The translations under genes were made by a program, and so were the position numbers. DNA of 64,000 nucleotides from Amyelois transitella (Eukaryota > Arthropoda > Insecta > Lepidoptera > Pyralidae): assembly GCF_032362555.1 (NCBI RefSeq), contig NC_083534.1:1764001-1828000 (forward strand), given 5' to 3'. Every line of letters begins with the position of its first letter. The stretch's first letter is position 1. Of this stretch, positions 1-64,000 are shown in pieces. Under the pieces are notes generated by a model, which was not told the DNA's origin, did no database searches, and saw only the letters and a program-made list of their open reading frames with translations.

Positions 1-149
1 ATTTTTTTAATAATTTTATGTAGAATATTTCCGTAGTACATGGTTTCACTGTATCTTTAACCATTAAGACTGCACACGCGACGGATGCTTAAAAATCAAG
101 TAACTTCTCCCGTTTTCCCAACATTTCCTTTCACTGCTCTTCTCCTAGT

Positions 150-310
150 GATTGTAGCGTAATGAAAAGTATACTATAACCTGCTCAGGAGTATGAAGAA
201 TAACTGTACCAAGTTTCGCTAAAATCCGTCAAGTAGTTTTTGTTTCTATAAAGAACATACAGACAGACAGACAGACAGACAAAAATTTTACTGATTGCAT
301 TTTTGGCATC
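150..310. repeat. Interspersed repeat remnant with CAGA microsatellite
   Basis: The text around 200-245 (accaagtttcgctaaaatcc, then gtagtttttgtttctat) resembles the shared core of lepidopteran non-autonomous repeats, as also seen near 20900 and 21690. It is followed at about 259-281 by tandem CAGA units. No ends or ORF are visible. Confidence 0.45.
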
Positions 311-465
311 AGTATCGATCACTAATCACCTCCTGATAGTTATTTTGAAAATATATTCCATGTACAGAATTGACCTCTCTACAGATTTATTATAAGTATA
401 GAAGATTATATAATTTAATCGAAAAAAGGGCCAAACGCTACTAAAGTTAGCTATACTGTAATGTT

Positions 466-687
466 TTGCAGAAATGCTGCCGGTGATGAGAAAATTATAC
501 ATGAATGTACATTTTGTGGGGATCCTATCAAGATCCTCCTACAGAAGAATGGGTTCCGTGCCAGCAGTGCTTTGCGTGGTGCCATGAACTGTGTGGTGAA
601 GTTGTTAAAACACAATTTCGATGTATAAATTGCGTAAAAAGCCAATTTTCAGTATATACAAAAGACCTCTGTGAAGCCAATAGGTGA
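466..687 (+). pseudogene. C-terminal zinc-finger fragment of a pogo-like (DDE_1) transposase
   Basis: Two overlapping plus-strand frames together spell a PHD-like cysteine/histidine pattern. HECTFCG is in one frame; after a one-step frame change come PTEEWVPCQQC, FAWCHELCG and FRCINC. Zinc modules of this kind (CxxC, WxxC, WxHxxC, CxxC) close many pogo/jerky-type DDE transposases. Nothing of the catalytic core lies upstream, so this is an isolated 3' end. A lysine-rich tail and DDE relic of the same broad class lies at 37395-38612. Confidence 0.55.
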
Positions 688-689
688 TT

Positions 690-1470
690 CCAACTTTACC
701 TTTTAGGGGTTTCCACTTTAACCTCATAAAAAAAGAACAGTGGAATGTTAAGTACAATTTAAAAAGGCTGATTATTATTTTTCCTATAAACGTTATAACT
801 CTAACATACAAACAATGAATTATTATTTAAGTATGTTTATTTTGCTGTACTTATGTTTGATTTTTTTTTTATATTGTTTTTGCCATTGTACCTACTACTG
901 CTGTAGCTACTATCCCTTAACTTAATATGTTTCTTTGAATTATTTGGTTGACTGGAAGAAATCCCTCGCTGGGATAAGTCCGCCCTTGTGCATTGTTAAT
1001 TTTAATATATTATTATGTACTACTAAAAATTTGCTATGTACAATAAAGTATTTACAAACAAACAAACAATGAATCTTAATTATATGTTTGTCGATATTTT
1101 TTAAATAAACACTTTGTAAAAAAACATGACTATTTTTTTCCATTTAAAGTTAAGGGTTCCACTATGCCCCTTCCTATGCTCCAATCCGTGAAATCTTTGC
1201 TTGCGCGATTTAGGTTTTTTCCCTGTTTTTGACTGACAGCGTCGCGTGATTTTATTTTTTATTTTTGTGACGTGTGGCGCAGACATGTCGTCACAAGACC
1301 TTAAATTGTTGACATGACTGATTAATGACTTCTTAACATTAGTTGCCAAGCCAACACATGTCTATTATTTTTGTCGAATTTATTACGGTTCTTTGATTGA
1401 AAATATTCACTTTTGCTATATTTCCGTTTGTACTTTTATAAAAATTGTATAAAATTAACCTGTTTTTTCA
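690..1470. other. AT-rich intergenic DNA with a LINE 3'-UTR-like remnant
   Basis: No supportable coding sequence. Around 950-1065 there is a stretch (ccctcgctgggataagtccg ... caataaagtatttac) that looks like the 3' UTR and polyadenylation end of a lepidopteran non-LTR element. The remainder, 1100-1470, is the probable upstream region of the small plus-strand gene. Confidence 0.4.
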
Positions 1471-2921
1471 ATGGCTTCACCACCGCCTGTCGTCGAGAGA
1501 CACCCATGTGCTGACATAAAAAGGCCGGTTTCTGATCTTGTCGCAACCAAAGGTAATTAAATTAAATCTTTCTTCCAACATTAGTCCTGGTTACATCCTT
1601 AACTCTATCTAAATGAACCGAAGGAAGCATGCAGAGATCGTGGCAAATGGAAAGATGTAGCCTCTGCCTACCCCTCCGGGAAAAAGGCGTGAGTTTATGT
1701 ATGTATGTATCTATCTATGAAAAGTACCCTATGTTCTTGTCCAGGCTCATTCTTATTATATGATATTTGACGGCCTCTGTGGCGCAGCGGTAATACGCTT
1801 GTCTGTGACACCGGAGGTCCCGGGTTCGAATCCCGGTCAGGGCATGATGAGAAACGAACTTTCTCTGATTGGTCTGGGTCTTGGATGTTTATCTATCTAA
1901 GTATTTATTATAAAATATAGTATCGTTGAGTTAGTATCTCGTAACACAAGTCTCGAACTTACTTCGAGGCTAACTCAATATGTGTCATTTGTCCCGTATA
2001 TATTTATTTATTTATATAAACGAATTCTTGTTTTAGGCGATGGGCTAGCAACCTGTCACTATTTAAATACCATACAGTTAAACGTGGCCTTTCGGTCTTC
2101 TCGAGGCTGTTGGCTCGTGACCTGAAAGACGTGATTATGTCTATGATGATAATTTTGACTGTTTATTATATAGAGGTCGCCGAAGCCATTGGACGCGATT
2201 ACCGGACTCTGCCTTCGTTTGAGAAGGGCCTTTTTGAGTACAAGGGGAGGAAGTTGTATTCCTTGGAGACCAATGAGTTTCTGAAGTGCCACTGGAATGA
2301 TTACGTGAAGAATTTTGAAAACCGTGTGTTCGCGCCTTTCCAATTCCTGGATATAAGGTAAAGAATAATATTGGAGTGCCGTGTGGTTCCCGGCACCAAT
2401 ACAAAAAAGGACCACTCCATCTCTTTCCCATGGATGTTCTAAAAGGCGACTAAGGGATAGGCTTACAAAGTTGGGATTCTTTTCCAGGCGATGGGCTAGC
2501 AACCTGTCACTATTTGAATCTCAATTCTATCATTAGTCCCAATAGCTGAGCGTAGCCTTTCAATCTTTTCAAGACTGTTGGCTCTGTCTACCCCGCAAGG
2601 GATATAGGCGTGGCCATATGTATGTAATAATATTGGACATGTATAGTCCTGTTCTGTCCTGCCCTGTAGCTGTTGCCCGCGATTTTGTCCGCATTCTTCT
2701 TTTACAGAGATTATCATTTCGTCAACTGCCGCAATCAGTTGAGGCCGTCAGAATCCATACACACGAAAACTGACTTCAGATTCAAGTTAAAGCCTGGTCC
2801 AGGGGTAGATGTGGTGCATGGGACCCAGCTCCCGATACCGCAGGAGCTGCTCATGACCAGGGGTGAAGTAAAGCGGCAGAAGACAGGAAAGAAAAGAAAA
2901 GAGTCCATAGAAAAGAAATAA
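1471..2921 (+). CDS. Three-exon host gene, 159-residue protein of unknown function
   Basis: Exons 1471-1552, 2174-2357 and 2708-2921 join in phase (82+184+214 = 480 nt) with GT donors (AAAG/GTAATT, ATAAG/GTAAAG) and AG acceptors (TATATAG, TTTTACAG). The product begins MASPPPVVERHPCADIKRP, contains RDYRTLPSFEKGLFEYKG, HWNDYVKNF and FRFKLKPGPG, and ends in a lysine-rich tail (KRQKTGKKRKESIEKK). No signal peptide or membrane segment is seen and no family is recognised. Introns 1 and 2 hold SINEs and an RTE end, yet all exons are open. The gene is convergent with the DUF229 gene that ends at 4918. The exon chain is inferred from phase and splice sites; the start codon is the first in-frame ATG of exon 1. 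Confidence 0.75.
1612..1716 (+). repeat. 3' end of an RTE-like LINE
   Basis: Matches the last codons and tail of the RTE at 22730-29135: GAAGGAAGCATGCAGAGATC, then ccctccgggaaaaaggcgtg and a TATG repeat. It sits in intron 1 of the 159-residue gene. Confidence 0.75.
1769..2018 (+). mobile_element. tRNA-derived SINE (family A)
   Basis: The tRNA-like head has an A-box-like TGGCGCAGCGGTA and a B-box GGTTCGAATCC. It is followed by a common body and an ATTT-rich tail. The same unit recurs at 6664, 46820 and (minus) 56600. It lies in intron 1 of the small plus-strand gene. Confidence 0.85.
2030..2135 (+). repeat. Partial SINE family B copy
   Basis: Carries the family-B middle (aggcgatgggctagcaacct, gtcactattt) and the gactgttggct-like end, but not the usual 5' head. 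It ends about 40 bp before exon 2 of the 159-residue gene. Confidence 0.6.
2372..2632 (+). mobile_element. SINE family B, near full length, in intron 2
   Basis: Begins gtgccgtgtggttcccggca, carries actaagggataggctt and ggcgatgggctagcaacctg, and ends with taccccgcaagggatatagg plus TATGTATGT. Its 3' 45 bp resemble the RTE LINE 3' end. Confidence 0.8.
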
Positions 2922-2934
2922 CTTATTCGCCAAA

Positions 2935-3372
2935 GTCAGTATATTCAGTCAACTTGCTTTCATTCATCCTCTACACTACTACTCGTATATCTTCTTTCAC
3001 ATCACAACATTCCCAAATGTCCCCCCCTCCCCCTTCTATTGCCTTTTTGGGCAACTTTTGATTGCTCTTTTCATATTCCCCAAATTCACACTCATTTTAA
3101 TACCATTATAGTATATTTCTTCAGTCAACCTGCTTTCATTCAACCTCTCCATATGTCCAAACCATCTAACCATTCCTTTTTCTATTCCTGTCACTATTAT
3201 CTTCTTTCACATCACACCATTGCACCATACCTAATACTGTCGTTTTGAGCAACTGCTCATAAAGAAACAACGCTCCATTCACCATGTTACCCGCATTCAC
3301 TCTCATTTTGATAAAATTGTTGCACTTTCCTACTGCTCCTAAATATTCCCCCAGGCTACGAGTATATAACAA
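2935..3372 (-). repeat. Decayed RTE-like LINE fragments
   Basis: Two overlapping partial matches to the 22960-23340 region of the large RTE, in the same orientation: gtcaacctgctttcattcaa, ctttttctattcctgtcac and aacgctccattcaccatgtt. No open frame of useful length remains. Confidence 0.7.
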
Positions 3373-3379
3373 AAATTGA

Positions 3380-3810
3380 TTAAGTGCGAGTCGTACACGC
3401 GCACAAAGGGTTCCGTACCATCATCACGTTAGTTTTAAGACCTGTTTATTAAAATTTACCAACAAAATTGCTTAAAAACTACGTTTATTGTATGGGACTG
3501 CTTTGTTGTGTACGATTTAAGAAAGGTAATATACATGTAAATATTCTGTAAACATTTTAAGCAGACGCTTAAAATATAATTTAATTTCGGTACCAGGTAG
3601 ACACCTGGTACCGTAATTAAATTATATTTCATTTTAATTTTTTTTTAGTATTTGTTGTTGTAACGGCGTAGGTACGTAATTTGTGAAAATGTCAGCTTTT
3701 TAGATATCACGGTTAAGAGATACAACCTGATGACAGACAAACAGCGGAGGCTCAGTAACAGTGTCCCGTTTTTACTTTATAGGTACGAAACCCTAATAAA
3801 GTTTGTAATT
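3380..3810. repeat. Interspersed repeat bounded by GGGTTCCGTACC / GGTACGAAACCC, with an internal palindrome
   Basis: The 5' side reads gtgcgagtcgtacacgcgca then agggttccgtacc; the 3' side reads aggtacgaaaccctaa. This is a common lepidopteran non-coding repeat layout with inverted, roughly complementary ends. At 3574-3627 it contains two 25-bp arms (one mismatch) around the 4-nt spacer AGAC. No ORF. Confidence 0.55.
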
Positions 3811-4029
3811 CGAGGCCAGTATTCCGGAGATTAGCGTTAACAAAAAAATAGGTATTTTTTCAAAATTACCGTACTATTGTTTCTTCGTCGCTTAGTTCTT
3901 TATTTATATAAATAAATATATTTAATGTACAGAAATTTCTTTTACACTGTTTTATTCTATTTATTATAAGAAGTTCAACCTGTGTAGGTAGGCATGCGTT
4001 AATGGCCAGTGATAATTGACCATAAAATT

Positions 4030-4420
4030 TCACAAGCCAACTAATAATAGGTGTGATAATAGACTAAAGGATTTCACAAGCCAACTTATAATTGGTGACA
4101 ATAGACCATAAGATTTCACAAGCCAACTAATAATAGGTGATAATAGACCAAAGGATTTCACAAGCCGATTAATAATAGGTGATAATAGACCATAGGATTT
4201 CACAAGCCAACTAATAATAGGTGATAATAGACCATAGGATTTCACAAGCCAACTAATAATAGGTGATAATAGACCATAGGATTTCACAAGCCAACTAATA
4301 ATAGGTGATAATAGACCAAAGGATTTCACAAGCCAACTAATAATAGATGATAATAGACCATAAGATTTCACAAGCCAACTAATAATAGGTGATAACAGAC
4401 AAAGAGATTTCATAAGTCAA
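4030..4420. repeat. 42-bp minisatellite, about nine copies
   Basis: The unit (ttcacaagccaactaataat plus aggtgataatagaccatagg at) is 42 bp with few differences between copies. Because 42 divides by three, the minus strand stays open as a 14-residue repeat (IISWLVKSYGLLSP). This appears to follow from the period rather than from coding. It lies between the two convergent host genes. Confidence 0.9.
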
Positions 4421-4429
4421 ACGCCAAGT

Positions 4430-4900
4430 GGCTAACGCGTTTTGCTTGTGAAACAATTAAAACTGTCACATTTGACATTTACACTCAACGCAAGAAAGAA
4501 AATTAATTCATTAAGGAAAATTTCGCGAATAAAGAACTAATCCGCAGAATTCACATAAAGATAATTTTTCCAAGAATAATTCATAATTTTATTCATAATT
4601 TCATTACATTACAAAATAATTAACAACACATTATGCACCTTGACAGGCGTCGCAAATAAATATAATAATACTCTTGGCTAAAAAATAATATAATAAATAA
4701 TAATAATTTCAGCTTCCTATTGCTAACCGTCTACCTAAGGTTTAATCAAGGGAGTGTTTGGGTGACTTTTTTTTATCTTACGTTGACGAAAGTAGTCAAA
4801 TTAGTATAACACTTGACTCGACGTAAGATTTTAAAAATTACCCGTAGACCCTCGGGGTAAAAATTCCCTCATGGTACCCCCCTGGAGGGACTGCGGGGAA
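4430..4900. other. AT-rich stretch downstream of the DUF229 stop codon
   Basis: No ORF or recognised repeat. The DUF229 3' UTR and polyadenylation site should fall here on the minus strand. Several TTTATT runs (AATAAA on the transcript) occur around 4590-4660. Confidence 0.4.
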
Positions 4901-4917
4901 CCACGGGTTAATGACAC

Positions 4918-7900
4918 CTACTGTTTACAGTAACAGTAGGGCAGCAGGCGAGGGTGAGTTCGTGATATACAATCAGACTCGCCTTTATACCTGTAAACGG
5001 AAATATACCAATTACAAATCAAAACGTTTAAAAGTTTTAAGAGTGACGTGTGGTTCCCTGCACCAGTACAAAAAAGAATAGGACCACTCCATCTCTTTTC
5101 TGTGGATGTCGTAAAAGGCGACTAAGGGATAGGCTTTCAAACTTTGAATTCATTTTTTAGGCGATGGGCTAGCAACCTGTCACTATTTGAATCTCAATTC
5201 TATCATTAAACCAAATAGCTGCGCGTGGCCTATCAGTCTTTTCAAGACTGTTATCTCTGTCTACCCTACAAGGGATATAGACGTAACCATATGTATGTAT
5301 GTATGTATACAAATCAAAACCCTAAAAAACTGCATATGAAGTTTTTAAGGTAAAGGATGGTAAAGGGTCAGGTCAAGAGTACCCGAAATGATGAATGTGG
5401 ATGAAGCGAAGGAAGTATGCAGAGATCGTAGCAAGTGGAAAGATGTAGTCTCTGCCTACCCCTCCGGGAAAGAGGCGTGATTTTATGTTATGTTATTATA
5501 AGTTTTTAAGAGTTACAAAAAGTTTTAAAAGAGTTACAAAAGAAAAAAATACAAATATTTTCTTTTTAGTCTCCGAGCTTGCTGGGGACTTATCCCAGCT
5601 AAGATCATGCAGATCTACAACCGACTTCATAAAAGGAAGAGGTTCTCAATTCGACTGTATTTTTTTTAATGTATGTTTCGGCACATCTCTATCGCGCGAT
5701 ACAAACGGCGTCGCGCGTGTCATTCCAGCCTCGCAGATGCCTGGATGAGCTGATTTCCACACAACGTTCTCGCTCTTTCCACTGCTACGGGTTCGACGGC
5801 CCAGGGTTCACTTTTCGACTTTCCTCTCCACTTTGACCCATTGGCTAGCATAACTTTTTACCTAGTTCTCTCGTTCATTCTTATATATCTCCACGTCTAT
5901 ATGCCTTGCGGGGTAGACAGAGCCAATAGTCTTGAAGAGACTGATAGGCCACGTTTGATAGAATTGAGATGCAAAAAGTGGTCAGGTCGCTGGCCCATCG
6001 CCTAAAATAAGAATTCCAAATTAATAAGCCTATTCCTTAGTCACCTTTTACGACATCCATGGGAAATGAGATGAAGTTGCCTCGTTCTTTTTTATATTTG
6101 TGCCGGGAACCACACGGCGAACTAGTTTTCTCATACATACTTATTTGTACGGGAGATGTCTTTAGAAGTGACGATGAATTCCATTGCATCAACCGAAAAT
6201 GTTAAAGTTGCCTCGAAATTGCTCGCGCCAGGATTTAAGGTTGCCTGAAAAAGAAATGGTCATTAACTAATTGCCACCTCGTCCTCTTTATAACTCTATG
6301 TTAACCTGGACCGCGTTGACTATGGACAGTGAGGATATCAATTTTGTACCAAAGAACAATGAAGCTTGCTGTTTTACACTATTTATGATAGAATAGATTT
6401 ATTTTCAAAATTGGATAGTACAAGGTATAACTTATTGACGTCACATCACTTATACGAGTATCTAATTATAACTACTACCGCTTCCAAAGCGATTGTGTAC
6501 AAGAAGCGGCGGAACAAACTACACTGCAGCATTTTCACTGTCAATTTACAAATATAGATCACTAAAATCTAAATCGTGGACGAATGCACATTGTCTACTT
6601 TAAAAAAACGTTACCAATGTGATGTCAAACGACAATCGTGTCTTGACAACAAATCGACAACTTGACGGCCTCTGTGGCACAGCGGTAGTACGCTTGTCCG
6701 TGGCATCGGAGGTCCCGGGTTCGAATCCCGGCCAGGGGATGATGAGAAAAGAACATTTTCTGATTGGCCTGGGTCTTGGATGTTTATCTATATAAGTATT
6801 TATTATAAAATATAGTATCGTTGAGTTAGTATCTCGTAACACAAGTCTAGAACTTACTTCGAGGCTAACTCAATCAGTGAAATTTGTCCCGTAACAAAAA
6901 AAAAAAAAATTATTTAACATCCTAAGAACATTTTTATCGATTTAAAAAATTGATTTTAGAACTCGCTTCTAAAAAAAAAACTTACTTTAACTTGGTAGAG
7001 CTGATGCTTCAGATTTTTCAAGAACTGGAGAAGTTCATCGTCTTCAATATACTGGGTCTTCACCCAATGGACTTTAGAGATAGTGCGAAAACTGCATTGT
7101 GATCTGTAGAAAGTACAATTAATACATACATACATATGGTCACGTCTATATCCCTTGCGGGGTAGACTGGGCCGACAGTCTTGAAAAGTTACAATAATGC
7201 AAATAATTTTTCTGAAATCCACGTTATCTCGCTTGGACGTTGGATCTCACTATCTCTCTTGCAAGATGGTGTGTGTTTTGTAAAGAGGTTGTACAAATTT
7301 CTCTAGCAAATAATTGGTGATGGATGAATAATTTTCCATTTTAGTGCCGGTGCCTTCGGCTTGACCTTTCGGAGATTAACCTTTGTTACCCTATCTGTAT
7401 GCAGTGTTCTAAAGTACCAACTTACGTCTGATAGCGTGTGAAAGGCGCCGCAGGGCAGGGAGCGGGAAGCTGCGCGGTGTGGGGTGTAAAGCTCTCCTCC
7501 CGCGCCCCATGCCTGCGAGTCGACGGCGCGCGCGACGTGACGAGCTTTGACAGTACGCTTTTGTTACCTATCCGGTGTGTTGTGTTTTTTGAAGTGTCTT
7601 GTTAAACGTTGTTGTAACGTTCGGATTTTGTGTTTATATACCGATATATGGTAAGTGTACCTTAAATTTATTATAACTAATGTTTGTTTTAGTGTGTGAA
7701 GTGTGGCGATAGTAAAATATTTCTTTGAAGGTGTCGGTTGGCTACCACACGACTACAACTGTGACGGTTGTAATTTATGCTTAATGTTGGTATGTCGGCC
7801 ATTCAGCCACATCCACAGCATGTCTTTTTTTATGCTATGTGCCCGCTCAGATGGTGATAGCTAAGGCGCGCGGTCCGAAAATTGAGCTGCACGGCTCGAA

Positions 7901-10900
7901 AATATGGACGCGCGGCTCGAGAATCGAGACGCGCGGCTCAGAAATTGAGACGTACGGCTCAACAAAATTGGGAAGCGCGGCTTGAAAATTGGGACACGCG
8001 GCTCCAGAAATTGGGACGCGCGGCTCAAGAAATTGGGACGTGCGGCTCAAAAATATTGGGACGCGCAGCTCAAAAATATTGGGACGCGCGGCTCACGAAA
8101 CTAGAGACGGCTCAACAAGTTTGAGACGCATGGCTGAGAGGAGACGCGCGGCTCATTTAAGCCGAGGCGCGCGGCAATTCTATACTGATAAAATCACAAT
8201 TTCATATCTTTAAGGTGTTTCTTAATACCATGAGCTTTTACTGATAAAGCTTTTCGCTTGGCTTCAGATGGCAAATGGTGGTGGGTTCGTAACCCTGGGT
8301 GACTTGCTGGAGGAGCAGGGTGATTCGCAGAGGGATGAGGAGATTTTAGGAAGATTGAAAGTGTTGGCACAGGAGAGCCTGCCCGAAGGATGGACGAAAT
8401 GGGAAATAAAGAAATCTTCCAAGGAAGAAATTTTTGGCGAGAGTGTGGAAGTGGCCACACTAAATAAATTGGTTTTTGCCATTCCTACAATGGGACTGGT
8501 GAAGGCTTTCGACCCGGAGGCGGATCACCTGTCAGAGAAGGCCTACAGAGACATCCGCCTCAAACTACTAGACTGGGCATTCACGCGAGCGCTTATTGTG
8601 GGACCTCCTGCAATCGCGAACCGAATACGGGGTTCCGCGGCTAGGACCGAACTATTCAAGGAGGCAATAGCTCCACTGAAGGAAGTAATGATACCAAGGA
8701 GGGAAGTGGACCAGATCCTGTCTGGTGCTCTAGAAGAGGGCACCAGAAAGAGAAGAAGTACCTCGATGACATCAGATCGGTCTGGCCCAGTAAAGAGAAG
8801 TAAGGTAGATATGCTGGAAGAGAAAATGGAAAGGATGTTTGCATTTATGGCGGAAAAGATTGAATCTCTTTGTGAGATTCGACAGCCTCCTACACAGTCA
8901 GATGAGTCGGAGGAAGATTCTGAGAATGAATCTGAACCTTATAGTCAAAGGGAGCCTTCACCGGATTCGGAATGGCATGCTCCTGCCCTTGACACCAGTG
9001 GAGTGACAGATATGGCATCCTTAGACGATCTGGATTTCCGTCCTGAAGTTAAAGAGGCTGACCCCGTGATTCCGGAGCCTTCTCCAGAATTGAAAGAAGA
9101 GGGCATTGGATGTCAAAGGTTAGGAACCACAGGTTGGAGTCGGATTCGCTATAAAGAGGTGGAGAAGAAATTGCACGCATCTCCGGTGTTCAGCGCTTTA
9201 AAAATTAACACCGAACTGAGCAGTGTGGCTCGTGATTTCAGCTGGCTCGGTAAGCAGGATAGTTTGCTCGGAACTATATGCCACGGGTTACTTCTTCAAA
9301 GAAGAGCCATTGCAGAAGATCTCAGAGCGCTGGCCAGGGAGTACCCAGCATCAGGGGGTGAAGTTAAAAGGATTTTAAAAGAGTCGAATTTTAAATCCTT
9401 GTCAGATGATCTGTTGCAGTTCGTCTGTGCCCACAGGGCGGAAACAATTGAAAATCGGCGAAAAATCTTTAAGGCCAAAAATGAGACTCTCACCACAGCA
9501 CTTCATCAGATTCCCCCTTCCGCAACCCACTTATTCGAGGAGAAGATACTTTCTACTTTTATTAAGGACAATGGTGGGACTGGACAAGTTTTCACTTCAA
9601 AACAAGGAAAATTTCCGGTCAAGAAGACTTCCAACTTTCGAAAGCCATCTGCTACTGGATTCTATCAGTCAAAAACATCTGCAGGTCACGGTCGCCAGAG
9701 AAATTCTTTCCAGCCCTCGCCTCGGCCATCAACATCCCGAACTTCCGCTTCAAAGAGTCAACGTGACAGCCCTAGAAAGAAATCGGGGAAGCAGCGCCCC
9801 AGTAACAAGAGATATTGACGGTTTTCGCGGGGGTCAACTAAGAGACCATATATCTCAGTGGCAAATACTGGGGGCCCCAAAGCATGTTTTAAGTACAATT
9901 TCGGGATACACTATTCCCTTTTACAAAAAGCCTCCTACAGTATGTTTTCGGGCAAGCTTGATAGAAAGATTTGCGACAAGAAACTCAGCCTTAATGTCCA
10001 AGGAAATTCGGGAGCTGCGACGAATGGGGGTCGTGGAACCTTCCACAGCAAGAGCGGGTTTTCTGTCGCGAATGTTTCTCATTCCCAAACAAAACGGGAA
10101 GGTTCGCCAGATATTCGATTTAAGACGTTTAAATGCCTACCTAAATCCCCGGAAGTTCCGTTTAATAAATCAAAATCATATTCCCAAATTTCTCCTTCAC
10201 TCAGATTATCTAGCGAAACTAGACCTGTCCCAGGCGTACTTTCACGTCCCGATAAAAGAAAGCCACAGAAGATACCTTTGCTTCTCGTACGCAGGGGAGC
10301 TGTTCCAGTTGACAAGTCTTCCGTTCGGTTTATCGAGCGCGCCTCTGGCCTTCTCTCGCCTCACGAATTGGGTTGCAAGCGTCTTAAGATCAAAAGGCAT
10401 TCGAGTAGTAGTATACCTGGACGATTTTTTGTTCGCTCACCAGGATCCTCTAGTGCTCGAGGATCAGGTTCATTCAGCGGTGAGATTTCTGCAAAGTCTA
10501 GGATGGGCTGTGAATCTAGAAAAGTCCATAACAAAGCCAACCAATCGCATAGAATTTCTAGGTGTCATGTGGGATACGATAGTCAACCAGAAAGTTTTGC
10601 CAGAGGCAAAGATAGTACAACTAATGTCCGATCTCCAGAGAATTTTAAAAAATCCTTGTTGGAATTGGAAATCAGCAACTTCGTTGATAGGGAAGCTGGG
10701 ATTCGCTTCTTCGGTAACTCCTTTGGGGCGACTTTATACTCGAAACCTTCAAAGGGCAGCCAAGGTTCTAAAAGAAGAGACTCCCTTCAAGAAGCTGGTC
10801 ATGCCAGCTCCAGCCAGGGCCGATTGTCAGTGGTGGATTCAAAATGTTCGAAAACCGGGAAAGATATTCATGCCCGATCCTACTGTTTTTGTCACGACGG

Positions 10901-13900
10901 ACGCGTCAGATGCCGGCTGGGGTGTTCAGCTGGGTCAACAACATCGGGCGGGAATTTGGACAAGGGACCAAGAGAAATGGCATATAAACAGAAAAGAGTT
11001 ATTCACGGTATTTATGGCCCTGTCCAAATTTCAAACAGATGTACAAGGCCAGTCACTGATGCTTCAGTCGGACAACAAGACTGTTGTGGCATACCTGCGG
11101 AACCAGGGGGGTACACGGTTAGCGATCCTTCTGGAAGTGACTCGGGAGTTACTGCTGCTAGCAGATCGCCTGGATGTCACCATTCAAGCCTTTTTTATAC
11201 CAGGCAGGTACAACACAGTAGCAGACCGTCTATCCAGGTTCATGGCTCTCCCAGACTGGCATCTGAGCGAATCTATAACAAGTCTGATTTTCAGAAAGTG
11301 GGGAGTGCCTCAAATCGACCTCTTCGCTACTCACCAGTCCAGAGTTGTTCCTTGTTATGTGACGATAGATGCGCGGGACTCGGAGGCGAAATTCATAAAT
11401 GCGTTCAGTCAGGAGTGGCACTTCAACCTGGCTTGGGTCTTTCCACCTCCTCCTTTGATTCCCAAGGTTCTCCAACATCTCAACAGGGCGTCAGGAGTTT
11501 TTCTGCTGGTGGTGCCAAGATGGGAGAAAGCGTTTTGGAGGGGACCTCTGAAACACAGAGCCTTAGAAGCCCCCTTCGAGATTCGAGATCTAAATCGGCA
11601 CTTGATCGACCTGTCATCCAATCGCTGTCCGGAGAAAGTAGAGGAACTTCATTTAGAGGTTTGGAAGATACGGGGTGGGCAGAGTTGGTATCCGGTTTAA
11701 AGCCTGATTATGTACATTTATTGCAGTCCGCTTGGCGGAACTCAACATGGAGGACTTATGGTTCAGCCTGGAAACAGTGGGTCTCGTGGGGAAGGAAGAA
11801 TGGGGTAAATCCTAGTCGGCCTCGTCCACTGGACTTATCGTCTTATTTAGGGTACTTAGCTAGAGAAAGAAATTTTGCCTATGCCACAATCTTGGTTCAT
11901 AAATCAGTGATAGTATCCTTGGCTGATCCATCTCAGGAGAGTCGTCTGTCCTCACATCCCCTGATAACTACGATGTTGAAGGGAATAGGCACATCCAAGT
12001 GTTCTTCTTCGTCATCTGCCCGCACGATTTGGAATGTGCAAGATCTTATAGAGTGGTTGAAGAGAAATGTTCCACCTGCTGACAGTATTTTTCAAGTGTC
12101 TCGTCATGTAGCCTTGCTTTTGTTGTTGGCATCAGGACGAAGAATACATGATTTGACTCTCATTAAGATAGATGAGCAACACTGCCAAATTTTAGAAGAA
12201 TCAGTTCGATTCTGGCCGGCTTTTGGGTCAAAGACGGATGGTATAAAAAACCGGCAGTCAGGTTGGGAATTGGTTTCTTCAGGAGATTCTTCGTTGGATT
12301 TGGTTAGATGGGTAAAATGCCTGATTGAATGCTCTTCAGAGAGGAGGAAGGCCCGAGAAGGCTTGTGTAATCTTTTTATTACTACCCGGGGAGAAGTAAA
12401 GGCTGCTTCTAGAACAGTAATAGCTGGTTGGCTCAAAACTGCTTTTCGGGACTTGGGGGTTGATTGTAGTCCGGGTTCTATACGATCAGCTGTGGCATCG
12501 AGCGACTTTGTAAATCATGTTCCACTAGATAGGATTCTGTCGAGAGGTAACTGGCGGGGCTCCAGTAATTTCTTTAAGCATTATTGTAAAACTGTAGATT
12601 GTCCCCGCTCTTCTAGTGGCAATGCCTTGAACAGCTCTTTTAATGTTATTTGAATTTATTTTGTAAGTTTAGTTACCCGATCTCACTATGAGCAGCTGTG
12701 ATTATAATTAAGAATAAACTTTAAAGTCTAATTTGAGTATATTTGTCTGCTTTTCCCTTGGAAAACGTTCCCTTGCTAGAATAGTCACAGTACGCTTGAG
12801 GCGCCGGCAGATGGTAGTGCACGTCTCCGAAAGGTCAAGCCGAAGGCACCGGCACTAAAATAGAACCGTTTTCCACCCCAAAGGGAAGAAAACGATTATT
12901 TTAGGACGTGCCGAGGCTTGACCTGGGGTAAGGGCCTTGCCGGCTTTTCGAAGACTGGTACTGTCAAAGCTCGTCACGTCGCGCGCGCCGTCGACTCGCA
13001 GGCATGGGGCGCGGGAGGAGAGCTTTACACCCCACACCGCGCAGCTTCCCGCTCCCTGCCCTGCGGCGCCTTTCACACGCTATCAGACGTAAGTTGGTAC
13101 TTTAGAACACTGCATACAGATAGGGTAACAAAGGTTAATCTCCGAAAGGTCAAGCCTCGGCACGTCCTAAAATAATCGTTTTCTTCCCTTTGGGGTGGAA
13201 AACGGTTCTATTATTTCTTTGCTCCTTATAGTTGCAGCGTGATGTTATATAGCCTAAAGCCTTCCTTGATAAATGGTCTATTCAACGCAAAAAGAATTTT
13301 TAAATTCGAACCAGTAGTTCCTGAGATTACCGCATTCAAACAAACAAACTCTTCAGCTTTATAATATGATTAGTATAGATTGCAAAACAATAATTACGAA
13401 GAGAATTCAACAAAAATTAAACAAACAATACCCACCTGGCAGGTTCTGTAAGGTCGTTGATATAGTCAACAAGCGCCTCACTCGCTAATTTAAACATATG
13501 GTCTCTTTGTGATATCTCGTACCAAACGGCGCACGCGCACCAATGTGGCCCCACGCCAGCCTCGGTGCACGAACGATTTTGGGGAATCTGCATGTATTAA
13601 TGATGAAAATCTACACAATGGTAGTATATTATGTCATAGGCCGATCGATATATATGTATATACATATGTATTCAAATTCAAAATTTTTATTCATTATTAT
13701 AGGATACTTCATATCTCTTAATAATTGTCATTTCTTTAAATTACTTAAAATTAAGGTTTTTCTTCAACAACGTCAACTTCACAAATATTTTGTATGCTGC
13801 AGTGCAGTTTGTTACCGCTTCTTCTGCGCTGACGCCTTGGAAGCGGCAGTCAACTTAGTTTTAAGTAATTTATTTGACGTCAATCAATGTTGTGAACCCA

Positions 13901-16900
13901 AAAGATTTGACAATTATTAAGCAATATGAAGTATCCTATAATAATTTAATAATATTGATTTTTTTTTTTATTTCAAATGTTGATTGGAAGAGATTTCACT
14001 AGCGATTATAGACGCATGAACCGAAAACGATATGACAGGCTGGGTCCAACTTAAAAAAACCGGTAAATTGCCGTTGAAAAAAAAAAACAGGCAAACTGCT
14101 TTTAACCCAAAGAAAGTCTGAACTAACCGGTTCTAGCAGCGTCATGCCTCTAAGGTGATCGGCTCCCGGTATTTTATACATGTTCCAATACTTTCGCAGA
14201 TCGAGAGCATCTAGGAGCGTCGCGTGAATGTCGTAAGGTGTCGTCAGAGAGTTCACATTGTATTGCAAAGCCGAAAGAGCAGTAGGCCTGCGCGTTTTAA
14301 GTGTTTCTGGAAGTACTATTGACATGAGAGGCAGACGCTCTTCAAGTCGGGCCTGAGGCCTTTCTCTGTCAACGCCGAATCTGTGAATTATCAGGAATGT
14401 TACACATACTTATTTGACGACAACCAATGTTGTGAAACCAAACGTTTTGACAATTATTAAGAGATATGAAGTATCCTATAATAATGAATAAAAATTTTGA
14501 ATTTGAAATAATTTGAATTTTGAACTTAAAAATCACTTTTAAACTCGGGATTCTTCTTTTGGTTATTCTCTTAGTCACTTTTCTATTCTAAATAGAATGG
14601 TCTTATTCTAAAGTTGGATTGGGGAAGTTATTAAGTTTTACCATATAAACAGTACATGTAATTCAGTTATTGATTTATTTAAACTTTATTGTACACTAGC
14701 TGTGCCCGCGACTTCGTCCGCGTGGAATAGTTATTGAAGCGCTCAAAGATGAATAATTTACACGTTTTTTTTCACATTTTTCATTATTTCTTTGCTCCTT
14801 ATAGTTGCAGCGTGATATTATATAGCCTAAAGCCTTCCTCGATAAATGGTCTATTCGACGCAAAAAGAATTTTTCAATTCGAACCAGTAGTTCAAACAAA
14901 CCAACTCATCAGCTTTATAATTTTGAAAACAGTTTAATAATTTATAAAACAGTTTTATAGGTTTATATACCTTGGACCGTGATCACCCATTACAATTAAC
15001 ATGGTGTTATGAAGGTGGCCCTCGTGTTTAAAAGTCTTGAGGAATTCCACGAAATCATCATCAGCAGCAGTTATGACGCTGTAATTGTCATGAGAAATAT
15101 CCCCTACAATGGTGAATATGAACTTCTTTCCACTCAGCTGCATGAACTGAAAGGAATAAAATTATTTTGCAAGAGTTACACGTTTTTTAACGGCGCAGTG
15201 TTGCCCTTTATCGAAACAAATTATATCTAAAACATAGACGAAAATAATAAATAATCTACATTAAATTGCTAGATAATATTACAACAATTCAGGGATATCG
15301 TAAAAGGTGACTGAGGGAAAGTCTAATAAATTTGGGATTCTTCTTCTAGGCGATGAACTAGCAACCTTTCACTGTTCGAATCTCAATCCTTCATTAAGCC
15401 ATAAACAGCTGAACGTGGCATTCCAGTTTTTTTTTTTCAAGACTGTTGGCCTGTCTACCGCGCAAGGGCTATAGACGTGACTATATGTATGTATGTTTGT
15501 TAGTTAGTTCTAGTTAGCTAGTTCTACATTCATTCATGTTTTTTAATGTAGACAATGTGCATTCGTCCATGATTTAGATTTAAGAGATCTATATTTGTAT
15601 ATTGACGTCCGATGAAAATGCTGCAGTGTAGTTTGTTCCACCGCTTCTTCTAAACACGCGCTTTGGAAGCGGTAGTAGTTATAATTAGATTTAAGTGATG
15701 TGACGTCAATAAGTGGTACCTTGTATTGCTGCAACTCACACCCTATTAATTTGTATTTCATATGAAATTGTAAATCGTGTGTAGCAAATCAAATAAATGA
15801 ATTATCTATCTATCTTGTATTCAATTTTGAAAATAAATCTATTCTAATCTATTGTTACACATACATACATATATTGAGTTGTAGGTCAACAAATGGATTA
15901 CCTGATAAGTCAAATTCATCATGACTTTAAACTGCGGTGTGTCATCCAGACAGTAGTCTTTGTAATATCGGCCGCTGTGATCGAGATACGCTGACAGGTA
16001 ATGGTGTACAGGCTGATGTCGGAAACCGTTCAAATCCCATTGGAAAGCTCCTTTGCCAGGGCCATCTTCAAAATACGCTGTTCTGTAGCTGTAGTTATCA
16101 AAATTTTACATAATTTTCAAAAGAGAGACCGAGTTCAATTTTGCATCAAAATTTGCATTCTTCATTGACCTATATATGTTTACATGTTAATTTGGAACAA
16201 AGTTATACCCAATAAATAATTAAATATAATCACGTCTCCATCCCTTACGGGGTAGACAGAGCCAACAGTCTTGAAAAGACTGAATGGCCACGTTCAGCTG
16301 TTTGGCTTGATGATAGAATTGAGATTCAAATAGTGACGGGTTGCTAGCCCATCGCCTAAAAGAAGAATCCCAAGTTTATAAGCCTTTCCCTTAGTCGCCT
16401 TTTACGACATCCATGGGCACGAGATGCGAGTAGTCCTATTCTTTTTTTTTATTGGTGCCGGGAACCACACGGCGCTTACATATCTAATGAAACTGAAAAT
16501 GATTATTCTCACCCATCATCTCTCAACTTGTAGAATATGAACGGATACGAGTCACACGTCTTATTTCCACTGTCCGACCTCGTGTTCGGTAACTCAAACA
16601 AATTTTTGCCGCTCAATAGCGGAGTCAGAGCTTCCCTTGTGCCGTCACCTACGATGTTATAGCTATAAAAAAAAAACAAATATATGTTGAGCTTATTTGA
16701 TGATGCCGTAAAAGGCGATTAAGAGAAAAAGAAATTAGTTTGGGATTCTTTTTGTCGGCGACTGTTTACTCATAAGATTATACATTTATCAGTTGAGCTT
16801 ATTTGATCATGTCGTAAAATGCGATTAAGTTAAAAAATTAATTAACTTGGGATTATTTTTGTAGGCGACTGTTTACTCATAAGATTCATTATTCAAAATT

Positions 16901-19900
16901 TTTATAGTTCTTTTTAGAAATTTATCATACGTATTTACAAAAAGTTCACACTTAAGATCTCGTCTGTATCTATGTGCGTATAATCATTATCAAACACTAT
17001 CTATACTAATATTATAAAGCTGAAGAGTTTGTTTGTTTGAACGCGCTAATCTCAGGAACTACTGGTTCGAATTGAAAAATTATTTTGTGTTGAATAGACC
17101 ATTTATCAAGGAAGGCTTTAGGCTATATAACATCACGCTGCAACTATTAGGAGCGAAGAAATAATGGAAAATGTGAAAAATACGGGGAAAATTATTCATC
17201 CTTGAGGGCTTAATGATGCCCAAAATAACTATTCCACGCGGACGAAGTTGCGGGCACAGCTAGTTGTTTGATAATAACAATAACGTTATGAGAATGTCGC
17301 ATTACACTATAATGCATGCTGCCATGACAGTGTCACTGTGTCACATCATTATTTAATTCCACTTCACCTTAAGATGGCGTCACGAGTGTACAAACTTGTT
17401 CGTCTTGTTTTCATAATAAAATATTTTATAACAAACAGTCAACATTCATAAAAGTTATTTTAGATAGCCGCACCGACTAATACAAATAATAATTTAATTT
17501 TAAGTAAAGAATAGAGACAAAATGAAACAAATTTTATAATAAGACTCTTTTAATTAGACGCACCGATCAATACAAATAATAATTCAATTTTAAGTGAAGA
17601 ATAGAGACTTGTCATAAATTATATAATTAGACTCTTTTAATTAAACGCACCGACCAATACAAATAATTATTTAATTTTGAGTAAAGAATAGAGACAAAAT
17701 GAAACAAATTTTATAATTAGACTCTTTTAATTAGACGCACCGACCAATACATATAATTATTTAATTTTAAGTGAAGAATAGAGACTTTTAACAAATTTTA
17801 TAATTAGACTCTTTTAATTAGACGCACCTACCAAAACATATAATTATTTAATTTTAAGTGAAGAATAGAGACTTGTCACAAATAATATAATTAGACTCTT
17901 TTAATTAGACGCACCGACCAATACATATAATAATTTAATTTTAAGTATAAGAACAAAGACAAAATCTAACAAATTTTATAATTAGACTCACCTATTAAGA
18001 ACGATAGCATGGATCTCTTCAGTCAAATACTTAAAACTCTTTGGCATGCGACGTATAAATCCAATTTTCGCAGAGGAATCGAATGTGAAAATAAGAATAT
18101 TAATAGAATTCTCTCGACCAATAGGAGCTTGGTTCAGGTGAACACTTGAACGAAATCCGGCCTGATAGCCAAACCAAGTTGAGGAGTATAATAACCTGTA
18201 GAATTATTTTTGAGTAAATAACTGTTTTATACAATATTTGTCAACACAAATTACAGAAAAAAATCTTATTTTATATTTATTTATGTACACAAAATTATAT
18301 ACAGGAGCATTCAATACAGAGATACTGATCAAAAGAAATCTCTTCCAGTAGACCCATGAAAGGAGAGATGAATTTTGGAGCGGTTAACCTTCCTATACTC
18401 GCGCATTGGTCTGTGAGACCGACGAAACATTTTTTCAATATTTTTTTTGTTTTTGGCAACCCCAGCGACTCCATTTTTTTAGTAGCTGCCGGATTCGTTG
18501 CCAACTTCATTTTAGTGCACGCAGTGCGTTTGTGCGAAACGCACGTGTTGGTGTGTTTGGCGCCAATCGGTCCGTCAGACCGACGCGAGTATAGGCGTAA
18601 CTTTTATCGTAAGTATAAAATTATTTTGTTTTTACTTTTATACTGTGTTTGTGTTATTTATTATGTATTTGTGTACATTTTGATCATTTTTATTACTTTC
18701 AGATATATATTATTATTATTACAAGATGGATGAGCGGGCAATTAGATTGCTTTTGGAGGAAGAAAGTTCCGAATCCGATTATGGGGATGAAAATGACAGT
18801 GAGGTGGAAGATTTTGTTGAGGTAAATGACGAAACTTATGACACCGAGCAGGATGGTGATGAAGAAGATGGCGAAGAGTTGGGCGAAGTGGAAAATGTTC
18901 AAAGTTCGCGAGAATTTTATCTTGGGAAGGATGGTCGGACACGTTGGAATAAAGCTCCTGCAACAACCCATGTGAGACGACGCGCTCGAAATATTGTCAC
19001 CCAGCTTCCAGGACCAAAAGGAGAAGCCAAGAATTTGAAGGAGCCAGGTGAAATTTGGAGGTTGTTTTTTCCGGAAAGCGTCATAAATCGAATTGTGAAG
19101 TGCACCAATGAGCATATAAATATAATAAAGTCTAATTTCGCAAGGGAAAGAGACTGTTCTGAGACTGACAATATAGAAATTGAAGCATTTCTCGGCCTTT
19201 TACTCTTTGCCGGAGTCAGAAGAAACAGTCGCTTGAATTCCAAAGATTTATTCAAAACTGATGGCTCGTCACCGGAAATATTTCGTTTGACTATGAACTG
19301 GACTAGATTCTGTTTATTGATGCGTTGTCTACGGTTTGACGAAAAAGATACGCGAGCTGAGAGAGCTGCTGTAGATAAACTGGCTCCTATCAGAGATTTG
19401 TTTGAAGAAGTCGTAGCAGCCTATAAGAAATATTTCAGCTTATCTCATTATGTTACGATTGACGAAAAATTGGAGGCTTTTAGAGGTCGCTGTGGCTTTA
19501 GACAGTACATCCCATCAAAGCCCAATAAATATGGCATCAAAATTTACGCCTTGACAGACGCTAAAATGTTTTACACCACCAAAATGGAAGTCTACGTAGG
19601 AAAACAACCGGATGGCGCCTACAAAGTGGATAACTCGGCTATGGCATTGGTTTCGCGGCTAAGCGAAGGTATTTATGGAACTGGACGTAATATTACGTGT
19701 GATAATTTCTTCACGAGCATTCCTTTGCTGGATAAATTTGAAGCAGAGCACAGGCTATCCGTGCTTGGGACAATTCGCAAAAATAAGAAGGAGCTGCCTA
19801 AGACTTTTACGGAGATACGCGGCCGGGCAGAAAAGTCTTCTTTGTTCGGGTACCGAGGCAACTGCAGTCTTGTTTCTTATGTCCCTAAGAAAGGAAAAAA

Positions 19901-22900
19901 TGTACTTCTTGTATCAAGCATGCATGATGATGACAAAATTGACGGGGTGACCGGCAAGCCCGAAATGATAATAGACTACAATATGACCAAAGGAGGGGTC
20001 GACACTGTTGACAAAATGTGCGCGACATATAACGTTGCTCGAGGCACAAATAGGTGGCCCATGGTGGTGTTTTATAGCCTAATGAACGTCGCAGGTATAA
20101 ACTCATTCGTGATATATATGTTGAACAATCCCGACAAGAAAATCAGTCGCAGGGTCTTCATTGAAGCTTTGTCATACGACCTCATCAACGCGCAACTCCG
20201 ACGTCGAGCTCTGATTACATCCTTGCCCAGAACCCTGAAGCTTAGGCTCGTCGAAATATGTCAGTTGGATGGTCCAGAATCTTCAGCAACCACCAATAAC
20301 AACAAAATTGGACGCTGTGGATATTGTTCATCCAAAAAAAACCGCAAGACTCGTTACAACTGTGCCAAGTGCAAAAAATACTTTTGTTTGGAACATGCTA
20401 CAATGGTATGTGCTGATTGTTACTGTGAAGCTGATAACCAAGTGAATCTGTGATTTACATATCTTATAGCTATTGTTTTTCAAAATAAGAAAGTTTATTT
20501 GAGTTTTTTTCTTGAAGAAATATGTTTTAGTTCTGTTTTTTTAGTACATAAGAAAAATATGTCAATTTTGAAGGCTGTTTTGTATGAGACTGATAGTCAA
20601 GTTAAATATATAATTAACAAGTTATAACATGATATGATTGTTTCATTATATCCTCTATTCTGAAAACAAAATATAATCTTTATAGATTTTCATAGAAAAA
20701 AAATAAATGACAGCAGTTCAAACTATCAGTCTGTGAGACCGCGCGCGAGTGTAGGTGTAACAAAAAATCACGCGAGTATAGGAAGGTTAAAAATATCATA
20801 ATACTAGAGGCCGCCCGCGACTTCGTCCGCATGGAAACCCTATCAATCCCGCGGGAACTCTGGGATAAAAAGTAGCCTATGTGTTATTCTGGGTCTTCAG
20901 CTACCTACATACCAAATTTCATGGTAATCGGTTCAGTAGTTTTTGCGTGAAAGAGTAACAAACATCCATACATCCATACAAACTTTCGCCTTTATAATAG
21001 TAGTAGGATTGTAGCGGGTATTAGGGTAAACCAGAGAGTAATTGCCCACAGGCAGTTATTGCCCGTTTTTAGAAAAAAATCTGAATCAAAGGTATTGTTC
21101 TCAATTGTTTCGAATATAATTTACTAGGTTACTCTATGGTCAATATAAAGTAGATTTTAAAATTGATAAGTGTTAACACTGAAGAAAAAAAAACATTAAT
21201 GGTAGATTTTGTCAAGACATGTGAACGTGTTACTCAAACAGGTAAGCTTTTTAGCAATTTTCTTAAGGAATTACTTGCTTAGAGTTTCATTTTTTTTGCA
21301 TTTTATTTGATATTTCATTATTGGTGTATGGTTATGACGAAATCATAAGTGTTATATTATGTTTTTAATGAAAATATTTGAAATCAGATTAGATTCAACG
21401 GTTTTTTAACGGTGGGCAATCGCTATACGTATTTCGGCATATTTTTAGTTATTGCCCACCATAATTTTAGTGATTGCCATGGTTAATATCTATAGTTATT
21501 GCCCAGGGCAATCATTATCAGCAATTTTTTGATTAAGTCAGTAAAGTTGCCGTCACATTTATTAGCTTAATGGCTTGCATACACGCAATAATATTGTTAC
21601 AATAACATCCTACTATACTATTATAAAGGCGAAAGTTTGTATGGATGTATGGATGTTTGTTACTCTTTCACGCAAAAACTACTGAACCGATTACCATGAA
21701 ATTTGGTATGTAGGTAGCTGAAGACCCAGAATAACACATAGGCTACTTTTTATCCCAGAGTTCCCGCGGGATTGATAGGGTTTCCATGCGGACGAAGTCG
21801 CGGGCGGCCTCTAGTTGTCAATATTTTTTTCACTATGTAATATTGTCAATATTTTTGCCAAATGCACGCAATAATATTGACAATGTAGCAAATATTGTTA
21901 ACATTATTTCTTGGGTGCGGGTAGCCAATCGCTATGCACAACATCTTATTGGCTGTTTGTTTTATTGTTTTGTTTACAGTATGGTGTCTTTACACCAAAA
22001 GTGCAATATAGCAAAGAAAATTTACAGAAAGCTATCGAGGCTCTTTAAGATGCTTCTAACAATTTGTCTTTAAGGCGAAATGCTAAAAAAATACCGTGTT
22101 CCGAGGTCCAGTCTCCGCTACTATATTAAAAATCTGGGACATAAAACCAGTTTAGGACTGTAGGGATCACATTTAAATAGTTGTAAATACTATAAATAAA
22201 TAAAATTATATGTTAGTAACAAACGGACAACCGTATGTATAAAAACTCCTTCGTTCCGCCATAAATTCGGCGGACAAGTTAATTTAAAAATGTCTGTTTG
22301 ACAAGAGTCAAGTTTATTGTATTTTTTTGCCCGTTTGTTCCTATACACTTAAAAAGTAATTTAAATCTTTCATTTTTTCTTATATCCCTTCCCCTCTTCT
22401 CTTACACTGACTGCGCTTCAACTTAAATTAAGTAAGCTTTAAATCTATCGCTACAGGACTATCTTCACTACATAGTATAAAACAAAGTCGCTATTTTAGT
22501 CTGTCCGTATGCTTAAATCTTTAAAATTACGCAACAGATTTTGATGCGGTTTTTTGTAACAGGTAGAGTGATTCAAGAGGAAGGTTTTTATGTATAATAA
22601 CATTTATAATTTTGCACCCGTGCGAAGCCGGGGCGGGTCGCTAGTTACTAATATAATAAAGCTGAAGAGTTTTAAATCTAGCGCTACAGGACCATCTTTA
22701 CTAATATTATAAAGCTGAAGAATTTGTTTACACATACATACATACATAAAATCACGCCTCTTTCCCGGAGGGGTAGGCAGAGACTACCTCTTTCCACTTG
22801 CCACGATCTCTGCATACTTCTTTCGCTTCGTCCACATTCATAACTCTCTTCATACAAGCTCGGCGGTTTCGGGTACTTTTGACCTGACCCTTTACCAGGA

Positions 22901-25900
22901 CGTCCTTAATTTGATCAAGATACGTTCGTCTAGGTCTTCCCACTCCGACCTTTCCCTCCACACTCTCCTTGTATATCTGCTTAGTCAACCTGCTTTCATT
23001 CATCCTCTCCACATGACCGAACCATCTTAACATACCCTTTTCTATTCCTGTAACTACATCTTCTTTCACATCACAACATTCCCTTATCACGCTATTCCTT
23101 ATCCTGTCACTCAATTTCACACCCATCATACTCCTTAACGCTCTCATTTCCACTGCATTTATTCTGCTTTCATGCTTCTTTTGCCATACCCAACTTTCAC
23201 TCCCATACATTAATGTCGGGACCAACACGCCCCTGTGCACAGCCAGTCGAGCCTTTTTGGATAGTTTCTGACTGCTCATAAAGGCATGCAAAGCTCCATT
23301 CACCATGTTCCCCGCGTTCACTCTCCTTTCAATATCACTATCATACTTGCCATCTGATGTAAACTTTGATCCTAGATATACAAACTCTTTCACTTGCTCC
23401 ACTTTTTCTCCTCCAATCAAAATATTACATGCTGTCATTTCTTTCTCCATTTCAAAAACCAGTGTTTTAGTTTTACTTACGTTCACTTTCATTCCTTTCT
23501 CTTTTAAAGCTTCATGCATACAGTTTACCATCTCCTGTAACTCCTCCGCTGATGACGCCAGTATAACCTGATCGTCGGCATAGAGCAGACATTTGACGAG
23601 TAACTCATTCATCCTTAATCCACTTTTAGACTCTTTCAAATCTGTCAAACAGCTATCCATAAATAGGTTGAACAGCCACGGTGACGCAACACATCCTTGC
23701 CTAACGCCTTTCTCAATCTTAAACCACTCAGTGTGCGCTCCGTTTATCCTGACACAAGCACTCGAATCCTCATATAAGGATTTCAGTGCTCGTATTAAGA
23801 GACTGCTCACCCCATGCATAGAAAGTGCTGACCACAATTCATTCCTCTCAACTCTGTCATAGGCCTTTTCCAGATCTACGAATGTGCAATAGACTTTTTG
23901 ACTCTTGGCCAAAAACTTTTCGGCTATGCACCGCAAGGAAAAGACCTGATCAGTACATCCCATTCCCTTTCGAAATCCCGCTTGAGCATCCCATATTTTG
24001 TCATCAGTTTCATTCCTGACTCTATTAATCAATAGTCATCAACATCAGTCTTGAAAGTTCACTTGTTCGGAACGGACAATGACCTCGACCACTGTGAAGT
24101 GCGCGAACTGTAATGTAGTGATCAACGAACTTTTAACATTTTTACGAAATGTTGTGGATTTTATGGACGAGGAAAGTATCCATCAACTGTGTACGTCAAC
24201 ATATTCGGCGGAAGAAATAGTAAAAGCTAAATCTCTTCTGTACGATGCCGTGCCGAATGCGAAGAAAATGCCTCTGCGCAGGAAGGAAGGGAAAAAGCGA
24301 ATGTCGAGGGATCTCGATGATATTATTTGTTTAATGAAGGCTGGAAACAGGGAGTTGTTTCCGATATTTGCAGCTGTAGATATACATCGAGTGCCCCCGG
24401 TATCTTTCGATCACGTCGATGCTACGAGGATTCTTAAGGATATCCTGAGAATGCAGAATCAGATAGCGGAGCTGAAAGAAAATGCAGTCTCAAGAGATGA
24501 GTTTGAGGGTTTGAAACAAGTAATCGGGAATATGAAATTTGCGTCCATATTAGATAACTCATTCTCAGTTAGCAAAGTGAACCATAAAAGAGGTGCGTGT
24601 CTACAGGATAGCTTTTCTTTTGATAGTGGCCCCATAGGTTTGCATTACATGCCAATAAACACATCGAAGAGCTCAGCTGATATTGAAGTGAAACTCCGTG
24701 ACCAACAACAGGTTAACGACCGTCCTTCAAATTCAAATGATGACATAGCAGCTGAGTCTGTCCCTCTCACGTGCAAACAAAACTGCGAGACAAGTAAAAA
24801 TTGTCGAGTAGAAGCGGCGGTATCTGCGCAGATCAACAATCCCGAGCGAGAAGATAACAATAACGCACAGTCAACGGGTCCGAAAGAGACGGTATGCGCC
24901 CCACCGGAGAACACCGAGTCGTTATCGCAGAAACCTGTTTGCGAGCAAGCGTCATGCGCCCGCTCCGCCGCCGCCGAGAGTCCCATCCCCGTCTCTGTAT
25001 GCAGTCGACGGGCGCCCATCGATGAGGAAACATCTCAGCCAGCGAGTCGAATGCGTAATATCAAGGATGTTTTGAGGTATCAGGAGGTATCGGTGGACGA
25101 AAGTCAATCAGCTGCCAGTAGGGAAGACACGGAGTGGCAAATCGTGCATAGGTCTAAATCTAGGCGGTATAAACTACTAGGTCAAAGAGGAAGTGCTGCG
25201 ATAGATCATGATGTGAAATTCCGAGCGGCGGATATTAAAGTGCCTTTGTTTATCTCAAACGTCAGTAAGGATGCGAGTGAAAGTGACATTATAAAATATA
25301 TTAAGGAAAAAACTAACGAAATGGTAGCGTTAAAACTGATAAATATGAAATCCACGAAGAATTACAATGCATATAAATTGTTTGTGTCGAAACATAAACT
25401 GCATTTGTTTTTAGACGCTGAGTTATGGCCGGATGGGATTACTTTCAGGCGTTTTGTGCAGTTTATGTATCGAACAAAATCCGATAATAAAGTTAAAGTT
25501 AATTAGTTGGTACTTTATGGATATTAAGAAAACTAAATTTAGTACATTTTCTAGTTTTAATTGTCAATCTCTTAAGAGATCGATCGATTGCGTTAGGCGA
25601 GTATGTAAGCAATCTGATATTGTTAGCCTTCAGGAGACCTGGCTCCTACCCCATGATATTAACTTATTGGGCACTGTATGTGATGAGTTTGAGTACACGG
25701 GCAAATCTGCGGTAGATACTTCCGCGGGTTTGTTAGTGGGTAGACCGTACGGGGGGGTAGCCATATTATGGAGGAAGGGTTTATTTGACTCTGTGAATGT
25801 GTTGGAATGTGATAGCAATAGACTAGCCGCTATACGAGCCACTATGGGGAATCGTACGATTATTGTAATATCTGTATACATGCCAACGGATTCGATTGAC

Positions 25901-28900
25901 AACCTACCTTTGTTTACGGAAGTTCTGGGAGAAATTAGTGCAATCGAGGATGCGAATAACGCTGAATGTATATATTTGTTAGGAGATTTTAATGCACATA
26001 TATGTGAACTATTTTATAGGGAGTTGTGTAGTTTTTCTGCTGACCGATCATGGATTTGTGCGGACGTGGAAAAACTGGGAATAGATTCAAATAGTTACAC
26101 ATTTGTGAGTCAGGTACATGGTTGTAAAAGATGGTTAGACCATTTTGTCGTGTCTCAATCTGCTTATCAATCAGTAGTAGATATACGCATAGAGGAAGGG
26201 GTATATATGTCGGACCATTTTCCCATTTTTATGACCTGTAATCTTGAGATAGTGAGGCAAAAGCTGATTAAGCATGACTTACCCTGTGGCAAAATAACAT
26301 GGGGAGATAGAAAGGAGTCTGAAATTAGTACCTACCAACATGCTTGTAATGCGTCGCTTCGTGATATACAATTCCCGGAAGAGTTCGTGGAGTGTAGTTT
26401 TGGTTTTTGTAGTCAAGCCGATCATTGTAAGATTTTAGATAATCTATACGAAAAAATTGTATGTACGCTCGGGGATGCAGCCGCAAAAGCCAAAACTCCT
26501 ACGCAGAATCAAATAAAGAGGGGTAAGGTTCTGTGTGGGTGGAATAAACACGTACAGGATGCTCATCATGAGGCCAGGCTCAAGTTTGAAGTATGGGTAC
26601 AGCACAATAGACCGACTTTAGGACCAGTTTATGAGCAAATGTGTGAAGCACGAAAGATTTTTAAAAGTAGATTGAATTGGTGTCAAAAAAACCAAGAAAA
26701 AATCAAAATGGATCTTTTAGCCTCACAAAGAGCTTCGAATAATTTTAGGGACTTCTGGAAGGCTACAGCTAGGTTAAACGTAGGGCCTGGCCGCCCGGCG
26801 AGTGTCGACGGCAAGAGCGATTCAGTCGAGATTGCCAGTATGTTTAGGGAGCATTTTAGAGTCTCGTCATCAGTTGGTCATGCTCTTAATATGTGTAAAA
26901 AGGAGTCTATCCTTCAGTTACATTTTTCAGCTGCCGAAGTAAAACAGGCAATTGGGGGAATGAAAGGGGGTAAGTCGCCCGGCCATGATGGACTAAGTGT
27001 CGAACATCTGAGGCACGCAGGTGTACACCTGCCGAGAGTCCTGTCCATGTTCTTCTCGTTGTGCATAAGTCACTCTTATTTGCCACCTGACTTGATGAAG
27101 ACAATTGTGGTGCCCATCGTGAAGAACAGGACAGGGGATATCTCTGATAAAAATAACTACCGGCCGATTTCCCTTGCAACTATAATTGCTAAGGTACTGG
27201 ATGGTGTTCTTGACTCGAGATTGGAGCAATACTTAAACCTTCATGACGCGCAATTTGGGTTTGGACCGCACCTGTCAACGGAGAGTGCAATTACTGTGCT
27301 CAAGAATACTATTCAATACTATACAAGTCGCAAAACACCGGTACATGGTTGTTTTCTGGATTTTTCCAGAGCCTTCGACCGAGTGTCGTATGAGGTACTG
27401 TGGAGGAAGCTAGAGGCCAGAAATGTGCCGGCTGAGATATGTAATATATTTAAGTTTTGGTACCAAAACCAAATAAATGTGGTAAAATGGTCCGACGGCA
27501 TTTCAGATGCGTACAGGTTGGAGTGCGGGGTGAGACAGGGGGGCATTACATCTCCCAAGCTCTTCAACCTGTATGTAAATGATCTCATAGTGGGACTTAG
27601 CAGTATGAGGGTAGGCTGTAGTATAGACGGTGTCGTCATAAATAATATAAGCTATGCCGACGACATGGTGCTGTTGGGTCCGACTACGAAATCAATAAAT
27701 GAGATGTTGAGGGTATGTGAAAGTTTCGCGGCCGAGCACGGGCTTGTTTACAATGTGGAAAAGTGTGTATGCATGGTCTTTGGGGTCGTTGGAAAGTGTC
27801 CCAGAAATACACCTCCTATGTTTCTATCTGGAAAGGAACTAAAAATAGTAAAAACTTTTAAGTATCTGGGCCATGTACTTGCCGACGACCTTAAAGATGA
27901 TGACGACATAGAAAGGGAGCGGAGAGCGTTGGCGGTCAGAGGTAACATGCTGGCCCGGAGATTCGCCCGCTGTAGTGACCAGGTTAAAATAACCTTATTT
28001 AAAGCTTTTTGCCAGGGCTTCTACACGGGTGGTCTGTGGGTCCGCGGCACCAAAAGGTCGCTGGATGCTCTCCGTATCCAGTACAATAATATTTTTAGAA
28101 TGTTATTGCGACTCCCCAAGTTCTGTAGCGCCTCTGAAATGTTTGCTCAAACAAGAACAGACGGGTTTCACGCTGTTATTAGAAAAAAAATGGCGTCTTT
28201 GATAAGGAGGATAAGGTCGAGTGGCAATACCATTCTAAGAACTGTGGCAGACAGATACGACTCGCCTATAATAAGGCATCTTGTGCGGGGTACCATGCCG
28301 GTGGCCCTACATGGTCAACTTTAAAGATTCTAGTAGAATTAAGTACTAACCCTTTTATGTTATTTTATATTATTTTGCAGATTTATAATTTTATGTATTA
28401 CTAACAAACTGGATCTTTGTAATCTGATATTAATAAATGAATTGAATTGAATTGAATTGAATACCTTAGCATACAATTTGCCGACGACGCTAAGCAGGCT
28501 TATACCACGATAATTTTTGCAGTCCAGCTGTGACCCTTTTCCTTTGTAAAGTGGCACGATAACAGCCTTACACCAATCTTTTGGTACTCGGCCGCTTCTC
28601 CAACACAAATTGAAAAGGCAGTACAACTGACTAGCTACTACGCCTTTTCCTGCTTTAAGCATCTCGACCGACACTCTATCACACCCAGCAGCCTTTCCCG
28701 CTTTCATACTCTTAAGTGCTTCCACAATTTCGAACATTTCAATTTCGCCTACCATCTCATTCTCTTTTTCTTCGCTATAGCAGAAATTTTTCTTATTTCC
28801 TTCCTTTTTTTCAAATAAACTTTCAAAATAGTCCTTCCATATCTTTAGTACACATTCTTCTCCTTTCACAACGCTACCATCCTGGCATCTGATCCTAGTC

Positions 28901-31900
28901 AGCTCTCTGGTTATAGTATTTCCTCGGGCTGACCTTACGGATTTCCAGAATACTTTCAGATTTGACTGAAAGTCTTCCGATAGCCTTTTATCAAAATCCT
29001 CTTTATACTCTTCTTTCTTTCTAATCACAGCTTTCTTAACCAAATCTTTCATTTTCTTATATTCCTTACGTGCTTCATTCACATCTTCATCTATAACCTC
29101 TTGCATTCTTAAGTTAGCTTTTGCTGCTAACTGTTAGAATTTGTTTGTTTGTTTGAACGCGCTAATCTCTTGAAGTACTGGTTCGAATTGAAAAATTATT
29201 TTTGCGTTAAATAGACCATTAATCGAGGAAGGCTTAAGGCTATATAATATTACACCGTAACTATAAGGAGCAAAGAAATAATAGAAAATGTGAAAAAACG
29301 GGGAAAATTATTTATTCTTGAGGGCTTCAATAATGCCCAAAATAATTATTCCACGTGGACGAAGTTGCGGGCACAGCTAGTCACTTATATTAACTGTCTG
29401 AAGAAAGTCGTTTGGAGGATTGGTTAATAATATCGGCTAGAAAAGGATTTCCTTGAAATAAAGAAGATATTTTAGACTCCGTGCAAAAGTTTTTGAAGAA
29501 AACCCGCGCCCTAATTCGTTTTTTTAAAATAGGCCAGGTGATAGTTCAGATCAGAAGGAGTGACAAAAATTCAAAGTCAAATTTATCATTTTAAGGTACT
29601 GGGCAATTACTGTGCTGTGATGTGGGCAATTAGTGTAAGCAATGGGCAATAACTGTACATTTTTGGATAATTTTAAATTTGTTTAATTATTTTATAAGCC
29701 ATGTAAGTTTTGACTAAAAACCGTTAACACTTGGATGGAGATTTTATTTAGACATAAGAAAAAAATATATTAATGGTTGAAACTTATAATACTTTTTTTA
29801 TTGTTTGAAGCCAAAGTGTTTGAAGTCCTTAGCACTCTCATCGCCACGTGGTACGCCGGCCACCCACAAAACTTCGAGTGCAGCCGGCCATTGTAGTATT
29901 TTGATTTTGTTCGGGCAAGCCATGTGGGCGGCCGGCGCCCCACAACTTTCTCGCCAAATCACAGCCGAATTGTCTAAGAACTATTATTTTTATTACTTAT
30001 TATGCACGCCATCAGTGTAATTAGGTCAGTTGGCCGCGCGCCGCCCACGTAGCCTGCAGGAAGAGAATTTCGCGCGCTTTTTTACCCGCGCGCCGCGTTT
30101 TCAAAATGTCGGACTCGGAAAGTGATCCAGACTATCAACCATCGTATTCTTCGCAATCTGCATCATCTAGCGATGAAAGTTCGTCACATAGTGAAGAAGA
30201 TGGGCGTCCAATTCAGCCGAGGGCTCCGACGCCGACGTCAAATTGGTATCAATCTGATGGATCTCGACAGAAGCAGTTCCCACTGGACATTCAACCAGGT
30301 ATCAATGTTCCGAACGATTGTGATTCAGAATTGAGTATATACCGACTGTTTCTTACTGAAGACGTGATGGACCTCATGGTGAATATGACTAATTGTTATG
30401 CTAATAAAACTTTAACACTTAATCGTGTCACACGCAATATGAGGCTATCAAAATGGACAGACTGTACTCCAGAAGAAATGCTGAAATTCCTCGGCCTTCT
30501 GATTTACATGGGACTAAAGAAATTACCTAGAATTAGTGACTATTGGAGTAAAAACATTCTTTACGAAAGCAAAGTATGTCGCCAGGTGATGAGCAGAAAT
30601 AGATTCGAGTTGTTGCTCAGGTGTTGGCACTTCGAAGACACCATTTTCCTTGGACCTAGTCATGCTGATCGCCTCATAAGGATAAGGCGGTTTCTGGAGC
30701 TGCTTACAAAAAATTTTCATAATGTGAAAACACCGGGTGAATATGTTACCATAGACGAAAGCATGGTAGCTTTTAGAGGACGTATATCATTTATGCAATA
30801 CATTCCTGGCAAACGCCACAAATACGGAATAAAACTTTTTAAGCTGTGTGACGATGATGGTTATGCGCTCGACATCATTGTGTACGAAGGAAAAACGGCA
30901 AATAGACAGGACAGTGTAGCCACAGACGTAGTGATGAAGCTATGCCAACCTTATTTGGGAGTTGGCAGAAGTGTGGTCACAGATAACTTTTACACCAGCG
31001 TTGATCTAGCAAAAAAGCTTTTGGATAACAATACTCATCTGATTGGCACTCTTCGCAAGAATAGGAAAGGGTTGCCGAAGAAAGTTATTCAGGAAAAGTT
31101 GAAGAAGGGTGAAATGATTGCAATGGAAAATAGTGACGGAATTCTCGTTCTCAAATGGAAAGACAAACGTGAAGTTTTTGCTTTGTCGACGAAGCACTCC
31201 ATTGGCTTTGTTAGTTGCAAAAGCAAGAGGAATCCCAACAAGACAGTGTTGAAACCTTCCACAATTGCTGACTATAATAAACACAAGTGTTCCATCGATT
31301 TATCTGATCAATTGGCGAGTTACTCTAGTCCAGCTAGAAGAAATATTCGTTGGTTTCAGAAACTTGCTGTTGATCTACTGTTTTCTACTGCTGTCACAAA
31401 TGCTTACATCACCTATAAAAAACACAAGAATCTGCACAGCAAGACTTATACCATTACAAAATTTAGGGAGAACCTCTGTCTACAGATGCTGGGAATAAAG
31501 GACTCTAATCCAGCAGAGAGCTCACTTCGGCAGCCAGAACATAAGTTCAGCAAGTCACTGCTCACAGACCACAGAAGCAGATTAGTTCGTCGTCGGTGCA
31601 TTCATTGCTATGAAAAGCATAGATCCGCTGGTTTCTCAGCACTAGAAGCTAGGAATAAAACAAAAAAAGTAAACACTGTCTGTCTTAAGTGTCCGTCCCA
31701 GCCAAGCGTTTGCGCTGAATGCTATGGAGAAATTCATACGCAAATTACGAAAAGAATGTAATTTTTAGAATAAGTAACTTTTTTCATAATTTCATAACAA
31801 TTTCATTACAAATTTCCATTGATATGTGCTAAAATATATAAATATGTTTTTTGATTTGCACTTAATCTTGTTTCATTTCAAGTCTTTTAGTTTTCGTAAA

Positions 31901-34900
31901 TAAAGCTCAAATTTCGCGGTTTTTTTTTTACTCATAAGTAATTAATCGATTTTCTTGAAAAAAACACTTTGGAGATCCTTATCACGCAAGCCAAAGGCAA
32001 AAAAAATATATGAAATCGTAGGGTCGCAGCGGACCACACGGCCTGTTGGTAAAGTTTATACCGTGTCCCGCCGGCGTACCACGTGGCGTGCCTCAAAAGA
32101 TGCTTAAGATAGACCATGGCTTGGAGTATAAGACAGGACGTGGGGCGCGAGCAGCCCACGTGGCCAGGTAAAGTGGAAAAATTGTTTGTTTGGTGGCGAT
32201 GAGAGTGTTAGGTGGGCAATAGCTATACGGTTTACCCTATGTTTAAAATTTGTTTTAAAATTAATATTTAAAGATTTTTATTATTTGTAAATTACCTATA
32301 TCGTATTTAAGTTTCTGCTGAGTCCGTCCCCTAGAATACGATCCTGTCTCCTAATAGAATACCTAGCGCCCGGCAATTTGAAATCGTGGAGTCTTCTATG
32401 AATTTCGTTGCGTTTTTGTTTGATAGATTTTTGTTTCTTTTCACAATTTTTCCATCGATTATATTTTAAGTTAGTGTATTGTATAAATAGCATCCAATAT
32501 ATGTTTATTTTGTAAATCGTATTTTTCTTTACATAATTCGCAAGTTGCTACAATATAATTTAGCGCCACCTACAAAAGAATACATGTTTTTCGCAAATTT
32601 TTTTTATCGATTGTCGCATGTTATCGCATCGGTAACTTATTACTTATAAACACCAAATGAAATTAATGCAGTCCCTGTTCAGAAGGCCTGATGCGGCTGA
32701 ATAATGCGAGTACGATCCAAAGGTTCGACGTTTTCCGGAAATCGGTCCCCGTACGCTTTTAAAAAGATAAATGAGCTGTCAAAATAAAAATAGTTGGACA
32801 AGGTGAAAAGCAAAACCTTTTTTCTATTCCCGAACACGACACTTCAACATGATCACTTATATTTAAGTGATAGACGTTAGCATCGACGACACTAATCGGA
32901 TCTCCATAACTGCTTTTCAACTCTGCCTCAAATATAATATCTCTGTACACACAGACGACGCTTGTGTAATTATTTAAAATTTCTTCAACGACTTTGCACT
33001 CGGACAGCTGAAACAATGAGATTTTGAGATACATTTGACTGTCAGTACCTACATGGAATAATTATGCAATGGAGTTTGTATAATTGTATTTATTTGTATG
33101 TTTCGTTTAAAATGACTGTAACTTTAACGAACTGATTAACAATATACTGTACTAGAGACCGCCCGCGACTTCGACCGCATGGAAACCCTATCAATCCCGC
33201 GGGCACTCCGGGATAAATCAGCTATTTGGCTTTGAAATAGAATTGAGATTCAAATAGTGACAGGTTGCTAGCCCATCGCCTAAAAGAAGAATTCCAAGTT
33301 TATAAGCCTATCCCTTATAGTCGCCTTTAACCACATCCATGGGAGAGAGACGGAGTGGTACTATTCTTTTTTGCTATTGGTGCCGGGAACCACACGGCGC
33401 CATTTAAAAGACTGAATAATCAAGGGAAGAACAAAAACATACATAGCACTTCACCCAACCTATACCAGGGCATACTATTTTAGTTGGATCGCTATCATAA
33501 ATCGTAGCTTCTTTTCCAAATGGATCCAACTTCGGCATGACACAACCTCTCCCCTTATCACGTCTCAACTGTTCTGCTAGTATGCGTTCAGCTCGTCTGA
33601 AACCACAAAAACGGAGAGTGTAGTAGGGAACGGAATAAATTTTATCTTTAAATTTCATCATCATGTATGTAATTATTTAAAACTAGCTGTGCCCGCGACT
33701 TCGTCCGCGTCGAAAAGTTATTTTGGGCATCATTGAAGCTCTCCTCAAGGATGAATAATTTTCCCCGTCTTTTTCACAATTTCCATTATTACTTCGCTTC
33801 ATATATGCGTGATATAGCGTGATGTTATAGCCTAAAATCTTCCTCGATAAATGGTCTATTCAACACAAAAAGAATTTTTCAATTCGAACCAGCAGTTCCT
33901 GAGATTAGCGCGTTCAAACAAACAAACTCTTTAGCTTTATAATGTTACTAACGGACCCGACACACTTCGTTCTTCGCTGAAACATTAAGATTTGAGATAG
34001 ATTTGTCTGTCAGTACATGGAATAATTATGCAACGGTATATGTACATGTACAATGGTTTATTTATTTTTATGTACCGTTTAAAATGACTTTAAATTAATG
34101 CAACTTAAACCTTTCAATTTTATCATCAATTTATTTTTTATTATTTGTTGTTCGCCGCGACAAAACCTCACGAACACTTTCTCCTTGCTTAATCGAGTTA
34201 TGAAAACAAAATCGGTCGTAAAGATTTTTATAGTTTCAAGAAGAAAATCAAAAAAGAATATGTTCGTAAGTATATGCAGTCCTAGATAATGAAAGATGTA
34301 GTATCTGTCTGTAATATCTGTACTGATCTGTAGTGCCGTGTGGTTCCTGGCACCAATACAAAAAAGAATAGGACCACTCCATCTCTTTCCCATGGATGTC
34401 GTAAAAGGCGACTAAGGGATAGGCTTACAAACTTGGGATTCTTTTTTAGCCGATGGGCTAGCAACCTGTCACTAATTGAATCTCAATTCTATCGCTAAGC
34501 CAAATAGCTGAACGTGGCCATTCAGTCTTTTCAAGACTGTTGGCTCTGTCTACCCCGCAAGGGATATAGACGTGACCATATGTATGTATGTGTAGTATCT
34601 GCCTTGCCTCGGAGAAAGCCATTATTTCTTGCATGAAACGGGACAGCGATAGTTTTTCGATCGATAGAAACGACGACGAGCGTGTCATGCTACGGAGGCA
34701 GTTACTGGTTTATATACTTTTACCGAAAAAAAAAATGTTTTACTTGTAAATCAACTGATATTCCAAATCTCCATCATGGGTCTCAAATGCAAGTTTGTAG
34801 ACTATCATCGATATACACAATAATACGAACAGGCAAAACATTATTTGTAAATTGCGATGTTTGGTTGGTTTCCTTAACCAATATTTAATAGCGCATATTC

Positions 34901-34916
34901 TTCTCAGGCCAGTCAT
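4918..34916 (-). CDS. DUF229-family membrane-anchored sulfatase-fold protein, 12 coding exons
   Basis: Minus-strand exons 34916-34744, 33596-33443, 33007-32817, 18195-17992, 16662-16513, 16088-15902, 15146-14971, 14380-14128, 13587-13436, 7103-6986, 6244-6141 and 4990-4918 join in phase into 1935 nt (644 residues). All junctions are GT/AG; only the exon 3 donor (AAAG/GTTTTG) is weak. Residues about 23-40 form a hydrophobic anchor. Family landmarks in order: CVMPKLDPF, NILIFTFDS, MPKSFKYLTEE, YNIVGDGT, ISHDN, ADDDF, VMGDHGPR (metal-site-like), LEERLPLMSIVLP, IPQNRSC, HWCAC, FEATLTF and terminal YCYCKQ. Length fits DUF229. The ATG at 34916 has A at -3. A pyrimidine tract and AG just upstream (34950-34948) suggest a non-coding first exon further right. 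The catalytic role of the family is not established. Every exon is intact although introns 3 (14.6 kb) and 9 (6.3 kb) are full of transposons. Confidence 0.9.
5043..5310 (+). mobile_element. SINE family B copy
   Basis: Reads gacgtgtggttccctgcacc, then agcaacctgtcactatttga, and ends tacaagggatatagacgta with TATG repeats. It lies in the last intron of the DUF229 gene. Confidence 0.8.
5336..5490 (+). repeat. RTE-like LINE 3' end
   Basis: Matches the terminal coding part (KGQVKST-like, MNVDEAKEVCRDR, YPSGKEA) and tail of the RTE at 22730-29135: gatgaatgtggatgaagcga, then cccctccgggaaagaggcgt. Confidence 0.8.
5530..5750. repeat. Interspersed repeat fragment, class unclear
   Basis: Contains ctacaaccgacttcataaaa followed by gaggttctcaattcgactgt, a phrase I associate with moderately repeated lepidopteran retroelement 3' regions. 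A short preceding stretch (ggacttatcccagctaag) resembles the LINE-like end near 960. No coding content. Confidence 0.35.
5888..6121 (-). mobile_element. SINE family B copy
   Basis: Minus-oriented: accacacggc at the right (5') end, gcccatcgcctaaaataaga in the middle, and ccttgcggggtagacagagc at the left (3') end. It sits 20 bp downstream of the exon 11 donor of the DUF229 gene. Confidence 0.8.
6365..6600 (-). repeat. LINE-like 3'-UTR repeat (family R)
   Basis: Shares accgcttccaaagcg, attgacgtcacatcactta and aaactacactgcagcatttt with inverted or direct copies at 13740-13905 and 15538-15765. No ORF is visible, so class is inferred only from the one-sided 3' truncation pattern. Confidence 0.5.
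6664..6910 (+). mobile_element. tRNA-derived SINE (family A), poly-A tailed
   Basis: The head TGGCACAGCGGTA and B-box GGTTCGAATCC match the copy at 1769. The body is about 90% alike by eye and ends in a run of A. It lies in DUF229 intron 10. Confidence 0.85.
7121..7192 (-). repeat. SINE family B 3' end fragment
   Basis: acatacatacatatggtcac, then gtctatatcccttgcgggg and gacagtcttgaaaag: only the last ~70 bp of family B, placed about 20 bp upstream of exon 10 of the DUF229 gene. Confidence 0.7.
7358..7556 (+). repeat. DIRS left inverted terminal repeat
   Basis: Matches the reverse complement of 12958-13156, including ggcgccgcagggcagggagc and cgacggcgcgcgcgacgtga. It is GC-rich compared with its surroundings. 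Confidence 0.92.
7855..8172 (+). repeat. GC-rich 21-25 bp degenerate tandem repeat in the DIRS leader
   Basis: Roughly 13 units of the form gcgcggctc(a/g)aaaattgggac, 18-25 bp apart, between the left repeat and the gag start. Units keep the GCGCGGCTC core while the A/T-rich half varies. Both strands show frequent short open frames here that are by-products of the period. Confidence 0.85.
8268..9818 (+). CDS. DIRS gag-like protein, 516 residues
   Basis: First large frame of the DIRS element. No family motif is strong. The central part is acidic (SDESEEDSENESEP), the middle resembles capsid-like regions of DIRS ORF1 proteins (DFSWLGKQDSLLGTICHG, then ADDLLQF-like), and the C-terminus is very basic and Ser-rich (SKSQRDSPRKKSGKQRPS), as expected for a nucleic-acid-binding tail. 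It overlaps the RT frame by about 410 nt in another phase, so RT expression needs frameshifting or internal initiation. The start is the first ATG after a pyrimidine-rich stretch, 8 nt after cttcag. Function is assigned from position and composition. Confidence 0.75.
   Translation: MANGGGFVTLGDLLEEQGDSQRDEEILGRLKVLAQESLPEGWTKWEIKKSSKEEIFGESVEVATLNKLVFAIPTMGLVKAFDPEADHLSEKAYRDIRLKLLDWAFTRALIVGPPAIANRIRGSAARTELFKEAIAPLKEVMIPRREVDQILSGALEEGTRKRRSTSMTSDRSGPVKRSKVDMLEEKMERMFAFMAEKIESLCEIRQPPTQSDESEEDSENESEPYSQREPSPDSEWHAPALDTSGVTDMASLDDLDFRPEVKEADPVIPEPSPELKEEGIGCQRLGTTGWSRIRYKEVEKKLHASPVFSALKINTELSSVARDFSWLGKQDSLLGTICHGLLLQRRAIAEDLRALAREYPASGGEVKRILKESNFKSLSDDLLQFVCAHRAETIENRRKIFKAKNETLTTALHQIPPSATHLFEEKILSTFIKDNGGTGQVFTSKQGKFPVKKTSNFRKPSATGFYQSKTSAGHGRQRNSFQPSPRPSTSRTSASKSQRDSPRKKSGKQRPSNKRY
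9406..11700 (+). CDS. DIRS reverse transcriptase / RNase H / methyltransferase-like polyprotein
   Basis: 764-codon open frame. RT motifs: PKQNGKVRQIFDLRRLN, LAKLDLSQAYFHVPI, LPFGLSSAPLAFSRL and VVVYLDDFLFAH (YLDD catalytic pair near residue 337), then IEFLGVMWDT. RNase H follows: FVTTDASDAGWGVQLG, INRKELFTVFMAL, QSDNKTVVAYLRNQGG and NTVADRLSR. The last ~130 residues (PQIDLFATHQSRVVPCY, WVFPPPPLIPKVLQHL, LLVVPRWEKAFWRG) match the domain usually called methyltransferase in DIRS elements. The first ~150 residues overlap gag and may not be used. All catalytic residues I can identify are present. Confidence 0.88.
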   Translation: MICCSSSVPTGRKQLKIGEKSLRPKMRLSPQHFIRFPLPQPTYSRRRYFLLLLRTMVGLDKFSLQNKENFRSRRLPTFESHLLLDSISQKHLQVTVAREILSSPRLGHQHPELPLQRVNVTALERNRGSSAPVTRDIDGFRGGQLRDHISQWQILGAPKHVLSTISGYTIPFYKKPPTVCFRASLIERFATRNSALMSKEIRELRRMGVVEPSTARAGFLSRMFLIPKQNGKVRQIFDLRRLNAYLNPRKFRLINQNHIPKFLLHSDYLAKLDLSQAYFHVPIKESHRRYLCFSYAGELFQLTSLPFGLSSAPLAFSRLTNWVASVLRSKGIRVVVYLDDFLFAHQDPLVLEDQVHSAVRFLQSLGWAVNLEKSITKPTNRIEFLGVMWDTIVNQKVLPEAKIVQLMSDLQRILKNPCWNWKSATSLIGKLGFASSVTPLGRLYTRNLQRAAKVLKEETPFKKLVMPAPARADCQWWIQNVRKPGKIFMPDPTVFVTTDASDAGWGVQLGQQHRAGIWTRDQEKWHINRKELFTVFMALSKFQTDVQGQSLMLQSDNKTVVAYLRNQGGTRLAILLEVTRELLLLADRLDVTIQAFFIPGRYNTVADRLSRFMALPDWHLSESITSLIFRKWGVPQIDLFATHQSRVVPCYVTIDARDSEAKFINAFSQEWHFNLAWVFPPPPLIPKVLQHLNRASGVFLLVVPRWEKAFWRGPLKHRALEAPFEIRDLNRHLIDLSSNRCPEKVEELHLEVWKIRGGQSWYPV
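9858..12653 (+). CDS. DIRS tyrosine recombinase in an extended open frame, 931 codons
   Basis: The recombinase domain is the C-terminal ~330 residues (from about 11650): YVHLLQSAWRNSTWRTYGSA, then LLLLASGRRIHDLTLI (first Arg), PGSIRSAVASS (second Arg), SRGNWRGSS and FFKHYCK (nucleophile Tyr). This enzyme integrates the circular DNA form of DIRS elements. The frame stays open upstream through 9858, overlapping RT/RNase H for 1843 nt in another phase. That N-terminal part is Ser/Arg-rich without a recognisable domain. An internal ATG at 11520 would give a 377-residue recombinase. Which start is used cannot be decided from sequence. Confidence 0.85.
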   Translation: MANTGGPKACFKYNFGIHYSLLQKASYSMFSGKLDRKICDKKLSLNVQGNSGAATNGGRGTFHSKSGFSVANVSHSQTKREGSPDIRFKTFKCLPKSPEVPFNKSKSYSQISPSLRLSSETRPVPGVLSRPDKRKPQKIPLLLVRRGAVPVDKSSVRFIERASGLLSPHELGCKRLKIKRHSSSSIPGRFFVRSPGSSSARGSGSFSGEISAKSRMGCESRKVHNKANQSHRISRCHVGYDSQPESFARGKDSTTNVRSPENFKKSLLELEISNFVDREAGIRFFGNSFGATLYSKPSKGSQGSKRRDSLQEAGHASSSQGRLSVVDSKCSKTGKDIHARSYCFCHDGRVRCRLGCSAGSTTSGGNLDKGPREMAYKQKRVIHGIYGPVQISNRCTRPVTDASVGQQDCCGIPAEPGGYTVSDPSGSDSGVTAASRSPGCHHSSLFYTRQVQHSSRPSIQVHGSPRLASERIYNKSDFQKVGSASNRPLRYSPVQSCSLLCDDRCAGLGGEIHKCVQSGVALQPGLGLSTSSFDSQGSPTSQQGVRSFSAGGAKMGESVLEGTSETQSLRSPLRDSRSKSALDRPVIQSLSGESRGTSFRGLEDTGWAELVSGLKPDYVHLLQSAWRNSTWRTYGSAWKQWVSWGRKNGVNPSRPRPLDLSSYLGYLARERNFAYATILVHKSVIVSLADPSQESRLSSHPLITTMLKGIGTSKCSSSSSARTIWNVQDLIEWLKRNVPPADSIFQVSRHVALLLLLASGRRIHDLTLIKIDEQHCQILEESVRFWPAFGSKTDGIKNRQSGWELVSSGDSSLDLVRWVKCLIECSSERRKAREGLCNLFITTRGEVKAASRTVIAGWLKTAFRDLGVDCSPGSIRSAVASSDFVNHVPLDRILSRGNWRGSSNFFKHYCKTVDCPRSSSGNALNSSFNVI
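12824..12923 (+). repeat. DIRS internal complementary region
   Basis: 12824-12860 is the reverse complement of the left end and 12861-12923 that of the right end (taaaatagaaccgttttcca spans the joint). It is used as a template to rebuild the termini in the DIRS replication model. It lies between the recombinase stop and the right inverted repeat. Confidence 0.9.
12958..13156 (-). repeat. DIRS right inverted terminal repeat
   Basis: Reverse complement of 7358-7556; a near-perfect match by eye, including ctatcagacgtaagttggta and cagatagggtaacaaaggtt. It is followed by about 54 bp of unique right end (taaaataatcgttttcttcc, ggggtggaaaacggttct). Confidence 0.92.
13213..13379 (-). mobile_element. 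Helitron family 2 (right part), host site of the DIRS insertion
   Basis: The Helitron 5' end TCTATACTAAT is at 13379 (reading minus). The sequence runs leftward through caaactcttcagctttataa and ctccttatagttgcagcgtg and stops exactly at the DIRS right border. Left of the DIRS only ggatgaataattttccatt remains, consistent with an internal deletion in this copy. Confidence 0.7.
13674..13955. repeat. Family R repeat with inverted 3' end; related copy at 14405-14517
   Basis: 13740-13950 carries ttctgcgctgacgccttgga and gacaattattaagcaatatg, then aagtatcctataataat. The same 3' segment occurs inverted at 13677-13735 (tataggatacttcatatctc) and directly at 14430-14517, so the two 3' ends face each other and could fold back. 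It flanks exon 8 and exon 9 of the DUF229 gene. Confidence 0.55.
14405..14517 (+). repeat. Family R 3' end copy
   Basis: gacaaccaatgttgtgaaac, then tgacaattattaagagatat, gaagtatcctataataatga and an AATTTTGAATTTGAA tail. It abuts the acceptor of DUF229 exon 8 on its left (14381). Confidence 0.55.
14696..14936 (-). mobile_element. Helitron family 2 copy
   Basis: Minus-oriented: the 3' CTAG end is at 14696-14699, followed by ctgtgcccgcgacttcgtcc; the 5' side (cagctttataattttg) is decayed. It lies in DUF229 intron 7. Confidence 0.75.
15292..15508 (+). mobile_element. SINE family B, 5' truncated
   Basis: Begins at atcgtaaaaggtgactgagg and ends taccgcgcaagggctataga with TATG repeats. It lies in DUF229 intron 6. 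Confidence 0.75.
15538..15840 (+). repeat. Family R copy (inverse of 6365-6600)
   Basis: Shares gacaatgtgcattcgtcc, tgctgcagtgtagtttgttc and gatgtgacgtcaataagtgg with the copies at 6365 and 13740. It ends with an ATCT-rich tail near 15815. Confidence 0.55.
16225..16477 (-). mobile_element. SINE family B, near full length
   Basis: Minus-oriented: ccgggaaccacacggcgc at the right end, gacgggttgctagcccatcg centrally, and ccttacggggtagacagagc at the left. It lies in DUF229 intron 5, about 35 bp from the exon 5 donor. Confidence 0.85.
16686..16890. repeat. Two-copy tandem duplication, ~107 bp
   Basis: 16686-16780 and 16793-16887 share gttgagcttatttgat, gtaaaaggcgattaag-like and gactgtttactcataagatt. 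The internal text resembles the middle of SINE family B (cgtaaaaggcgactaaggga). It lies immediately upstream of DUF229 exon 5. Confidence 0.7.
17000..17263 (+). mobile_element. Helitron family 2, full-length copy
   Basis: 5' TCTATACTAATATTATAAAG, a common body (ctactggttcgaattgaaaa, ggctatataacatcacgctg) and a 3' end gttgcgggcacagCTAG followed by T. The TC...CTAG ends with A/T flanks are typical of non-autonomous Helitrons. No Rep/helicase gene is present. Confidence 0.85.
17467..17989. repeat. 85-92 bp tandem repeat, about six units, abutting a splice donor
   Basis: Units carry gacgcaccgaccaatac, aattttaagtgaagaatag and aattagactcttttaatt. The last unit runs up to the exon 4 donor of the DUF229 gene (GT at 17991-17990), so the array starts at the first bases of intron 4 on the transcribed strand. 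Confidence 0.88.
18388..20786 (+). mobile_element. Intact piggyBac element PB1, TTAA duplication
   Basis: Perfect 16-bp inverted ends CCTTCCTATACTCGCG (18388-18403) and CGCGAGTATAGGAAGG (20771-20786), flanked by TTAA at 18384-18387 and 20787-20790. A subterminal GTCTGTGAGACCG motif and a CGCGAGTATAGG-like internal copy occur near the left end, as in other piggyBacs. It contains one uninterrupted transposase frame and lies in DUF229 intron 3. Confidence 0.95.
18726..20453 (+). CDS. piggyBac transposase, 575 residues (PB1)
   Basis: Cut-and-paste DDD transposase (DDE_Tnp_1_7). Acidic N-terminus (ESSESDYGDENDSEVED), then the catalytic core: Asp246 in YVTIDEKLEAFRGRCGF, Asp326 in NITCDNFFTSIP and Asp426 in TKGGVDTVDKMC. 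The cysteine-rich C-terminal domain (CGYCSSKKNRKTRYNCAKC, YFCLEHA, CADCYC) is complete. It starts at the first ATG after the 18700 TTACAAG stretch. No stop or frameshift, perfect termini and a TTAA duplication suggest a recent, possibly functional copy. Confidence 0.95.
   Translation: MDERAIRLLLEEESSESDYGDENDSEVEDFVEVNDETYDTEQDGDEEDGEELGEVENVQSSREFYLGKDGRTRWNKAPATTHVRRRARNIVTQLPGPKGEAKNLKEPGEIWRLFFPESVINRIVKCTNEHINIIKSNFARERDCSETDNIEIEAFLGLLLFAGVRRNSRLNSKDLFKTDGSSPEIFRLTMNWTRFCLLMRCLRFDEKDTRAERAAVDKLAPIRDLFEEVVAAYKKYFSLSHYVTIDEKLEAFRGRCGFRQYIPSKPNKYGIKIYALTDAKMFYTTKMEVYVGKQPDGAYKVDNSAMALVSRLSEGIYGTGRNITCDNFFTSIPLLDKFEAEHRLSVLGTIRKNKKELPKTFTEIRGRAEKSSLFGYRGNCSLVSYVPKKGKNVLLVSSMHDDDKIDGVTGKPEMIIDYNMTKGGVDTVDKMCATYNVARGTNRWPMVVFYSLMNVAGINSFVIYMLNNPDKKISRRVFIEALSYDLINAQLRRRALITSLPRTLKLRLVEICQLDGPESSATTNNNKIGRCGYCSSKKNRKTRYNCAKCKKYFCLEHATMVCADCYCEADNQVNL
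20804..21008 (-). mobile_element. Helitron family 1 (Lep1-like), left member of an inverted pair
   Basis: On the minus strand it starts TCCTACTAC at 21008 and ends CTAG at 20804-20807 with A and T flanks. The body includes gaaagtttgtatggatgtat and gattaccatgaaatttggta. It is identical to 21608-21814 apart from a 2-nt indel near the start. Confidence 0.88.
21608..21814 (+). mobile_element. Helitron family 1 (Lep1-like), right member of an inverted pair
   Basis: TCCTACTATACTATTATAAA start, gcgggcggcctCTAG end, inserted between A and T inside the pogo-like element. Confidence 0.88.
21963..22160 (+). pseudogene. Pogo-like transposase N-terminal HTH (psq-type) remnant
   Basis: Reads YSKENLQKAIEAL, stop, DASNNLSLRRNAKK, then after a one-base shift YRVPRSSLRYYIKN. 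This matches the Pipsqueak-type helix-turn-helix that opens many pogo-like transposases (Y-S-x-E-x-L-x-x-A-I-x-A ... SLRxAAKxYxVPRSTL). One stop and one frameshift. Confidence 0.65.
22462..22644 (+). mobile_element. Helitron family 3, short copy
   Basis: Starts TCTTCACTACATAGTATAAA, contains aattacgcaacagattttga, and ends gaagccggggcgggtcgCTAG followed by T. Non-autonomous. Confidence 0.75.
22752..24032 (-). pseudogene. RTE-like reverse transcriptase, C-terminal half
   Basis: Open frame with RT motifs QAGFRKGMGCTDQVFSLR, YCTFVDLEKAYDRVER, GVRQGCVASPWLFNLFMD, LLYADDQVILA (catalytic YADD) and VKEFVYLGSKF. The C-terminal region contains MLRWFGHVERMNE and VGRPRRTYLDQIKDVL and ends AYPSGKEA. The frame is open but separated from its N-terminal half by 4.4 kb, so it is not functional as it stands. 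Confidence 0.85.
24079..25506 (+). CDS. LINE ORF1 protein, 475 residues
   Basis: N-terminal VKCANCNVVINELLTFLRNV and DEESIHQLCTSTYSAEEI resemble the ORF1 start of lepidopteran LINEs often mislabelled mutant cadherin in databases. A coiled-coil-prone stretch follows (RILKDILRMQNQIAELKENA). The C-terminal third (VPLFISNVSKDASESDIIKY) looks like an RRM-type or related nucleic-acid-binding fold. It is uninterrupted and stops 10 nt before the ORF2 ATG. Confidence 0.82.
   Translation: MTSTTVKCANCNVVINELLTFLRNVVDFMDEESIHQLCTSTYSAEEIVKAKSLLYDAVPNAKKMPLRRKEGKKRMSRDLDDIICLMKAGNRELFPIFAAVDIHRVPPVSFDHVDATRILKDILRMQNQIAELKENAVSRDEFEGLKQVIGNMKFASILDNSFSVSKVNHKRGACLQDSFSFDSGPIGLHYMPINTSKSSADIEVKLRDQQQVNDRPSNSNDDIAAESVPLTCKQNCETSKNCRVEAAVSAQINNPEREDNNNAQSTGPKETVCAPPENTESLSQKPVCEQASCARSAAAESPIPVSVCSRRAPIDEETSQPASRMRNIKDVLRYQEVSVDESQSAASREDTEWQIVHRSKSRRYKLLGQRGSAAIDHDVKFRAADIKVPLFISNVSKDASESDIIKYIKEKTNEMVALKLINMKSTKNYNAYKLFVSKHKLHLFLDAELWPDGITFRRFVQFMYRTKSDNKVKVN
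25517..28324 (+). CDS. LINE ORF2: AP endonuclease and reverse transcriptase, 935 residues
   Basis: Endonuclease motifs: FSSFNCQSLKRS, IVSLQETWLLP, YGGVAILWRK, VYMPTDS, YLLGDFNAHI and YMSDHFPIF. Reverse transcriptase: KNNYRPISLATIIAKVLDGV, GCFLDFSRAFDRVSYEVLW, GVRQGGITSPKLFNLYVNDL, ISYADDMVLL (YADD) and FKYLGHVLADD. The 5' frame is open back to 25433, overlapping ORF1. The ATG at 25517 was chosen because it follows the ORF1 stop and directly precedes the endonuclease. No defects are seen. Confidence 0.9.
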   Translation: MDIKKTKFSTFSSFNCQSLKRSIDCVRRVCKQSDIVSLQETWLLPHDINLLGTVCDEFEYTGKSAVDTSAGLLVGRPYGGVAILWRKGLFDSVNVLECDSNRLAAIRATMGNRTIIVISVYMPTDSIDNLPLFTEVLGEISAIEDANNAECIYLLGDFNAHICELFYRELCSFSADRSWICADVEKLGIDSNSYTFVSQVHGCKRWLDHFVVSQSAYQSVVDIRIEEGVYMSDHFPIFMTCNLEIVRQKLIKHDLPCGKITWGDRKESEISTYQHACNASLRDIQFPEEFVECSFGFCSQADHCKILDNLYEKIVCTLGDAAAKAKTPTQNQIKRGKVLCGWNKHVQDAHHEARLKFEVWVQHNRPTLGPVYEQMCEARKIFKSRLNWCQKNQEKIKMDLLASQRASNNFRDFWKATARLNVGPGRPASVDGKSDSVEIASMFREHFRVSSSVGHALNMCKKESILQLHFSAAEVKQAIGGMKGGKSPGHDGLSVEHLRHAGVHLPRVLSMFFSLCISHSYLPPDLMKTIVVPIVKNRTGDISDKNNYRPISLATIIAKVLDGVLDSRLEQYLNLHDAQFGFGPHLSTESAITVLKNTIQYYTSRKTPVHGCFLDFSRAFDRVSYEVLWRKLEARNVPAEICNIFKFWYQNQINVVKWSDGISDAYRLECGVRQGGITSPKLFNLYVNDLIVGLSSMRVGCSIDGVVINNISYADDMVLLGPTTKSINEMLRVCESFAAEHGLVYNVEKCVCMVFGVVGKCPRNTPPMFLSGKELKIVKTFKYLGHVLADDLKDDDDIERERRALAVRGNMLARRFARCSDQVKITLFKAFCQGFYTGGLWVRGTKRSLDALRIQYNNIFRMLLRLPKFCSASEMFAQTRTDGFHAVIRKKMASLIRRIRSSGNTILRTVADRYDSPIIRHLVRGTMPVALHGQL
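28460..29110 (-). pseudogene. RTE-like reverse transcriptase, N-terminal half
   Basis: Reads LVKKAVIRKKEEYKEDFDKR, FWKSVRSARGN, AAGCDRVSVEMLKAG and NYRGISLLSVVGKLYAKV, then runs into the tail of the inserted LINE. The next codons of the RTE (LINRVRNE) are at 24032. It is 5' truncated at 29135. Confidence 0.85.
29394..29540 (+). pseudogene. Pogo-like transposase CENP-B-type HTH remnant
   Basis: Reads LSEESRLEDWLIISARKGFP, stop, NKEDILDSVQKFLKKTRA. This fits the second helix-turn-helix of pogo/jerky transposases (LxxWL ... AxKGFP ... xLLDxVQxxL). It continues the domain at 21963-22160 on the far side of the Helitron/RTE insertions. Confidence 0.65.
29833..32207 (+). mobile_element. Intact piggyBac element PB2 with TTAG duplication
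   Basis: 15-bp inverted ends CACTCTCATCGCCAC (29833-29847) and GTGGCGATGAGAGTG (32193-32207). The flanks are TTAG on both sides (29829-29832, 32208-32211) instead of TTAA. A second inverted pair, gccacgtggtacgccggc (29843-29860), recurs inverted near 32072-32092. It is inserted in the right end of the pogo-like element. Confidence 0.92.
30106..31761 (+). CDS. piggyBac transposase, 551 residues (PB2)
   Basis: Ser/acidic N-terminus (SDSESDPDYQPSYSS). DDD core: Asp217 in YVTIDESMVAFRGRISF, Asp293 in VVTDNFYTSVDLA and Asp398 in KCSIDLSDQLASY. Then RRNIRWFQKLAVDLL, and a C-terminal cysteine domain (CIHCYEKHR, CLKC, CAECYGEIH). No stop or frameshift. It differs strongly from PB1, so it is a separate lineage. 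The start is the first ATG after the 5' region and fits the family length. Confidence 0.95.
   Translation: MSDSESDPDYQPSYSSQSASSSDESSSHSEEDGRPIQPRAPTPTSNWYQSDGSRQKQFPLDIQPGINVPNDCDSELSIYRLFLTEDVMDLMVNMTNCYANKTLTLNRVTRNMRLSKWTDCTPEEMLKFLGLLIYMGLKKLPRISDYWSKNILYESKVCRQVMSRNRFELLLRCWHFEDTIFLGPSHADRLIRIRRFLELLTKNFHNVKTPGEYVTIDESMVAFRGRISFMQYIPGKRHKYGIKLFKLCDDDGYALDIIVYEGKTANRQDSVATDVVMKLCQPYLGVGRSVVTDNFYTSVDLAKKLLDNNTHLIGTLRKNRKGLPKKVIQEKLKKGEMIAMENSDGILVLKWKDKREVFALSTKHSIGFVSCKSKRNPNKTVLKPSTIADYNKHKCSIDLSDQLASYSSPARRNIRWFQKLAVDLLFSTAVTNAYITYKKHKNLHSKTYTITKFRENLCLQMLGIKDSNPAESSLRQPEHKFSKSLLTDHRSRLVRRRCIHCYEKHRSAGFSALEARNKTKKVNTVCLKCPSQPSVCAECYGEIHTQITKRM
32240..32810. other. DUF229 intron 3 remainder
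   Basis: AT-rich DNA between the pogo-like element and exon 3. No ORF or repeat that I can recognise. Confidence 0.4.
33152..33216 (-). mobile_element. Helitron family 1, truncated 3' end
   Basis: CTAGagaccgcccgcgactt then catggaaaccctatcaatcc; it breaks off after ggataaat where SINE family B begins. Confidence 0.75.
33217..33402 (-). mobile_element. SINE family B, 3' truncated
   Basis: Minus-oriented: ccgggaaccacacggcgcc at the right, gtgacaggttgctagcccat to the left; the TATG end is missing and replaced by the Helitron piece. It ends about 40 bp before the DUF229 exon 2 donor. Confidence 0.8.
33683..33952 (-). mobile_element. Helitron family 2 copy
   Basis: CTAGctgtgcccgcgacttc at the left, tttagctttataatgttact and TCCGTTAG at the right (5') end. 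It lies in DUF229 intron 1. Confidence 0.8.
34332..34592 (+). mobile_element. SINE family B, near full length
   Basis: gtgccgtgtggttcctggca to cgcaagggatatagacgtga plus TATGTATGTATG. It lies in DUF229 intron 1. Confidence 0.85.
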
Positions 34917-34979
34917 CTTATTAGTAGAATATTCTGGTATAAAACTGCTGAAAAAAAATACCACGTTTTTATCGATTAC

Positions 34980-35362
34980 CTACACATTATCGATTACATT
35001 TACAGGGCCGCGTGACGCCGGCAGAGTTGAATAGAACCACCCCATATCTTCCCGTGGGCATCGTAAAAGGCGGTTGAGGCGGTCGAGCGTTTAATCAAAC
35101 GGAAGGTGAGCAGAAGCGCCTCCTACGCTAATACGACATAGTCCAGAATCAATAGATACTGCCGTCAGCCCAGCGTGGTGACTATGGGTAAAATCCCCCC
35201 ATTTCTGGGGGGGCCTTAGTCCAGTCATGGACTTTTATGGGCTGGTAAGGTATGAACGTGGCCTTTTCCAGACTTTCAGTCTTAATAAAATTCAGTCTTT
35301 TCCAGACTGTTGGCTCTGTCTACCCCGCAAGAGATATAGACGTGACCATATGTATGTATATG
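34980..35362 (+). repeat. Composite SINE-like fragments
   Basis: 34980-35260 has gggcatcgtaaaaggcggtt and tggacttttatgggctgg, typical of another lepidopteran SINE/LINE 3' region. 35262-35362 is a family-B 3' end (ttttccagactgttggctct, gcaagagatatagacgtgac, TATG). No ORF. Confidence 0.55.
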
Positions 35363-35369
35363 TTAAGGT

Positions 35370-36005
35370 ATGACAGCCCATAGTAACACTCGTCAGTTTT
35401 TTTAAAGCGGTTTCTACAAGAAGTCTTTAACGGGATTGAACAAAATTTTGTTAAATAGTTTTTCATTAGAATAGTACTGTTAGATTTCCTAAATACCAAA
35501 CAAGTTTATAGCCAAGAAACGTTGTTACAACTAGCCCCCCGCTCCTAGACAAAGTCGACAGTTTCGAAGACTGAAAGACCACATTTCAAACAGTGACAGG
35601 TTGCTAACCATTGCCTAAAAGAATCCCATGTTTATTAAAGGAAGAATTACCTGAAATTAAGATTCAGTTACCAAACCTCAAAGCGATTCCTTTGTATTTA
35701 TTTCTTCGTTTCAAACAAGCATGAAATAAATATACGGTTAACTGTCATGTATATATTCTTCTCTCAAATTGACAACTATTTTTTTTTCTGTTTGCATTTT
35801 TCCAAAATTTCATTGGTAGAGAATAAATACTATTAGCATTAAGGTCACCAATTGTACCTATCACAGATTTAAAAACATGAAGTTTTTGAGAAGGCTCAAT
35901 GAGGTTTTTAATATATAATAAAAATAACCGAAGCTTCTCATGTGTTCGTGACCAATTAAATTAAAGATAGGAAATATATTTACCAACTAGCAAGTAAAGT
36001 TTAAT
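35370..36005. other. Unannotated AT-rich stretch
   Basis: Contains a short family-B-like echo near 35540-35630 (agacaaagtcgacagtttcg, aacagtgacaggttgctaac). I see no gene here. Confidence 0.35.
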
Positions 36006-36024
36006 TTCATTATTTTGTAAATGT

Positions 36025-36442
36025 CGAGATGCATTGCTACAAGTCAGTGATATTGTATTGTCGCCACCGGAAACTAATAAATTTAAGGCCATTAAAGAAC
36101 GTTTACTACAAGTTTACGAAGAAAGTGCGAAACGTCAATTTCAAAATTAGTTGGCGAGATGGAATTGGGAATGCAAATACCTTCTCAAATATTGCGGCGT
36201 GTGCGTGAATTAGGACAAAAAGCGCAAGCTTCCGGCCATATATTGCATGATTTATGGATTGCGCAGACGAGCCATCATTCCATCATTCATCCGTGAGAGC
36301 TGTACTCCCAGTAAGTCAGGATCAAACATTAGACAATTTAGCGAAGATTGCTGACAAGATAATGGAAAGTGTACGCAATTCTGATATTGCAAAAATCAAC
36401 AACACAACTTCAGGGAGTACCTATCCAGTTTCCTGTAAATGA
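36025..36442 (+). pseudogene. Gypsy-type gag fragment
   Basis: Reading across one frame change: FKAIKERLLQVYEESAKRQF, KLVGEMELGMQIPSQILRRV, then SVRAVLPVSQDQTLDNLAKI and ADKIMESV. This is the capsid pattern of insect Gypsy-like retrotransposons (YxxIKxRLL ... PSQLLRxM ... VRSVLAVS ... LDxLAxxADKI). No LTR, protease or RT is found. Confidence 0.7.
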
Positions 36443-36449
36443 TTTTTTG

Positions 36450-37390
36450 ACTCAGATGCATAAATTACACCTGGAAGTAGCATCCTTACGTGAAGAGGTT
36501 TGGACATATTTGACGATAGTTTGAATGTCTTTAAACATAAGATGCTGAATCTATTGTAAATGTTTTAGGTTATAGAATAAAATTGAAATTTCATTTGTAA
36601 TTTAGTTTAAATATCAATTTAAAAGAAAGTAAAAAACATTAAAAGACAATAATTAAAATACTCACAGATTTTTGTACGAAACAATTAAAGCCATCATGTT
36701 GTACATTTTGTAATTTCCATAGTCCTTATGCATATAAATATAAATAAAAATTTATTTCCTTTTTCAATTTATTGTTCAACAAATGCCACACACGTGCATA
36801 AACAAACATTTTATATCCACGTAAAATAGTGCAAGTAACAATTTATACCATGTTTATCATGGCACAAAGCAAATAACTTTAGAGTTACGATTTTCTGGGA
36901 TTAAATTGTAAAATATTGTTACAACGATAAGGTACTCCGAAACCACAAAAATTTTACAGATTAATTATATGATTCTTATAAATGCTCCAACTATTTGTAG
37001 TAAAAAAAAAATAAACCTTGATATTTGAAAAAACTACAAAAACGACTTTTTTTTTAAACTTCCTGTAAATTATTTTTTTCAAATTCAAAGGATGTGTTTT
37101 TTTACTTCAAAGAAACGATCATTGACACTCCAAAGTAATATCGCCTTTTATTGCCTTGTTTTTCAATACAGGGTACACCGGGAATTCATAGCGGCAACAT
37201 AATTACTTTATATTAGAAATTATCAGATTTTTAAAATATATGACGACGCAACGAATAAATTAAAACAAAAAATATGTCAATATTATAGACCAAGACACTT
37301 GGTTCGTGGGACAGGGGCGCACGTGAGACGGCTGAAAGAGGCAACAGGTGACTTAAATAATATATTTTTTGTCTATTTTTTGTCAATATT
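36450..37390. other. AT-rich stretch without genes
   Basis: Homopolymer-rich sequence with no ORF above background. The N-terminal part of the following pogo-like relic may have decayed here. Confidence 0.35.
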
Positions 37391-37394
37391 TTCA

Positions 37395-38612
37395 TGTTGA
37401 CAATAAATCTGGCAATGCTAAATAAACAGCACATAGAAAGGAAACACTCTGGTATCATTAGTATTGAAAATAAAGAGGTACCTACAGACTTCAGGGAAAA
37501 TACTAGCAACAAAAGGACAGAAGAGAGTGGGTCCATCACCAGTTGGGAGAGAGGCAAAAATATAACTTTGATGTTTGCAATGGCGCTGCAGGTGGCTTCA
37601 TCCCACCTATGTTTATTTATCATCGCAAGAGAATGACTCCTCTACTTGAGAAGGATGGTCCATCAGGAGCACTTTATAAATGCTCCGACAATGGTTGGAT
37701 AAACGAAAGTCTCTTTCTTGAGTGGCTCACACATTTTAAAAATCATGCTAAACCTTTTCTCTTGATTTTAGACAATCATGCTAGTCATTCTTCCCTACCT
37801 ACTACGAATTTTGCAAAAGCAACTATATTCATATGTTATCCTTGCCACCACACACATCCCACAGAATGCAGCCTTTGGACGTGTCATTCTTTGGACCTCT
37901 TAAAACCGCATACAAAAAGGAATGTGATTTGCACATCAAAAGTCATTGGTGAGATGAGATTGGTGATTATGATTCAATGGTGAGGAAAGCATATATTACC
38001 GTTGCCTCTATTAACAAAGCAGAGTCGGGATTTAGGGCAACCAGGTATTTTTCCAATAAATCCCCAAGTATTTTGTGAAGAAGATTTTATGGCTGCTGAG
38101 ATTCTCTAATCTGACTCTATAGTCGTTTCCAATGAATCTATTACGATTTCTACTTGTGACGTAGAACAAGATTCAAATGTCATTCTGAGCACATCAAAAC
38201 AATTAGATTTATCAGCTGTAAGTGAATCAGCGCAAGTAGTTATCTCTTCCCCGACATGACAAGATAAAGAGTCGTCTGATCCTACGTCAAATGTTCAATT
38301 TTCCGATTTTATAAAATTACCAGAGAAAACAACTGTGGCTAAAGAGAAACAGCGTCGAAAGAAGCAGCATGCTACGTTATCAACCTCAACTCCACTGAAG
38401 AAAGATGTGATAGAAAAGGAAAATAAAGATAAAAAAATACAGAAAGAGCAAGAGAAAGAGAAAAAGAAATGGAAAGGTAAGGGTCAGGGGAAGAAGACTA
38501 AGGTGCAGAAGGGTGATGGTCCCCAAAGGGCAAAGAGACAGGTTCTTCAAGATTCAAACGATACATCAGTCTCAGACACTAACACTAACGTGATTTTATG
38601 TTATGTTGTTTA
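37395..38612 (+). pseudogene. Pogo-like (DDE_1) transposase relic
   Basis: Frame pieces: NAAGGFIPPMFIYHRKRM-like core (VCNGAAGGFIPPMFIY), KCSDNGWINESLFLEWLTHF and [14 protein letters not shown] (second catalytic Asp), then degenerate PCHHTHP for PPHTTHx. A lysine-rich C-terminal region follows (EKENKDKKIQKEQEKEKKK, KRQVLQDSNDTS). Several frame changes and stops. The 3' end is cut by the mariner insertion at 38616. Confidence 0.75.
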
Positions 38613-38615
38613 TTA

Positions 38616-39865
38616 CGAGGGCGACACTGAAAGTTTATAGAACTGGCCATTTGTTATTTATATAATAAAAAAATGAATTCGGATTTCAAAAATGGAACTC
38701 TTTAGCAATAATAATGAGTAAAAATTTCATTCTATTGTCATTATTTTTGCAATTTGGCGGCAAAATGAAAATAATTCGTGCCAAAATAACGCGAGAAAAT
38801 TTTCGTGCAATAATTTTTTATGACTTTCGGTGTAAGTTAACTCAACAAGAAAGTTACAATAGACTTCGATTGGCCTTTCATAATGAAGCCCCATCTCGTG
38901 CCACTGTTTACAACTGGTTCAATGAATTTAAGCGTGGTCGGTCTAATCTCACCGATGATCTGCGTGAGGGACGGCCTTCTACGGCGCCGACTGAAGAAAA
39001 CATCAGTGTTGTGCGGCGTATGATAGAGGCTGGCAAAAGAGTTACCTATCAGCAGATTCGGACAAGTCTAGGCATTGGTATGAGCCAAATCCATAAAATC
39101 CTCCATGAACATTTAGAGGTCAGGAAGCTTTGTGCCCGGTGGATACCCCATAATTTGACTGAGGCCCAAAAACTCCGTCGTGTTAATTGGTGCCGTGATA
39201 TGATTGAAAAATTTAACGGAGGTGACTCAAATGCCGTATTCGACATACTTACGGGTGACGAAAGCTGGATTTATTGTTATGATCCAGAAACTAAAAGGCA
39301 GTCGGCCCAGTGGGTGTTTCAGTTCGAGGAGTTGCCCACAAAAGTGAAGAGAGGTCGAAGTGTGGGAAAAAAGATGGTGGCTTCGTTTTTCGGAAGGACA
39401 GGCCATTACGCAACAATTGTTTTAGAGGATCAGTTAATGCAGAGTGGTACATCAATATTTGTTTGCCACTTGTCTTTGAAAAAGTTCGGGAGAATCGACC
39501 TCGCAACAGAATCTTCCTTCATCACGACAACGCCTCGGCGCACACCGCCAGGCGAACCATCGACTTTTTAGAGACATCAAATGTGGAATTACTGGGTCAC
39601 CTTGGGATTTCTATTTATTCCCCAAAATAAAAGAAAAACTTCGCGGTAAACGTTTTGTGAACGCTGAGGAAGCAGTCGCTGCGTTTGAAAGGGCCGTCGA
39701 AGAGACACCTAAGGAAGAGTGGGCAAGGTGCTTCTCCCAATGGTTCCATCGGATGCAGCGATGTATTGACGTAAAGGGACACTATTTTGAAAAGATATAA
39801 TAAAACTAATATTAAAGTAGAATGCTCAGTTTTTGATTTTCAAAAAACTTTCCGTTTGACCCTCG
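38616..39865 (+). mobile_element. Mariner element, 1250 bp, inactivated
   Basis: Imperfect inverted ends CGAGGGCGACACTGAAAGTT (38616) and the complement of CGAGGGTCAAACGGAAAGTT (ending 39865), with TA on both sides (38614-38615, 39866-39867). It is inserted into the end of the pogo-like relic. Confidence 0.85.
38765..39800 (+). pseudogene. Mariner transposase pseudogene
   Basis: N-terminal HTH (NFRAIIFYDFRCKLTQQESY, PSRATVYNWFNEFKRGR), linker WIPHNLTEAQKLRRV, first Asp in LTGDESWIYCYDPETKRQ. After a frameshift near 39430 the second Asp appears in FLHHDNASAHTARRTID. The third catalytic Asp motif (YSPDL) is missing, deleted between VELLGH and FYLF-like text at 39600. The C-terminal end (EEWARCFSQWFHRMQRCID) is in a third frame and ends at 39800. 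At least two lesions. Confidence 0.88.
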
Positions 39866-40123
39866 TAGCATTCATCTTAAACAATGTTATAATTAGTTTT
39901 GGTCTAAAATGCAAACAGTCTATAATATGTATAGCCAAGATTATTATTTTCCTTGTTCTATCACGAACACCTAGTTTTAAAAAAGAGGAACTTTAAAAGT
40001 GAACCTTCATTGAAAATGTTCGTAAAAAAATTGTGTTAAAGATAATTTTAGAACTTCCAATGAGCCTCGTTCGTACACACGTCTAATATTTTTACTTCAG
40101 TGATACTAGTATATTTCTCATAA

Positions 40124-43025
40124 CCCTTTACAACCGACTCAAACTAAACGTGCATCATACTTTGAAAAATTCTGGACGACGCGCGATTTCGTTTTCGTGG
40201 ACGCAAACGACACTGATCGAGCGTGCAAGATCTATTCCTGCGAATAATAAATATTGCGTGACCTCGTGACCTCTCAGTCGCAGGCAGTGAGGCGTCGAAC
40301 ATGGCTGGGTTTTTTGGCGGAATCGGCGGCTCACGTAAGTATTATTTTTATTTACTTTTTTATGGTAAAATGAATGTGCTATTATGATTATATGTAGTAA
40401 AGGTATTAAAGTATCGAATGGAATAAGATTTTTAATAAAATGTACACGGGAATTAATAGAAATACTGCTAAAATAAAAATGTTGCACGTTCGTGTGCTTT
40501 CGGTATGAGTGCGCTGAACTTAATTTTCGCAGATTTTGTTTTGTTTTGCTTTTTATTTGCATTTATAACATAATAAATGTTTCTTTCAGGCCTGCCTCTA
40601 AATGAAAATGATATAGAGAACGTTTTGACAGCGATGGGTGATGGTAATCTCTCGGATATTGACGAATTCGAAGATTCAGACGACGATTGTGACCCAACTG
40701 CGATTGAACGGCTGGTATTAGAAGGCCTGGATTCTGGAGACGTCTTATTAGACCAGAGTTATGCTGAGCCCATCCCCGACCAAGGACAGTGTCTACCACC
40801 GCCGTCAGCTGTGTCATTTGGCGAAGATATCTCCTGTTCTTCAGCAAATACGAACAATATCCCACTTCAGGTGAGCCAATTGCCAAGTCACACAATTAAT
40901 ACACCAACCCCTGATAATTTCGCACAAAGATCATCTACAAGGTCGTCATCAAGTCATTCTCCTACTGTATCGTCCTCTAGAGAAAACAGGAACAGTACTA
41001 GGCGCAACACTGCTAACATTCAACCAGTTCAACCGAATTCTACTAACAGGTCTACTTTCTCCATACAAAACCAACCATCGACTTCGCGCCCTGATCTTTG
41101 GAAAGAAACACCTTTTGAAGATAAGCCACACAATTTTGAAAAACCCAGCGTAAGACCAGTTCAAGCTCCTGTAGAGTATTTCAAAGAATATTTTGATGAC
41201 GAGTTTTATGAACTAATAAGTTTGTGTACAAATAATTATTTCATGCGAAAGAGTGGCAGAGAATTAAAAACATCTCGATCTGAAATAATTAAGTTATTTG
41301 GAATCCATATCATGATGGGTTGTATTCCCTATCCAAGGGTGACAATGTATTGGCGGGCTGGAATAGCATTAGAAAAAATTACGTCTAAGATGAGCAGAGA
41401 TCGCTTTCAAGCACTCAGAAATGCATTGCATGTTGTTAATACAGACATTCAACCCCCTAGTCAAGAACCTAATGTACTTTGGAAGGTGCAGCCAATTATA
41501 GACCAAGTAAGAAATGGATGTTATAAACAAGAACGTACTCCCGGTTACTACTCTATCGACGAGCAGATGATACCATTTACTGGAAGATGTGCCGTCCGTC
41601 AAGTGGTAAAAAACAAACCTCGACCTGTGGGACTCAAAAACTTTGTTTTGACGACTAGTTCAGGCCTCATGTTGGATTTTGAGATTTACAAAGGCGCAAA
41701 GACAATGTTTGAAGAGACGAGGCTAGGCCTCGGACCATCTGTCATTCTTCATTTAGCTAGAAGTGTCCCAGTTGGCAGTTGCTTGTACCACGATAGGTAT
41801 TTTACTACGATACCTTTGATAGAGGAGTTAAACAAGCGAGGTATCCACAGCACTGGGACTATAATGCATAATCGAATACCTGACAGGACTAGCCTTAAGT
41901 TTAAAAAGGACTCACTTATGCAACGAGGCGAAAGTCAGCAAATGGTGCGGGATTCATCAGTTCTTGTAAAATGGAAGGACAATACCACTGTAACCCTAGC
42001 GTCCAACTGTACAGGTGCCTCGACCACAGATATTGTGAAACGGTGGGATAGGAAAAACCGTCAATATATCGACGTACCAGCCCCTAAAATAGTGATGAAT
42101 TATAACAAACACATGGGCGGGGTGGATGTCCTGGACCAGCAAATGGAATACTATAGAACTTTTATAAAAACTAAAAAATGGACATTGAAGGTACTTATTC
42201 ATTTTTTAGATTTGTCTTTAGTTAATTCTTGGCGCGCTTACAAAAATGATTGTTTAGCTAACAAATACCCAAGAAATAAAACGTTAGATTTGTTAGATTT
42301 TCGTCTTGAAATAGCGGAGGTATTGCTAAATAGCCCTGATAAGCAGCGTCGTTCCTCTGATGAAGATACGATGGAGATTAATGTGCCAAAAAAGTTTAAA
42401 AAGGCCATAAAGCCTTCTATATCTTTAAGATATGATGGTTATAATCACTTGCCACAGTTTGATGACCTTAAGTCTCCTAGAGCATGTCAAAATGAAAATT
42501 GCAAAAGTCGTACGAAGACACGATGCATCAAATGCAATGCCTATCTTTGTATAGCTCGTAATCAGAATTGTTTCAAAGATTTTCATTCTGCCTAATGTAA
42601 AAGTAATTTTATATTTTAATTATGGAGAGTTGTTTTTTGTTTTGAGTATTTTTATAATTTTTAAGTCATGAAAAGACATTTAATTTTGTTAAACTTTTAA
42701 AAATAACTATGAAAGCTTGTTCCTATTATGAAGACTGGTAAATTTTTGAGACTGATTAAAGATAAAGCGTTTTTAAGTGTTTTCTAATAAAAAAATATTT
42801 GATTTTGTTACTTATTGGAGTTTTATTTACAAAAAATATAAAACTTGCACGATCGTGCAAATGTCAGTTATAATCTGAAGCGCACGATCGTGCACGTCAT
42901 TTTCCGGGAAATGGGGCTTTTCCGATTTTTTTCTCTATTTTTCCTGTATTCTTTAGAACCATAATACAAGTCTAAGTACAGTTTTTTTCATAAACTCACA
43001 ACTTTATGTGTCCGGTTGTAAAGGG
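40124..43025 (+). mobile_element. piggyBac element PB3 with ATAA duplication
   Basis: Inverted ends CCCTTTACAACCGAC (40124-40138) and GTCCGGTTGTAAAGGG (43010-43025, one extra C). ATAA flanks both sides (40120-40123, 43026-43029). Two copies of the palindrome GCACGATCGTGC lie downstream of the gene (about 42848 and 42882). It contains an intact two-exon transposase. Confidence 0.85.
40301..42595 (+). CDS. piggyBac transposase, two exons, 679 residues (PB3)
   Basis: Exon 1 40301-40334 (MAGFFGGIGGS + one base), donor CAC/GTAAGT; exon 2 40590-42595, acceptor TTTCTTTCAG. Phases match, giving MAGFFGGIGGSRLPLNEND. Acidic N-terminus (SDIDEFEDSDDDCDP), a Ser/Asn-rich linker, then the DDD core: Asp335 in YYSIDEQMIPFTGR, Asp413 in CLYHDRYFTTIPL and Asp524 in HMGGVDVLDQQM. 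C-terminal CCHC-like finger (CQNENCKSRTKTRCIKC, CIARNQNC). Without the intron call the frame would start MFLSG at 40577. No defects. Confidence 0.88.
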
Positions 43026-43046
43026 ATAATACACTGTCAAAACTTT

Positions 43047-43884
43047 TTGAACATGAGTCAGAGTGGAAGGCCTACATACCTATCCACAGTTGGAAGCTTT
43101 GGTGAATTTTTTGGAAGAAAATCCATTGGGAGAAAATGGCTAAAGATCATGTTATCATCATCATCATTGTTCAAGCAAAATGGGAGACCAAACTAAAATG
43201 GTAACAAATTACCATAACTGTAAGTGCTATAGGAGGGACGCAAAAAGATGTCAATAGTTGGACAAAGGTAAGATGTTTAATCCATAAATTAAGTAAATAG
43301 GTAAGTAAGTAATTTGTTGTTTTAATAAATTCTTGCCCAGTCAAGCAAATACAACAACGGTAACAGATATTTGTTTGAGCCCTTTAGAGGATAGAGTGGC
43401 AGCAATATAAGGACGAGATGTTGTCACTACATTGCGGGGAGTTCAACAAAATCCCTTTTTGTCTCAGGTAATTTCATTTTATGTATACAATAAATGTTGG
43501 TTTGTTTTGTTAGGTTAAGAGTTAATTTTTTCATGTTTTGATTTCCACTGTAGAACACTACTGCTGATGAAGCATCCCACCCTAATTAATTTTCTTTGCA
43601 GGTGTTTACTGGGTGACCGAAAGCTACATTATTCACCTACAGTTGCAGCTAAAGTAACAAATGCGTGTTGTGTTCTCCATAACATTGCAAACAGACACAA
43701 TCTGCCATTTCAACCTTTGACCAGTGCTGAGGCAGAGGCAGAGCGTAGACGCCAGGAAGGCGCTAGCGGTAGTAGGCCTCGAACTGGAGGTGGCGCCTCT
43801 GTTCTTAGTCAATTAGAGTTGGGAAGTGCAGGTAGACAAGCTCTCATTCAACGATTGTGGTCTAACAGGGAAATTGATGATTAA
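43047..43884 (+). pseudogene. Harbinger relic: Myb/SANT-like piece and transposase C-terminus (Harb-F)
   Basis: 43050-43270 reads, across frameshifts, MSQSGRPTY, LEALVNFLEENPLG and IGGTQKDVNSWTK, the Myb/SANT-like protein of Harbingers. 43600-43884 reads RCLLGDRKLHYSPTVAAKV, TNACCVLHNIANRHNLP, the end of a HARBI1-type nuclease. The middle is deleted and both pieces are on the same strand, unlike Harb-A to Harb-D. It abuts PB3 on the left and PB4 on the right. Confidence 0.7.
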
Positions 43885-43890
43885 GTTTAA

Positions 43891-45244
43891 CCTTTAAGTA
43901 CCGACGTGTGGTCTGACAGACACTTTCGTAGGTCAGGAAGTCTAGTTACATAGGTTAGCGAATACGTATCTCCCTGCGCTTCTCTCTACCCCTCAGTCAG
44001 TCGCCCGGCAGCGTTCATGGAGAGTGGCTATGTCGGCGCTAGTGGTTCCGGTGAGTTAATGGCTTTATAAGATCGCGAGTGGTCTGTCAGACCACTCGTC
44101 TGTACTTGTGTAACTTTTTTTGAATATGACTTTTGTCAGATAATATAGTTTTTTTCTTTTCTATACAGTTGCTTATGAAAATTGATAAGCCAGGTACTTC
44201 GGGCATAAAATGAGCAACCACTAGCGAAAATAAAAGTGCTCCTCCCATGAAGAAAACTTACCAAACAAGGCCTCAAAATAAAGACCATGAAGAAATTTTA
44301 ACGGAATGGCTAAATGAGAGTTCAGAATCCGACTGTGATGAAATTGACCCGAAAACCCTTTCATTTATGCATCACAACGAACAATTAAATGAAGAAAACA
44401 ATAAACCGGAAATTATATCTAACTATAATTCCACAAAGGGTGGAGTTATTTCCATTTATAATACTAGTCGGCGAACACGGCGTTGGTCAATGGCAATATT
44501 TTTTCGAATGTTAGACCTAAGCGCCATAAATGCAGGTATTTTGTACAATTTCAACTCGCATATAAAAATAGAAGACAGATCTGTCTTCTTGAAACTACTC
44601 GCAAGATCTCTAGTCGTTCCAAAAATGCAGCGCCGCTGTCTAAATAAACATCTACCAAGAGAGTTACGTTTGTCCATAAAAAGGGTTCTTGGGTCAGCAA
44701 AACCATACAATGTAACAGAAAATGAAGAAGAGGGTAGTCACACCAGAAAACTCTGTCACAACCTTACAAATGTGACTCTTGTAAGAAACATGTGTGCCTA
44801 CAATGCAGCAAACCTGTTTGCAAAGAGTGTTTGTAAACTTTGATAGTTCCTACCATTTGGTGCCTTGTGATTTACAAGAAAATTGTTTTTAACATATTAT
44901 ATTATATATTATTTTGCTTATGTGATTATTTATCTTTAAGAAAAAAGGACATTTTAAATGTTTTTATATTTTTTTGATTAATAATAATTAGTAAAATAAA
45001 AGTAACGTTTTTCGTCCAAAGAATTTGAGACTGTAATTTAGTAGTTAAATTATTAATAATTAATGGCTGTACTACTATTTTTTTTTTTCATTTATTCAAT
45101 AACTAAATACATATAGAATTCTGAGAAATATTTATATACATATAATATTAATAAACATAAAGATTTCTTCATAAAAGGTATGGTGGTCTAGCAGACCTCA
45201 CGTCGGTACTTAAGTAACTAAAATAGCACGTCGGTACTTAAAGG
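43891..45244 (+). mobile_element. Internally deleted piggyBac PB4, TTAA duplication
   Basis: Perfect 18-bp ends CCTTTAAGTACCGACGTG (43891-43908) and CACGTCGGTACTTAAAGG (45227-45244), flanked by TTAA at 43887-43890 and 45245-45248. Extra inner copies of CACGTCGGTACTTAA (about 45200) and a GGTCTGTCAGACCACTC palindrome (about 44083) are present. About 1.35 kb, so it is probably mobilised in trans. Confidence 0.93.
44247..44843 (+). pseudogene. Truncated piggyBac transposase (PB4)
   Basis: 198 codons fuse an acidic N-terminal start (WLNESSESDCDEIDP) to the last third of the enzyme (ISNYNSTKGGV, RRTRRWSMAIFFRMLDL). The first two catalytic Asp regions are deleted, and the third is lost because GGVD is GGVI. 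Near the end the zinc domain goes out of frame (KLCHNLTNVT in place of a Cys pair). It cannot be a working transposase. Confidence 0.85.
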
Positions 45245-45556
45245 TTAAATAATATACTATGTACTTGTGTCCTTTCTTTAACCCTAGAAGGCTAACCTCC
45301 GTCGATTCGACGGGTACATTTTGTTTATATCGCCGTCTCTTTCTTTCTGCGCAACCCAACGACTTGTCCTTCAAAACCTCAGTGCCCGCCTACCCCGTCG
45401 CATCGGCGCACGCTTCGCTCGGGTAAGTGTTTTGGTTTTCGAGATATAGGTACTTTGCCCGTCGTTTCGACGGATGATTAGCTTTAACGTAACTTTTGTG
45501 TATTAGCGTCGGAACCGTTTTTATGTTAAAATTTGTATTGTTTGTAGATTTTCACC

Positions 45557-47143
45557 ATGTCACGAAATAGAATACCACTAGAAGATAATCAAATATCGGC
45601 TTTTATAAATGAAGAGTTGCAATTAGAGGATTTCGAGGATGATTCTGCGAGCGAGACCGAAGACTACGTGGAGGAAGACCATGTTCAGGAAGACGAAAAC
45701 TACGAGCTTTCGGATTCTGAAGATCTCCAAATGGAAGAGCAAGTAATTCCACCTGACCCTTCATCAATTGCCTCTGAAAGGCCTCCGTCTTCGCGAATTA
45801 TAGAGCTGTCACAAGCCAGCATTAGAGGTAAAAACCGTCATACCTGGGCCACTTCTAAAGGACAAAGTTCCGCAAGAACATCGATAAGAAATATAGTTCG
45901 TACATCGAGAGGACCTAGTCGATCTTGCAGAGGACTGACAGGTGAGCTGCATTGCTTTGAAAAATTTTTTACTGACGAACTTTTTGAGGAAATTGTAAAA
46001 TGGACTAATGTGGAGATCAATGTAAAGAGATCAAGTTATGAAAGTATTACAGCTACACAAAAAGATACGAATGTTTTAGAAATAAAGGCACTAGTCGGTA
46101 CCCTCATTCTATCAGCAGCTCTTAAGGATAACCATTTGACTACCGAGGAGATATTTAGTAAAATATTCTGTGGTATTGGGTATGTCGCCGCCCTGAGTCG
46201 AGAACGGTTTGATTTTCTTGTGAGATGTTTACGTTTTGATGATAGAAATCTTCGCCTACAACTATCACAAACTGATCCGTTTACGCCAATTAGAGCCATA
46301 TGGAATATTTTGATAGCACAATGTCGTAGTAACTATATTCCTGGAACAAATGTCACGATAGATGAACAGTTACTTGGTTTTCGAGGCAGATGCAAATTCC
46401 GTATGTACATACCCAACAAGCCAGCAAAATATGGTATTAAAATTGAAATGATGTGTGATAGTGGAACATATTATACATATGATTGATGCCATACCATATT
46501 TAGGAAAATGTACTGACACTGGTGGGTTGCCTTTAGGTGAATATTTTGTCAAAGAATTGACACGCAGCATCCATGGGTCAAACAGAAATGTTACCACAGA
46601 TAATTGGTTCACATCAGTCCCGTTAGCGAAAAGTTTGGAACGAGAACCGTATAAATTAACTATAGTGGGTACTCTTCGAGGTAATAAAAGAGAAATTCCT
46701 GAAGAATTGAAAAATTCTAGAAACAGAGAGGTCGGCAGTTCTATATTTTGCTACGACGGGCCACTAACATTACTTTCGTTCAAACCAAAAACTTCTAAAA
46801 TTGTTTACTTTTTGAAAATGACGGCCTCTGTGGCTCAGCGGTAGTACGCTTGTCTGTGACACCGGAGGTCCCGGGTTCGAATCCCGGCCAGGGCGTGATG
46901 AGAAAATAACTTTTTCTGATTGTCCTGGGTCTTGGATGTTTATCTATATAAGTGTTTATTATAAAATATAGTATCGTTGAGTTGGTATCTCGTAACACAA
47001 GTTTCGAACTTACTTCGAGGCTAACTCAATCAGTGTAATTTGTCCCGTATATATTTATTTATATTTATTTATTTATTTATTTGTTGTCATCGTGCGATGA
47101 AGAAGGCACTATAAATTTATCTTCTAATAAGCCACATATGATT
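45557..47143 (+). pseudogene. piggyBac transposase pseudogene (PB5)
   Basis: 45557-46486: acidic N-terminus, then VTIDEQLLGFRGRCKF (first Asp) and YGIKIEMMCDSGTYY. A frameshift near 46480 moves to the frame with YLGKCTDTGGLPLGEYFVK, NVTTDNWFTSVPLA (second Asp) and LTIVGTLRGNKREIP. A SINE then splits SKIVYFL from LSSCDEEGTINLSSNKPHMI (47082-47143), after which Harb-A begins. The third Asp region is absent. Confidence 0.88.
46820..47078 (+). mobile_element. tRNA-derived SINE (family A) inside PB5
   Basis: Head TGGCTCAGCGGTA, B-box GGTTCGAATCC, then the common body and an ATTT tail. The PB5 frame resumes directly after it. Confidence 0.88.
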
Positions 47144-47379
47144 AGCCGGGTCCACACCGGACGATCCATCGCGCTCCGATCGCGCGCGGCAGCAGCGCGA
47201 TCCAAAGATGCAGGCGGTGTGGACGTGCCGCGCGCGATCCATGCGCACGTATTGGAGCGCGCGCTCCCTACCTCGCGCGATCCGTGTGCGGTCGGTTTTT
47301 GTGCCAGCCTCAAAGGTGCCTCAGTTGCGTGATGCGCGCGGTGTGGACGGTTGTGTTGGTTCGCGCGATCCACCTCGCC

Positions 47380-49395
47380 ATGGGCATCTCAGAAAGTCGC
47401 CGTTTGATATCGCTTTATAAAGAATTTAAATGTTTATGGGATCCCAAAGATTCTAATTACACCAATAGAGGTGTTAGAGATGATGCTTGGCGTCAGATTT
47501 CTCGTGAAATGGGGAATAAGTCGATCGAGAACCTAAAGAAAAAAATGCGATCTCTGGCGGGAGGCTACAGAAGGGAGAAACACAGAGAGAAGCAAAGCCG
47601 TATAACTGGATCCGGTAAGAAAACAAAGCTACTTTTTATCTGTAGGTATCAAAATTATATATTTTATTATAAGTAATTACATCATAATATTTACTGTGGA
47701 TTTCACGTGATTTCGCTTTTTACATTTAAGCTGTTAGTGGTTATTTTAATGAGTAACTTGTTTATTTCAGGTGCTCAAGATACATATAAATCAAAGTGGT
47801 TTGCGTATGATGACTTCGATTTTATGGCGGATAAAAATGAACCCGGAACCACACGCGATACATTGGAACATGTGAGCTATTAGTTTACTGATATTCATTT
47901 TGCCAAACTATTGTATGGTTTGTAACAAAGTGTCTTGCTAAGTGGGACCGTATTGTAGTGGCATTTTCGGTTGCTCCTCTTGGTACGACGGCCATCGGTT
48001 GTAGCGATTGTGATGGCGGTTCATTTCGCCAGCTTCCAGGTATTACATCTCCATTCTCCTGTACTGTATCAAACGTTCCTGGCGATATAAAGTTAGGATT
48101 ACTGCGTAAGTAGTTATATAGATGAACCGTTGCCAGCACGACTTTAGTCGCAGTTTCTGGTTCCAAAAGCATAGGTTTACGCAGGACTCTGTAGACAGAA
48201 CTAAGTACTCCAAACGCGTTTTCAACTACTCTACGTGCTCTTGACAGTCGGTAGTTGAAAATTCTTTCACAAGAACCCCTTTCCCGTGTACCATCGTATG
48301 GTTTCATAGTATAATCATTAAGCTGAAAAGCTTTATCACCTAGTATATAATAGGGTACCTCAATTTTATAGGGAACTTGCAATATCTCCGGTGGAGGAAT
48401 ATTTAGCTCTTTTTTTTCAAGTTTTTTATATAAATTTGTGCTTTTGAACACGCCTCCATCTGATATTCTGCCTTTAGTCCCAACATTCACATACAGGAAC
48501 CTATAATTTGCATCTACTAATGCAAAAAGAACAATACTAGGAAATAATTTGTAATTATCAAAGTCGTTGCCACTATTAAAAGGCGATTGTATAGCGACGT
48601 GTTTGCCGTCCATCGCTCCTATCACGTGTGGGAAATTCCACTTATTCTCGAATTGCTGAGAAACTGTACGCCATTCTTCTTTAGTTGACGGCACCTGAAA
48701 ATAAAGGAGATCTTAATTATAATATAAAGCTGAAAATAAGAATAAGCAGTAAATAGTAATAATAATTGTTGTTACAGGTAGAATCTGATACGACTGAAGG
48801 GGAACTTGAAGTTAATACTACAGTGAGCGAAAACGAGAACAGTAACATTACTAGTGACACACAACCGGAGAGAGCCAACCACCACACAGATCAGAGTAGA
48901 GAGCAGAATGATCAGAATGCACAATCCAGTGTCCAAACAACAAACAAAAGAACAAAAAAAAGAAAGAAAACTACTTCTAATAATGCAGATGACATATCAG
49001 ATGAAACTCTTTCAGAGGCTTTCCAACTTCTGCAACAATGTTCTCAGCCACCACAACCGGAAACTGATTGTTACATTGCTTTCGGGCAGTATATATCTAC
49101 TGAATTGCGGAAATATGATGCAGTAACATTAGTTAATGTCAAAAATGCTATATGCCAAGTTATTTTTCAAGCTGACACAGGAAGATATGGGGATAGCAAT
49201 TATGGGTATTACACTAATTCATATCCTGGCACACCAATAGCATCCACTTCATCACAGTCCCAGTCTCTACAACCTCAAAATTATCCAGCTCCAATTCCAC
49301 AGACATCACCGTCTGCTCATCTAGCCTCCAATTCATCGCAGTCCCAGTTTCTGAAACCTCAGGATTATTCACTTCCACAGTCACCACCGAATTAA
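47380..49395 (+). CDS. Harb-A MADF/BESS-type DNA-binding protein, 317 residues
   Basis: Exons 47380-47614, 47771-47871 and 48778-49395 join in phase (235+101+618 = 954 nt), with donors GGATCCG/GTAAGA and ACAT/GTGAGC and acceptors TTATTTCAG and GTTACAG. The N-terminal MADF domain reads RRLISLYKEFKCLWDP, DDAWRQISREMG, LKKKMRSLAGGYRRE and KWFAYDDFDFM. A Ser/Gln-rich tail with a basic patch (KRTKKRKKT) follows. Harbinger elements need such a Myb/SANT-type partner for transposase nuclear entry and end binding. Exon 2 ends 13 nt before the transposase stop on the other strand. Confidence 0.85.
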
Positions 49396-49953
49396 ATAAG
49401 TACCTACCTATATCATGTTTTCAAAAAATAATTAATAATTGTAAACATGTTACTTCTTTAAATTATGATTGTAATACACTACTTTTTTATTGAGTAATAA
49501 AGTATGGTTTTACTTACCTTTACATAATCATTTAACAGGTCAATGATGGCTTCACAAACTTCAGGAATAATTATCGATATAGACTGTTTGGAAATGCGGA
49601 ACAGATACTGCAAACTGACGTACGAATCTCCAGTTGCTAAAAATCTCAATGTTAGTAATAATCTTTCCTTCACAGTAATGGCATCTCTATAATTTGTATC
49701 ATTCTTTCTTAGCTTGTTATTTAATAATGAACACAATATCTCAAATTGATTAGCATTCATTCTTGCAAAATTGTGTTCACCTTTATCTGACACTAACTCT
49801 GCGTACAGCTGAGTTCCAGATTCCAAGCGATTTTTGTAAATTTGTTTCACCCAAAACCATCGTTTTCTTTTTTGTGATTTTTTGCAAGCATTTAAGCAAA
49901 ATAAAAGTTACTGCTGCAACGGCAAGACGCCGCCGTTGTACGTGTGACTCCAT
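47885..49953 (-). CDS. Harb-A transposase (HARBI1-type), one frameshift in an A-run
   Basis: Exon 1 49953-49518 (donor GTAAAG/GTAAGT), exon 2 48694-47885 (acceptor TATTTTCAG). DDE core in exon 2: IGAMDGKHVAIQSP (D), YILGDKAFQLND (D) and RRVVENAFGVLSS (E). Exon 1 starts MESHVQRRRLAVAAVTFIL. The next conserved text (KRWFWVKQIYKNRLESG) is in another frame, one base off, across an A-rich stretch at 49862-49888. The rest is intact. It could be a true lesion or an assembly error. Confidence 0.82.
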
Positions 49954-50213
49954 ATCGTACAAGAGTTAGACTGGCTGAATCACGGATCGCCTTAGGCAGC
50001 CATTACACAGTCAATCCAGATCGCGATCCGTGATCGTGATCATTGATCTCGATTTAGATTGACTGTGTAACGTGTTGGATTGATAGATCGAGCGATCGGA
50101 TCACAAATAACTAGATTTTTTGAAATCCATGATCGCGATCCCGAGATCGCCATCCAGATTGAGCGTGTAATGAGAAGTTTTTTCAATTTACATCAGTCAG
50201 CGTTCGCACCGCG

Positions 50214-52801
50214 ATGGAGTCGGACGACGATGGTGACGACATGGCGTCGCCGCAACCGCAACAATCCACGTCAAAGACGCCGAATAATTCTCCCGAAGAA
50301 GAGTTTATTTTATCTCTGGAAACTATGCCAGAATTATGGGATAAAAAGTGCAATGATTACACAAATAAGTACAAACGAAGAATCGGGTATGAGAAGCTCC
50401 AAAAAATTTTAGTGAAAATTAAACCACGTACCACTGTTGAAGATGTAAAGAAAAAAATTAATAGTCTGCGGTCAAATTATAGAAGAGAATTAAAAAAGAT
50501 AGTCACTTCAAAAAGGTCAGGTGCTGGCACGGGTGAGGTTTATGTACCAAAATCGTGGACGTTTAAATATCTTACATTTCTACAAAACGCAGAAAAGCCT
50601 GTTTCTGAGGTGAGCTAATTAATTGTGTTATTAGTTTATAAAACAGTTTTATTGTATTGCATTATTTATTTACCAGTTTCATTAGTTACAATTTTACCTT
50701 CATTACAAAAATATTGACATAAATTTTCCCTTATCGATTTTGCGTCACGTGGTGGGTTTCTATTATGAGTACACTCCATATCGACAAACGTATTAGTATG
50801 TTTTGATTCTTTTTTTTTATGGGAGGAAAGATACGATTTTGAAGCATATTGCAGGAGGTAATTATGTAAATAGCAACATGTCGCTGTTATAAGTGCTGCC
50901 TTGCTGGGTTCAAAGGCTAAATCTCTTTGGAAAATACCGAATTTAGAATTCAGTATGCCAAAAGCACATTCAACTACCGATCGTGCACGTGAGAGGCGAT
51001 AATTAAATACTTTGCGTTCTTCATTTAGTGAATTTTGTGGGAATGGTTTCATTAAATTTTGGCCCAAGGCAAACGCTTCATCAGATATAATCACATACGG
51101 AGATATTCGAGCAGAACCCGGTAATATTGAAGGTTCGGGTAGATTCAATTTTTTTTGTTGGTAAAGTTCCCAAAATTTGGTATAAAATAATACGCCTCCG
51201 TCAGATATACGTCCATTAGTTCCAATATCTATCATAATAAATTCCTTTTTTGCATTAACTAATGCCATGAGGACAATGCTATGGAAGCCTTTGTAATTAT
51301 AATACAAAGATCCAGAATGAGCAGGTTTTTTAATTCCTACGTGTTTCCCGTCCAAAGCTCCTAAACAATTCCAAAAGTGGTATCTGTTCCCAAACTCTTC
51401 TGCTACTGCTTTCCATTCGTCTTCAGTTGTTGGCATCTGAAACAAATAATGAAACTCCATTTAATTATACACATAACAAAAAATATACCTTTCAGTATAG
51501 TGTAGTGAGGGTTATTACATAAAAATGAATGAATGTGCTTTTCAGTGAGTACAGGGATGGTTTTAAAGTCATAGTTGGATAATTGGACCAGATAGGTGGC
51601 GCTGTTGTCGAAATCGAGAAAACGGGGACGAAGCCGCGGGCACCCAGCTAGTGTTTAATAAAAATTATACCTGAAAATATACCTGTCATGTGTAGTGAGT
51701 GTACGTACATAACAAAAATTGTATCTTTCATGTGTAATATAGTGTAAAATGAGTGTAAATGCGACAAACTTAATATTCTTTGTTCTGCAGATTTCACACA
51801 CGGAAGATTCAGATGATCCATCTATGATACAACAACCAAATGATACTCAAGAAGAATCGCGGCAAGTTTCGAGCCAAGAAAATAGTTCTTCACTGTCCTC
51901 TATCAATGTAATGCCAGCGCCTGCTCAAGTTAATGAGGGATCTAATGCAAAAAAGAAAAAAATAACAATCGCTCGTACTCAACATGAGTTACTAAAGAAG
52001 GCTTGCACTTACTTATCTCAACCAGAGAAAGCATGCAGTTCAGCAGCATTAGTCTGGTCTGAAAAACTTGAACAAATGGATCCAATACAAAAATTATACG
52101 CCGAAAAGGCCATAAATGATATTTTGTTTGAAGGGCAGTTGGGGAATTTGAATAGATTCTCTGTAAAAATTAACCAATCGGTATCCGAAGATATATTGCC
52201 CTCTTCAAATTCGTCGTCACCAGCATATATACACCGTTCTTCATCAGCAAGACATGCACCGTCGCCGCGTGAAAATATCTATACTTACACACCATCACTT
52301 CTAGCGGCTGAACGTTCGTCAGCACCAGCAAATATACCATCGCCTCGTGAAAATTGCTCTAACTACACAGCATCACCTTCACCTCCGTCGGCTCCATCAT
52401 CGCTCAGGAAATCTTCTGAACGCTCTTCATCAGCAACACATACACCGTCGCCTCGTGAAAACGTCTATACCTACGCACCATCACCTCTAGCGGCTCCATC
52501 ATCACTAGGGCAATACTCTGAACATTCGTCATCACAGGCGCAAAACGTTTTACATCCAATTGCATCAAACATAATAATTAACAATCCTGCTTCAATGCCA
52601 CCGCCTTCATTTGCTTCATCTACACCATTAGTGATACAAGTCAATACAGATTCTCTAAATGAACAGGATAGTTATAACCTACACATTCCATCAACAATTG
52701 ATGCCACTCCCCAAATCCCACCTTCTGATGCTACTTCTCAATTTACATATTCAGAGTACAATGTTGGTACACTGTTTGCTGAGTTTAAGGCGGATTTGTG
52801 A
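50214..52801 (+). CDS. Harb-B MADF/BESS-type protein, 468 residues
   Basis: Exons 50214-50609 and 51791-52801 (396+1011 nt), donor TCTGAG/GTGAGC, acceptor TTCTGCAG. MADF domain: EEFILSLETMPELWDKKCND, KRRIGYEKLQKILVKI, DVKKKINSLRSNYRRELKKI and YVPKSWTFKYLTFL. A BESS-like helix pair reads MDPIQKLYAEKAINDILFEG. The C-terminal half is Ser/Pro-rich with three PSPREN repeats (IYTYTPS, CSNYTAS, VYTYAPS following). It is the partner of the transposase on the opposite strand, whose exon 2 lies wholly in this gene's intron. Confidence 0.88.
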
Positions 52802-53446
52802 TTGATTTGATTTTTGATTTTTCTTGATTTTCCTTGATTTTGATTTTCCTTGATTTTCCTTTTTAAATAAAAAAATAAATATGAACCTATGTGTTTTAAT
52901 AGTATATTAGAAATACTTACATAACTGTACAAATTATGATTGGGTACATTTAATTGCTTACGGGACATACTAAAAAAGGGGTGCTATTGACTGGAAATGA
53001 CTTACCTTTATGCAGTGTTGAAGTACATGAACAATTGCTCTACATGTGTCTATAATGATTTCACCAATGGCAGCTGGAGACATTATTACCGAAAATTTTA
53101 GGCATTCAATAGTTCTGCCAGTCGCGAGGAAACGCAATGTAGCAGCTAATTTTTCTTTAGGGGTTATGCTCTTCCGCATGCAGGTATCTTGTTTTAACAA
53201 GTGTGGTGTAACTCTTTCCAACAGATGATTAAAGCATGCATCATTCATCCTGTAGTAATTAGCATAATGGTCCTCTTCCTCAGTACTATGAATTTCATGT
53301 AACAAGTTCAAATGGGTGTAGATGTTCCTCTTTAGTAACCATGGTTTAACCCAACGTTTCCTATTAACACGTTTCTTTACAGCAGAAGCAATTATTATTG
53401 CTACACAAGCTTTTTTCTTCTGATTTACTTGTAAACACGTGTTCAT
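50666..53446 (-). CDS. Harb-B transposase (HARBI1-type), 403 residues
   Basis: Exon 1 53446-53006 (donor ATAAAG/GTAAGT) and exon 2 51436-50666 (acceptor TTGTTTCAG) join in phase 0 (441+771 nt). N-terminal RKRWVKPWLLKRNIYTHLNL and SITPKEKLAATLRFLATGRT. DDE: CLGALDGKHVGIKKP (D), VIISDEAFALGQNLMKP (D) and RSVVECAFGILNS (E). Full length, no lesion. The MADF exon 2 lies in its intron. Confidence 0.93.
51590..51655 (+). repeat. Helitron-like 3' end fragment in the Harb-B introns
   Basis: ggacgaagccgcgggcaccc then agCTAGtg: the terminal hairpin and CTAG of a Helitron without its body. It lies in both the MADF and transposase introns. Confidence 0.5.
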
Positions 53447-53887
53447 CTTGACAGTGGCGAACAGTGGACTGATGTGATCTGGAGTGAACGTCTAATGACG
53501 CTTCAGTCGCATCAAGATCCATCAATCTGCTGTGATCCGTGACCTTGGTCGGATCGCGATCTGGATTGACTGTGTAATGGCTGCCTTAGGATCGCTTGGA
53601 GCGCATATTTGGGATCGCAAGTTTCCAAGAGTGGATCGGCCTAACACGATCCACGATCCACGCTCCGCGATCCTGGATCGCGGATCGCGGGATCGTTGGA
53701 TCGTCCGGTGTGGACCCGGCTATTATCATTACATTTTGATCACTCCTCGTATAGTTTTGTACGGGTAATTTGTGGTGAAAGTTGTAGTCAAGAAGTTGCC
53801 GGTTTATAACGTAAACAAAGGTTAATTCGACTGTTTTTTGTTGTAGTTAATCCTATTGATTATCGTTTTGTAAACCATCAGGTATAC

Positions 53888-54225
53888 TTTATCAAATATA
53901 ATAATTCAAAGACCTTCTTGAAGAATTTGCAAGCGAATTATGGCGATGTTATCTTACATACGGCCGTCAGATGGTTGAGCAAAGGTAAAGTATTAGAACG
54001 GTTCTTTCATTTAAAACAAGAAATAATACTTTTTCTACTACAAAGTGGCGAAGAATTCCCCCAACTAGAGCAAAGCAAATGGTAGATACTTGCGACTTTT
54101 TTGACCGATATTACTATGAAATTCAATAGTCTTAATTGAGAGATGCAAGGGCCTAACAAGAAATTTGGAGAAATGACAAATAAAGTGTTCGCATTTGAAG
54201 CTAAACTCCAATTATAAATGAGCTC
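53888..54225 (+). pseudogene. hAT transposase fragment (GTF2IRD2/ZBED-like)
   Basis: Reads FLKNLQANYGDVILHTAVRW, LSKGKVLERFFHLKQEI, ATFLTDITMKFNSLN, stop, EMQGPNKKFGEMTNKVFAFE. This matches the middle of hAT transposases (LHTEVRWLSRGKVLERFFxLR ... FLTDITxHLNxLNxxLQG). No ends or BED finger nearby. Confidence 0.75.
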
Positions 54226-54379
54226 GAATATTTCAATAAATATTCTAATAAAAAATATGTATGACTCATTTCTTCGATTTGCTTACATATAAATAAATAT
54301 ATATTATAAACATATGTAAAGAAATGATATTTCTTTATTTTGAATTTTGCCGCGCTTTCGACATTGCCGGTGTCATTAA

Positions 54380-55140
54380 CCTTTTAACCGCGCGAGTCGC
54401 CGCATATATGCGACAAATATTGCCGTGCCCCTACCGCCCGTGTCGTATTTCTGCGACAGAGAATATCCATGATTTTTTCGTTCTATTATCGTCCTATTAA
54501 CTTCGTGGTATAACTAAAACTATTATTGAATAGAGCTATTTATTACAACAATTACTTAAAATTATGTTTCATAGCTCTAAGCATTGTCGAAAAAACTTAA
54601 ACAAAAATAAGTAATTGGCAGCTCGGACTTTTCTTCGGTGTCTATCGCGCGTGTCGCATAAATATGACCATAGGGATGGGATACAATGCAATGCGCATTT
54701 TAAAAACAAAATAACAAACAGTTAAATAATCAGGTATAATGCATCATTCAGCATGAAATAAACAGTGTCATACGAAATAAAGTTAAATTTAACATATTGT
54801 CTTGTGTTACTATTTTTTTCCCTTATTATTCAAGAAAAGTATCCCTCAGAATCTTTGTATAACGCCAACATTTGACGTTAGTTCCCATCCCTAGACGGCT
54901 ATGCTTGCAACACATTTCTCTAGTTAGTCCAGCGCGGCTGTCGCATAAATACGACCGGCTGCCTACGTCATCATTCAAACGAATGGAAAGTTCCATTGTT
55001 GTTCGGCGGGGCATTGTCGATAAAATAGGTAGTCGATTTCAATAATGACGACTACTGAGGAATTATTAAGAATATTAGAAGGAGACGACGAATCATGCGA
55101 ATTTATAGAAGAATTTATAAGTGATGGAGAGGTAAGTACC
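54380..55140 (+). mobile_element. piggyBac PB6, 5' end only
   Basis: TTAA (54376-54379) is followed by CCTTTTAACCGCGCGAGTCG and nearby GTCGCATATATGCGAC palindromes, with further GTCGCATAAATAYGACC copies at about 54655 and 54940. At 55045 a frame opens MTTTEELLRILEGDDESCEF, the acidic start typical of piggyBac transposases, followed by a GAG/GTAAGT donor-like site. The rest is absent; an RTE fragment follows. Confidence 0.6.
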
Positions 55141-55397
55141 TATGTAAATTTGTTTTTATGTTAGTTGCACATTATTCAGTAGGTATAGGTATAAATAAGA
55201 CTTTCGTTGGGTTTAGGTAACTTCTTGATAAATCGAAATAGTATTTAAATATTGTGATGTAATTCTGTTATTATATTATATTAAGTACCTACCTATTTAT
55301 CTACATATCCTATTGTTGGTTCCTATTTGTTAAAGTTATATACCTACCTATGTAGATAGGTACCTACTATTTGTTACGAAATGTAATTTTCATGTAG

Positions 55398-56003
55398 AGA
55401 GAATATAAAAGGTATTTATGAATCAGCTATAGAAGGTAGGGTCGAAAGAGGACGTCCGAGAAGAACATACCGTGACCATATTGGCGATGTTCTTCAGAAA
55501 GGACATGTGCGTAGTACTCGGAATAGGCGAGCATGTATACCTATACTTTATTTCAAAAACTTACACATAGTTTACAATATAAACTGGCTAAGGTTTAGGT
55601 ACAGCATGAGATTTGAACTTATCAAACTATGTTCCAGAGTAATTAAACTCTGCCACTTAAACTAGGGTACCTAAACCTGTTACATAAGTGACAGTGTTCG
55701 GTCACAAGGATATTGGTATTTGTATGTTTGGATAGCGAGTGTGCCGTGTGGTTTTTTATGTATCTGGTAGAGAATAGGTATAACGTATATGAGCATGCTT
55801 GTGTTTATATTAAATATGTGTGTATTTGCATAAGTTTATGTGTACCTACATGTTTCTGTTTGGATGATGTGGATGTATGTGAGTGCGTGTATGAATGCAT
55901 GGATGTAAGTGAGGCAAAGGTGCAGGGATTGTGGCAGGTGGCGTTCAGTGGTCTCTGCCTACCCCCATGGGAATAAGGCGTGACATTATGTATGTATGTA
56001 TGT
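55398..56003 (+). repeat. RTE-like LINE fragments, diverged
   Basis: 55430-55540 reads IYESAIEGRVERGRPRRTYR and DVLQKGHVRSTRNRRACM, the same region as IYKESVEGKVGVGRPRRTYL in the large RTE. 55915-56003 is the 3' end (tctgcctacccccatgggaa plus TATG repeats). A TGTG-rich stretch separates them. Confidence 0.75.
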
Positions 56004-56013
56004 AATTTTGACC

Positions 56014-56286
56014 CATAGACGACTAAGCCCTATAGACACCGCATTGCACGCACCCGCACGCGCCAAACATTAGACGCCTCGTTCATATGTAAGCGCCACG
56101 CCCGCCCCCGAGCTTTTTAGTACAAAATTAAGCCTGCAAAAATATATTTATATTTGTGTTATACCGCTTACCTTGAAATACCCAATCACAGAGCTCGATG
56201 TTCACCGGCGCCCCCCTGGCTATTGGGGATTACATTCTAATATTAAATATATTTGATGCGTAGTCTATAGGGCTTAATCGTCTATG
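56014..56286. mobile_element. 273-bp hAT-like MITE
   Basis: Inverted ends CATAGACGACTAAGCCCTAT (56014) and ATAGGGCTTAATCGTCTATG (ending 56286), 24 bp with one mismatch. The 8-bp direct repeats TTTTGACC at 56006-56013 and 56287-56294 are the duplication length of hAT elements. No ORF. Confidence 0.88.
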
Positions 56287-56354
56287 TTTTGACCTAATGA
56301 CTATAACAAATAATATAATTATGTAATAAATTGTAACTTGTCATTTAAAATAAT

Positions 56355-56600
56355 ATATATAAATAAATATATACGGGACAAACTACACTGATTGAGTTAG
56401 CCTCGAAGTAAGTTCGAAACTTGTGTTACGAGATACTAACTCAACGATACTATATTTTATAATAAATACTTGTATAGATAAACATCCAAGACCCAGGCCA
56501 ATCAGAAAAAGTTCTTTTCTCATCATGCCCTGACCGGGATTCGAACCCGGGACCTCCGGTGTCACAGACAAGCGTACTACCGCTGAGCCACAGAGGCCGC
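56355..56600 (-). mobile_element. tRNA-derived SINE (family A)
   Basis: Minus copy: the head (GCGGCCTCTGTGGCTCAGCG on minus) is at 56600, B-box GGTTCGAATCC, and an ATTT tail at 56355. Confidence 0.87.
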
Positions 56601-56910
56601 ATTTCAGGATCATGAAGACAATGAAGGCATTAATTGGACGTCAGACATAACTTTACCTGTGTAGCGGCCGTTCAGCCTCCATGGACAATCCACTTTTTGA
56701 CTTAACATTTTAGATGACTAAAACCGACTGACAGACTGGGAAAAAAAGGACAATCGACTTGAACACTAAGGAGACGACCATAAGACGACGAGACGACAAG
56801 ACGTATCTTGAACGGGAAAATTCTTTTTTTATTTTATTCAGACTAGACAAAGACCCTAACAGACCCTCGGCCCGTTCAAGTGGTCCTTCGAGCCATACGC
56901 AATCACACCC

Positions 56911-58955
56911 ATGGTTGAAACTAGATCCGGTAAAATGACATCGGAAGAGATACGGGCTAGCGCTACCGCCGACCTGACCGGGCCGGGCCGACAGTCCGCC
57001 CACGGCAGCCGCGCACCGTCTCCTTGTCCGTCCATACGATCCGACACGACAAACCAGACGATTGTAAAGGCACGACGACGACGCCTTATCGACCTTCAAT
57101 TGGAAGCGGCTGAAGAACATGCTCTGATCGAGAAGCGCCTTTTGGAGCAGAGGTTAGCTATACAACAACAAGCTATAGCCGAAGAAGATGACAATGTATC
57201 GATAGCCTCACGTCCACGGCCGCGGACGTCGATAGCAGGTACACATGTTTTACCTCCCAATACGACACATGAAACTTGTCCAACTGTAAATAGTCTTGTA
57301 CATACTGTAAATAAATTGCTGAGTAGACAGACTTCAGCAAAAGACCTACCCCTGTTTTCGGGAGAGCCTGAGGAATGGCCCTTATTTTATAGTCAGTTTA
57401 TGTCCTCGACGAAGTTATGTGGCTATAGCGACGACGAAAACATCGCTAGATTAGCACGTTGCCTGAAAGGCCGTGCCAGAGACGCTGTATCGGCATTATT
57501 AGTTTCCGCAACGAATCTCAAAATTATTATAAGTACCCTTAAGTTAAGATTTGGACGACCAGATTTAATTGTTGAAAATTTATAGGAAAAAATACGGCTT
57601 ATGCGTGACGTCAGACATGACGACGTCAACCATTTAATAGAGTTTGCGACTGCTGTACAGAATGTCACAGCTACTATGAAAATGACCGAAGAGGTTGGGC
57701 ATTTACAAATCCATCTTTGATACGTACCATCATAAACAAATTACCATCTATTTTGAAATATCAGTGGAGTATGCATGCTGCGAGTTTGGGAGTTAAATCG
57801 ATCACCCTGTCCCACGTATCTGAATGGCTGATGACGACCGCCAATGCCGCTACCTACATCGCTCCACTGATCACTAAGCCGCCGACCCCGAATATTTCGA
57901 AGCCGCAAATCAAGTCCGAACTAAAATATAAGACAGTCGCGACGTCTATGACAGAGCCTTCATCACTGACACCAAGATGTGTATTTTGCAGTGGTAAGCA
58001 TTTTGTAAATAATTGTACAGATTTTAAAGCCTTGACCATAGATGACCGTTAGAAGCTCGCAACGGAAAAGAAACTATGTTTTTCCTGTTCGTCTGAGCGC
58101 CACCAGCTGAAAGCCTGTAAGAGGAAGACGAAGTGCACGATGCCCGACTGCACACGAGCACATCACACACTCTTGCACGCTGCTCCGCGACCTGAGACCG
58201 CTGTTGAAGACATTGTCAGGACGGTCAATACGTGCACACAAAAGAATCATGTGCTGCTAAAGGTTGTTCCAGTTGTGGTTTCCGGAGGAAAAGGCGATGT
58301 CTCTACGTTCGCTCTCCTAGACGAAGGGTCGGCAGTGACCCTGATGAGCTCGTCGTTGCTGGAGAGGGCCGACATCACGGGACCTACGTCGAGCCTACGT
58401 ATCCGCGGCGTGACTGGAATGACTACTACGGAGGCAGACTCGAAGACGGTCTCTTTTAAAATTCGTGGACTGAACGAGAAAAATGTATTTAATGTAAATA
58501 AGGCGCGTTCTGTACATAATTTAAATTTGTCTGTAAATAGTTTTTTGTATAAAAATATTGTAAATAAAAATCCATACTTGACAGACTATGCGACAAATTA
58601 TGACATACGACCTGACAAGGTTGAACTTCTTATAGGACAAGACAACATTGACCTAATTATAACTAGACAAGTTATACAAAAACATAAGACTGGACCGACG
58701 GTATCCAAGACTGACTTAGGATACGTTATACATGGCAATGTGGGACTTGGTGGACTACCAAACGACTTGACTGTCCTACACGTCTGCCGATGTGAATCAG
58801 ACTTACATGACTTGGTTAAACGTTCTTTTTCTACAGAATCATTCGGCGTAAAGCAGTCTGATGACTTTTCCCTTTCTCGGGAGGATCAGCGGGCGCTGAA
58901 TATTACGCACGCCATTCTATTATGCAGGGATCGCGGCGGGCTAGCGACGATGTAA
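56911..58955 (+). pseudogene. BEL/Pao retrotransposon gag-protease relic
   Basis: Gag: SIRSDTTNQTIVKARRRRLI, LPLFSGEPEEWPLFYSQF, RLARCLKGRARDAVSALLV. A stop at 57583 and a frameshift near 57695 follow. Zinc knuckles: CVFCSGKHFVNNC, a stop at 58050, [14 protein letters not shown] and [15 protein letters not shown]. Aspartic protease: [33 protein letters not shown]. The frame ends at 58955 before reverse transcriptase. No LTR pair is visible. The order and the DUF1759/DUF1758-like text identify the family. Confidence 0.85.
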
Positions 58956-59326
58956 TGACGTTTCGCGGGCTCATTGCCACTCGTCGCATCGCAGCGATAG
59001 TATCGCCGTGTGGAGACGGTTTCATAGAGAGTGTATAGAAATACGTGGCACGACGATAATATCGTCGCGATTCTCTCGGTCGTGGAGTCAGCGCCTAAGG
59101 GTTCATACAGACGAACTGCAAGTTGTAAACGTCAGAGTCTACTTCAGCCGTCGCCATCTGTCGACGGCAGCCGACGACGCGTCGGCGGCAGCAGTCAATA
59201 CGTCGACGGCTGCCGCCGACAGGTGGCGATGTTTGCGGTTCTTGCGTGTTTCGTCCGCCATTTTGTCAGTCGACTGCAAATAGACGGAGAGTGCGCAAGC
59301 GTCACGCATCCACAAAATGAGCTACC
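58956..59326. other. GC-rich stretch, possible end of another Harbinger-type element
   Basis: CCTAAGGGTTCATACAGACG at 59095 resembles a Harbinger terminus, and GTCGACGGCAGCCGACG and CGTCGACGGCTGCCGCCGAC are near-inverted repeats at about 59160 and 59200. No partner end is seen. Confidence 0.35.
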
Positions 59327-60060
59327 TTAGGGCTCAAACACATAAACACGTTACGACGACGCAACGTACAACGATGCGGCGTCGTTTCACGATACGACGT
59401 CGCATCGTGGAAATCTACGTCACGACGTCGTAACGTACCGATGCACGATACGACGTCGTGACGTTAGAAACTCACGTTGCAATCCTGCGCAGTTGTATTC
59501 AAAATTCAAAGATGACGGATGTCATTGAAGTCGATCATTTAATTACCCTAGTCGAGCAGCGTCCCGTACTATGGGACAAAACATCTGAAGAATACAAGAA
59601 TAAAAATTCAAAAACAACAGCATGGAAAGAGGTGTGCGAAAATTTATTTCCTGGTTTTCAAGAATTATGCAATCAAGAAAAAACAAAATATGGTAAGTAA
59701 TATCCTATATTTTATTTAGTTGCCAACTAAGAGCTCCCACATCACTATTAGGCTGCAGTTAGACGACGCGAAAAAATTCTTGCGGCCGCCGCGCGGCGAC
59801 CGCGCGGTGGCCGCGTACTAACTGTTCAGTTATAGCAAATTTATGTTTTATTATCTAGGACGTAAAGTTGAAATTAATTTTGAGTAACTAACTGCGCGGT
59901 GACCGCGCGGCGTTCGCTCCTCGATCACACGGCGGCCGCGCGGCCGTCTCGCTCGAATCACTCGAATGTTCTCGATGTACGCCCCGCGCCGGCGTCCCCG
60001 CATTCTCCTTTCATTGGACTTGCGTAGACATCGTGACGCGCGGACATCGTGATTTCGAAG

Positions 60061-62102
60061 ATGGATGAACTGAGTATCAATCCTGAGACATTGATATCTT
60101 TAGTGGAAGAAAGAAATATCCTTTGGGATAAAACAAGCGAATCCTATAAGGATAAACGTCAAACACTAAAAGCCTGGCATGACCTATGTTCAATTATAAA
60201 AGAAGATTTCAATGACCTTCCAATTGGGGAAAAAAACACATACGGTAAGTTTTCCATCTTTTATTTGGTAATTAAAAAATTGTGAACATTCATCATCATC
60301 ATAAATCGCAAAAAAATATTATTTGAGTTAAGTTTAAAATTGTTTTTTAACTGTGATATTCTTGCAATAAACGAGTGATTTGATAATTTTGAGTATCTAT
60401 ATATATTTGTTTTGCCATGGTACACTGCCCTGAGGAGAAACAAAATATTCAGCAAAATTTTGACGAACATTGTCTGCTATTAAAGGATCTGCATATTCTG
60501 ATCGTGACAGTGTCTGTAGTTCAAAGCCTGAATCGACAATTAAATTACCTATGCCCTGTTCTTTATGTATGAAGTTTTGTAATAAACAACAGGTTTTTAC
60601 AATGTCGACTGTGAGCTCCAAAGATACATTTGAAGGCCGATGGAGGATCCTCCATTTATTGGCCATTATGCCGAAAGCGCATTCCACATAACGTCTTGCT
60701 CTAGTAAGACGATAATTAAATATTGACATTGTTTCATTGAGTTCTCGACCACTAAATGGTCTCAGTACATTTTTGTGCAACGCGAATGCTTCATCCGCGA
60801 CAAATACGTACGGTAATTGAAAATTAGTCTCTGGAATCAGAGCAGGCTGTGGTAAGTTAAGTGTATTGTTCAGCAGTCTCTTCCAAAAGACAGTTTCTTT
60901 AAAAACACTTGAATCGCAGTCCTTGCCATATGCACCAATATCTACAAATATAAAATTATAATTGGTGTCAACGACTGCCATTAATACAATAGAAAAAAAG
61001 TGTTTGTAATTTAAGAACATTGATCCAGATTTTGTAGGTTTAATTATTCTGATATGCTTCCCATCCACAGCACCTAGGCAGTGGGGAAAATTTGCAATAA
61101 CAGCAAAGTCTTCAGCAATATTCAGCCATTCATTTTCTGATGGTATTTTCATATATATGTTTACTAGTTCTGACCATATACAGTTACACACTTCTTTAAT
61201 GATAAACGATAATGTTGTTTTTCCAATTCTAAATGCGTATCTTAAATCGGCAAACGTGTGACCTGTTGCCAAGTACCTGTAAATATATAAAATGATATTA
61301 AGGAACTTATTTCAAGCAATTAATTATACTAATAGTATTAATATTAATTAACATGTTTCCTGATAATGAAACATAAAGAGGAATCATGCGAATTAAAAAT
61401 AACTATATTTTTTAATGTGAATATTATTTTTAAATTCCAGGTAAAAAAGTTATTCAGAAATGGAAAAATATGCGAGATGGGTGGATGAAATGCGAAAAGA
61501 AAATGAGGGAAAACAAATCTGGATCTGCAACAAAAAAAGTTCATAAGTACCCATACTATGATAATATGTTGTTTTTAAAGAAAATATACAACCCCCGCGA
61601 AACTAATTCAAATTTTAAGAATTCTGAGCCAGGAAAAAGTAAACCAAATACGAAAAATAAAGAATTGAGTGATGTGGATGCAAAATTCATGAAGTTTATG
61701 GACTCTGTTGAAAAAGAAGAAGACAGTCGTATGATGTCGTTCTTTAAAGGAATTTTACCAACTGTTGAACAATTCAATGATGAAGATACTGTTGAGTTTC
61801 AGTACCAGGTGATGTCTATTGTGAGAAATATAAAAGCTAAAAACCAACAGCTCCAGAATGCTGGTTCGAAAAGGCCTTACTTTACTCCACCACCCGAGAC
61901 TACGTATCGTCGAGAAGGCGAAAATGTATCATACGAAAGCACCTATCAGTATGGTTACACTACTGCTGCTGGATCTGGACGTCCGACAACACAACAATCA
62001 TCTTATTCTGAAGAGTCCGAATCTACCGTAGGTGGAGAGCAATACAATTTTGCCAGTCCATCCAATTCAAGTATCGACGATTTAGATTTTACAAATATAT
62101 AG
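60061..62102 (+). CDS. Harb-C MADF/BESS-type protein, 281 residues
   Basis: Exons 60061-60244 and 61441-62102 (184+662 nt, phase 1), donor TACG/GTAAGT, acceptor AATTCCAG. MADF: PETLISLVEERNILWDKTSE, TLKAWHDLCSIIKEDF, VIQKWKNMRDGWMKCEKKM, KVHKYPYYDNMLFLKKI. BESS-like: SRMMSFFKGILPTVEQFNDE, TVEFQYQVMSIVRNI. A further in-frame start exists 12 nt upstream; 60061 was chosen for its AAG-ATG-G context. The transposase exon 2 sits in its intron on the other strand. Confidence 0.9.
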
Positions 62103-62490
62103 TCTGCCTTACAAATTTATATATATAATGATTAATAAATACCACTTGACCAAGTAATTGTTATTATTTATTTACTTACCGCAATGTCACTGCTAATCTT
62201 TCTGTGGGGGTAATACTGTCCCGCATGTTAGTGTTCTGGTGCTTCAATTTATCATGTATGAAGTTGAGTAGTTTATCAAATGTTTTAACATCCATTCGGA
62301 AATAATCTGCGAATTCTTTTTCATCTTCTCGCAATTGGTTGTATAGCGTATGAAATTCACCAAACTCTTCTCGCCGTGCTAAAATAGGATGAATCCAAAA
62401 TTTTCTACAATTCTTTTTTTCTTTCTTTTTGCTTTGTCGGTACAAGTAATATGCAATCATAATTTTATTCTTCTTAGTCAAATAGCTCAT
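60397..62490 (-). CDS. Harb-C transposase (HARBI1-type), 396 residues
   Basis: Exon 1 62490-62180 (donor TTGCG/GTAAGT), exon 2 61276-60397 (acceptor TATTTACAG), joined in phase (311+880 nt). N-terminal CRKFWIHPILARREEFGEFH, SITPTERLAVTLR + YLATGHTFADLRYAF. DDE: HCLGAVDGKHIRIIKP (D), YVFVADEAFALHKNVLRP (D) and ARRYVECAFGIMANKWRIL (E). No lesion. Its intron contains MADF exon 2. Confidence 0.92.
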
Positions 62491-62889
62491 AACGAACACG
62501 TGTGAATTTTAAGAAAGACCAAGATCAACTGGAAATGGTTCGGGTTCGCAGTGGCGTGGCCACCAGGCCTGACCGCGCGGCCGCCGCGCGGTCACCATAC
62601 TTTCGTCGCGCGGCCGACACGCTGTAACATTCCGCGTCATATAAACGCGCCCTAAGACTGCTGGAAAATGATTTATCAAATCAAAGTAGAAACGAGGCTT
62701 CTAGAAATGAGAATAAGTCTGATGACTACTACTTTTTTATGAGTTTACTTCCACAAATGGAAAAATTCACGCCCTTTCAAAAGTTTAGAGTAAGACAAAA
62801 AATTAATCAAGCTCTTCTAGATGAGTTAAGTGTAAATGAAAGCACGTACCCTTCTAATGAATCATATATGTATGGGTATAGTACTCAAC

Positions 62890-63150
62890 AATAGAGGTAT
62901 ATCAATCTTATAATGAAAATACTGTCAATAAATAACAAAACTGTGATTTAAATAGTTAACTAATCGTCGTACAGATGAGAACTTTAATTTTAGAGAGAAG
63001 ATTTAGTTTTAAGATTAGCGTGGAATTATTATACTGACCACTAAGTATATCGACCTTGTAATAAAAATACTGTAAATGAGTGAGAAAACTGTGATTGTAG
63101 AAATAATTAATCGTAGTACAAACGAAAACTGTGATTTTAAAAATAAATGA
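62890..63150. repeat. Diverged two-copy duplication in the Harb-D 3' region
   Basis: aatactgtcaataaataaca, then actgtgatttaaatag and gtcgtacagatgagaac (62917-62985) recur as aatactgtaaatgagtgaga, actgtgattgtag and gtagtacaaacgaaaac (63067-63133), about 150 bp apart. Confidence 0.5.
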
Positions 63151-63377
63151 CAAACTGTTATGTTACTTATTTCATACGAAACGTTTTTATATTATATTTT
63201 TCGTCAAAGATAAATAATTAAGGCTGATTAGTGTGTAGTAGGTATTTAATTAAAATTATTGTATCTGGGAACTTAATACCGATGCCAAACTATTTACTAA
63301 ATTAGTAGGTACAACACTTCCTTTTTGAAACTATCAATAAATACAATTACAAATTACAATTTCGTTGTTTTACTTAC

Positions 63378-63673
63378 CCAAGCGTTATGTATAATTTTTC
63401 TGCTGGAGATATACCTCTAAAACTTTTTGGATTAATTCCAGACTGTAAATCACTCTTGATAGTTTCTAGAATATAGTCAAAAGTTTCTACACTCATTCTG
63501 GTGTAGTCGTAGAATTTATCGGGATTTTGTCTCTGTTCTTCATAATTTCGATAAAACTCGCCATTTATTTTCCTTGCCTTATAGTAGGGATCCACTTCTT
63601 CTTTTGCCCACAATAAATCGAGCGTTAGGAATACATTTGAATCAAAAAGATGTTGTCGCCGATTTTCAGACAT
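63378..63673 (-). pseudogene. Harb-D transposase exon 1 (exon 2 lost)
   Basis: Starts MSENRRQHLFDSNVFLTLDL, then RKINGEFYRNYEEQRQNPDK, FYDYTRMSVETFDYILETI and ISPAEKLYITLG with donor CTTGG/GTAAGT. No matching DDE exon of this element is found to its left; the place is occupied by Harb-C. Confidence 0.75.
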
Positions 63674-63838
63674 TTCGTTTGCGAATGTCGACAACACAAC
63701 CACGAACACATCACTACACCGCTACAGTACCGCGCGATCTGCCCGCTGGTTTCGAGAACAGGTATGCGTTGCCCGCCCCTCTCCCGCGCCGCCGCCGCCG
63801 CCGCCCCGCTGCCCGCAAAATTCGAGACCGAGGCCTTA

Positions 63839-64000
63839 GGGCTCCCACACATAAACACGATACGACGTCGCGTCGTACAACGATGCGGCGTCGTTTCACG
63901 ATACGACATCGTGTCGTGGAAATCTACGATGAGCATCGTAAAAAAACACGACATCGTAACGTAATGTGCCATGCACGATATACGGCACGGTGCCGTTGGT
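63839..64000 (+). mobile_element. Left end of another Harb-D-family element (Harb-E), runs off the window
   Basis: After TTA (63836-63838): GGGCTCCCACACATAAACAC, then caacgatgcggcgtcgtttc and cgtggaaatctacg, in the same orientation as the Harb-D left end at 59330. It is therefore a new copy and not Harb-D's own right end. Confidence 0.75.

Follow-up and report, generated by a model that had tools for sequence, protein, structure and literature searches.

Reciprocally interlocked transposase and MADF genes in PIF/Harbinger transposons of Amyelois transitella fall into two types

Why should two genes of one transposon, lying on opposite strands, come to have their exons threaded through each other's introns, and what keeps them so? 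The question is raised by the window, the whole stretch of 64,000 nucleotides analysed, which holds three such elements: Harb-A, Harb-B (nested in Harb-A) and Harb-C (nested in a fourth, remnant element, Harb-D). In all three the order is MADF exon, transposase exon 2, last MADF exon and transposase exon 1, and under the predicted splicing the two genes are convergent, each with an exon inside an intron of the other on the opposite strand. The interlocking proposed in the initial annotation is borne out in all three elements by GT/AG dinucleotides on the correct strand at every named border. The parts are as follows, with types I and II defined below.

47143..53722, no strand: Harb-A element, type II, interrupted by Harb-B; terminal inverted repeat (TIR) arms 47143-47171 and 53694-53722
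47380..47614, plus strand: Harb-A MADF exon 1, ending in phase 1 (open reading frame, GT donor, MADF match of the spliced protein)
47771..47871, plus strand: Harb-A MADF exon 2, ending in phase 0 (AG/GT borders, C-terminal part of MADF)
47885..48694, minus strand: Harb-A transposase exon 2 (DDE_Tnp_4 1-158 of 158, AG border)
48778..49395, plus strand: Harb-A MADF exon 3, within the transposase intron (AG border, profile match)
49518..49904, minus strand: Harb-A transposase exon 1, type II, donor phase 0 (sequence, GT border)
49995..53585, no strand: Harb-B element, type II; TIR starting GGCAGCC, target-site duplication TTA at 49992-49994 and 53586-53588
50214..50609, plus strand: Harb-B MADF exon 1 with the entire MADF domain, ending in phase 0 (open reading frame, GT border, MADF match)
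50665..50670, minus strand: AATAAA hexamer that overlaps the stop codon of the Harb-B transposase (sequence)
50666..51436, minus strand: Harb-B transposase exon 2, within the MADF intron (border, DDE_Tnp_4)
51791..52801, plus strand: putative last MADF exon of Harb-B, within the transposase intron (frame and AG border only)
53006..53446, minus strand: Harb-B transposase exon 1 (open reading frame, GT border)
59512..59692, plus strand: Harb-D remnant, MADF exon 1, type I donor, phase 1 (sequence)
59748..62655, no strand: Harb-C element, type I; ends TTAGG...CCTAA, identical in the L029 copy
60061..60244, plus strand: Harb-C MADF exon 1, coding for the first half of the domain, ending in phase 1 (border, sequence models)
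60397..61276, minus strand: Harb-C transposase exon 2, acceptor phase 2, within the MADF intron (border, DDE_Tnp_4)
61441..62102, plus strand: Harb-C MADF exon 2, coding for the second half of the domain and the tail, within the transposase intron (AG border, MADF match)
62180..62490, minus strand: Harb-C transposase exon 1 (open reading frame, GT border)
62656..62894, plus strand: Harb-D remnant, tail of MADF exon 2 (assigned by eye)
63378..63673, minus strand: Harb-D remnant, transposase exon 1 (sequence)

The three elements belong to the PIF/Harbinger superfamily, combining a DDE_Tnp_4 transposase (positions 1-158 of 158 matched by exon 2 in each), a second gene whose spliced protein matches Pfam MADF over positions 1-84 of 84 in each, and TIRs, which form inverted repeats of 29 nt with 97% complementarity in Harb-A (I4) and of 41 nt with 98% in Harb-B (I2) and by eye appear short and imperfect in Harb-C. 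Target-site duplications of the superfamily are 3 bp long and often TTA or TAA; the flanks are TTA on both sides of Harb-B, TTA on the left and TAA on the right of Harb-C, with the L029 copy alike, and ATT or TA at Harb-A. No relatives were found among viral contigs, and a search against solved structures gave no match.

In Harb-A, transposase exon 2 sits in the final MADF intron and is separated by 13 nt from MADF exon 2, with 83 nt between the opposite-strand acceptors; by eye, its transposase exon 1 has an apparent frame break close to the exon start. MADF exon 3 of Harb-A matches, with an E-value of 3e-27, a profile built from the remaining last exons of type II. The long open frame that follows an AG in Harb-B gave no match to a profile made from nine further last exons of type II and is putatively assigned to MADF from its frame and border; additional Harb-B copies occur, for instance around C20:1909816-1912970. 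In Harb-C the MADF domain is split by the very intron that contains transposase exon 2, and becomes whole only after splicing. Harb-D has lost its transposase exon 2 and the upstream part of MADF exon 2, so that its remaining three parts are compatible with the same order, as had been claimed, but support it only indirectly.

The arrangement, described earlier as convergent, interlocked and free of exon overlap, extends well beyond the window. Among the MADF-type Harbingers of this genome, 26 elements bearing transposase exon 2 were read in sequence, and 23 of them (22 families) hold all four parts interlocked; the other three (L019a, L020 and L025) are incomplete, and none has a contradictory order. 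With Harb-C queries and coordinates only, among the matches listed, exon 1 lies upstream at 81 of 105 exon-2 places, MADF exon 2 is undetected at 44 and all four parts are present at 43, and in each of the 54 places with both upstream, MADF exon 2 lies between the two transposase exons. Likewise among the matches listed, 82 for MADF exon 2 have a transposase no more than 3 kb away, and 80 of these lie upstream of it on the other strand; by these strand, position and order counts the arrangement is more frequent than chance predicts. Of the 82, two are downstream of the transposase closest to them, and among 49 listed MADF exon-1 matches one is on the transposase strand; all three are putatively neighbouring elements. 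Twelve same-strand MADF/transposase pairings with the Harb-C queries, plus one 'N' and one 'full' match in another listing, are by coordinates putatively neighbouring or nested copies, such as three Harb-C copies on C12. Eight of 97 listed MADF matches, the same-strand 'N' and 'full' among them, fail to face the closest DDE match in the expected way, and some of these are part of a different element (Harb-B; C23:4804471, whose exon 2 is at 4807090). A MADF match spanning the intron was absent among the 150 listed of 159 found. For type II, all four families fetched blind to the position of the last MADF exon turned out to be interlocked, and leave-one-out profiles retrieve nine of ten last exons.

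A sceptic could take the open reading frames for separate unspliced genes or for pieces of pseudogenes, the interlock being no more than the way the fragments happen to lie. Two observations lean that way, the last MADF exon of Harb-B being unrecognised by homology and processed copies not being found: a genome search with the 120-nt exon junctions of Harb-C yielded, among the matches listed, no processed copy of its spliced transposase or MADF; it returned separate exons, a deletion derivative and two partial matches that were weaker. The locus C5:3823509, which matches spliced Harb-C transposase 1-396 and was considered as an intron-free copy, is an internal deletion derivative that retains both element ends and has a short repeat at the deletion junction. 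Such an artefact is nevertheless very improbable given the identical order in all 54 three-part places among the matches listed, the near-constant intron phases, the Harb-C MADF domain that is complete only once joined, and ten listed, nearly identical copies of Harb-C, counting the one in the window, all of which keep both transposase exons and eight of which carry MADF exon 2 at 100%. Every exon also has a low pN (0.18-0.46 against a pS of 0.65-0.98 in six pairs with members in common).

A feature newly recognized here is that the predicted gene structures are of two kinds, type I, represented by Harb-C, and type II, represented by Harb-A and Harb-B, which have the topology in common but not the introns, since those of both genes differ in position and phase. 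In type I, the transposase intron is in phase 2 in 10 of 11 models, with L028 modelled as phase 0, and the MADF intron is in phase 1 in 12 of 12; in type II, the transposase is in phase 0 in all five models, as is, by eye, MADF in five families, the junctions of WB and L022 having been placed by hand and not by automatic call. The transposase of each type is uninterrupted at the intron site of the other, and the type II introns lie further downstream, by 44 codons in the transposase and by roughly 50-65, judged by eye, in MADF. The layout had been described as kept over long divergence, which holds within each type, where exon-2 identity falls to 38% (type I) and 32% (type II); between the types the introns are not the same, which makes two origins possible.

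MADF-type Harbingers without the interlock may have acquired it independently two or more times, with introns at positions that differ in both genes, a scenario we hold tentatively and at somewhat less than even odds. The split between the types is supported in the tree at 96/97, and the two relatives found outside this genome, L034 and L035, lack a transposase intron at both sites and fall one nearer type I and the other nearer type II, although the tree is weak here (forks 86/92 and 86/88). Taken with the differing introns, this favours, without proving, two independent origins; intron loss in both relatives would also fit one. A single ancestral interlock followed by shifts of both introns is likewise possible, at a probability a little under one half. 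The topology is identical on either side of the split, both introns lie further downstream in type II, and the AU test does not clearly reject all interlocked elements as one clade (p = 0.052), nor does it reject type II as one (p = 0.225). Against a single origin stand the two intron-free relatives, one grouping with each type, and the differing position and phase of both introns, as a stretch of each gene must then have crossed a partner exon. The layout might have begun with a duplication, or with one element nested in another, followed by reciprocal exon loss, which would yield the interlocked order at any breakpoints; no traces of duplicated exons were seen in the spacers of the elements read in sequence.

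The initial annotation had further suggested that the layout limits double-stranded RNA and hence silencing, with each 3′ UTR ending in an intron of the other gene. The smallest gap of 13 nt and the lack of overlap noted there generalize, in that none of 49 coding-exon gaps in 17 modelled elements is negative. Judged from AATAAA/ATTAAA hexamers only, the predicted 3′ ends stop short of the opposite exon in 15 of 16 MADF genes and in 10 of 17 transposase genes, for instance in Harb-B, where the AATAAA at the transposase stop codon would place the end before the MADF exon, but in Harb-A, L017a, L015 and L027o the transposase end would overlap a MADF exon by 129-231 nt, so the statement about the 3′ UTRs stands in part. 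The hexamers follow the stop codons closely, the median distance being 41 nt for transposase genes and 38 nt for MADF genes, as opposed to 307 and 230 nt, respectively, in shuffles, and overlap the stop in five cases, three in transposase and two in MADF genes. The positive gaps and nearby hexamers are what would be expected if selection against complementarity of the mature mRNAs, evading silencing, had made the exons alternate. We nonetheless regard that explanation as unsupported and unlikely, because coding constraint by itself predicts that coding exons do not overlap and because genes placed simply tail to tail, the arrangement of the ISL2EU-like elements here, would give less pre-mRNA complementarity, which interlocking makes longer; moreover, nearby poly(A) signals may be normal for compact genes, and four of the 17 transposase ends, that of Harb-A among them, contradict it.

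The reading we prefer, at a probability of roughly 60%, is that these are interlocked two-gene PIF/Harbinger transposons that persist mainly by lock-in, with more than one origin as its less certain part. Exon order, splice-site sequences, phases, open frames, the low non-synonymous relative to synonymous divergence of all four parts and their joint divergence are read directly from the sequence. Each gene starts at its own element end, runs toward its partner and carries the partner's 3′ coding exon in an intron, so that each would be transcribed through the other and splicing would discard the partner's exon as antisense intron sequence. Obligate partners packed in this way would be hard to separate again, because a central deletion or recombination event would disrupt both genes and because transposition, by analogy with other Harbingers, probably needs both proteins. 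The introns would also cost little, because the partner's exon makes up much of each: across 11 type I elements it takes up 51-95% of the intron in MADF and 26-92% of that in the transposase gene, with the tightest packing in L024, where the acceptors are 30 nt apart. Alternatively, the interlock may be favoured by selection since transposase and MADF must co-evolve and it stops recombination from parting them. In line with this, exon identities co-vary across the 11 type I elements (r 0.60-0.82), yet this would look the same here under neutral lock-in, and the two genes of teleost Harbingers also evolve congruently, with no interlocking reported in the portions of that study consulted (PMC9179366). 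One exon pair is also out of line, L024 and L026b being 67% identical in MADF exon 1 and 27% in transposase exon 1, which hints at swappable parts and runs counter to strict lock-in as well. Selection for inseparability seems rather unlikely.

Since every one of the 22 families read completely in this genome has the layout, these elements offer a natural experiment on why genes become threaded, be it by neutral lock-in, by compaction or by selection holding partners together, and raise the further question of how two opposite transcripts are spliced with acceptors only 30 nt apart. Were the parallel origins true, they would constitute a repeatable route to inseparable obligate partners and nearly cost-free introns. 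The matter may also bear on annotation, as a gene finder that forbids opposite-strand exons in introns would miss or chop such genes.

Searches of an open-access library found no account of an interlocked Harbinger layout. The closest known systems are PIF/Harbinger elements with a Myb/SANT/MADF gene, which the present ones resemble in the DDE_Tnp_4 transposase, the MADF partner, the TIRs and, for Harb-B, the TTA target-site duplication. As far as the consulted portions of those reports go, both proteins are needed for transposition of the rice and zebrafish elements (PMC2836001, PMC9710019), the two ORFs of the Medicago elements, with one or two transposase introns, are given by upstream or downstream order (PMC2213677), and the co-domesticated Anopheles pairs lie 97 and 179 bp apart, one being annotated as dicistronic (PMC9710019); unlike in the elements here, no interlock is described for the Medicago or Anopheles pairs in those portions. 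ISL2EU elements of the same genome, with a THAP transposase and a YqaJ nuclease, share the DDE_Tnp_4 domain and a second convergent gene, but that gene is YqaJ and the two lie tail to tail without interlock, so Harb-A, Harb-B and Harb-C, with MADF, are not ISL2EU. The long transposase ORFs L009-L014, considered as non-interlocked MADF controls, contain no MADF match; L009 and L011 have YqaJ by Pfam, and L010, L012 and L013 are similar by eye, and the set was rejected for direct comparison. Finally, overlapping and nested host genes of animals also place antiparallel genes at one locus, with coding overlap rare according to the sections consulted (PMC2330155), but in a nested pair a whole gene resides in one intron, whereas each Harb gene keeps an exon outside the other and the exon-in-intron arrangement is reciprocal and carried by a mobile element.

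The exon borders proposed for Harb-A, Harb-B and Harb-C are all borne out by the sequence, as a GT donor or an AG acceptor is found on the claimed strand at each of them. The spliced MADF proteins of the three elements match residues 1-84 of 84 of the Pfam MADF domain, and in each the ORF of transposase exon 2 covers DDE_Tnp_4 positions 1-158 of 158. The elements are nested, with Harb-A hosting Harb-B and the remnant Harb-D hosting Harb-C. For Harb-D the claim of the same part order holds only partially: MADF exon 1, transposase exon 1 and a tail that, read by eye, appears to be the end of the last MADF exon are kept, whereas transposase exon 2 is absent.

The interlocked layout of the window copies, where each gene has an exon inside an intron of the other, recurs elsewhere in the genome (327 Mb, 33 contigs). 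From a DDE_Tnp_4 search, in which the best 150 of 532 candidates were scored, 20 stretches of 9.8 kb were taken from the top score/ORF-length groups with MADF content ignored in the choice. Six of these (L009-L014) are ISL2EU-like, and in the remaining 14 there are 19 elements whose transposase exon 2 is of the MADF type. Together with Harb-A, Harb-B, Harb-C and four type II families added afterwards, 26 elements were read in sequence; 23 have the four parts in the interlocked order and none contradicts it. The first transposase exon of element L017a was placed from a separate search, and element L019b runs on into stretch L026. The incomplete elements are L025 with three parts and L019a and L020 with two each. 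Since L017b repeats the L016 family and L025 that of L015, the four-part set comprises 22 families, 13 of type I and nine of type II.

Coordinate tallies, with Harb-C parts as queries and identical copies counted separately, follow the same pattern. Among the matches listed, 105 transposase exon-2 places have exon 1 upstream in 81 cases and an opposite-strand MADF exon 2 upstream in 61, the latter lying between the transposase exons in 54/54 places with both; four parts are present in 43 places and no other part was detected in 15. MADF exon-2 matches near a transposase are upstream on the other strand in 80/82 cases and downstream in two, and MADF exon-1 matches are downstream on the other strand in 48/49 and on the same strand in one, again among the matches listed. 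In the best 150 of 159 Harb-C MADF matches, 55 and 95 stop or start at the intron and none spans it. A general MADF profile (best 150 of 461 candidates scored) gave 97 matches with a transposase within 4.5 kb. In 87 of them a full MADF or its first half faces the 3′ end of the transposase from the opposite strand, and in two a second-half MADF lies upstream of the transposase. The other eight deviate from this, and some of these could be attributed to nested neighbours.

Among the matches listed, 91 of 199 transposase exon-2 places fall in nine islands of 0.965 Mb (0.295% of the genome) on contigs C7, C19, C20, C23, C27 and C30, and the window (C30:1764001-1828000) extends into the low end of the one on C30. 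Such dense islands are possibly insertion traps or piRNA clusters.

Two types of interlock can be distinguished. In type I, to which Harb-C belongs, the transposase intron lies between TLR and YLATG (phase 2 in 10/11 models), and the MADF domain is split midway by the MADF intron (phase 1 in 12/12). In type II, represented by Harb-A and Harb-B, the transposase intron is 44 codons further on, before P.T..EW (phase 0 in 5/5), and the MADF intron comes after the domain, with phase 0 read by eye for five families. The transposase of either type is uninterrupted at the intron position of the other, which thus checks the inferred junctions independently of RNA. A 19-row exon 2 tree separates the types with support of 96/97. 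Exon-2 identity goes down to 38% inside type I, and to 32% both inside type II and across the two types. The layout has therefore been kept over long divergence within each type, as initially suggested, although the introns differ between types. Conservation is low in the last MADF exon of type II, and leave-one-out profiles of ten such exons regain nine (E 7e-7 or better), the exception being that of Harb-B, which is putatively identified by its frame and splice border.

Relatives were also sought outside the genome. A search of the viral contig collection gave none; the genome contig collection yielded two eukaryote-looking contigs (L034, L035) filed under bacterial MAGs, probably as contamination. 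Their transposases have no intron at the type I or type II position, and the contigs, which are short, show no MADF gene. In a 21-row tree L034 groups with type I (support 86/92), and L035 is placed with type II (86/88). Forcing all interlocked rows into one clade is 11.6 log units worse (AU p = 0.052); type II as a single clade is not rejected (AU p = 0.225). The tree and the two relatives lean towards the interlock having arisen twice.

Several lines point to both genes being real, their splicing being a prediction from sequence. Among the matches listed, both transposase exons are preserved in ten near-identical Harb-C copies, one of them that of the window, and eight carry a complete MADF exon 2 at 100%. 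Per-exon pN is 0.18-0.46 against a pS of 0.65-0.98 in six family pairs, some with common members, the ratios being rough because synonymous sites are near saturation. In 11 type I elements the identities of the four parts correlate, with r of 0.60-0.82. Elements L024 and L026b are 67% identical in MADF exon 1 and 27% in transposase exon 1, a possible exon exchange between families. No processed copies of Harb-C genes were found in the genome search. Three features concern individual copies:

Window 49783-49965, minus strand: start of Harb-A transposase exon 1, with an apparent frame change against the rest (by eye).
Window 51791-52801, plus strand: last MADF exon of Harb-B, for which profile comparison shows no relationship to nine others of type II.
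C5:3822600-3825800 (L029): internal deletion derivative of Harb-C, lacking MADF exon 2 together with the greater part of the transposase intron.

The apparent frame change suggests that this Harb-A copy is probably defective. The L029 derivative keeps both Harb-C ends and has a short repeat at the junction. In both it and Harb-C (window 59748-62655) the left end reads TTA and the right end TAA, which does not make a plain 3-bp TSD.

The two genes are tightly packed. As had been claimed, coding exons do not overlap: all 49 gaps between them, measured over 17 elements, are positive, with a minimum of 13 and a median of 115. The partner exon fills 51-95% and 26-92% of the two introns in 11 type I elements, reaching 95% and 92% in L024, where the gaps are 16, 30 and 29 nt. 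In L024 a 30-nt A-rich/T-rich spacer is common to two opposite 3′ splice sites, and each branch site may therefore sit in the coding exon of the partner. The median distance from stop to poly(A) hexamer is 41 nt for the transposase and 38 nt for MADF, compared with 307 and 230 in single-base shuffles, which served as the baseline. With cleavage assumed 18 nt past the hexamer, the expectation that each 3′ UTR ends in an intron of the partner holds for 15/16 predicted MADF ends and 10/17 transposase ends (shuffled means 6.7 and 4.8). The one MADF overlap is 10 nt; three transposase overlaps are 3-13 nt, but four, including that of Harb-A, are 129-231 nt. These four elements depart from the proposal that exon alternation was selected against complementarity of the mRNAs and hence dsRNA. 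The proposal accounts for the absence of exon overlap and nothing further, and as coding constraint already predicts that absence, we regard it as weak.

All observations are compatible with a model where the partner genes start at opposite element ends and run through each other, and splicing would clean up the read-through of the partner. Lock-in would then account for persistence without special selection. The arrangement may have originated from a duplication, tandem or nested, after which reciprocal loss would give the order MADF 5′, transposase 3′, MADF 3′, transposase 5′ with any breakpoints, and hence a single topology with different introns. Searches of the spacers for duplicated-exon remnants gave no matches at the thresholds used.

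Searches of open-access literature turned up no description of Harbinger genes interlocked in this way, including in the passages seen of PMC9710019, PMC2330155, PMC2213677, PMC4565680, PMC2836001, PMC9179366 and PMC12730594; earlier notice in Repbase reports or in subscription literature, for instance that on zebrafish Harbinger3_DR, is possible. A comparison within the genome is offered by the ISL2EU-like group L009-L014, which pairs a DDE_Tnp_4 transposase with a YqaJ nuclease (by Pfam in L009 and L011, with THAP in L009). Wherever both genes are seen in these elements they are likewise convergent, but not interlocked.
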